Shown here piece after piece: positions 1 to 36,119 of a stretch of 36,119 nucleotides of DNA. The notes beneath the pieces were generated by a model. It ran no database searches and was not told the DNA's origin. It saw only the letters and a program-made list of their open reading frames with translations. Position 1 is the stretch's first letter. Every line of letters starts with the position of its first letter. Position numbers and translations under genes: made by a program. Source of the DNA: a bacterium (GTDB lineage: Bacteria > Sysuimicrobiota > Sysuimicrobiia > Sysuimicrobiales > Segetimicrobiaceae); the NCBI GenBank assembly GCA_035703895.1, contig DASSXJ010000080.1, forward strand, positions 1 to 36,119, written 5' to 3'.

Positions 1-12
1 ACCGGCGTCCGA

Positions 13-1209
13 TCAGTGGGTCCACTCGTGCGCGGGGCGTCCGTCCCATATCGCGCCGTAGAGCGAGAGCAGCGGCTCCCGGGCAAGCGGGCGGGGATTG
101 TTGGGACGCGGATACTGCTCGACGCACTCGTCGACCAGTTCGGGCAACCGGTCCCGCTCCAACCCGAGCGAACGGACGGAGTCCGGGATCCCGACGTCCC
201 GGCACAACCGCTCCACGTGGGCCACGATATCTTCACCTCCAAAGCCCGCGGCTCGGGCGAGCGCGCTCAACCGATCGTGCGCGGCGTCGCGGTTGTACGC
301 CAGCGTATATGGGAGCGCGATAGCGCACGACAGCCCGTGAGGCAGGTGAAGGCGGTTGGCGAGCGTGTAGGCGATCGAATGCCCGAGGACCATGCCGGCA
401 TTGAGCGTGAGTCCACCCATGTACGCGGCCAGGACCATGTGGGCGCGTGCCTCGGGGTCCCCGTCGGCGGTGCCGCCGGTCGCATAGGCGCGCCGCAGCG
501 CGCCAAAGATCAGGGCGGTCCCGTTCGCCGCCATCGCATCGGTGAGCACCGTCGCATTAGTGGAGAGCGTGCCTTCCATACAATGGCTCAGCGCATCCAG
601 TCCGGTGTGGGCGGTGACGGCCGGAGGTAGCGAGTGGGTGAGGAGGGGATCGAGGATCACCCCCGCGGCGAGGAGCTGGGGATGGTTGCTCGCGGATGCC
701 TTACGAGTCCCGGTGGTCACGACGGCGTTTTGGCTCGCTTCGGCCCCCGTGCCCGCGGTAGTTGGCACCAGGATCGTGGGCACTGCTGCTTCCGCAAACC
801 GCTTGCCGCCGACTGTGGTGTACTCGAGGACGCTTCCTGGGTTGCGGACGAGCGCGGCGCTCAGTTTGGCGACATCGAGGACGCTGCCCCCGCCCACGCC
901 GACCATGAGAGACGGCGACATCCGACGCGCGACCGCGGCAGCGCCGTCAGCCACCTCGACCGTGGGCTCCCCGGGAATCTCCGCGTACCGGTGAATGTCG
1001 AATCCCCCTGCGGCGAGCCCGTCCGCAACCTTGCTGGCGAGGTGCAGCCGGTCCACCACGGCGTCGGTCACGAGCAGCGCGCGGCCGGGCCGGATGCCGA
1101 GTTCTTGGATGCACTCCTGGATCCGTTCTGACGCGTGCGCACCGAACCAGACGCGGCTCGGACCACGAAAGGCGCGCGGTTGATCGAAGAGCCGATAGAG
1201 GACCGGCAT
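13..1209 (-). CDS. Iron-containing (group III) alcohol dehydrogenase / maleylacetate reductase-like
   Basis: Predicted soluble NAD(P)-dependent oxidoreductase of the iron-type alcohol dehydrogenase family, 398 residues, the usual length. Seen: the nucleotide-binding turn GVGGGSVLDVAK, PTTAGTGAEAS, and the metal-binding part with AHTGLDALSHCMEG followed by GHSIAYTLANRLHLPHG, which supplies the Asp and His ligands. Start chosen at the ATG read from 1209, because GGAGG (1217-1221, minus) lies seven bases upstream and the protein then begins MPVLYRLFDQ; the open frame runs on to 1533 but that part is not homologous. It is divergent from the LarA-like gene across about 117 bases. The substrate cannot be read from sequence; maleylacetate, hydroxyacid or aldehyde reduction are all possible. 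Confidence 0.88.
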   Translation of the reverse strand: MPVLYRLFDQPRAFRGPSRVWFGAHASERIQECIQELGIRPGRALLVTDAVVDRLHLASKVADGLAAGGFDIHRYAEIPGEPTVEVADGAAAVARRMSPSLMVGVGGGSVLDVAKLSAALVRNPGSVLEYTTVGGKRFAEAAVPTILVPTTAGTGAEASQNAVVTTGTRKASASNHPQLLAAGVILDPLLTHSLPPAVTAHTGLDALSHCMEGTLSTNATVLTDAMAANGTALIFGALRRAYATGGTADGDPEARAHMVLAAYMGGLTLNAGMVLGHSIAYTLANRLHLPHGLSCAIALPYTLAYNRDAAHDRLSALARAAGFGGEDIVAHVERLCRDVGIPDSVRSLGLERDRLPELVDECVEQYPRPNNPRPLAREPLLSLYGAIWDGRPAHEWTH

Positions 1210-1240
1210 CGTGAGACCTCCGGAAGCCAGTGACGCGTAT

Positions 1241-1256
1241 GGGTCAAAGTTGACCC
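1241..1256. promoter_or_regulatory. Perfect palindrome, candidate operator
   Basis: GGGTCAAAGTTGACCC is a perfect 7+2+7 inverted repeat in the divergent region between the alcohol dehydrogenase and the LarA-like gene. Its right arm supplies the TTGACC that looks like the -35 of the plus-strand promoter, so a bound dimeric regulator would block that promoter. No regulator gene is adjacent in the window. That it is an operator is inference. Confidence 0.5.
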
Positions 1257-1279
1257 GTCGATCACCGAGATGATACCAT
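1250..1279 (+). promoter_or_regulatory. Candidate sigma-70-type promoter of the LarA-like gene
   Basis: TTGACC (1250-1255), an 18-base spacer, then TACCAT (1274-1279) preceded by TGA, which gives an extended -10. The same 18-base spacing and TGN element recur upstream of infC and of the yqzL-like gene. Expected start of transcription is near 1286, about 40 bases before the ATG. Confidence 0.5.
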
Positions 1280-1326
1280 CGGGGCGGCGCAACAGGCAAT
1301 TTTCCACGGGTCCCCGGAGTGACGCC

Positions 1327-2616
1327 ATGACTGTTGGTGTCGAGCAGATTCCCACTGGTGTCCATGTCCCTGCAACCGCTCCGCGGATGGCCCGCGTCCA
1401 CCAACGGTTTCGCCGGCCGCGCGTCGAGGATGTCCCGGCCGCCGTTCGCGCCGAGCTTCGGCGCCTCGATCTGGCTGCGCGCATCCGTCCGGGCAGCCGG
1501 ATCGCGGTGACAGCCGGAAGCCGCGGGATCCACGACATCGTCCCCATTCTGCGCGCCGCGGTGGAGGAGATCCGGGTGGCCGGCGGAGATCCGCTGCTCG
1601 TGGCGTCAATGGGGAGCCACGGCGGGGGCACCGACGAGGGCCAGCGCCGGCTGCTCCGGCATCTCGGGATCACGCCTGAATCTATCGGCGCGCCCCTGGC
1701 GACTTCGATGGAGACGGTGGAGGTGGGGCGGACCCCGAGCGGGCTCGTTGCGTACTGCGATCGCAACGCTGCGTCGTGTCACGCCATCCTGGCGGTCGGC
1801 CGGATCAAGCCGCACACCGGATTCAGCCATCCGTTCGGCAGCGGGCTGATGAAGATGCTCGGCGTCGGGCTGGGCAAAGCCCCCGGCGCCGCGCAGATTC
1901 ACCAGCAGGGCCCGGGTCAGATGGCTGGTGCGATCCGCGAGATTGCGGAGTGCGTGATCGGAACCGGGCGGGTGGTTGGCGGGCTAGCGATCATCGAGAA
2001 CGCCTACGATGAGACCGCTCGCCTCGTCGCGGTGCCGCCCGAGGCGATCCCCGATGCGGAGGTCGACTTGTTCCCCGAGGCGCGCGCGTTGATGCCGCAC
2101 CTTCCCGTCGACCGCATGGACCTTTTGATCGTGGACGAGGTCGGCAAGAACTACAGCGGAACCGGCATGGATGTGAACGTGATCGGGCGGTGGCGCATCG
2201 CTGGCGTGGCGGAACCCGAGGTGCCGCACGCCGGACGCATCGTTGCGCTCCGGCTCTCCGCGGCGTCGGAGGGGAACGCGCAGGGGATCGGCCTGGCCGA
2301 CTTCACGACCAGGGCCCTGGTCGACCGGATTGATTTTTCCGCGACCTACCTGAACTGCATCGTGAGCACGTATGTCCAGCGGGCGATGCTGCCGATGGTG
2401 CTGGCGACCGAACGGGACACGATCTTCGCCGCGCTCGGAAGCCTTGGCATCGGGGACCCGCACCGGGCGCGCGTCGTGCGTGTGCCCAATACCCTCCACC
2501 TCGAGGATGTGTGGGTCTCGGAGCCCCTCGCGGAGGGCCTGCGCGGCAAGGAGCACATCGCGGCGGTCGGCCCGGCGGAGCCGCTGCGGTTTGATGATCG
2601 CGGACGGCTATGTTAG
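1327..2616 (+). CDS. LarA/DUF2088-family protein, probable nickel-pincer cofactor-dependent isomerase
   Basis: 429-residue homologue of the lactate racemase LarA superfamily (DUF2088). Seen: SMGSHGGGT near residue 100, IKPHTGFSHPFGSGLMKM near 160, and AQIHQQG soon after; their histidines and lysine correspond to positions that hold the nickel-pincer nucleotide and do proton transfer in LarA. Known members racemise or epimerise 2-hydroxyacids; the substrate here is not known. ATG 1327 is taken because the conserved part begins soon after; the frame is open back to 1270. The cofactor makers LarB, LarC and LarE are not in the window. Pairing with a divergent hydroxyacid/aldehyde-type dehydrogenase suggests a small hydroxyacid pathway (inference). 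Confidence 0.82.
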   Translation: MTVGVEQIPTGVHVPATAPRMARVHQRFRRPRVEDVPAAVRAELRRLDLAARIRPGSRIAVTAGSRGIHDIVPILRAAVEEIRVAGGDPLLVASMGSHGGGTDEGQRRLLRHLGITPESIGAPLATSMETVEVGRTPSGLVAYCDRNAASCHAILAVGRIKPHTGFSHPFGSGLMKMLGVGLGKAPGAAQIHQQGPGQMAGAIREIAECVIGTGRVVGGLAIIENAYDETARLVAVPPEAIPDAEVDLFPEARALMPHLPVDRMDLLIVDEVGKNYSGTGMDVNVIGRWRIAGVAEPEVPHAGRIVALRLSAASEGNAQGIGLADFTTRALVDRIDFSATYLNCIVSTYVQRAMLPMVLATERDTIFAALGSLGIGDPHRARVVRVPNTLHLEDVWVSEPLAEGLRGKEHIAAVGPAEPLRFDDRGRLC

Positions 2617-2633
2617 GTAGGGATGGAGGATCG

Positions 2634-3446
2634 GTGTCGGCCTCGCAGCCTTCATCGGCGGCGTCCACGGCGGACGGAGTGGCGCGGGCGGCGGCGCTGC
2701 TCCGCGGCGGGCGGCTGAACGTCGCATTGACCGGTGCGGGGGCGAGCACCGAATCGGGCCTCCCCGACTTCCGGTCCAAGGACGGGCTGTGGGGGCGCAC
2801 CGACCCCTCGCGCGTCGCCTCCGTAAGCGCGTTCCAGCAGGATCCCGCGGGGTTCTACACCTTCTACCAGGCCCGTTTGGCCGCGCTCGCCGGTGCCGCT
2901 CCCAACGCCGCGCATCGGGCGCTGGCGCGGCTCGAAGGCCTCGGGGTGCTGCACCTGGTGGTGACGCAGAACGTCGACGGGCTGCATCGGCAGGCGGGAT
3001 CTCGGGAGGTCGTGGAGGTCCACGGCAACCTCCGCGAGGCCCGGTGTGCGGGATGCGGCGCCCTGGTCGCGATCGCCGAGATGGCCGGACCCCTGCGGGC
3101 GGGCGCGGTGCCCCGATGCGCACGGTGCGGAGGGCTGTTGCGTCCCAACGTGGTGCTCTTTGGAGAGGTGCTCCCTGCGGCGGCGTACGCGCGGGCGGAA
3201 GCGGCCTGCCGGACATGCGATGTGCTGCTCGTGGTGGGGTCGTCGTTGGAGGTCTATCCCGTCGCCGGGTTGCCGGCCTTTGCCGTTCGGCACGGAGCGA
3301 AGCTCGTCATCGTGAATCGCGACCCCACGCCGTGCGACGACCTTGCCGAGGTCGTAGTGCGGGGCGAGGCCGGCGCCGTGCTCCCGCGGATCGTCGAGGC
3401 CGTCCTGGAGCCGCGGGACAGAACGCGCAAGGAGGAGAAGCCGTGA
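2634..3446 (+). CDS. cobB: Sir2-family NAD-dependent protein deacylase (sirtuin)
   Basis: Removes acyl groups from protein lysines using NAD, releasing nicotinamide and O-acyl-ADP-ribose; cytoplasmic. Seen: NAD-binding GAGASTESGLPDFR, TQNVDGLH, catalytic His in VEVHGN, a CxxC...CxxC zinc site (RCAGCG and RCARCGG), and GSSLEVYPVAGLP. At 270 residues it is slightly longer than CobB. GTG 2634 is preferred because GGAGGA (2625-2630) precedes it; an ATG at 2610 in the same frame would overlap the upstream stop and also fits coupled translation. The stop overlaps the mtnP start by four bases (GTGA at 3443-3446), so the two are probably co-translated. Confidence 0.9.
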   Translation: MSASQPSSAASTADGVARAAALLRGGRLNVALTGAGASTESGLPDFRSKDGLWGRTDPSRVASVSAFQQDPAGFYTFYQARLAALAGAAPNAAHRALARLEGLGVLHLVVTQNVDGLHRQAGSREVVEVHGNLREARCAGCGALVAIAEMAGPLRAGAVPRCARCGGLLRPNVVLFGEVLPAAAYARAEAACRTCDVLLVVGSSLEVYPVAGLPAFAVRHGAKLVIVNRDPTPCDDLAEVVVRGEAGAVLPRIVEAVLEPRDRTRKEEKP

Positions 3447-4255
3447 CGCAAGGGGAGCGGCGGGCGGAGATCGGGGTGCTGGGGGGATCCGGATTCTACG
3501 CGCTCCTAGAAACCGCCCGAGAGATCAAGCTCGACACCCCGTACGGGGAGCCGAGCGATACGATGATGCTGGGCGAAATCGCGGGGCGCACGGTCGCGTT
3601 CCTGCCACGCCACGGCCGGACCCACCGGCTCCCGCCGCACCGGATCAATTACCGCGCCAACATGTGGGCGATGAAGTCCCTCGGCGTGCAATGGGTGTTC
3701 GGTCCATGCGCCGCCGGGAGCCTGCAGCCACACGTGCGGCCCGGCGAGTTCGTGATCTGCGATCAGTTCGTCGATCGGACGAACGCGCGGGCCGATACTT
3801 TTTTCGATGGCCCTATCGTCACGCACATCGCAGGAGCGGATCCGTACTGTCCCACGCTCAGGCCGCTCGCGGTGGAGACGGCGAAGACGCTTGGGATCCC
3901 TGTGCACGATCGAGGAACGGTCGTGGTGATTCAGGGTCCCCGGTTCAGCACGCGTTCAGAGAGCCGGTGGTTCCGCACCCAGGGGTGGGAGGTCATCAAC
4001 ATGACCAACTATCCGGAGGTGGTGCTGGCCAGGGAATTGGAGCTGTGCTACGTGAACATCTCGCTGATCACGGATTACGACGTGGGTGTGGAAGGGGACG
4101 CCGGAGTCGAGCCGGTCACGCACGCGGCCGTGATTCAAGTGTTCCAGCAGAACAACGAGAAGCTCCGGCGGCTGCTCGCGGCCATCATCGAACGGTTGCC
4201 GCGCACCCGGAAGTGCTCTTGCGCGACCGCGCTGGCGCACGCCCGCGTAGAATAG
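3443..4255 (+). CDS. mtnP: S-methyl-5'-thioadenosine phosphorylase
   Basis: Splits methylthioadenosine (a by-product of polyamine and other SAM-using reactions) with phosphate into adenine and methylthioribose-1-phosphate, the first step of methionine salvage. Seen in 270 residues: GVLGGSGFY phosphate loop, PRHGRTHRLPPHRINYRANMW, FGPCAAGSL, QGPRFSTRSES, INMTNYPEVVLARE, and SLITDYDVGVE. The DxD in the last motif is the pattern for 6-amino purines (adenosine type) rather than inosine/guanosine. Start is GTG with GGAGGAG just upstream, overlapping the sirtuin stop. No other salvage genes (mtnA and so on) are in the window. Confidence 0.92.
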   Translation: MTQGERRAEIGVLGGSGFYALLETAREIKLDTPYGEPSDTMMLGEIAGRTVAFLPRHGRTHRLPPHRINYRANMWAMKSLGVQWVFGPCAAGSLQPHVRPGEFVICDQFVDRTNARADTFFDGPIVTHIAGADPYCPTLRPLAVETAKTLGIPVHDRGTVVVIQGPRFSTRSESRWFRTQGWEVINMTNYPEVVLARELELCYVNISLITDYDVGVEGDAGVEPVTHAAVIQVFQQNNEKLRRLLAAIIERLPRTRKCSCATALAHARVE

Positions 4256-4276
4256 GCGGGGGAGAGGGGGCGGGGG

Positions 4277-4540
4277 TTGCGAACCGCGACGGACGGGGCC
4301 GGGAGGAGGGCCGGGCTCGCCGTGTTCGTCTTGGGCGTGCTGCTGCTCCTGGTGGTATTCTACCTTGCGTATCTTGAGTTGGTGGCCTCGGCCACGGTGG
4401 TCGCCCCGACGTCGAGCCAGAGCGCACTGCTCCCGGTGGCAACACGAGGGTTGTTTCTCTTTCTGATGGGATTTGTCGCCTCGGCGATCTCCAACAAAGG
4501 CATCGGCCTCTATCAAGCGGCGCTCCACGCCGAGGAATAA
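4277..4540 (+). CDS. Small two-helix membrane protein, unknown function
   Basis: 87 residues from a TTG start behind a purine-rich GGAGAGGGGG stretch. Two hydrophobic segments are visible, about residues 13-37 (LAVFVLGVLLLLVVFYLAYL) and 56-75, with a basic N-terminus, so both ends are probably cytoplasmic. I do not recognise the family. It sits 21 bases after mtnP and 40 before the STAS gene, so it may be the first member of the STAS/phosphatase block or the last of the mtnP block. The GTG inside the first helix is an alternative start that would leave almost no N-terminal tail. Confidence 0.55.
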   Translation: MRTATDGAGRRAGLAVFVLGVLLLLVVFYLAYLELVASATVVAPTSSQSALLPVATRGLFLFLMGFVASAISNKGIGLYQAALHAEE

Positions 4541-4580
4541 TCGGGTGGATCGGACCACACGTCGGAAGCGCAGGTGAGCG

Positions 4581-4937
4581 GTGGACCTCCAGATCGATGT
4601 GCGGACAAGCGATGGGGTGACGATCCTCGACGTTGTCGGCGAGGTGGATCTCTACACGGCGCCGCGACTCGAAGAGGGGTTGCGCCGGGCCGCGAGCGGC
4701 GCCCGACCGCGGCTCGCCGTCAATCTCACGCGCGTCGCCTACCTCGACAGCACCGCTCTTCGGGTGCTGACCGAGTCACACAAGGACGTACGGTCGCGTC
4801 AGGGCGCCATTGTGCTGATTGCCACGCAGCCGACGATCCAAAAGATCTTTCGGGTCACCGGGCTCGGAGCCATCATCGCGGTGGTGGCGACTGAGCGTGA
4901 AGCCGTCGAGCAGTTGAGGACCCACCCCACCGGGTGA
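4581..4937 (+). CDS. STAS-domain anti-sigma factor antagonist (SpoIIAA/RsbV type)
   Basis: 118-residue single STAS domain. In this family the unphosphorylated protein binds an anti-sigma kinase and frees a sigma factor; the kinase inactivates it by phosphorylating a conserved serine. Seen: VVGEVDLYTAPRLEEGL, LAVNLTRVAYLDSTALRVL with Ser57 in the canonical DSTAL position, and VTGLGAII near the end. GTG start. Its stop overlaps the start of the SpoIIE-type phosphatase (GTGA, 4934-4937), so the presumed substrate and its phosphatase are co-translated. No RsbW/SpoIIAB kinase or sigma gene is present in the window. Confidence 0.9.
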   Translation: MDLQIDVRTSDGVTILDVVGEVDLYTAPRLEEGLRRAASGARPRLAVNLTRVAYLDSTALRVLTESHKDVRSRQGAIVLIATQPTIQKIFRVTGLGAIIAVVATEREAVEQLRTHPTG

Positions 4938-7192
4938 CCGCAGTGCGGAGGATCCGGCTGGGGATCCGCGGGAAGATCGCCGCGGTGATCCTCATCTGCA
5001 TGGTGCCCATCCTGATCCTCGGCGCCGTGCTGTATCAATCCCGGAACCAGGGCCGGCTCGACGTCGTCCAACGCAGCCACCGCGAGGCCGCCCACGCCAT
5101 CGCTTCGGGCGTGCAGATGTTTATCGCGGGTGGGGTCGAGGCTGAGCGGACGGCGGGGGCCGCGGTGACGAGCCAGCCCTACCCTGTCACCGGCATCGTC
5201 CAGTTGTTTGGGGCGATCCGAACCCGTGACCCGATGTTCCTCTCGCTCGTCCTGATCGATCCCGACGGCGGCGTTTCAGCGGCGAGCCCCCCCGCCGCGG
5301 CGCAAGACGTGGCCGCCGACCCGTCGGTCACGGCCGTCCAGCACGGCAAAGCATGGGCCGCCGGAGCCCCAGTCCGGGCAGGTCGCCGGGCCACCATGGT
5401 CGTCTCCAGCGCGATCCAAGAAGGCGGCCACCTCACCGCGATCGTCGCGGGCCGGGTAAACTTGGAGCGCCTCCGGGCGGTCCTTCCTCACCCTCCCAAC
5501 CCATTCGTGGACGGCATCATCGTCGACGAGAGCGGCCGGGTGATCATCGATCTCCTCAAACCGGACCGCGCGGCCGGGGCGCTGCAAGAGGTGGACGGCG
5601 TCCGGCAGGCCTTGGCCGGGCACGATGCGTCGATCGTTGGGTACCGGGATCCTGGGAGCCCCGCCCGGTTTCTCGGCGCCGCGGTTCCGATCCCCGACCT
5701 CGGGTGGGCGGCGGTCATCACCGAGCCGGAGTCGTCCGCGCTGGAGTCGGCGCGCCGGGCCGCGACCCAGGAACTCACGTTCCTCTTGACCACGGTAGGC
5801 GTTGGGCTTTTCCTGGCTTGGGTGTTGGGCTCAGAGGTGAGCGCTCCGATCCTCGCCCTCGTTCGCGGCGCGCGGGCGATCGGGCGGGGCGAACTCGGCA
5901 CGCGCGTGGCCCTGCCGCGAAACGATGAGCTGGGAGAGCTGGGAGACGCCTTCAACGAGATGAGTCGCCGGCTGGCCGATCTCGTCCAAGAGATGAGCGC
6001 GCTCCAGGCGGTCAGCGATGCCGCCTTGTCGACCGTCAGGCTGGATGAACTCCTCCCTCCGCTGGTGCACCAGGTCGTCGCCGCGCTCCACGCGGACGAG
6101 GGGACGATCTGGTTCGTCGATGAGCAGTCGGGCGGTCTCAATAGATCTTCGTCGGACACGCCCCGCCAACTTGCGCGAGGACAAGGGGTGGCGGGCCGCG
6201 TCGCCGCCGAGGCGCGCCCCCTGATGATCTCGGACCCGGCTCACCTGCGCGCGCTCGATCCGGCGCTCGCCGGCGAAGGCGCCTACGCAGTCGCCGCCGT
6301 CCCCCTGCGGGCGGGAGGGCGGGTGATCGGGGTGGTGCAGGTGACCTCGCGGCGCCCTCGCGAGTTCACACCGCACGAGATGCGACTCCTCGAGGCGTTC
6401 GGCGATCGTGTGGCATTGGCCGTCGATAATGCGAGCGCCTACGAACGCGAGCGTGAGATCGCCGCAATCATCCAACAGACGCTCCTCCCGCCCGAGCGCG
6501 TGCAGCTGCCCAGCGTAACCGTGGCGGGGAAGTATGTGTCCAGCCGCGAGGTGGGGGGAGACTTCTACGCGGTGCTCCCCTTAGAGGAGGCACGAGTCGG
6601 GCTGGCTATCGCTGACGTGACGGGGAAAGGGATTCCAGCGGCCACGCTCTCGGCCCGCGCCCGATACCTGCTCGAAGCGTTTGCGCTGGACGCGGACCGT
6701 CCGGACACGGTCCTGACGAGGTTGAACCGGGTGCTGGCGCGCGACGCCGACTCGCAGTTTGTCAGTCTATTCTACGGAATCCTCGACGCACGGCGGGGAC
6801 GCTTCGCCTTCGCCCGAGCAGGCCATCTCCCTCCGTTGCTGGTGCCCGCTGGGACGGTCACGCCTGTGGTTCTCGAACCACCCGGGCTGCTGCTGGGGGT
6901 GGACGTCGGCACCATGTACGTGACCGCAGAGATCTCCGTCGGCGCGGGGGATCTCTTGGTCATGTTCACCGATGGGATCACGGAGGCCAGGCGGCCGGAT
7001 GGGGAGCAGTTCGGAGAGCAGCGGGTCATGACGCTCGCGGGGGCTTGTGCCGGTGGGCTCCCCGAGGATGTCGTCGAGCGTGTCATGGGTGCGCTCGAGG
7101 CCTGGGCCGGGCGCGCCCCCGCCGACGACCAGACGATCGTGGCGGTCCGGGTCGAACTCTCCCCGCACGCCGGACACACCTCGGCCGATTGA
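4934..7192 (+). CDS. Membrane sensor phosphatase: extracytoplasmic domain-HAMP-GAF-SpoIIE (PP2C)
   Basis: 752-residue protein-serine phosphatase that probably dephosphorylates the adjacent STAS protein. Order seen: first membrane helix about residues 13-33, an extracytoplasmic sensing part to about 278, second helix about 282-302, HAMP about 303-350 (ARAIGRGELGTRVALPRNDELGEL), GAF about 360-500, then an SpoIIE-type PP2C domain from about 520. Metal-ligand aspartates are present in VGGDFYAV (D543), IADVTGKG (D561), FTDGITEA (D680) and DDQTIVAV (D731/D732), so it should be active. GTG start overlaps the STAS stop. The input signal is unknown; the GAF and periplasmic parts give two possible inputs. 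Confidence 0.9.
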   Translation: MTAVRRIRLGIRGKIAAVILICMVPILILGAVLYQSRNQGRLDVVQRSHREAAHAIASGVQMFIAGGVEAERTAGAAVTSQPYPVTGIVQLFGAIRTRDPMFLSLVLIDPDGGVSAASPPAAAQDVAADPSVTAVQHGKAWAAGAPVRAGRRATMVVSSAIQEGGHLTAIVAGRVNLERLRAVLPHPPNPFVDGIIVDESGRVIIDLLKPDRAAGALQEVDGVRQALAGHDASIVGYRDPGSPARFLGAAVPIPDLGWAAVITEPESSALESARRAATQELTFLLTTVGVGLFLAWVLGSEVSAPILALVRGARAIGRGELGTRVALPRNDELGELGDAFNEMSRRLADLVQEMSALQAVSDAALSTVRLDELLPPLVHQVVAALHADEGTIWFVDEQSGGLNRSSSDTPRQLARGQGVAGRVAAEARPLMISDPAHLRALDPALAGEGAYAVAAVPLRAGGRVIGVVQVTSRRPREFTPHEMRLLEAFGDRVALAVDNASAYEREREIAAIIQQTLLPPERVQLPSVTVAGKYVSSREVGGDFYAVLPLEEARVGLAIADVTGKGIPAATLSARARYLLEAFALDADRPDTVLTRLNRVLARDADSQFVSLFYGILDARRGRFAFARAGHLPPLLVPAGTVTPVVLEPPGLLLGVDVGTMYVTAEISVGAGDLLVMFTDGITEARRPDGEQFGEQRVMTLAGACAGGLPEDVVERVMGALEAWAGRAPADDQTIVAVRVELSPHAGHTSAD

Positions 7193-7218
7193 CGCTGTTC
7201 TGAGGCCTATGCTATACT
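7189..7218 (+). promoter_or_regulatory. Strong promoter of the infC-rpmI-rplT operon
   Basis: TTGACG (7189-7194), an 18-base spacer and TATACT (7213-7218) with TGC directly before it, giving an extended -10. The -35 overlaps the stop codon of the phosphatase gene. Predicted transcription start near 7225, leaving a leader of about 145 bases before infC. Confidence 0.78.
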
Positions 7219-7224
7219 GGCCAC

Positions 7225-7369
7225 GCTCAAGTAGAAGCCATCTGCTTCTCACCTTGGGGCGCCGCCGGATGGGTGCGGCGGCCGCCGCCAAGGTCAACGG
7301 TTCGGAAACGACCGGTGGGGATGGCGTCACCGCCATCCCCTTCATTGTCTGAAGGAGGGGTAGAGTCTT
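7225..7369 (+). promoter_or_regulatory. Structured infC leader, possible L20-type attenuator
   Basis: The leader folds by eye into AGAAGC/GCTTCT (7233-7249), GCCGCC/GGCGGC (7261-7282, with a second GCCGCC copy at 7281-7286 that could compete), and a perfect 10-bp hairpin GGGGATGGCG/CGCCATCCCC (7317-7340) followed by TTCATT. The Shine-Dalgarno GGAGGGG (7354-7360) lies 14 bases past the hairpin. In Bacillus the same operon is controlled by L20 binding a leader that ends in a terminator. Assignment to that class is inference; the U-tract here is poor. Confidence 0.45.
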
Positions 7370-7882
7370 ATCGAGCGCGGAGCGCGGATCAACGACCGTA
7401 TCCGGGCCCGTGAGGTCCGGTTGATCGGGGCGAGCGGAGAGCAACTGGGTGTGATGCTGCTCGCCGAGGCCCTGGCGAAGGCCGAGGAGGCGAACCTCGA
7501 TCTCGTGGAGGTTGCTCCGACGGCCACCCCGCCGGTGTGCCGGATCATCGACTACGGCAAATACAAGTACGAGCAGGCGAAGCGGGAGCGCGAGGCTCAC
7601 CGGAAATCGAAGACGTCCGAGCTGAAGGGCATGCGCTTGAGCCCGAAGATCGGCGAGCACGATCTGCGCACGAAGACGAGAACGGTGAGCACGTTTCTGA
7701 AGGACGGAGACAAAGTTCGCGTGTCCATGTGGTTTCGCGGCCGGGAGATGGCGCATCCGCATGTCGGGGAGCAGATCCTGCGCCGGATGGCGCAGGATCT
7801 GGCCGACGTCGCGGTGGTCGAGCGTCACCCGCTGATGGAAGGGCGCAACATGATCATGATCCTGGCGCCCAAAAAGAATTAG
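7370..7882 (+). CDS. infC: Translation initiation factor IF-3, with ATC start codon
   Basis: IF-3 binds the 30S subunit and checks start codon and initiator tRNA pairing. The conserved N-terminus (RINDRIRAREVRLI) lies upstream of the first ATG/GTG/TTG that could begin the frame, and the only sensible start is ATC at 7370, nine bases after GGAGGGG (7354-7360); a stop (TAG 7361-7363) closes the frame further up. This gives 170 residues, the normal length. Rare AUU/AUC/AUA starts are a known hallmark of infC, because IF-3 discriminates against them and so limits its own synthesis. Both domains are intact: RIIDYGKYKYEQAKRERE in the N-domain and linker region, and KDGDKVRVSMWFRGREM and ILAPKK in the C-domain. 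Confidence 0.93.
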   Translation: MERGARINDRIRAREVRLIGASGEQLGVMLLAEALAKAEEANLDLVEVAPTATPPVCRIIDYGKYKYEQAKREREAHRKSKTSELKGMRLSPKIGEHDLRTKTRTVSTFLKDGDKVRVSMWFRGREMAHPHVGEQILRRMAQDLADVAVVERHPLMEGRNMIMILAPKKN

Positions 7883-7899
7883 CGCACGGGGGAGCAGAC

Positions 7900-8097
7900 G
7901 TGGGGAAACTGAAGACCCACCAGGGCACGGCGAAGCGGATTCGCGTGACGGGCCGGAAGCGGCTCCTGCGCGGCCGTCAGCTCGGGGGGCATCTAATGGT
8001 GCACAAGGGGTCCAAGCGGAAGCGGTCCCTGCGCGAAAACCGAGCGATCGAACCCGTCGACCTCCCTCGGTTGGAGCGGCTGCTCCCGTATCGCTAA
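7900..8097 (+). CDS. rpmI: 50S ribosomal protein L35
   Basis: 65-residue L35, highly basic, part of the large ribosomal subunit. It begins MGKLKTHQGTAKRIRVTG and ends in RLLPYR, both typical of the family, with HKGSKRKRSLR in the middle. Start is GTG at 7900 behind GGGGGAGCAG. It lies 17 bases after infC and 32 before rplT in the conserved infC-rpmI-rplT order, and shares their leader control. Confidence 0.93.
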   Translation: MGKLKTHQGTAKRIRVTGRKRLLRGRQLGGHLMVHKGSKRKRSLRENRAIEPVDLPRLERLLPYR

Positions 8098-8129
8098 CCA
8101 CGCAGGCCGCAGGTTGGGAGTGATGCTCG

Positions 8130-8483
8130 ATGGCACGCGTCAAGCGGGGCGTCAGCGCCCGGCGCAGACACCACAAGGTCCTGAAGCTCGCGCGCGGGTA
8201 CTGGGGGAAGAAGAGTCGCTGGTTCAAGCTGGCCAACCAGACGGTCGTCCGCGCCCTGGCGCAGGCATACGCGCACCGGCGGGCCCGCAAGCGGGAGTTC
8301 CGTCAGTTGTGGATCGCGCGCATCAACGCCGCGGCCAGGATGCACGGGTTGTCCTATAGCCGGCTGATCTTCGGGCTGCGGCGGGCGGGGATCGAGGTGA
8401 ACCGCAAGATGCTGGCGGATCTCGCCGTCCGCGACGACCAGGCGTTTTTGGCGCTGGTCAAGCGGATCCAGCAGGTCAAGTAG
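8130..8483 (+). CDS. rplT: 50S ribosomal protein L20
   Basis: 117-residue L20, which binds 23S rRNA early in large-subunit assembly and, in Bacillus and E. coli, represses its own operon by binding the leader mRNA. It begins [20 protein letters not shown] and contains [15 protein letters not shown] and the family core [22 protein letters not shown] start with GGGAG nine bases upstream. Full length, no anomalies. Confidence 0.96.
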
Positions 8484-8493
8484 CAGCGGTCGC

Positions 8494-9363
8494 ATGGGAC
8501 GTCGCGGCGAGCCCTCCCCGGCGGGGGAGGGCTCGCGCCGTTCGCCGGGCGAGAGCACCGCCCCGACCATCATCACGAGCCGCAAGAACCCTGTAATCCA
8601 GGACCTCCGGAGCCTGCTGCAATCGTCGTCGCGGCGCACCGCGCGCTGTGTGGTGGAGGGGTGGCGGTTTGTCGAGACCGCCGCCGCAGGCGGCGTCGAC
8701 ATCACGCTGGTCGTGCACACGCCCGCGGCCGCCGCGCATCCGCGGGGCGAGGAGATGCGCGGGCGCCTGCACGCCGCGGGTGTGCGGTTGATCGTGGTCT
8801 CGCCTTATGTGTTCGATTCGTTGACACAAGTGGACGCACCGCAAGGCGTGCTCGGCATCGTCCGGCGGCCGCCGGATGCCTCGCCGGCCATCCTCGATGA
8901 CGCGAAGGCATGGCTCGCCGTGCTTGATGGCGTGCAGGATCCCGGCAACGCGGGGGCCATCCTCCGCACGGCCGTCGCCGCCGGGGCGACCGGAGGCGTG
9001 GTCGCGGGCGTCGCCGCAGACCCATTCGGATCGAAGGCGATCCGTGCCTCGGCCGGTGCGGTATTCCAGCTGCCGCTGTTGTTCTTCCCGTCGGCCTCGC
9101 ATGCCGCCGCCGCGCTCCAGCGACACGGCGTGCGCGTGCTCGTCGCGGATCCCCGGGGGGACCGCCTCGCATCGGAGGTCTCATACGCCCGCCCGCTCGC
9201 GCTCGTCTTCGGCAGCGAGGGCGCCGGTGCAGCGCGGGCGTGGACTCCGTCCGGGATCCGCATCCGCCTGCCGATGGCCGGCGCCATGGAGTCGTTGGGT
9301 GTGGCCGCGGCGGCGGCTGTGCTGCTCTATAGGGCCGGGGAGGCCGCCGGGCCTCGGGAGTGA
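8494..9363 (+). CDS. TrmH/SpoU-family RNA 2'-O-methyltransferase
   Basis: SPOUT methyltransferase acting on rRNA or tRNA ribose, probably the 23S-type enzyme often found next to rplT and pheST. Seen: substrate-binding N-domain beginning at ITSRKNPVIQDLRSLL (about residue 26), VVEGWRFVE, then the knotted catalytic domain with LDGVQDPGNAGAILRTA, RASAGAVFQLP, LVFGSEGAG and IRLPMAGAMESLGVAAAAAVLLY, the SAM-binding knot. 289 residues from ATG 8494. The first 25 residues are low-complexity and encoded by a strong hairpin, so the true start may lie further in, although no ATG, GTG or TTG in frame is available before the conserved part. Confidence 0.87.
   Translation: MGRRGEPSPAGEGSRRSPGESTAPTIITSRKNPVIQDLRSLLQSSSRRTARCVVEGWRFVETAAAGGVDITLVVHTPAAAAHPRGEEMRGRLHAAGVRLIVVSPYVFDSLTQVDAPQGVLGIVRRPPDASPAILDDAKAWLAVLDGVQDPGNAGAILRTAVAAGATGGVVAGVAADPFGSKAIRASAGAVFQLPLLFFPSASHAAAALQRHGVRVLVADPRGDRLASEVSYARPLALVFGSEGAGAARAWTPSGIRIRLPMAGAMESLGVAAAAAVLLYRAGEAAGPRE
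8507..8536 (+). terminator. 13-bp hairpin between rplT and the methyltransferase core
   Basis: GCGAGCCCTCCCC (8507-8519) is perfectly complementary to GGGGAGGGCTCGC (8524-8536) around a four-base loop. It begins 24 bases after the rplT stop, where an operon-ending or attenuating hairpin would sit, but there is no run of T after it and it falls inside the first codons of the following frame. It may be a pausing or RNA-stabilising hairpin rather than a true terminator. Confidence 0.4.
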
Positions 9364-9396
9364 TTGAGGTCGCACTCTCGTGTACGGCAATCGAGT

Positions 9397-9426
9397 TTGG
9401 CACGTCGCAGGGGCGTGTGCTATACT
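9397..9426 (+). promoter_or_regulatory. Promoter of the yqzL-like gene and Phe T-box
   Basis: TTGGCA (9397-9402), an 18-base spacer, TATACT (9421-9426) with TGC before it. This matches the infC promoter in spacing and -10. It is the only convincing promoter ahead of both the small gene at 9505 and the T-box leader, so both probably sit on one transcript. Confidence 0.72.
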
Positions 9427-9504
9427 TGGTCCGACCTCGTAGGTCGCTCCTGGACCTCCAGCCGGATCGGCGGAGTACCATTGGCGAGGAGGAGGGGTGG
9501 CGCG

Positions 9505-9633
9505 GTGGAGATTTCCTGGACGCCGGAGTCGTTCTGGCGGGTGTTCGAGGCCACCGGATCGATCTGGGCATACCTCGTGTACCGCCAACTTGTGCGGCGA
9601 CGGCAGCAGTGGGTGGTGCCGATACTGAACTAG
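9505..9633 (+). CDS. YqzL-like small protein
   Basis: 42-residue protein from GTG 9505, seven bases after GGAGGGG (9491-9497). The segment SFWRVFEATGSIWAYLVYRQL has the spacing of the small YqzL family of Firmicutes (W..F..TG.i.aYLlY), whose role is unknown. Residues after it are basic (VRRRQQWV). A TTG at 9481 in frame would add eight residues but lacks a good ribosome site. It is inserted between the methyltransferase gene and the pheS T-box, with its own promoter. Assignment is by pattern memory over about 20 residues. Confidence 0.62.
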   Translation: MEISWTPESFWRVFEATGSIWAYLVYRQLVRRRQQWVVPILN

Positions 9634-9897
9634 CAGCGTGGCGATGACGGAGAGGGTGCGCGGGATCGCGTCGCCCAGGGAGGGCCGGTCACCGACTGCG
9701 AACCGGCCCGCGACACAGCCCGACGCCGTTCGCTCCAGAGCGGTTTGCTGAACCCGGCTCAAGAGCCGGCATTAGGCGAACGGGGACCGGCCCGTATCCC
9801 GGTCAATGAAGGGTCGCCTGGGGGAACTCCGGGCGGAAAAAGGGTGGGACCGCGGAAGCGCACTTCCGTCCCTTGGACGGAGGTGCGTTTTATTTTT
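9634..9897 (+). promoter_or_regulatory. T-box leader, phenylalanine-specific
   Basis: tRNA-sensing riboswitch: uncharged tRNA-Phe pairs with a specifier codon and with the T-box bulge to prevent termination. Seen: the stem I start GATGACGGAGAGGG (9643 on), the stem I apical sequence CAGGGAGGGCCGG...GACTGCGAACCGG, a TTC at 9729-9731 in the specifier position, a CCGGCTC/GAGCCGG stem III, GTATCCCGGTCAATGAAGGG, and the invariant AGGGTGGGACCGCGG (9841-9855). The terminator at 9859-9897 completes it. TTC fits pheS downstream. Confidence 0.94.
9859..9897 (+). terminator. Intrinsic terminator of the Phe T-box
   Basis: CGCACTTCCGTCC (9859-9871) pairs with GGACGGAGGTGCG (9875-9887) around CTT with a single G-U pair, followed by TTTTATTTTT (9888-9897). 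It excludes the alternative antiterminator pairing with the T-box sequence just upstream. Confidence 0.92.
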
Positions 9898-9920
9898 GTG
9901 CAAGGAGGATCTCGCGCACG

Positions 9921-10955
9921 ATGGTCTCGCAACTGGATCGCAGCGATCTCGAGAGTATACGACGCCGCGCAGAAGGCGAGTGCGTCGAGGCGCCCACCGT
10001 CGAGGCACTGGAGGGGGTGCGCGTTCGCTATCTCGGTCGAAACGGCGTGATCACCCAGGCGTTCCGCCAACTCGGCACGGTCGCGTCCGCAGATCGCCCT
10101 GCAATCGGGGCCGCGTTGAACGACCTGAAGGCCGGGGTCGAGCGCATGGTGGAGGCCCGCGCCGCGGCGCTGCGCGAGGAAGGGCAGCACAGCCGCCTCG
10201 CGGCGGAGGCGATCGACGTCACCCTCCCCGGGCGCCTTCCCACCCTCGGGCGGACGCACATCCTCACCCGGACCATGGACGAGATCGCGCAGATCTTCCT
10301 CGGGCTGGGGTTCGAGGTCGTGGAAGGGCCGGAGATCGAGCGCGATCACGATAACTTCGAACGCCTCAACATGCCGGAGTACCACCCCGCCCGGGACGCT
10401 CAGGATTCGTTCTACGTGACGAACGAATGGCTGCTGCGGACGCACACGACGGTCGTGGACGTGCACGTGCTGGATTCCCGGCGCCCGCCGATGCGGGCCC
10501 TGGCCTACGGGCACTGCTACCGGCGGGATCCGGCGGACGCCAGCCACTCCCCGATGTTCCACCAGGCCGACGGGTTCATGGTCGACGAGGGCGTGCGGTT
10601 CTCGGATCTGAAGGGGATCCTCATGGCGTTCGCCCGCGGGTTCTTCGACCCCCAGGTCCGCGTCCGCTTCACACCGTCCTACTTTCCGTTCACCGAGCCG
10701 AGCGCGGAGATGGCGATCTCGTGCGTGACGTGCGGGGGCCGCGGGTGCGCCGTGTGCAAGCAATCCGGCTGGCTGGAGATCCTCGGGTGCGGCATGTTCC
10801 ACCCTCGCGTGTTGGAGATGGCCCAGATCGATCCCGAACGGTATACCGCGTTCGCCTTCGGCATCGGCGTCGAACGCCTGGCGATGCTCAAGCACCGGAT
10901 CAACGACATCCGGCTGTTCTACGACAACGACGTCCGCTTTCTCCGACAGGTATAG
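9921..10955 (+). CDS. pheS: Phenylalanine-tRNA ligase alpha subunit
   Basis: Catalytic subunit of the (alpha-beta)2 enzyme that charges tRNA-Phe. 344 residues, normal length: N-terminal coiled coil about 1-90 that reaches the tRNA, then the class II catalytic core with motif 2 YGHCYRRDPADASHSPMFHQ, a Cys-rich loop (CVTCGGRGCAVCKQSGW), and motif 3 FGIGVERLAMLKHRINDIR. FTPSYFPFTEPSAEM belongs to the Phe pocket. ATG 9921 follows AGGAGG (9903-9908) directly after the T-box terminator. Eight bases separate it from pheT. Confidence 0.97.
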   Translation: MVSQLDRSDLESIRRRAEGECVEAPTVEALEGVRVRYLGRNGVITQAFRQLGTVASADRPAIGAALNDLKAGVERMVEARAAALREEGQHSRLAAEAIDVTLPGRLPTLGRTHILTRTMDEIAQIFLGLGFEVVEGPEIERDHDNFERLNMPEYHPARDAQDSFYVTNEWLLRTHTTVVDVHVLDSRRPPMRALAYGHCYRRDPADASHSPMFHQADGFMVDEGVRFSDLKGILMAFARGFFDPQVRVRFTPSYFPFTEPSAEMAISCVTCGGRGCAVCKQSGWLEILGCGMFHPRVLEMAQIDPERYTAFAFGIGVERLAMLKHRINDIRLFYDNDVRFLRQV

Positions 10956-10963
10956 GAGCGGCG

Positions 10964-13063
10964 ATGCGCGTCCCGCTGGAGTGGCTGCGTGAATATGTGA
11001 CGGTCGATGTTCCGCTGGAGACCCTGATCGAGCGGCTCCACGGTATCGGCCTGCCCGTGGACCGCATCGAGCACATCGGGGACGATACCGTCCTCGAGAT
11101 CGAACTGACGGCCAACCGTCCTGACTGCATGAGCGTACTGGGGGTGGCGCGTGAGGTCGCGGTGATGCTCGGCCGCCGGCTCCGCATTCCCAAGCCGAAG
11201 GCCGTCACGCGCCCGCCCGCCGCATCGGAGCGGATCGCCGTCAAGGTCGATGATCCCAAGGGCTGCCCGCGGTTCACCGCCCGGATGATCGAGGACGTCC
11301 GGGTCGGTCCGTCGCCGGCGTGGGCGCAGCGGCGCCTGGAAGCCGCCGGCGTTCGGGCGATCAACAATGTGGTCGATGTCACGAACTACGTCATGCTCGA
11401 GCTCGGCCAACCGATGCACGCCTTTGACTACGATCGGATCGCCGAACACCGTCTCATCGTCAGGCGCGCCTTCCCCGGGGAGCGGCTTCGCACGCTCGAC
11501 GGACTCGACTACACGCTGGACGCCGAGATGCTGGTTGTCGCGGACGCCCGGCGAGCGGTGTCGCTGGCGGGCATCATCGGAGGAAGCGACACGGAGATCG
11601 GTCCGGGCACAACGCGGGTGCTGCTCGAGGCCGCGTACTGGAACCCTCCGGCAATCGGACGCACGGCGCGGCGCCTGGGCATTCGGACGGAGGCCTCTGC
11701 GCGGTTCGAGCGGGGCATGGACCCCGCCGGCCCTCCGCCCGCCCAAGAACGGGCGGCGCAGTTGTTCACCGAATGGTGCGGTGGGCGTGTGCTCCGAGGG
11801 ACGATCGATGTCGTTGGACTTCGCGCGATCCGGCCGGCGATCCGGCTGCGGCCCGCGCGGGTCGTGACGGTGCTGGGGGTGGCCGTGCCGCGGGCGCAGA
11901 TCGCGCGGAGCCTCCGCGCGCTCGGGTGCGCCGTCGCCCCCGGGAGGGCGGGACGCTCCGGCGGACAGCCCCCGGCGGGATCGCTCGAGGTCCGGCCGCC
12001 CTCGTTTCGCGTCGATCTCTGCCGCGAAGAGGATCTCGTCGAGGAGATCGCCCGGGTGTACGGGTACGACCGCGTGCCCTTGACGATGCCTCGCGGCGAG
12101 ACCACGCCGGGGACGATCGTCCCTGTTCTCCGAATCGATGCGCAGGTTCGCGAGACGCTCGCGCGCTGTGGGCTGACGGAGGTCATGACCCTGACATTGA
12201 TCTCCGCGGAGGCGGCGGCAAAAACAGGGGCGGGGGTCGTCGTGGTGCAGAATCCCCTCGTCACCGAACAGTCGGTGCTGCGGCCGTCGCTTCTGCCCGG
12301 TCTGGCATCGGTGCTGGCGAGCAACGCGGCCAGGCGCGTTGATGATGTCCAGGTGTTCGAGCTCGGGAGGGTGTTCCTCCCGGCTCCACGCGGGGCCACC
12401 GGCGGTCTCGACGGCCGCCCGGAGGAGCGAAGAACCCTCGGGATAGCCTCGATGGGACGATGGCGGGCCGGGTGGAACGTGCCGATCGAGCGGGGGGCCA
12501 CCGACTTCTATCATTTAAAAGGGCTCATTGAGGCACTCCTGCGCGAGTTGGGAATAGGCGAATGGGTCACGGAGCCGCTATCGGACGCACCGACCTGGTG
12601 GCACCCCGGGCGCGCGGCCGTCCTGAAATACCGCGGGCGCGCAATCGGGCGCCTCGGCGAGGTGCATCCCGACGTGGCCGCCGCCTACCGACTGCCGCAC
12701 CGTGCGTACCTGGCGGAAGTCGACCTTGAGGCGGTGCTCCCTGCGGTGATGTTGATCCGCACATCTCCGGAGCTCCCGCGCTTTCCCTCGGTCGAGCGGG
12801 ACGTGGCCGCGGTCATCCCGGACCGGCTCCCGGCGGGCCGGGTCGAAGCGATCATCCGCGCGGCGGCGGGTCCGCTGTTGGAGGTGGTCGAGCTCTTCGA
12901 CGTCTACGCGGGCCCGCCGGTGCCTGCGGGGCACCGAAACCTCGCGTATCGCCTGCGCCTGCGCGCCCAAGATCGCACGCTCACCACGGGTGAGGCGGAG
13001 GAAATCGTCCAGCAGGTCCGAATAGCCCTCCAGGAGCAGCCCGGCGTTCAGCTCCGCGAGTAG
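10964..13063 (+). CDS. pheT: Phenylalanine-tRNA ligase beta subunit, short form lacking the tRNA-binding OB domain
   Basis: 699 residues against about 790-810 in most bacteria. The N-terminus (MRVPLEWLREYVTVDVPLE...GLPVDRIEHIGDD) passes directly at about residue 43 into TVLEIELTANRPDCMSVLGVAREVA, so the roughly 110-residue EMAP-II/OB tRNA-binding insert (domain B2) is missing. The rest is intact: B3/B4 editing region (INNVVDVTNYVMLELGQPMHAFD), B5 (REEDLVEEIARVYGYD), the inactive synthetase-like fold and the C-terminal FDX-ACB domain (FPSVERDVAAVIPD to the end), which binds the tRNA anticodon. The join is clean with no frameshift, so the loss looks stable. ATG 10964 is preceded by AGGAG. Confidence 0.95.
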   Translation: MRVPLEWLREYVTVDVPLETLIERLHGIGLPVDRIEHIGDDTVLEIELTANRPDCMSVLGVAREVAVMLGRRLRIPKPKAVTRPPAASERIAVKVDDPKGCPRFTARMIEDVRVGPSPAWAQRRLEAAGVRAINNVVDVTNYVMLELGQPMHAFDYDRIAEHRLIVRRAFPGERLRTLDGLDYTLDAEMLVVADARRAVSLAGIIGGSDTEIGPGTTRVLLEAAYWNPPAIGRTARRLGIRTEASARFERGMDPAGPPPAQERAAQLFTEWCGGRVLRGTIDVVGLRAIRPAIRLRPARVVTVLGVAVPRAQIARSLRALGCAVAPGRAGRSGGQPPAGSLEVRPPSFRVDLCREEDLVEEIARVYGYDRVPLTMPRGETTPGTIVPVLRIDAQVRETLARCGLTEVMTLTLISAEAAAKTGAGVVVVQNPLVTEQSVLRPSLLPGLASVLASNAARRVDDVQVFELGRVFLPAPRGATGGLDGRPEERRTLGIASMGRWRAGWNVPIERGATDFYHLKGLIEALLRELGIGEWVTEPLSDAPTWWHPGRAAVLKYRGRAIGRLGEVHPDVAAAYRLPHRAYLAEVDLEAVLPAVMLIRTSPELPRFPSVERDVAAVIPDRLPAGRVEAIIRAAAGPLLEVVELFDVYAGPPVPAGHRNLAYRLRLRAQDRTLTTGEAEEIVQQVRIALQEQPGVQLRE

Positions 13064-13090
13064 CCACATCGCGGGAGGCGCTCAGGAGGG

Positions 13091-13621
13091 ATGGGTCGCA
13101 CCATTTCGGTGAATTGGATCGACTGGATCACCCTCGCGATCGTCCTCGTCTCCATCCTTCGCGGCACCCGGTATGGCGTGCTGGCGGGGGTGATCGACTT
13201 GGTGGCGATGGTGGGTGCGTTTTTCGCCGCGACCGTGACGTACGCGCGCATCGTGCCGGTCCTACACCGGACCTTGTTCCTGCCCGAGGCGTGGGGAGGG
13301 TTCTTGGCGTTTGTCGTGATCTGGCTGGCGCTGTACATTCTGGTCGGGATCATTGTGCGTCTGGCGCACGGGGTCCGCACCCTCCCGCTTTCGGAGATCC
13401 TGGGCGGCGTGATGGGCGTCGTGCGCGGCGTCGCGATGGCTGCGGCATTGCTCGTCGTCATCCTGGCATCCCCGTTCCGCGACGCGGTTGAACCGGACAC
13501 GAGACACTCGACGGTCGCGCCGTTGCTGTTGAAGGGCTACACCGCGTTCATGGTCAACATCGCATCCACGCTTCCGATTCGGATTCCTCGCTTCGGCCAA
13601 CCTGACGGCATCATGTTCTAG
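13091..13621 (+). CDS. CvpA-family membrane protein
   Basis: 176 residues with about four hydrophobic segments (roughly 10-28, 35-55, 68-92, 100-130), the CvpA/colicin V production family pattern. It begins NWIDWITLAIVLVSILRGTRYGV, the usual family opening, and contains RGVAMAAALLVV. The molecular role of the family is not settled. The start is uncertain: AGGAGGG abuts the ATG at 13091 with no spacer, while GTG 13109 would start exactly at the conserved NWIDW but lies 18 bases from that ribosome site. It ends directly before polX (stop 13619-13621, next start 13622). Confidence 0.8.
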   Translation: MGRTISVNWIDWITLAIVLVSILRGTRYGVLAGVIDLVAMVGAFFAATVTYARIVPVLHRTLFLPEAWGGFLAFVVIWLALYILVGIIVRLAHGVRTLPLSEILGGVMGVVRGVAMAAALLVVILASPFRDAVEPDTRHSTVAPLLLKGYTAFMVNIASTLPIRIPRFGQPDGIMF

Positions 13622-15343
13622 GTGAGCACCAGGAACATCGAGATCGCCCGCATCTTCGCCCAGATCGCCGACCTCCTCGAGATTCAGCAGGAATCCACGT
13701 TTCGCGTCAACGCCTATCGCAAGGGGAGCCGGGCGCTGGAGAGCCTGGCCGAAGACGTCGAGACCGTCGCCGCCCGCGGCGGGCTCCGGAAGATCAGCGG
13801 GATCGGCGAGCGTCTGGCGGAGAAGATCGAAGAGTATCTGCGGACCGGGACGATCGCGTACCATGAGGAACTGCAGCGGGCCCTTCCCCCCGGCGTGGCC
13901 GACCTGATGACGATCCCCGAAGTGGGCCCCAAGACCGCGCTGCTCCTCTACCAGCGGCTTGGCGTGACGGACATCGATGCGCTCGAGCGAGCGGCCCGCG
14001 ACGGCAAGGTCCGGGAGCTACCCCGTTTGGGCGCGAGGATCGAACAGAACATCCTCAAAGGAATCGAGCGCCGGCGCCTGCAGGCCACCCGCCAGCCGAT
14101 CGGGACCGTGCTGCCACAGGCGCAGGCGGTGGTCGATGCGCTCAGAGCCATCGCCGGCGTCGAGGCGGTCAGCCTGGCGGGGAGCATCCGGCGGATGCGC
14201 GACACAATCGCCGACATCGATGTCGTGGTCGGGACGCGCACGTCCGAACCGGTGATGGCGGCCGTCGTCGCCCTTCCCCAGGTCGACCGGGTGCTGTCCC
14301 GGGGCTCGACGCTGGCGAGCGTCCTCCTGGGCGTGAGCGGCGTGCAGTGTGACGTCCGGGCGGTGGAGCCCGAGTCCTACGGCGCGGCGCTGCAGTACTT
14401 CACCGGCAGCAAAGACCACAACGTGCAGTTGCGCGAAATGGCGGTGCGCCGGGGCCTCCGCATCAACGAGTACGGCGTTTTTCGCGTCGAGGACGATCAC
14501 AAGATCGGAGGGCGGACCGAGGAGGAGGTGTACCACGCGCTCAACCTGCCCTGGATTCCTCCGGAGATTCGCGAAGCGCAGGGAGAGATCGAACTCGCGC
14601 AGCGCGGCGCGCTGCCACATTTGATCGAGCTGTCGGATGTCCGCGGCGATCTGCACATGCACTCCACCTGGAGCGACGGGGACGACACGGCCGAGGCGAT
14701 GGCGCTGGCGGCCAAGGCGCGGGGATACGAGTACATCGCGATCACCGATCACTCGCGCTCACTCCGATTCGCGGGCGGGGTGAGCATCGACGACCTGTGC
14801 GAGCACGCCGCCGAGATCCGGAAGATAAGCGACCGGGTGGGGCTTCGCATCCTCTTCGGCTCCGAGGTCGATATCCTCGCGGACGGATCCCTCGACTACC
14901 CGGACGAGGTGCTGCGGACGCTCGATGTCGTCATCGGGTCGGTCCACAGCCGGCTGCGGATGCCGCAGGAGGAGATGACCCGCCGGGTGATCACGGCGAT
15001 GGAGAACCCGCATCTCGACATCCTCGGGCACCCGACGGGGCGGCTCGTCGGTCAGCGTCCGCCGTTCGATTTGGATCTCGATGCCGTCATCGAGGCCGCC
15101 CGCAGGACCGAGACCGTGCTGGAGATCAGCGCGTATCCGGATCGGTTGGACTTGAAGGATACCCACGTCCGCATGGCCCGCGATCGGGACGCGCTCTTTG
15201 AAATCGGCACCGATGCCCACCGCAAGGATCACCTGCGGGCCATGGAGCACGGGATCGGGACGGCGCGGCGCGGATGGGTCGAAGCCCGCAGCGTGATCAA
15301 CACCTGGCCGCTGGCGCGACTCCTCGAGTTCCTCGGCGATTGA
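13622..15343 (+). CDS. polX: DNA polymerase/3'-5' exonuclease PolX
   Basis: 573-residue gap-filling repair polymerase fused to a PHP nuclease. Order: N-terminal 8-kDa helix-hairpin-helix region ([30 protein letters not shown]), polymerase palm with [18 protein letters not shown] carrying the two catalytic Asp near residue 198 and a third in VQCDVRAV, then the PHP domain from about 337 ([37 protein letters not shown]), whose His/Asp cluster binds metals. GTG start abuts the cvpA stop. Full length and apparently active in both halves. Its stop overlaps the TTG start of the next glycosylase gene, so base excision and gap filling are co-expressed. Confidence 0.94.
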
Positions 15344-15918
15344 GGCCGCTTCCGCGAGCGTTCTTCGCGCGCCCGACGGTGACCGTGGCCCGTGCCCTCC
15401 TCGGCTGCCTGCTCGTGCACGAAACCCCCGAGGGACGGGTCGTTGGTCGGCTCGTAGAGGTCGAGGCGTACGCGGGCCCCCGGGATCCCGCGAGCCACGC
15501 ATACCGGCGGACGTTCCGCAGCGAGGTGATGTGGGGCCGGCCGGGCATCGCCTACGTGTATCTCAGCCACGGCATCCACGCGTGCATGAACGTCGTCACG
15601 GAGTCATTGGGGCGCCCGGGTGCCGTATTGCTCCGCGCCCTCGAACCGGTGGACGGGGTGGCGTTGATGCAGCGGCGGCGTGGGATCGATGCGCTGCGCG
15701 ATCTTGCGCGCGGGCCGGGGCGGCTGACCCAGGCCATGGGGATCACGCTCGCGCACAATCGGGCGGATCTGGCAGCGGAGCCGTTGTACCTGGCGCCTCG
15801 TGACGGTCCCTCGGGGCCGATCGTGGCCACGCCCCGGATCGGCATCTCGGTTGCGACCGACCGCCGGTGGCGGTTCGTGGTCCGAGGATCGCCGTATTTG
15901 TCCCGAGCCGTGCGCTAG
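15340..15918 (+). CDS. DNA-3-methyladenine (alkyladenine) glycosylase, AAG/MPG family
   Basis: Base-excision enzyme that removes 3-methyladenine and other damaged purines. 192 residues from TTG 15340, which overlaps the polX stop (TTGA) and gives the typical opening [25 protein letters not shown]. Family motifs seen: GRLVEVEAYAGPRDPASHA with the catalytic Glu, YVYLSHGIHACMNVVT for the base pocket, GPGRLTQAMGI, and a C-terminal TPRIGIS...WRFVVRGSPYLSR. Longer upstream starts would overlap PolX and are not homologous. Coupling to a repair polymerase supports the repair role. Confidence 0.93.
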   Translation: MRPLPRAFFARPTVTVARALLGCLLVHETPEGRVVGRLVEVEAYAGPRDPASHAYRRTFRSEVMWGRPGIAYVYLSHGIHACMNVVTESLGRPGAVLLRALEPVDGVALMQRRRGIDALRDLARGPGRLTQAMGITLAHNRADLAAEPLYLAPRDGPSGPIVATPRIGISVATDRRWRFVVRGSPYLSRAVR

Positions 15919-16049
15919 GGGTCCGTAAAGTGGGTGACGCCTTCGGCCGCCGGGGTGCTCCTCGGCCCGCCCGCCGCCCGTTTCATCTCTTCATCCGGCC
16001 CCTTCGGGCCGCTTCCGGCATCGCGTCGTTGGTGGCCGTTTATGGTATC

Positions 16050-16970
16050 ATGCGGGCGGTGCGGATCTTGATGGTGTTTGTGGACGGTGTGGGGCTGGGT
16101 GATCTCGACCCTGCCACCAACCCGCTGGTCCGGGCCGAGACGCCAACGTTCCACCGGCTCCTCGGCGGCCCGCTGGCGGGCCGCGCAGTTGTGCGTACCG
16201 AGGAGGCCGTGCTCGTGCCGCTCGATGCGCAGCTGGGGGTGCCGGGTTTCCCGCAGAGCGCGACGGGGCAGGTCGCGTTGCTGACGGGGGAAAATGCCCC
16301 GGCGCGCGTCGGGCATCACGTGACCGCGTACCCGACGCAGGTGTTGCGGACGCTGCTCGAGGAGTGCGGGTTGTTTACGCGGCTCCAACGGCTCGAGATC
16401 GGGGCCGCGCTCGCCAACGCCTACAGCCCCGAGTACTTCGCCGCGGTCGCGGCGCGTCGGCTGCGGCACGCGGCGATCGCGCTCAATGCGCTCCAGGCGG
16501 GTGTGCGCCTGCGAGACGTGGATGATGTCCGAGCCGGCCGGGCCGTGTGTCACGATCTCACCAATGCGCGGCTCCGGGAGTGGGGGCATGCCGTGCCCCT
16601 GATTGCCCCCGAGGAAGCGGGGCGCAACCTCGCCGGGCTTGCCCGCGATCAGGCGTTCACACTGTTCGAGTTCTTTCAGACCGACTTGGCGGGGCACGGC
16701 CGCCTGGATGACCGCATCGGGGTGGTGGAACGGCTCGACCGGTTTCTGGGTGCGGTCCTCGACGCGACGGATAGGCGCGACACCCTCGTGCTCGTGACCA
16801 GCGATCACGGGAACCTTGAAGACGAGCGGACGGACGGGCACACGCATAACCCCGTGCCCGCGCTCCTCGTGGGGGCACAGCGGGAACTAGTTGCCGAACG
16901 GCTGCGAGATCTGACCGATCTCGCGCCGGCATGCCTCGACCTCCTCGGGAACGGCGTGAGCGTCTCGTGA
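16050..16970 (+). CDS. Alkaline-phosphatase superfamily metalloenzyme, phosphoglycerate mutase-like, unknown substrate
   Basis: 306-residue enzyme with the two-metal core of phosphomutases and alkaline phosphatases: MVFVDGVGLGD (D12), PQSATGQVALLTGENAP with a candidate nucleophile S70 or T72, FFQTDLAGHG (D212, H216), VTSDHGNLED (D252, H253) and THNPVPALLVG (H266). It is much shorter than true cofactor-independent phosphoglycerate mutase (about 510) and lacks that enzyme's second domain, so a glycolytic role is unlikely. ATG 16050 is chosen because MRAVRILMVFVDG begins the first strand. The stop overlaps the mutS2 start by four bases (GTGA). Confidence 0.75.
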   Translation: MRAVRILMVFVDGVGLGDLDPATNPLVRAETPTFHRLLGGPLAGRAVVRTEEAVLVPLDAQLGVPGFPQSATGQVALLTGENAPARVGHHVTAYPTQVLRTLLEECGLFTRLQRLEIGAALANAYSPEYFAAVAARRLRHAAIALNALQAGVRLRDVDDVRAGRAVCHDLTNARLREWGHAVPLIAPEEAGRNLAGLARDQAFTLFEFFQTDLAGHGRLDDRIGVVERLDRFLGAVLDATDRRDTLVLVTSDHGNLEDERTDGHTHNPVPALLVGAQRELVAERLRDLTDLAPACLDLLGNGVSVS

Positions 16971-19336
16971 CGCCCCGCTCCCTTCGCGTGCTCGAGTTCT
17001 CGGCCATGCAGGAGCGGGTGGCTGCGCGCTGTGCGTCACTCCTGGGTCGCGAAGCCGCCGCCGCGCTGCGGCCGTCTCCGGTGCTGGAGGATGCTGAGCG
17101 GGGGCAGCAGGAGACTACCGAGGCACGCGCGCTCGCGGAGATGGCGGGCGGGCTTCCCGTCCAGGGCATCCGCGACGTGCGGGAACCGGTCCACCGGGCC
17201 GCGATCGGCGGTGTGCTTGCGGTCAAGGATCTCCTCGACATCCGGGACACCGCCGTCGTGGCGCGGACGCTCAAAGGGTTCGTGACGGCCCGACGGAAGG
17301 AGGCGCCGCTCCTCGCCGAGATGGTTGAGGACCTTGTCGTGTTGCCCGATCTCGAGGAGGCCATCGGCGAGGCGATTGGTCCGGACGGCGAGATCCTCGA
17401 CGGCGCAAGCCCGGAGCTGGCCCGCCTCCGGCGGGAGCGGCGAACCGCCGAAGGGCGGCTGCGCGATCGGCTGGACGAGATGCTCCGCTCGCCCGCGATC
17501 GCCCGGATGCTGCAGGACCCATTGATCGCGATTCGCAGCGAACGGTACACGGTCCCGGTGAGGGCAGAGTTCCGCAACCAGTTTCCCGGAGTGGCCCACG
17601 ATCAATCGTCGAGCGGTGTCACCGTGTTCATGGAGCCGCTCGCGGTCGTCCCCCTCGGCAATCGCGTCCGCGAGCTCGCATCGGCGGAGCGCGATGAAGT
17701 GGCGCGGATACTCGCCGCGCTGAGCGGCGCCGTCGGCGCGGCGGCCGATGACCTGACCGCAACACTCCACCTCCTTGGAGTGTTCGATCTCGTGGCGGCC
17801 AAGGCCCGTCTCAGCACCGATCTCGGGGGGGCGGCTCCTCGGCTCAACGCCCGAGGCCGGATTGAGCTCCGCCGGGCCCGCCATCCGCTGCTCCCGGGGG
17901 AGGCGGTGCCGATCGACGTGGAGCTCGGCGGCCGGTTCCGCAGCCTGATCATCACCGGCCCGAACACGGGAGGAAAAACGGTCACGCTGAAGACGATCGG
18001 CCTCCTCACGCTCATGGCCCAATCGGGGTTGCACATCCCCGCCGCCCCCGAGAGCGAGGTGGCGGTGTTTCCCCAGATCTACGCCGACATCGGCGACGAG
18101 CAGAGCATCGAGCAGAGCCTCTCGACGTTCTCCTCACACCTTGGGGCGATCGTGGAGATCCTCCGCGCCCTGGCAGACGATCCGCCGGAGGAGGCACGGG
18201 CTCTCGTTCTCCTCGATGAGGTGGGGGCCGGGACAGACCCCACCGAGGGCGTCGCCCTCGCCCGAGCGCTGATTGAGACGCTTCATGCGCTCGGCGTGTG
18301 CCTCGTCGTGACCACCCACTACAACGAGCTCAAGGCCATGCCGTATACACATCCGGGCATGGAGAACGCCTCCGTCGAGTTCGACGAGGCGACATTGCGC
18401 CCCACGTTCCGGCTGCTCACCGGGACACCCGGGCGGAGTAATGCCTTCGCGATCGCCGAACGGCTGGGATTGGACCCGAGGATCGTCGCGCAGGCGCGGA
18501 GTTCCGTCTCGCGCCGCGATGCCGATCTCACCTCCGTATTTCAATCGGTGGAGGCAGAGCGCGAGGCGCTCGTTCGAGAGCGGGAGGCGCTTGCGCGGGA
18601 TCGCGGCGGCATCGAACGGTCGCGCGCACAGGCCGAGGAGGAGGCCCGCCGGCTCGATGCCGAGCACCGCCAGATCTTTGAGCGGGCTGAAGGGGAGGTG
18701 GCCGCGCTGGTACGCCGGGGCCGGCGGGAGCTGGATGCCCTGCTGTCCGAGATCCGCGCGCATCCGTCGCAGGACGCGGTGCAGCGCGCGCGGCTCCACC
18801 TTCGCGAACTGACGAAGGCCTCCGAGGCGTACGCGGTACAGGGGCACCCCGCGCCGGCGGGGGTGCCTCCGCGGGACCTCCGCCCCGGAGACGCGGTCCT
18901 GGTCGTGCCCCTCAACCAACGGGGCACCGTGCAGACCGCCCCCGACGCGCACGGCGAGGTCGAACTGCAGGTCGGGACGGTGAAGCTGAGGGCCCCGCTG
19001 GGCGATCTGCGCTTGTTCCCTCCCGCCGAGGCGCGCTCGCTACCGCAGCAGCCCCCGAGCACACCTGGGCTGGAAAAGGCGCTGGCCGTCACCGGCACGC
19101 TCGATCTCCGGGGTCACAGGGCGGAAGACGCCATCGCCGAATTGGACAAATACCTGGACGATGCCACGCTGGCCGGGCTGGCGCGCGTCACCATAGTGCA
19201 CGGCAAGGGCACGGGCGCGCTGCGCCAGGTCGTACACGAGCATCTCTCTCGGCATCCCGAGGTCGGTTCGTTCCGGCTCGGGGGAGATACGGAGGGAGGG
19301 AGCGGGGCAACGATCGTGGATCTGGCGCACCAATAA
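16967..19336 (+). CDS. mutS2: Endonuclease MutS2 (recombination inhibitor / ribosome rescue factor)
   Basis: 789 residues, standard length. MutS-like clamp and lever helices, ATPase with Walker A GPNTGGKT (331-338), Walker B LVLLDEVGAGTDP (D417, E418), TTHYNELK, then a coiled coil about 515-620 and a C-terminal Smr nuclease domain from about 710 with LDLRGHRAEDAI and HGKGTGALR (from 745). The N-terminal mismatch-reading domain of MutS is absent, as is normal for MutS2. Known roles are suppression of homologous recombination and, in Bacillus, splitting of collided ribosomes. GTG 16967 overlaps the previous stop. Confidence 0.95.
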   Translation: MTPRSLRVLEFSAMQERVAARCASLLGREAAAALRPSPVLEDAERGQQETTEARALAEMAGGLPVQGIRDVREPVHRAAIGGVLAVKDLLDIRDTAVVARTLKGFVTARRKEAPLLAEMVEDLVVLPDLEEAIGEAIGPDGEILDGASPELARLRRERRTAEGRLRDRLDEMLRSPAIARMLQDPLIAIRSERYTVPVRAEFRNQFPGVAHDQSSSGVTVFMEPLAVVPLGNRVRELASAERDEVARILAALSGAVGAAADDLTATLHLLGVFDLVAAKARLSTDLGGAAPRLNARGRIELRRARHPLLPGEAVPIDVELGGRFRSLIITGPNTGGKTVTLKTIGLLTLMAQSGLHIPAAPESEVAVFPQIYADIGDEQSIEQSLSTFSSHLGAIVEILRALADDPPEEARALVLLDEVGAGTDPTEGVALARALIETLHALGVCLVVTTHYNELKAMPYTHPGMENASVEFDEATLRPTFRLLTGTPGRSNAFAIAERLGLDPRIVAQARSSVSRRDADLTSVFQSVEAEREALVREREALARDRGGIERSRAQAEEEARRLDAEHRQIFERAEGEVAALVRRGRRELDALLSEIRAHPSQDAVQRARLHLRELTKASEAYAVQGHPAPAGVPPRDLRPGDAVLVVPLNQRGTVQTAPDAHGEVELQVGTVKLRAPLGDLRLFPPAEARSLPQQPPSTPGLEKALAVTGTLDLRGHRAEDAIAELDKYLDDATLAGLARVTIVHGKGTGALRQVVHEHLSRHPEVGSFRLGGDTEGGSGATIVDLAHQ

Positions 19337-19366
19337 GCCCATCCTCCACACCGCGCGCCGAGCACA

Positions 19367-19395
19367 CGGACAGGGCCGGGCGCTGATGCTATAAT
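19367..19395 (+). promoter_or_regulatory. tyrS promoter, probably giving a leaderless transcript
   Basis: CGGACA (19367-19372), a 17-base spacer, and a perfect TATAAT (19390-19395) preceded by TGC. The tyrS ATG starts eight bases after the hexamer, where transcription itself should begin, and there is no ribosome site between. A leaderless mRNA is therefore expected. Confidence 0.68.
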
Positions 19396-19402
19396 CACAC
19401 GC

Positions 19403-20620
19403 ATGACGGCATTGAGCCCCCGCGCGCAATTCGAGGTGCTCAAGCGCGGGACCATCGAGGTGATCTCCGAAGAGGCGCTGCTGGCCAAGCTGTCTTTGGG
19501 GCGCCCCCTCCGGATCAAGCTTGGCCTCGACCCCACGGCGCCTGATATCCATATCGGCAACGCAATCGTGCTTCAGAAACTGCGGCAATTTCAGGACCTG
19601 GGGCACGAGGCAATCTTGGTCATAGGCGACTTTACCGGTCTCATCGGGGATCCGTCGGGCAAGTCCGAGACCCGCCCGGCGCTCTCCCCCGCGGAAATCG
19701 AGCAGAACGCCAAGACGTATCGTGACCAGTACAGTTTGATTCTGGATCCATCGCGCGCGCGCGTCGTGTTCAATAGTCAATGGCTGGGCCCGATGAAGTT
19801 CTACGATGTGATCACGTTGGCCAGCCGGACCACGGTCCACCGCATCCTTGAGCGCGACGACTTCGCGAAGCGCTACACCGAACGACTACCCATCCACCTC
19901 CACGAGCTCCTCTACCCTCTCTGCCAGGCGTACGACTCGGTGGCGATCGAGGCGGACGTGGAGCTGGGCGGAACCGATCAGAAGTTCAACAATTTGATGG
20001 GGCGCGAGCTGCAGCGCGAACTCGGTCAGGACCCCCAGGTCGTGGTGCTTACCCCGCTGCTCCCCGGGCTTGACGGTGTGCAGAAGATGAGCAAGAGCCT
20101 GGGCAACGCGATCGGGATCACGGATCCGCCCAACGAGATGTACGGGAAGGTGATGTCGCTGCCGGACGAGCTCATGATCCCGTACTTCGAGTACTGCACG
20201 CTCGCGCCGCTCGACGAGGTCCGGGCAATCGCCGCACGCCTCTCTTCCGGGGAACTGCATCCCCGCGACGTCAAGAAGCGCCTCGCGCGGGAGATCACCG
20301 CACCCTACCATGGGGACGCCGCCGCGCGCGGCGCGGAAGCGGAGTTCGAGCGCGTGTTCGCAGCCCGCGAGCTCCCGGAGGAGATCGCCGAGGTGGACTT
20401 CCCGCGGGATCGCCTGCGCAAAGGCATGGTCCGCCTGATCCACCTGCTCGTCGAGCTGGGTCTGGCGGATTCTAATGCCGAAGCTCGCCGGCTCGTCAGC
20501 CAGGGGGGGGTCACCCTAGACGGCAAGCGCATCAACCAAGACGTGGATGTGGCGGTGCACGATGGATCTCTGGTCCGGGTGGGCCGCCGCCGGTTCGCCC
20601 GGGTTCGCCTCACCGAGTAG
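19403..20620 (+). CDS. tyrS: Tyrosine-tRNA ligase
   Basis: 405-residue class I synthetase that charges tRNA-Tyr. Seen: HIGH-type signature PDIHIGN (H50-N53), GDFTGLIGDPSGKSETR, YDSVAIEADVELGGTDQKFNNLMGR for tyrosine binding, VQKMSKSLGN (KMSKS 228-232), and an S4 RNA-binding domain from about 340 (LADSNAEARRLVSQGGVTLDGKRI). This is the TyrZ-like branch rather than the Bacillus TyrS branch. There is no T-box in front, unlike pheS in this window. The start is the ATG directly after the -10 hexamer. Confidence 0.95.
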   Translation: MTALSPRAQFEVLKRGTIEVISEEALLAKLSLGRPLRIKLGLDPTAPDIHIGNAIVLQKLRQFQDLGHEAILVIGDFTGLIGDPSGKSETRPALSPAEIEQNAKTYRDQYSLILDPSRARVVFNSQWLGPMKFYDVITLASRTTVHRILERDDFAKRYTERLPIHLHELLYPLCQAYDSVAIEADVELGGTDQKFNNLMGRELQRELGQDPQVVVLTPLLPGLDGVQKMSKSLGNAIGITDPPNEMYGKVMSLPDELMIPYFEYCTLAPLDEVRAIAARLSSGELHPRDVKKRLAREITAPYHGDAAARGAEAEFERVFAARELPEEIAEVDFPRDRLRKGMVRLIHLLVELGLADSNAEARRLVSQGGVTLDGKRINQDVDVAVHDGSLVRVGRRRFARVRLTE

Positions 20621-20657
20621 CCCCACCGACGCTGCGCTCGTCACGTTTGGCGACCGT

Positions 20658-22181
20658 ATGAGTCCGCTGCACGCTCCATCGCGGGGTGCGGGACCGGCCG
20701 GACCGCCTACCGCCTCGGCGCCTTGGGAGGGGCGTCACCTGCCCCCCGGCGTGTATCTGTGGGGCGTGCTCGTGATCGTCGTCATCGGGGCCGCGCTGCG
20801 CCTTGCGCACCTCACCCGGCCGTTCAACGGCGTCATCGCCACCGCATGGAATGAGGGGCACTACGCGATGATCGCGCTGAACTTCGACCGGTATGGGTTG
20901 TCATCGCAGCACAATGAGCTCGGAGTAGACTACACGTTCTCGCCGGGAGTCCCGTGGCTCATCTGGCTCTCGTTCAAGGCGTTTGGGATCAGCGAGTGGG
21001 CCGCGCGTCTCCCGATCGCCGCCTTCGGCATCGCGGCCGTGCCTCTCGTGGCCGCCTTTGTCCGGCGGCTCACGGCCAGCGAGCAGGTCGCGTTCCTCGC
21101 GGCGGGCCTGGTCGCCACGTTCCCGGAAACGGTGTACTTCTCGCAGAACGTCCAGCTCGACACGCCGAGCATCTGCTGCGCCCTCGCCGCGGGCGTCGAA
21201 ATCTTGCGGTACCGGAACGGCGGACGCCGAGGCGACATCGTCGCCGCCGCGATCTTCGCCACGCTGGCGGTCTGGTTCAAGTTCACAACCGTGCTGGCGT
21301 ACCCGGCCTATGTCGCGCTGTGGTGGCCGGCGCGCCCCCGGCGGACGCTCGTCGCGCTCGGTGCGGCGGCGGCGCTCGCCGCGTTGACGCTCATTCCGAG
21401 CGTGGCGTGGATCGTCCACGGGAAGCTGACGGGCCGGACGCTGGCGGGGTTCTACGAACGAAACTGGGATCTCAGAGGCCTCAAGGAGGTCCTCATCCAG
21501 CTTCCGCTCATGGTCGGGACCCACCTGTTCCCGACCGGGTTCGTGCTCTTGTTGCTGGGCCTCCCGGCGGCGATCCGATGGCGCGCGCGCCTGAGGGGCC
21601 TCGGCCTTTGGTGCTGCTCGTGGGTGTTACTGTATTTCGCTGCACCGTACTCGGCGCTGAACAACCGGTACTACGATCTTCCGGCCACCTACCTCTTAAG
21701 CGTCCCCGCGGCGTTGGGGTTGTGGGTGCCGCTCGCGCGGCGGCGGCCGGCCGGGGCGCTCAGCCGCGCGTTGATCGTCGGTCTCGCGGTCCTCATGGCG
21801 CTCCCGGCCGCCTACGACCTCTGGGATTCGACGACCGACCGGCTCGCCCGCATGACGGCGGCGCATCCTCCGCCGCTCGACCCCTCGCCGTTCTATTCCG
21901 CCAAGGTGGTCGCCCACTTTCCCAAGGGACGGACGGTCGTGGACGCTCCCCAGACCATGTTCTATGCTGGGGGCGATCCGGCGTGGATCTCGATCGTCGG
22001 GGGTTTGGGCGACGTCCGCGAGGCGATCGACGGCGAGCGCTTCGACTATATTCTGTTGAACGACTACTGGCATCAGCAGGAACCGTACTATCCGGTGGAC
22101 GCGGCCCTGCGTGAGCGTCTCGCGCGGCACCATTACACGCAGATCGCGCCCGCGGCGTGGGCCCGCACCGTGGGCCGATAG
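20658..22181 (+). CDS. Membrane glycosyltransferase of the GT39/ArnT-like (RgtA-D-like) type
   Basis: 507-residue polytopic protein with about ten hydrophobic segments starting near residue 36 (YLWGVLVIVVIGAALRLAHL). The first external loop has ATAWNEGHYAMIALNFDRYG, which corresponds to the acidic catalytic loop of lipid-linked sugar transferases, with NE where DE is more usual. A soluble C-terminal part (about 420-507) ends the protein. It probably moves a sugar from a polyprenyl carrier to an envelope glycan or protein; donor and acceptor are unknown. The ATG at 20658 has no clear ribosome site and lies 37 bases after tyrS, so it may be read through from tyrS. Confidence 0.8.
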   Translation: MSPLHAPSRGAGPAGPPTASAPWEGRHLPPGVYLWGVLVIVVIGAALRLAHLTRPFNGVIATAWNEGHYAMIALNFDRYGLSSQHNELGVDYTFSPGVPWLIWLSFKAFGISEWAARLPIAAFGIAAVPLVAAFVRRLTASEQVAFLAAGLVATFPETVYFSQNVQLDTPSICCALAAGVEILRYRNGGRRGDIVAAAIFATLAVWFKFTTVLAYPAYVALWWPARPRRTLVALGAAAALAALTLIPSVAWIVHGKLTGRTLAGFYERNWDLRGLKEVLIQLPLMVGTHLFPTGFVLLLLGLPAAIRWRARLRGLGLWCCSWVLLYFAAPYSALNNRYYDLPATYLLSVPAALGLWVPLARRRPAGALSRALIVGLAVLMALPAAYDLWDSTTDRLARMTAAHPPPLDPSPFYSAKVVAHFPKGRTVVDAPQTMFYAGGDPAWISIVGGLGDVREAIDGERFDYILLNDYWHQQEPYYPVDAALRERLARHHYTQIAPAAWARTVGR

Positions 22182-22209
22182 ACTTCAGCCATCGACCGCA
22201 CCGCTCGAA

Positions 22210-22238
22210 TTGACGTGCCGCACCGGTTTGGATAGTAT
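22210..22238 (+). promoter_or_regulatory. Promoter of tRNA-Ile
   Basis: TTGACG (22210-22215), a 17-base spacer and TAGTAT (22233-22238). Transcription would start near 22245, five bases before the mature tRNA 5' end. Confidence 0.7.
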
Positions 22239-22249
22239 GAGGAAGCAGC

Positions 22250-22326
<77 letters not shown>

Positions 22327-22497
22327 TATTTTGCAACATTTCCGAACACTCGCTCCCCCAGGCCGTGCACGATCAATCTTGGCATCCGCCCACAGGTTCG
22401 GCACTCGTCGCTTAAGGTGGGGCTCCTGCGATGGAAGGAGTCCAGGAGCAAAAATGGAAAGTCCGGCTCATACGCTGGTTTTGGAACATGGTGCACC

Positions 22498-23313
22498 GTG
22501 ACAGAGCAAAGGGATTACTTCCTTGGTCAAAGCAGCGCTGAGCACGCACGGCTACAATTCCAGGCCGTAGAACTCGAGCAGAGCTCACGCCAGCATCTTC
22601 AGCACGCAGGGATTCAGCGAGGCTGGCGGGTCCTCGACGTAGGGTGTGGCCCCCAGGGAGTCTTGCACGTGCTGGCGGATCTCGTCGGCCCGACCGGAAC
22701 TGTTGTGGGCCTTGAGCGTGACCCACGGCCCGTGGCGCTGGCACGAGCGTTCGTTGCTGAGCACGGTTTCACTAACGTTGAGGTCATTCAGGGAGATGCG
22801 CGGGCCACGGAGCTGCCCCGAGGTTCCTTCGACCTTGTCCACGCTAGGCTCGTGCTGGTGAATGTGCCTGAGCCCGAGCAAATCCTCGCAGCAATGGTCG
22901 CGTTGGTCCGCCCCGGTGGGGTGGTCGCTGTTTGGGAATGGGACTCTGTGTCTTGGCTGTGTTACCCGGCGCATCCGGCATGGACGCGCATTAGCGAGGC
23001 ACACCAGGCAGTCCGCCTCCAAGATGGCCAAGATTTCACCATCGGGCGGCGCCTCGCCCGGCTCATGCGTGGTGCCGGGCTGGTGGAAGTTACTCAAGAT
23101 GTGATCGTTAATGAGTGGCCTGTAGGTCACCCTCGAAGAATGCAGATGATCCAGTTTTCGGAAAACATCCGTGAGAAGCTTGTCGCCCGCGGGCTTTTCT
23201 CAGATGCCGAACTCACCGAGCTCCTGGTGGCACTGAGAAAGCACCTGGAAAATCCCGAGACCTTTCAACTTTCCGGTGTTTCGTTTCAGGCGTGGGGCCA
23301 CAAGCCAGTGTGA
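22498..23313 (+). CDS. Class I SAM-dependent methyltransferase
   Basis: 271 residues from GTG 22498. SAM-binding motif I is VLDVGCGPQGVLHVLADL near residue 44, followed by GLERDP, EVIQGDARATELP, FDLVHARLVLVNVPEP and VRPGGVVAVWEWD, which is the UbiE/Methyltransf_11-25 pattern. The frame is open back into the tRNA at 22291 but that part is not protein-like. Substrate unknown. The gene starts 171 bases after tRNA-Ile, in DNA less GC-rich than the housekeeping genes around it, and is followed by a second methyltransferase that shares the layout, so the pair may have arrived together (inference). Confidence 0.83.
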   Translation: MTEQRDYFLGQSSAEHARLQFQAVELEQSSRQHLQHAGIQRGWRVLDVGCGPQGVLHVLADLVGPTGTVVGLERDPRPVALARAFVAEHGFTNVEVIQGDARATELPRGSFDLVHARLVLVNVPEPEQILAAMVALVRPGGVVAVWEWDSVSWLCYPAHPAWTRISEAHQAVRLQDGQDFTIGRRLARLMRGAGLVEVTQDVIVNEWPVGHPRRMQMIQFSENIREKLVARGLFSDAELTELLVALRKHLENPETFQLSGVSFQAWGHKPV

Positions 23314-23390
23314 CCCTGGCAAGGCGATCGCGGATGCGCACGATGACCCGAAATGGGATGAGTTGCGCGTTCTAACATGGAGGTATCCCG

Positions 23391-24209
23391 ATGAACCCAC
23401 CGGACAACTCCGCGCCATTGGGCAAGTACGCGTTCGACAATGCGTGGACGCACGCGCGGCAGCGGCTCTGTGGACTTGAGCACCTTCTTGATCCTGGTAC
23501 AATTCGGCATCTGGAGGCGCTCGGCGTCGGGGAAGGCTGGCACTGTCTGGAGGTCGGCGCCGGCGGTGGTTCGATCGCAGAGTGGCTGTGCCAGCGCGTG
23601 GGCCAAAACGGATATGTCATGGCGACCGACCTGGATACCCGCTTCCTTGAGCTCCTGACCGTCCCCAATCTTGATGTTCATCACCACGATATCGTTTCCG
23701 ATGATCTTCCGGAATGCAAATTCGATCTGGTGCTTTCAAGACTGGTGGTTGGGCACATACGAGAACGTGAGAAGGCACTGCGGCGGATGCTGTCTGCGCT
23801 CAAACCTGGGGGCTGGCTGCTCTGTGAGGACGGAGACAACAGCTCGGTTGCTCTTCTATCCCCCACGGATGCTGCAACCAAGGCACTCTTCATGAAGATA
23901 GAGCAAGGAAAAGATCGGGTGATGGCCGCACGAGGCCACGTATACTGCGGGCGCCACCTGTTTGGATTTCTCCGCGCCCTCGGACTCACCGACATTCATG
24001 CTGAGGGGCGCGTACCTCTGCTCCACGCTGGTACCGTGGAGACTCGCTGGAAGCGGCTCTCGGTCGAGCAGCTAAGCAAGGACATTGTGAACGCCCACTT
24101 AGCAACAGAGACAGAAATCGAAGCATACCTTGCGCTTCTCGATTCATCAAACTTCGTGTCGCAGGGATTCATCGTGATGACGGCTTGGGGACGTCGCTCT
24201 CATGGGTAA
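23391..24209 (+). CDS. Class I SAM-dependent methyltransferase, second of a tandem pair
   Basis: 272 residues from ATG 23391, seven bases after GGAGG (23379-23383). Motif I is CLEVGAGGGSIAEWLCQRVG near residue 48, then ATDLDTRFLE, VHHHDIVSDDLPECKFDLVLSRLVVGH and ALKPGGWLLCEDGD. The C-terminal half (about 175-272) may form the substrate lid. It resembles its upstream neighbour in order of motifs but not closely in sequence, so ancient duplication or joint acquisition are both possible. Substrate unknown. Its GC is low for this window: the 60 bases at 23641-23700 hold 31 G+C. Confidence 0.84.
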   Translation: MNPPDNSAPLGKYAFDNAWTHARQRLCGLEHLLDPGTIRHLEALGVGEGWHCLEVGAGGGSIAEWLCQRVGQNGYVMATDLDTRFLELLTVPNLDVHHHDIVSDDLPECKFDLVLSRLVVGHIREREKALRRMLSALKPGGWLLCEDGDNSSVALLSPTDAATKALFMKIEQGKDRVMAARGHVYCGRHLFGFLRALGLTDIHAEGRVPLLHAGTVETRWKRLSVEQLSKDIVNAHLATETEIEAYLALLDSSNFVSQGFIVMTAWGRRSHG

Positions 24210-24246
24210 GGTCAAACCTTATCGAGAGTCGGTTGACTCATGGGCG

Positions 24247-25173
24247 CTATGTCTTCCGCTTAGACCCACCCACGTGGCGAGTGCCTAGGGGCTGTCCTCC
24301 TAGTAATTCTCCGAAGAGGTCGGACCGGCGGGTTCGAATATGGTAATTCGGATGTTCGCGTTGTTGTTGGAGCATGGCGGCATCCAGTGTAGCCATGATC
24401 ATCTCGTCGCGGATGTATTCCGTTTGCGATGAAGCCAGCAGCGAACCGTCAGGGCCAAAAATCAGCGCTGCTCCCGGGTGGTGGGGTTGGTTGGGGTGGT
24501 CTCTGGGATAATGATCCACATAGCCTGCGCGCCCGGCTTGGTCCGCCAACACCACGTAGCAGGCGTTTTCTATGGCGCGCATCGCAAACGGCAAATAGTG
24601 ATCGTGCATGTAACGCCGGGCCTCGGCCTCACTGCCGGGAGTGTCTTCCCACATCTTATCTCTGGAGGCGTGGGGCATGAGGAGCATTTCTGCGCCACGC
24701 AACGCAAGAATCCGCGTCACCTCGGGGAACTCATTGTCGTAACAGATCCCAATGCCGACGTGACACTTGCCAATGTCGAACACGTTGATGTCCTGCCCAC
24801 CCCGGTAATACCGGTTCTCGTCACGCGACATGTGCAACTTACGTTGTTTCCCAAGATAGCCTTCCGGGCCGACCAGTACCTGAGTGTTGTACACAACGTC
24901 GCGCTCCCGCTCCGCGAGACCGGCGCAAACGAAGACGCGATGCTGACGAGCGAGCGTGATCAATCGTTGCGTGCTCGGTCCGTCTGGAACAGCCTCCGCC
25001 AGGGTGGCCGTGTTCGGGGTGCAATGACCGTGAATGACCAGCTCCGGGAACAGCACGAATTCTGCCTGCTGCGCGACCGCGCGTTCACACCAGTCCTCGA
25101 TGCCCGCCAGAACGCGTTGTGGTTCGCCCAAGTACCCGTTCATGCTGACGGCCGCGACTCGCAGGGTCTTCAT
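24247..25173 (-). CDS. Carbon-nitrogen hydrolase (nitrilase superfamily amidase)
   Basis: 308-residue hydrolase with the complete Glu-Lys-Cys triad: E44 in LFPELVIHGH, K112 in RKLHMSRDENRYY and C144 in GIGICYDNEFPE. The family cleaves amide, carbamoyl or nitrile bonds; N-carbamoyl compounds or omega-amides are plausible, but the substrate cannot be fixed. The ATG read from 25173 begins MKTLRVAAVSMNGY, the usual first strand; the frame continues upstream through the DinB gene only by chance. It is 38 bases downstream of the DinB-fold gene on the same strand and probably shares its transcript. Confidence 0.88.
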   Translation of the reverse strand: MKTLRVAAVSMNGYLGEPQRVLAGIEDWCERAVAQQAEFVLFPELVIHGHCTPNTATLAEAVPDGPSTQRLITLARQHRVFVCAGLAERERDVVYNTQVLVGPEGYLGKQRKLHMSRDENRYYRGGQDINVFDIGKCHVGIGICYDNEFPEVTRILALRGAEMLLMPHASRDKMWEDTPGSEAEARRYMHDHYLPFAMRAIENACYVVLADQAGRAGYVDHYPRDHPNQPHHPGAALIFGPDGSLLASSQTEYIRDEMIMATLDAAMLQQQREHPNYHIRTRRSDLFGELLGGQPLGTRHVGGSKRKT

Positions 25174-25211
25174 CGTTGCCGTCGCCCGCTCGACGAATGG
25201 TGTCGTTGCGG

Positions 25212-25742
25212 TCAGCCCCGTGGGAGGGCGTCCTTGGGGAACTCCTCCCGTTTCGCGGCGAATTGGACGTAGTCGAGATTTTGCGCTTCGACGCCAAGGT
25301 GCCGCAGCATCGCCATCGCCTGGGCGCGGTGGTGAACCTCGTGGAAGAGAAGCTGCGTTGCAAGGTCGGCTTTCGTGGTCGTGGTGACAATAATCTTGTC
25401 CGCCTGATCGATCCGCCGCGTCACGGTGTGGTTCCAGTCGGTGATTCCGGCGAGGGTGGCCCGGGTCTCCCCGGCCAGGGCCGTCCATACGCCTTCGAGG
25501 TCTCCGAATGTGGGCTGTCGGGTCTCGCTGATCGGGTAGTCGTCCCAGGTGGGGAGGGGCTCCTCCCGTAGGCGTTTGCCATAAAAGTGCTCGACCCGGG
25601 CAATCTCGATCAGCGTCCCGCGGAGTGTATAGAGACCGAACGGAAATTGCTGAGTGTACTCCTCTTGACTGAGTGGTCGGACCCATCCAAACAATCTCTG
25701 CCGGGCCGCGTTGAGGATGTCGTAGACACGCACAAAGTTCAT
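25212..25742 (-). CDS. DinB-fold protein, putative metal-dependent hydrolase/transferase
   Basis: 176-residue four-helix-bundle protein of the DinB/YfiT superfamily. The metal-binding histidine triad is visible: H52 (ARVEHFYGKR) and H134/H138 (LLFHEVHHRAQ). Known relatives are thiol-S-transferases using bacillithiol or mycothiol and damage-inducible proteins of unknown role. The ATG read from 25742 has GGGAGG upstream and begins MNFVRVYDILN. It precedes the nitrilase-family gene on the minus strand. A second, quite different DinB-fold protein lies at 30921-31382. Confidence 0.8.
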   Translation of the reverse strand: MNFVRVYDILNAARQRLFGWVRPLSQEEYTQQFPFGLYTLRGTLIEIARVEHFYGKRLREEPLPTWDDYPISETRQPTFGDLEGVWTALAGETRATLAGITDWNHTVTRRIDQADKIIVTTTTKADLATQLLFHEVHHRAQAMAMLRHLGVEAQNLDYVQFAAKREEFPKDALPRG

Positions 25743-25773
25743 CGTCCGCCTCCCATATCTATATGTAGGGAGA

Positions 25774-25787
25774 TTGACGTTTTGACG
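25774..25787. repeat. Direct repeat TTGACG upstream of the DinB gene
   Basis: TTGACG occurs at 25774-25779 and again at 25782-25787, two bases apart, about 32-45 bases upstream of the minus-strand start at 25742. It could be a tandem regulator site (CGTCAA on the transcribed strand) or a chance pair. Confidence 0.3.
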
Positions 25788-25812
25788 CATGTACTCCTCC
25801 CATCAACCCACC

Positions 25813-25923
25813 TCAGAGTAGTGGAGCGTGGCCGTCGCGTCCTGACTCCTCATCCGCACACGCAGCCAGCGCGGGACCGAGGAACGCGAGCACAAGAGCC
25901 AGTGCTACGATAACCTGCAGCAT
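25813..25923 (-). CDS. Very small lipoprotein-like peptide (36 residues)
   Basis: Open frame of 36 codons from ATG (read from 25923) with GGGAGGGGG seven to fifteen bases upstream. Residues 1-21 are a textbook signal sequence (MLQVIVALALVLAFLGPALA) ending in a lipobox LAAC with Cys22, leaving only a 15-residue polar tail, CADEESGRDGHAPLL. That resembles entericidin-like or other mini-lipoproteins in size. A -10-like TATCAT lies at 25950-25955 on the same strand. The signal sequence may have little positive charge at its start, which counts against export. No homologue recognised. Confidence 0.45.
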   Translation of the reverse strand: MLQVIVALALVLAFLGPALAACADEESGRDGHAPLL

Positions 25924-26282
25924 AATCGCCCCCTCCCTTCGTCAGTTGCATGATACGCATGAGCAAGGTGTGCAGCGATGAACCGGTTCACTCCGCCGGT
26001 GTAATGTCCATCACAGGGAACTTCCCCGTCGAGCGGGGTCGGGATCGGGGGGCGTCTGGCTCCTGGCTGGCCCGCCTCGGTCTCGCTTGAGGGCCGGCCG
26101 GCTGAGGTTTAGACCGTGTGCCGTGGGGGTAGAACTAACTCGGGATGTCGTGGGGGGGATACCGGGTCGAATACCCCCCTTCCCGACCGGGTGGTTCCCT
26201 GCGACATCCTGCACTCATCCGTTAGAGTCGATTGCGGGCCTGGAAGATGTGCGAGGCGGGACCCGCAAAGGAGGGACATACG
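25924..26282. other. Gene-poor stretch of about 360 bases
   Basis: Apart from the ribosome site of the minus-strand mini-lipoprotein at its left end and that of the plus-strand peptide at its right end, I see no convincing coding frame. There is a CCCCG/CGGGG mini-hairpin near 26027-26041 and a G-run/C-run pair (about 26150-26180) that could fold, but no clear terminator or promoter with both hexamers. Confidence 0.5.
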
Positions 26283-26351
26283 ATGTGGATCGCGCTGCTG
26301 CTGCTCGGCGGTCTACTTCTCTGGGCGACCGGACATATGATCCTACGCTAG
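26283..26351 (+). CDS. Very small hydrophobic peptide (22 residues)
   Basis: ATG 26283 follows GGAGGG (26270-26275) at an ideal seven-base spacing and opens a 22-codon frame ending TAG. The peptide is one predicted membrane helix (WIALLLLGGLLLWATGHM) ending in a single Arg. Such peptides exist as regulators of membrane proteins or type I toxins, but there is no recognised family here. It is followed after about 45 bases by a strong hairpin that would end the transcript, giving a compact self-contained unit. Chance cannot be excluded at this length. Confidence 0.45.
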   Translation: MWIALLLLGGLLLWATGHMILR

Positions 26352-26394
26352 CGTAGACGTTGCCCCGAGATCACTGAACCATCAAGGTCCTCAA

Positions 26395-26431
26395 GCGGCG
26401 GGGGCCGGGATCATATCCCGGCCCCCGCCGC
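26395..26431. terminator. 16-bp hairpin, likely bidirectional terminator
   Basis: A perfect 16-bp inverted repeat (GCGGCGGGGGCCGGGA at 26395-26410 with its complement at 26416-26431) around TCATA. It lies between the plus-strand small peptide and the end of the minus-strand dehydrogenase, as expected for a shared terminator of convergent genes. T-runs are short on both sides. Confidence 0.75.
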
Positions 26432-26450
26432 ACCATCTGAAGCGAACGCG

Positions 26451-27503
26451 TTACCCGACGGGATCAAGGGCAAACTCGCTGGCCAGTCCGTCCAGGCCCT
26501 TGATGACATGGGGATCGAGTGGGATACCCTCCTGCCGGCGCGCGTCGGCCATCTCGAACTCGATCTCCCCAGGTACATAGAGGCGCTCGACGCCCGGGGC
26601 GCGCGGGGTGCTGCGAACGGTGTCGATGTAACGATCCACGTCCGACAGAAAGGCGGGGAAGGAGCGGAATCGTCCAACATCCATGGCCATGAACAGGTGC
26701 CCGACGTCCTGGGGGCGGTTATGCTCGGGCAGCGCCAAGCCGGCGATGCCGGCGGACCATCCCGCCCCCGTCAGGGGGCCGCACAACAAGTCGAAGATCA
26801 TCGCCAGGCCAAATCCCTTGTGGGATCCGACGGGGAGAAGCATGCCTCCCGCCATCACCTCCTCGGGTTGTTCGGTAGGCGTTCCATGGCGATCGACGCC
26901 CCACCCGAGGGGGATCCGGTCTCCGCGTCCCTGCGCCCGCTGGATCTTGCCGCGTGCGACGACGCTCGTCGCGATGTCCAGGACGACGGGCCGGTGACGG
27001 CCCGCGGGGATTGCATAGGCGATCGGGTTGTTGCCGACCACCGGAGCGGCACCGCCGACAGGGGGCATCAGCGGAAGCGTGTTGGTGATGGCGACGCCGA
27101 TCATCTGCTCGGCTGCCGCGCGCATCACATAGTAGGCCGCGGCTCCGAAATGCGTCGAGTGCGCCACGCCGACCGCCCCGACGCCGCTCTCCCGGGCTTT
27201 CCGGATGGCGAGATCCATCGCCTGCACACCGGCCACCTGTCCGAGGCTGTTGTGGGCGTCCATCTGCGCAAACGCGGGGCCCTCGCCCGCGACCACGACG
27301 TGGGCCTTGGCCCGGACCAACCCGGCTTGGATGCGCTGCACGTAGTTGGGCAGCCGCATCGCCCCATGGGAATGCACGCCTCGGAGATCGGCCTCGACCA
27401 GGGTATCGGCGACCGTCCTGGCTTCCGCCGGGGGAACCCCCACTCGCTCGAGCACGTTTGTGATGAATGGCGTAAGGCGGGACGCGGCGACAGACATGAA
27501 CAT
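26451..27503 (-). CDS. Malate/L-lactate dehydrogenase family (Ldh2/AllD/YlbC-type) oxidoreductase
   Basis: 350-residue NAD(P)-dependent 2-hydroxyacid dehydrogenase of the Ldh_2 family, unrelated to classical Rossmann LDH/MDH. Seen: ADLRGVHSHGAMRLPNYVQRI, GVAHSTHFGAAAYYV with the catalytic-type His, NTLPLMPPVGG, VVGNNPIAYAIP, VLDIATSVVARGKI and SHKGFGLAMIFDLLCGPLTGAGW. Family members act on malate, lactate, ureidoglycolate, sulfolactate or 2,3-diketogulonate; the specific one is unknown. The ATG read from 27503 has GGGAG eight bases upstream; a second in-frame ATG follows at 27497. It is divergent from the penicillin-binding protein gene. Confidence 0.9.
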   Translation of the reverse strand: MFMSVAASRLTPFITNVLERVGVPPAEARTVADTLVEADLRGVHSHGAMRLPNYVQRIQAGLVRAKAHVVVAGEGPAFAQMDAHNSLGQVAGVQAMDLAIRKARESGVGAVGVAHSTHFGAAAYYVMRAAAEQMIGVAITNTLPLMPPVGGAAPVVGNNPIAYAIPAGRHRPVVLDIATSVVARGKIQRAQGRGDRIPLGWGVDRHGTPTEQPEEVMAGGMLLPVGSHKGFGLAMIFDLLCGPLTGAGWSAGIAGLALPEHNRPQDVGHLFMAMDVGRFRSFPAFLSDVDRYIDTVRSTPRAPGVERLYVPGEIEFEMADARRQEGIPLDPHVIKGLDGLASEFALDPVG

Positions 27504-27538
27504 GCTGGTTCTCCCGTAGCGGTCACCGGTCCTTTGCC

Positions 27539-27568
27539 TTGCCGTCCTCTCCGGGAACGGGGTATACT
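27539..27568 (+). promoter_or_regulatory. Promoter of the penicillin-binding protein gene
   Basis: TTGCCG (27539-27544), an 18-base spacer and TATACT (27563-27568). Transcription would begin near 27575, about 48 bases before the GTG start. It lies in the 119-base divergent gap. Confidence 0.6.
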
Positions 27569-27622
27569 GAAGTTGACAGCGAAGGAGTGTGACGCGATCA
27601 TCGCTGCATTTATCGTCGCCGG

Positions 27623-30055
27623 GTGCATGCCGTGACCCACCCGCCTGCGGGACCATCCCGAACCGGAAACCGCGGCCGGCCTCCAGCCAAAATCGGCCGG
27701 CGCGTCCATGATCTCTGGCCGTACGCGGCTGTGGCGCTCGTCGCGGGCCTCGCACTGGTGCTGGCTGTGGTCGGCGTGCTGGTCGGCACTGCGCTTGCGA
27801 TCAATGGCCATCTGCCGTCCGTGGACGCGCTCTACAGTCCTCCGAGCGAGGCCACCCGCGTGTACGCAGCCGACGGCCAGCTCATCGCGAGCCTGTACCA
27901 GGAGAACCGCGCCAGCGTCCCGCTCGACAGGATCCCGCAGGTCCTCCGCCGCGCCGTGATCGACACTGAGGATGCCGCCTTCTATCGCCACCACGGGATC
28001 TCGCTTCGAGGTGTCCTTCGCGCATCGTTCCGGAACGTCCGCGAACGTGGTCTCGCCGAGGGCGGCAGCACCATCACCCAGCAGCTCGCCCGCAACCTGT
28101 TTCTCACAAACGAGAAGGCGCTCAGCCGCAAGATCGCCGAGATGCTCCTCGCGGTCCAAATCGAGCGCCGGCTGACCAAGGATGAGATTCTGGAGCGCTA
28201 TCTCAACCAGGTGTACTTTGGGCAAGGCGCCTACGGGGTCGAAGCCGCCGCAGAAGTATATTTTGGGAAGCCGGCCAAGGACCTCACGTTACCAGAGAGC
28301 GCCCTGCTCGCCGGGCTGATCCGGGCTCCGTCCTATTACTCTCCCTACGACCATCTCGACCGGGCCAAGATCCGCCGCGCCGAAGTCCTCCAGCGGATGG
28401 TGGACCTTGGGGACGTCACCCCGAGGCAGATGCAGCTGGCTCAGTCCGCGCCGATTCACCTGATTGAGAAGGGGAACATGGGGTTCGTCGGCATTCGGGC
28501 GCCGTACTTCGTCAGCTACATCCTTCCCCAGTTGCTCCAACGGTACGGGGAGGAAGTGCTGTACAAAGGCGGCCTCCGTATTTACACCACGCTGGACCTG
28601 GCGATGCAGGCGGAGGCGGACGCGGCGGTGCGGCAGGGGCTCGACGAGGGCACGCAGCAGCACCTCAATGCGCGCCAGGGCGCGATGGTGGTCCTGGATC
28701 CCAACACGGGGTACATTCGCGCGATGATCGGTGGGTACGATTTCCGAGCCAGCCAGTTCAACCGGGCGTGGCAGGCGCACCGTCAGCCGGGCTCGGCGTT
28801 CAAGCCCTTTACCTACACGACGGCGATTTTGCGCGGATTTCCGCTCACGACCATGCTCGACGACGAGCCGATCTCGTTTCCCCTGCCGGGCGGCAAGGTC
28901 TGGGAGCCCAAGAACTTCGACCAAAAGTGGCACGGTTCGATCACGATGCGCTATGCGCTCGAGAACTCGATCAACGTCGCGACGATCCGGCTCGAAGAAA
29001 AGATTGGCCCCAAGGCGATCATCGCGACGGCACAACGGATGGGCATCCAGAGTCACCTGGAGCCGGTGCTCTCGCTGACGCTGGGCTCCTCCGATGTCAC
29101 TCTGCTCGAGATGGCCTCCGCCTACGGCGTGTTTGCGAGCGGCGGCGTGCGGGCCACCCCCCTGGCCGTCCTCAAAGTCACCGATTCCAAAGGGAAGGTG
29201 CTCGAGGAGAATGTCCCGCAGCGCACCGTCGTCCTCAGCCCCGAAGTCGCCTACGTGATGACCGATCTGCTCAAGGGCGTGGTCAAGCGCGGAACCGGCG
29301 TCGCGGCCGCCATTGGAATTCCCCAGGCGGGGAAGACGGGAACCGCAGACGACTACCGCAACGCCTGGTTCATTGGCTTCACGCCTACGCTGGTCACGGG
29401 GGTGTGGGTCGGAAACGACGATGATTCGCCGATGAATCGAGTGGTGGGCGGTAGTCTGCCGTCCCGCATCTGGGCGACGTTCATGAAGCAGGCGACGGCA
29501 CACCGGGACAACAAGGACTGGCCGCGTCCTGCCAATGTTGTGGAGGTCAGCCTCTGCGGTTCGACCGGGACTCCCGCGGGCACCGATTGTGCGGACGCCA
29601 GGACCGAACTCTTCATCAAGGGGACGGAGCCCGAGAGCGGTGACGGCACGCACGCCCCAGCGTCTCCCGCTCCCGCCGCTCCCAGACCGGCTCCCGCTGC
29701 GCCCGTGAGTGCCCCCGCGCCACAGGCTCCGCCGGCCCAGTCGGTTCCACCGTCTGCCCCCCCAACGCTGCCGTTGGCGGTGACGGCTCCGCGGGATCGG
29801 ACCCAGGTGACGGCACCGTTTACGATCAAGGGGACCACTCGTCCGGGAGCCACCGTCCACATCTCGGTCCAGATGACCGGCGGCTTCCTCAACCTGCAAG
29901 TCGCCGATGTCTACGCTCCCGTAGATCCCCAAGGAAACTTTACCTTCCTCTTCGACCCCACCATCAAACCGGCCGGGGCGACGTTCACGATTACCGTGAA
30001 CGCGATCGACGACCAGGAAACCGCCTCCGCCACCCTCTCCGTCCAAGAGCAGTAG
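27623..30055 (+). CDS. Class A penicillin-binding protein (PBP1A type) with Pro/Ala linker and Ig-like tail
   Basis: Bifunctional peptidoglycan synthase, 810 residues. Cytoplasmic N-terminus, membrane anchor about 34-58, GT51 glycosyltransferase (EDAAFYRHHG, EGGSTITQQLARNLFL, KIAEMLLAVQIER, LNQVYFGQGAYGVEAAA), then transpeptidase with SxxK at S391-K394, SIN at 449-451 and KTGT at 571-574. After about residue 670 comes a Pro/Ala linker and a final Ig-like domain (about 715-810, PRDRTQVTAPFTIKGTT), similar in look to Gmad2-type domains. Start GTG 27623 is the first possible after an in-frame stop at 27590; GTG 27632 is an alternative. No clear ribosome site. Confidence 0.93.
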   Translation: MHAVTHPPAGPSRTGNRGRPPAKIGRRVHDLWPYAAVALVAGLALVLAVVGVLVGTALAINGHLPSVDALYSPPSEATRVYAADGQLIASLYQENRASVPLDRIPQVLRRAVIDTEDAAFYRHHGISLRGVLRASFRNVRERGLAEGGSTITQQLARNLFLTNEKALSRKIAEMLLAVQIERRLTKDEILERYLNQVYFGQGAYGVEAAAEVYFGKPAKDLTLPESALLAGLIRAPSYYSPYDHLDRAKIRRAEVLQRMVDLGDVTPRQMQLAQSAPIHLIEKGNMGFVGIRAPYFVSYILPQLLQRYGEEVLYKGGLRIYTTLDLAMQAEADAAVRQGLDEGTQQHLNARQGAMVVLDPNTGYIRAMIGGYDFRASQFNRAWQAHRQPGSAFKPFTYTTAILRGFPLTTMLDDEPISFPLPGGKVWEPKNFDQKWHGSITMRYALENSINVATIRLEEKIGPKAIIATAQRMGIQSHLEPVLSLTLGSSDVTLLEMASAYGVFASGGVRATPLAVLKVTDSKGKVLEENVPQRTVVLSPEVAYVMTDLLKGVVKRGTGVAAAIGIPQAGKTGTADDYRNAWFIGFTPTLVTGVWVGNDDDSPMNRVVGGSLPSRIWATFMKQATAHRDNKDWPRPANVVEVSLCGSTGTPAGTDCADARTELFIKGTEPESGDGTHAPASPAPAAPRPAPAAPVSAPAPQAPPAQSVPPSAPPTLPLAVTAPRDRTQVTAPFTIKGTTRPGATVHISVQMTGGFLNLQVADVYAPVDPQGNFTFLFDPTIKPAGATFTITVNAIDDQETASATLSVQEQ

Positions 30056-30103
30056 CCGGGCCGCTTCCCGGCGCTTGCGCGCCGGAAGTGGGCGGAATTA
30101 GAT

Positions 30104-30109
30104 TATAAT
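30104..30109 (+). promoter_or_regulatory. -10 element ahead of the yebC-family gene
   Basis: Perfect TATAAT at 30104-30109, 59 bases before the GTG start, with no good -35. A CTTCCCGGCGC/GCGCCGGAAG hairpin at 30064-30088, with one bulged base and no T-run, lies between it and the preceding stop and may help end the upstream transcript. Confidence 0.5.
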
Positions 30110-30167
30110 GGAAGGGATCGCCGCGCCCCGTGGCCTGCCGGGAACGCATGAGAGTGAGGGATCGGCT

Positions 30168-30908
30168 GTGTCAGGACACTCCAAGTGGCATAATATCAAG
30201 ATCAAGAAGTCCAAGACCGACCAGACGCGGGGAAAGCTGTTCAGCAAGATCGCGCGAGAAATCATCATCGCCGCGAAAGCGGGGGGCGGGGACCCGGCGG
30301 CCAACATGCGCCTCCGGGCGGCCGTCGACCGGGCGCGCGAAGCGAGCATGCCGAATGACAACATCCAGCGTGCCATCCAGCGCGGCGCGGGCGGGGGCGA
30401 AGGCGCGACGTACGAGGAAGTGACCTATGAAGGGATGGCGCCCGGCGGGGTCGCGGTGCTCGTCCAGGCGCAGACCGACAATCGCAACCGCACGGCCTCG
30501 GAGATTCGCAACATCTTCACCAAGGCCGAGGGGAACCTCGGTGCGTCGGTAGGGTGGTTGTTCGAGAAGAAGGGTGTCATCACCATGAAGAAGGCGGTCG
30601 CCTCGGAGGAGGAGGTTCTCACCAAGGCGGTCGACGCCGGGGCGGAGGATATGAAGGTGACCTCGGACGAGTACGAGATCACGGTCGCCCCGGAAGAGTT
30701 TGCCAAAGTAAAGCAGGCGCTCGAAGCCGCCGGGTATGCCCTGAGCTCAGCGGAAATCACGCTCGTGCCCAAGTCGACGGTGTCCGTGGAGGGCAAAGAC
30801 GCGCAGCGGGTGCTGCGTCTCCTCGAAGCGCTCGAAGACCACGACGACGTCCAGCACGTGTACGCCAACTTCGATATCCCCGACGAAGTCCTCGAACAGG
30901 TCGGGTGA
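30168..30908 (+). CDS. yebC: YebC/PmpR/TACO1-family protein
   Basis: 246 residues, the usual length. Recent work links this family to relief of ribosome stalling at proline runs, and some members to transcription control. It begins SGHSKWHNIKIKKSKTDQTRGKLFSKIAREI, the family signature, followed by KAGGGDPAANMRLR, NIQRAIQRG and TYEGMAPGGVAVLVQ. GTG 30168 with GAGGG seven bases upstream is preferred; an ATG in frame at 30108 sits inside the -10 element and cannot be used from that promoter. In many bacteria yebC lies next to ruvC, as nearly here. Confidence 0.95.
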   Translation: MSGHSKWHNIKIKKSKTDQTRGKLFSKIAREIIIAAKAGGGDPAANMRLRAAVDRAREASMPNDNIQRAIQRGAGGGEGATYEEVTYEGMAPGGVAVLVQAQTDNRNRTASEIRNIFTKAEGNLGASVGWLFEKKGVITMKKAVASEEEVLTKAVDAGAEDMKVTSDEYEITVAPEEFAKVKQALEAAGYALSSAEITLVPKSTVSVEGKDAQRVLRLLEALEDHDDVQHVYANFDIPDEVLEQVG

Positions 30909-30920
30909 AAGGAGCGGCCG

Positions 30921-31382
30921 ATGGGCCTGCGGGAGACTGTGCAACCGTCGTTTCATTTGGTCTGGGGGACCGTCCGCAAGAACGTTGAAGCGATGCCCGA
31001 AGAAGGGCTGGGGATCAAGCCGGACGGGCTCGAGACCCGCTCATTCCGCGAGATCGTCCTCCACATGGGCAACGCGTGCGTCACGTTCGGCGAGAACATC
31101 GGCCGGTCGACCTGGGAACGCGTCATGGCCTTCCCGCCCGAACAGTACACGAGCAAGGCGCAGATGCTGGCCGCGCTGGGCCAGGCGGGCGATCGATTCC
31201 TTGCCGGGCTCGCCCGCTTGTCCGATGAAGAGGCTGCGCGCACCGTCAAAACTCCGTGGGGCGTCGAGATGCCGCAGGGGCAGATGGTCGCCGGGCACGT
31301 GCCGCATATGTTCTACCATAACGGCCAGCTGGCCATTTACCTCCGGATGCACGGGGTCAAGCCCCTCTTCCTCGCCCGGTAG
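30921..31382 (+). CDS. DinB-fold protein, second in window
   Basis: 153-residue DinB/DUF664-like four-helix protein. The candidate metal triad is H48 (EIVLHMGN) and H129/H133 (HVPHMFYHNGQLAIYLR). It begins MGLRETVQPSFHLVWGTVRKNV and starts 12 bases after yebC behind GAAAGGAG, so it is probably in the same transcript. Function unknown; related proteins are thiol transferases or uncharacterised. Little sequence similarity to the DinB-fold gene at 25212 is visible beyond the histidine spacing. Confidence 0.78.
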   Translation: MGLRETVQPSFHLVWGTVRKNVEAMPEEGLGIKPDGLETRSFREIVLHMGNACVTFGENIGRSTWERVMAFPPEQYTSKAQMLAALGQAGDRFLAGLARLSDEEAARTVKTPWGVEMPQGQMVAGHVPHMFYHNGQLAIYLRMHGVKPLFLAR

Positions 31383-31498
31383 GCGAGTCTCGAAGCCCGG
31401 CCGACACATCCGCTGCCCGGAGGAAGACAGAACCGGGGCGGCGAACACTGGTTCGACTCGATCGCGGGCCTTTCGCCGGCCAATCAGACGGAGCAGGG

Positions 31499-32008
31499 AT
31501 GCGCATCCTCGGAGTGGATCCAGGCCTGCGCCAGACCGGATACGGCCTTCTGGAGGTATCGGCACGGGGTCCCGGTCTCCTCGAAGCCGGGGTCATTCGC
31601 ACCAGCGGACGGGCACCGCTCCCCAGCCGCCTGTGCGAGCTCTATCGTGGATTGGTCGAGATCATCTCCGAGGGACGCCCTGAACTCATCGCCATGGAAG
31701 ATCTTTTCGCCCACTCCGCTTTCCCCCGCGCGGCGATCATGATGGGCCAGGTCTCGGGTGTGATCCAGCTGGCGGCGGCACAGGCCGGGATTCCGATCGA
31801 TGCGATTCCTCCGGCCTCGGTGAAACACGCGATGGTCGCCTCCGGGCAGGCGGGGAAGCGTCAGGTGCAGCGAATGGTGCGGCGCCTTCTGGCGCTGGTC
31901 GAGGAGCCTGGGACGCACGTTGCGGACGCCCTGGCGCTGGCGCTGACCGCGGTGTCCCGCCGGGGGCTGCCCCTCGGACACCGCCGAAATCTCCGAGGGT
32001 CGGCGTGA
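31499..32008 (+). CDS. ruvC: Holliday junction resolvase RuvC
   Basis: 169-residue endonuclease that cuts four-way junctions made by homologous recombination. It begins MRILGVDPGLRQTGYG with catalytic D7; E67 in AMEDLFAHS; H140 and D143 in GTHVADALALAL complete the acidic site (the His variant as in Thermus RuvC). ATG preceded by GGAG at five bases. Its stop overlaps the ruvA start (GTGA, 32005-32008), starting a chain of overlapping genes. Confidence 0.95.
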   Translation: MRILGVDPGLRQTGYGLLEVSARGPGLLEAGVIRTSGRAPLPSRLCELYRGLVEIISEGRPELIAMEDLFAHSAFPRAAIMMGQVSGVIQLAAAQAGIPIDAIPPASVKHAMVASGQAGKRQVQRMVRRLLALVEEPGTHVADALALALTAVSRRGLPLGHRRNLRGSA

Positions 32009-32637
32009 TCGCGTTCCTCCGAGGTCGTGTCCTCCGTCACCTCGAGCAGATGCTCGTGATTGAATGTGGGGGCGTGGGGTATGAAGTGCATCTGCCCGGG
32101 TTTGTCCGAGATACCCTGCGGGGGAGGCTGCAGGGTATCGGGGAGACGGTCGAGCTTCACATCTCGTACCACGTCTCCGCCAATCAGCCCCGCCCGATTC
32201 TCGTGGGCTTCCTGCAGGAGGTCGAGCAGGAGTTCTTCGAGTTGTTCATCACTGTTGACGGACTGGGGCCCGCGAAAGCCATGAAGGCGATCATCCACCC
32301 AATCGAGACGATCGCAGATGCCATCGAGCGGAAGGATATCGCGTACCTTCGGCGTCTGCCGGGGATCGGCGAGCGAACGGCCGAGAAGATCGTGGCCGCG
32401 CTTCGGGGCAAGATGGGAAAGTACGCCTTGCTGCGGACCGAGTCTCCAATCGCCGCTGCGGAGATCGGGGAAGACTTCCGCGAAGAGGTGATCGAAGTGC
32501 TCACCGGCCAGTTGGGGCACCGGGCGGTGGAGGCACGACAGATGGTTGAGCGGGCGCTCGAACGGAACCCGGCCGTGGCGTCCGCGGAGGAGCTGTTCCA
32601 AGAAGTGTATCGGGCTGAGCGGGGGGCGCTGACGTGA
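32005..32637 (+). CDS. ruvA: Holliday junction DNA helicase subunit RuvA
   Basis: 210 residues. RuvA tetramers hold the junction flat for RuvB. OB-fold domain I ([31 protein letters not shown]), helix-hairpin-helix domain II ([13 protein letters not shown] and [16 protein letters not shown]), and domain III that touches RuvB at the C-terminus ([19 protein letters not shown]). GTG start overlapping ruvC; the stop overlaps the ruvB GTG. Complete. Confidence 0.95.
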
Positions 32638-33701
32638 CGCGGGAGCGGGTACTCGGGCAAGAGGGCGAGGAGAAGATCCCGCCCGCGGGCGACACGGAGG
32701 CGGGCGATGACGATCAGTTCATTCGCAGCCTGAGACCACGCACGCTGGACGAGTGCATCGGGCAGTCGCGGGTCAGGAGCGGCCTCAAGATCAGTTTGCA
32801 GGCTGCCCGCGAGCGCGGAGAGGCGCTCGACCACGTGCTGCTGCATGGCCCCCCGGGATTGGGGAAGACCACCTTCGCCAACGTAATCGCGGCCGAGATG
32901 CGGACGAACATCGTCACCACCTCGGGGCCTGCGATCGAGCGGGGCGGGGACCTCATGGGGATCCTGACCAACCTGAACCGGGGCGATGTCTTGTTCATCG
33001 ATGAGATCCACCGGCTCCCCCGTGCGGTCGAGGAGTTTCTTTATCCGGCGATGGAGGATTTCTGCGTCAACTTTACGATCGAAAAGGGCGCCCACGCACG
33101 AACCCTCCGCTACACCCTCAAACCGTTCACGCTGGTGGGGGCGACGACGCGGGCCGGGCTGCTCTCTTCACCGTTGCGGGAACGCTTCGGGATCACCCAC
33201 CACCTCGACTTCTATCCCATCGAAGAGCTGGCCCTCGTCGTGCTGCGGTCCGCTTCGATTCTGGGCGTCGAAGTGGTCGATGAGGGCGCCGAGGAGATCG
33301 CCCGGCGGTCTCGGGGGACCCCACGGATCGCCAACCGCCTGCTGCGGCGCGGGCGGGATTATGCACAAGTCCGGGCGCAGGGACGGATCACGCTCGAGGT
33401 GGCCAAGGAGGCGCTCGAGTTTGAAGGCGTCGATCCGCTCGGCCTCACAGGTCAGGATCGCGACATGCTCCGCACGATCATCCACGTGTACAACGGTGGA
33501 CCGGTGGGAATCGACGCCCTCGCGGCCACCCTCAACGAGGAGGTCGACAGCCTCGTCGAGTTGATTGAGCCATTTCTCTTGAAAATCGGGTTCCTGACCC
33601 GCACCCAAGGGGGACGCCGTGTCACCCCGCTGGCGTGCGAGCACCTGGGAGTGCCCGCGCCGGATCGCAGTCAACGAGGTCAGGGAGCGCTGTTCGCGTG
33701 A
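32634..33701 (+). CDS. ruvB: Holliday junction branch migration ATPase RuvB
   Basis: 355-residue AAA+ motor. Seen: [12 protein letters not shown], Walker [10 protein letters not shown] (from residue 72), Walker [12 protein letters not shown], the sensor and arginine-finger regions [36 protein letters not shown], and the winged-helix C-domain ending [19 protein letters not shown] start overlapping ruvA. The 25-residue acidic N-terminal extension is somewhat longer than usual. The stop overlaps the DUF2905 start. Confidence 0.96.
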
Positions 33702-33913
33702 CGCCGCCGGCCCTCGGACGTCTCCTCATCGGGTTTGGCCTGGCGATCGCGGTGTGCGGGGCGCTCATCTGGCTGCTGGGGGCGCTCCCGCGTCTCCCGG
33801 GGGATATCTACGTCCAGCGTCGTGGGGTCACATTCTACATTCCTGTCCTGGGAAGCGTGTTGCTGAGTCTCCTTCTCACGCTGCTCCTGAACGTGTTCTT
33901 CGCCCGGCGATGA
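33698..33913 (+). CDS. DUF2905-family small membrane protein
   Basis: 71 residues with two membrane helices (about 7-28 and 46-67) joined by [20 protein letters not shown], the DUF2905 signature. Function unknown, but it is commonly found next to ruvB and queA. GTG start overlaps ruvB, stop overlaps spoIID (ATGA, 33910-33913). Confidence 0.88.
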
Positions 33914-35055
33914 TCCGGCACGCCGTCGTGGTCACGTTGATCCTGGGGCTGGCGGCGGCGGGCGGCACGATGTCCGCGATCGCCACCGAACCGCCGATCA
34001 TCCGCGTGGGGATTCTCCTCGACCAACCGTCCATTCGCATTGAGGCCGACGGACCGCTGATCGCGGCGGATGTCCTGGGCGGGAGTACCTCGACGCTCAT
34101 CGGCGGACCCTGGGTGTTCCAGTCCACGGCGGACGGGATGGCGATTTCCGGGACCGCGTTTGGCTCCACCGTGCGGGTCACGACCCCGAGCGGGTTCCTC
34201 AGGGCGAACGGGCAACCGTACCGAGGGTCGATCGAGGTGCGTCGCGTCGGTCCGGGTCGGCTGACCGCGATCAACGAACTCGATCTTGAGCGGTACCTCT
34301 ATGGGGTGATCAAGGGAGAGATCGACCCGCATTGGCCGCCGGAGGCCGTGAAGGCGCAGGCGGTCGCTGCGCGGACGCTGGCCCTCCAGAACCTCGCCGC
34401 ACTGCGGGGCAAGTTTGCGAGCGAAGGGTATACGCTGCGCGCCACGACCGACTCGCAGATCTACCTGGGGGCCGCAGGGGAGGATCCTGGGGCGAGCGCC
34501 GCCGTGGAGGCGACCCGGGGCATCGTGATGACGTTCCGAGGGCAGCCCATCTTCGCGGCCTATCATTCGAATTCGGGCGGCCATACTGAAGACAGCGAGA
34601 ACGTCTGGGGCACCCCGCATCCGTACCTGCGGGGTGTCCCCGATCCGTATGCGCTCGATGCTCCGGGCGGGCAGTGGACGGCCCGGCTCTCCCTCGCGGG
34701 GATCGAGACCGGGCTGAGACGCGGCGGGGTCACCATAACCGGGATCGCCGGGATCGAGTTGGGGCGGGCGACGCCCTGGGGCCGGGCGATCACCGTGCGG
34801 CTGACCGATGAGGCTGGCCGGCCCCACGAGATCGCTGCCAATCAGTTCCGGCTCCTGATTGGGCCGGGGGTGGTCCGGAGCACGATGTTCGTCATGACCC
34901 GGGACGGTTCGGAGGTGGCATTTTCCGGGCGGGGCTCCGGCCACGGTGTCGGCTTGGATCAGTGGGGTGCGCGGGCGCTGGCGCTCAAGGGCTACACGTT
35001 CGAGCAAATCCTGAGCTACTATTACACCGGGATCGCGATCGAGCGGCGGTTTTGA
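33910..35055 (+). CDS. spoIID: SpoIID/LytB-family secreted protein
   Basis: 381 residues with a signal or anchor segment (1-26). The SpoIID domain has the expected GEIDPHWPPEAVKAQAVAART, where the Glu is catalytic in peptidoglycan lytic transglycosylases of this family, YHSNSGGHTEDSENVWG, and the closing GSGHGVGLDQWGARALA. In spore formers SpoIID degrades peptidoglycan during engulfment; in others the domain acts in cell-wall turnover or as an amidase enhancer. No other spore gene is in the window, so sporulation cannot be claimed. ATG overlaps the previous stop. Confidence 0.9.
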   Translation: MIRHAVVVTLILGLAAAGGTMSAIATEPPIIRVGILLDQPSIRIEADGPLIAADVLGGSTSTLIGGPWVFQSTADGMAISGTAFGSTVRVTTPSGFLRANGQPYRGSIEVRRVGPGRLTAINELDLERYLYGVIKGEIDPHWPPEAVKAQAVAARTLALQNLAALRGKFASEGYTLRATTDSQIYLGAAGEDPGASAAVEATRGIVMTFRGQPIFAAYHSNSGGHTEDSENVWGTPHPYLRGVPDPYALDAPGGQWTARLSLAGIETGLRRGGVTITGIAGIELGRATPWGRAITVRLTDEAGRPHEIAANQFRLLIGPGVVRSTMFVMTRDGSEVAFSGRGSGHGVGLDQWGARALALKGYTFEQILSYYYTGIAIERRF

Positions 35056-35075
35056 ACGTCCTGGCGCGGTGTCTC

Positions 35076-36098
35076 GTGCGCCTATCAGACTTTGACTTCG
35101 CGCTGCCCCCGGAGTTGATCGCGCAGACCCCCGCGCGACCTCGTGACGCCGCCCGGCTTCTCGTCCTGCACCGCGCAACGGGGGGGCTCATCCACCGGGG
35201 GTTTCGAGATCTACCGGAATATCTGCGGCCCCCGGACATCCTCGTGCTCAACGACACGAAGGTGCTGCCGGCCCGCCTCCGCGCCCGGCGGCCGTCCGGA
35301 GGGCAGGTCGAGGTACTGCTGCTGCGCTCGATGGTAGGTGGCATGTGGGAGGCGCTTGTCCGCCCCGGCCGCAAGATCCGGCATGGGGCGCGGCTGGTGT
35401 TCGCGCCCGGTGTGCTCGAAGGCGTGGTCGGCGACCGTACGGCCACCGGAACCCGACTGATCATGCTTGAGCACGAAGGGGACGCACTCTCCATTTTGCA
35501 ACGGATCGGCGAGATGCCGACGCCGCCGTACATTGCGGGAACGCTCGCGGATCCTCTAGATTACCAGACGGTCTACGCGAGGGCGTGGGGCGCCGTCGCG
35601 GCGCCGACCGCGGGACTGCACTTCACGAACGCATTGCTGGCGGAGATCCGGCGGCGCGGCGTGGACATCGTGTGCCTCACCCTGCACGTGGGGCTCGGGA
35701 CGTTTCGCCCGGTCAAGGTAGAGGACATCGCGCGCCACCAGATGGACGCGGAAGCGTACGAGATCGCACCGGCGGCCGCCGAGGCCATCAATCGCGCCCG
35801 GCGGCAGGGAGGCCGGGTCGTTGCGGTGGGTACCACGTGCGTCCGGGCGCTGGAATCCGCCGCCGGGGGGGACGGCGCGGTCCGCCCCGGGCGCGGCAGC
35901 ACCAACTTGTTCATCACCCCCGGGTATCGATTCGGGGCCGTCGATGCGATCGTCACCAACTTTCATCTGCCGAGGTCGACGCTCGTGATGCTGGCGAGCG
36001 CGTTTGCCGGTCGGGAGCGCCTCCTCCGCGCGTACGCGGAGGCGATCCGGGAACACTACCGCTTCTACAGCTTCGGGGACGCGATGCTGATCCTCTGA
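35076..36098 (+). CDS. queA: S-adenosylmethionine:tRNA ribosyltransferase-isomerase
   Basis: 340 residues. Builds epoxyqueuosine on tRNA by moving the ribosyl part of SAM to preQ1 in the anticodon. GTG 35076 begins MRLSDFDFALPPELIAQTPA, the family opening; a TTG at 35052 overlapping the spoIID stop is an alternative. Further motifs: LNDTKVLPARL, GEMPTPPYI, AAPTAGLHFT, LHVGLGTFRPV, VGTTCVRALES, TNLFITPGYRF and TNFHLPRSTLVML. Complete. The last gene of the overlapping ruvC to queA chain; tgt usually follows but lies outside. Confidence 0.95.
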   Translation: MRLSDFDFALPPELIAQTPARPRDAARLLVLHRATGGLIHRGFRDLPEYLRPPDILVLNDTKVLPARLRARRPSGGQVEVLLLRSMVGGMWEALVRPGRKIRHGARLVFAPGVLEGVVGDRTATGTRLIMLEHEGDALSILQRIGEMPTPPYIAGTLADPLDYQTVYARAWGAVAAPTAGLHFTNALLAEIRRRGVDIVCLTLHVGLGTFRPVKVEDIARHQMDAEAYEIAPAAAEAINRARRQGGRVVAVGTTCVRALESAAGGDGAVRPGRGSTNLFITPGYRFGAVDAIVTNFHLPRSTLVMLASAFAGRERLLRAYAEAIREHYRFYSFGDAMLIL

Positions 36099-36119
36099 CC
36101 CATCGGAGTGGTCGAATCG

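Follow-up and report, generated by a model that had tools for sequence, protein, structure and literature searches.

In the bacterial phenylalanine--tRNA ligase (PheRS), the C-terminal FDX-ACB domain (B8) of the beta subunit PheT binds the anticodon, the coiled coil of the alpha subunit PheS and the catalytic module bind and charge the tRNA, and the B2 domain of PheT is said to resemble EMAP II (PMC3275996). Many PheRS beta subunits of the CPR have no B2 (PMC5370408). The beta subunits of archaeal and eukaryotic PheRS have no FDX-ACB domain (PMC3275996), which distinguishes them from the protein described here. Their chains in the PDB have 589-623 residues, and are thus shorter than the common bacterial form, as is our protein. 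They are not known to carry an EMAP-type insert either. B2 is reportedly dispensable and said to contribute to editing, to go by the title of a 2006 study by Roy and Ibba. That work is a laboratory study, whereas the absence described below occurs in nature and is fixed in a phylum. B2, which is found in most textbook bacterial PheRS, is indeed missing from a whole phylum of free-living bacteria, in agreement with the dispensability reported from the laboratory.

The window, i.e., the whole stretch of 36,119 nucleotides analysed here (contig DASSXJ010000080.1, assembly GCA_035703895.1), comes from a member of the Sysuimicrobiota and carries pheS and pheT on its forward strand. The pheS gene (9924..10955) encodes an alpha subunit with the N-terminal domain (PF02912) and the class II core (PF01409); its start is likely the ATG at 9924, within a frame open from a TTG at 9873. 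The phenylalanine--tRNA ligase beta subunit gene, pheT, follows after a gap of 8 bp (10964..13063). It encodes 699 residues without the B2/EMAP-II OB domain. This product passes the curated cut-off of the bacterial-type PheRS beta model TIGR00472 (555.5 bits for 402.65) and stays far under that of TIGR00471 (123 bits for 282.65). An Rfam scan of the whole window, in which an RNA leader near pheST was sought, gave a tRNA at 22250-22323 as its sole match.

An earlier note on this DNA had described a clean frame in which all other domains are kept, and this description holds. The frame runs uninterrupted from the ATG at 10964 to the stop codon ending at 13063, and four domains match above their Pfam cut-offs: the B3/B4 editing domain (Pfam residues 101-273, 11264..11782; PF03483, E 2e-67), B5 (residues 293-368, 11840..12067; PF03484, E 3.7e-20), the catalytic-like module or CLM, B6/B7 (residues 372-588, 12077..12727; PF17759, E 1.6e-54), and the FDX-ACB (B8) anticodon-binding domain (residues 605-698, 12776..13057; PF03147, E 3.4e-25). 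The B1 beta-hairpin (residues 32-46, 11057..11101) was delineated from a phmmer alignment with Thermus thermophilus PheT and from AlphaFold2 strands; its end bears a weak similarity, under threshold, to the PhetRS_B1 model PF18262. All these segments lie on the forward strand. The order B1-B3/B4-B5-CLM-FDX-ACB, the editing residues and the pheS-pheT gene order are those of the T. thermophilus (1PYS) and Escherichia coli (3PCO) enzymes, from which the window PheT differs by the lack of the 112-residue B2, whose flanking residues in T. thermophilus are 38 and 151. It shares this lack with B2-less PheRS beta subunits of the CPR, such as OGE14653.1, a likeness that is drawn from the statement of the paper (PMC5370408) rather than from sequence; it differs from the CPR case by its phylum, Sysuimicrobiota, with sampled genomes of 1.5-4.8 Mb.

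The absence of B2, which was the central claim of the earlier note, is confirmed by three lines of evidence. PF01588 (tRNA_bind) was not found in the window PheT by a Pfam search at E values up to 1. This is not a matter of sensitivity, since the E. coli and Desulfoscipio PheT proteins, run as controls in the same search, are clearly positive (92.9 and 73.7 bits). The phmmer alignment pairs residues 1-38 with residues 1-38 of the T. thermophilus chain, and residues 39-691 with its residues 151-774. What is missing is therefore exactly T. thermophilus 39-150, the B2 domain. The NRPD motif is reached 50 residues after the start of PheT, the B1 strands being joined directly. The passage from B1 to the ELTANRPDC motif is thus as direct as had been proposed; the cut, formerly placed at about residue 43, has to be moved to residue 38/39 (about 11077/11078, adjacent to the 11080 given earlier), between both strands of the B1 hairpin. 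The AlphaFold2 model closes this hairpin by a two-residue turn (strands 32-38 and 41-46, pLDDT about 90) and is devoid of an OB barrel. It was built from an 18-row alignment, and its domain-packing confidence is low (pTM 0.54); its best PDB matches are bacterial PheRS beta chains. A divergent OB domain hidden within residues 1-60 was also considered, and is ruled out by the profile, the alignment and the model.

The same architecture is found throughout the phylum. A PheT match was obtained in 41 of the 43 Sysuimicrobiota genomes sampled, the other two being incomplete and without match. Forty of these 41 genes are visibly B2-less, their matched pieces spanning the B1 junction with no insert; the remaining one (G017) is truncated at its N-terminus, which is not covered. 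The B2 columns hold 1-2 residues in the 28 phylum loci that are readable there. No PF01588 match was found at a PheT place across the 43 genomes; the matches that do occur correspond, by frame and score, either to the C-terminus of MetG or to small free-standing proteins. The PheT of ANGP1 (Candidatus Segetimicrobium genomatis, Sysuimicrobiota), which is among the closest relatives that bear a name, is the same in N-terminus and length as that of a sampled genome (G030) ranked by genome search within the order of the window. In the tree, the phylum sequences form one supported group (SH-aLRT 99).

As judged from sequence, the window very probably encodes a B2-less bacterial PheRS of the (alpha-beta)2 type, normal and functional, and the lack of B2 would be a stable trait of the phylum. 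B1 would close on itself via a tight turn, at the site of the OB insertion in other bacteria. The tRNA-Phe would be bound and charged through the most important parts, namely the N-terminal coiled coil and catalytic core of PheS and the FDX-ACB domain of PheT; the window encodes FDX-ACB as well as the N-terminal domain of PheS. The tRNA-Phe of the genome has a GAA anticodon, A73, U20, G44, U45 and a G27-C43/G28-C42 stem. Set against the E. coli identity elements, these features look conventional, the anticodon stem being almost the same as in E. coli, and no unusual feature was seen in this tRNA. Since FDX-ACB, the PheS N-terminal domain, the editing residues and the tRNA-Phe all look conventional, we infer that this PheRS most likely charges normally. 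The earlier conclusion that the enzyme needs some other way of holding tRNA-Phe was thus an overstatement.

Mischarged Tyr-tRNA-Phe would be hydrolysed at the intact B3/B4 site. The residues R131, T140, N141, H152, G203, G206, E211, E222 and T242 of this domain are conserved in the window PheT, and include the equivalents of T. thermophilus T249, N250, H261, G315, E323, E334 and T354 and of E. coli R244 and G318, which PMC3275996 and PMC12447630 (PMC4066437 for G318) list as residues of the editing site. All 28 phylum sequences compared keep these columns, apart from that of E222, where 27 have E and one has D. The cost expected from the lack of B2 would be a weaker grip on mischarged tRNA for editing rather than a failure of charging, and the window enzyme may thus edit somewhat less well. 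B2-less PheRS appear as natural enzymes for testing the contribution of B2 to proofreading.

Outside the phylum, a TIGR00472 search was run on 150 bacterial genomes, one per family. The B2 region was scored as present in 103, absent in 24 and unclear in three, with 20 partial, other-type or unmatched cases, these classes being assigned by the analyst from the listed matches. The B2-less call was given to profile matches starting at 153-159, mostly accompanied by a separate match over about positions 1-40. B2-less PheT is thus found in 24 of the 127 classifiable genomes outside Sysuimicrobiota, about one in five. The corresponding frames span 656-729 residues, plus one of 821 (G124) that was checked by sequence. 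Thirty short candidates from outside the phylum were checked in the same way, and they have 0-8 residues in the B2 columns (17 in one family, f41), as compared with at least 107 in the long form. Named examples of short PheT include MAGs labelled Omnitrophota, Acidobacteria and Clostridia, and families with at least two fetched genomes are uniform for the short or the long form. The B2-less PheT of the window is an ordinary variant, known and fairly common, because its phylum relatives and about one in five other families are also devoid of B2, and because B2 is reported to be dispensable. What is new is only its fixation across a phylum and its wide scatter, which are modest additions.

The genome is split into 337 contigs, and an assembly or binning error that removed about 336 bases from the contig could in principle have produced the junction. 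The same junction nevertheless recurs in relatives from the window's genus, family and order whose genomes were assembled separately, as well as in other phyla, which leaves such an artefact a negligible probability. Since B2-less PheT is common to the whole phylum, neither a divergent OB domain nor an assembly gap accounts for it, and the phylum survey thus refutes the assembly deletion that the earlier note had envisaged. It had also suggested searching for a free-standing OB protein, and one does exist. Besides MetG, the only other PF01588 protein of the genome is a 109-residue CsaA encoded on the minus strand of another contig (C70, locus L004, 995-1324), which scores above the TIGR02222 cut-off and which, among solved chains, most closely matches a CsaA over the full length. 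The missing OB could therefore be supplied in trans by such a CsaA/Trbp111-like protein, the more so as the genomes of the window's own family encode one as well. However, this is a plain CsaA encoded away from pheST, present in the family of the window and patchy or absent in the other families of the phylum. Equally short PheT proteins occur without any CsaA in all genomes of one family (f4: G014, G019 and G022, 98-100% complete) and in two others (f5 and f3). Being missing from near-complete genomes of several short-PheT families, CsaA is not a general substitute, and supply in trans looks very unlikely.

The module was likely lost, as the earlier note had held probable, although neither the polarity of the changes nor how many there were can be read from the tree. 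Scattered loss is the best-fitting history of the short PheT. The best trees disperse the short forms among the long ones, with 13 short/long changes for 85 rows and nine for a set of 39 rows chosen by hand, both with low support. The opposite polarity would make the B2-less form the older state of bacterial PheT, B2 having been inserted into B1 later in other lineages. It draws on the poor resolution of the deep PheT tree, where the starred branches force only one or two changes, on the AU test of the 39-row set, which does not reject a tree with one branch separating all short forms from the rest (p = 0.27), and on the weak resemblance, under threshold, between the B1 end and PF18262. Against these stand the nine to 13 changes of the best trees and the long form being about four times commoner across families, so that an older short form seems unlikely. 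It is quite unlikely that the B2-less PheT of this and other phyla keeps the ancestral bacterial architecture, the EMAP-II domain having then been gained as an insertion and spread within Bacteria instead of being lost many times.

Some further variations of PheT were observed outside the phylum. At three loci of one family (L132, L140 and L141, in G076, G221 and G352), a linker of about 17 residues replaces B2, which places these proteins between the short and the long form. Other loci from Oscillospiraceae and Clostridia, among them L041, L049, L061 and L070, are longer by about 100 residues in the B2 region, L041 having 219 residues in the B2 columns where about 111 are usual. Finally, the only PheT match of nine genomes (G058, G072, G100, G107, G118, G144, G169, G177 and G190) covers the CLM region weakly, and these genomes perhaps have a PheRS beta of the archaeal type.
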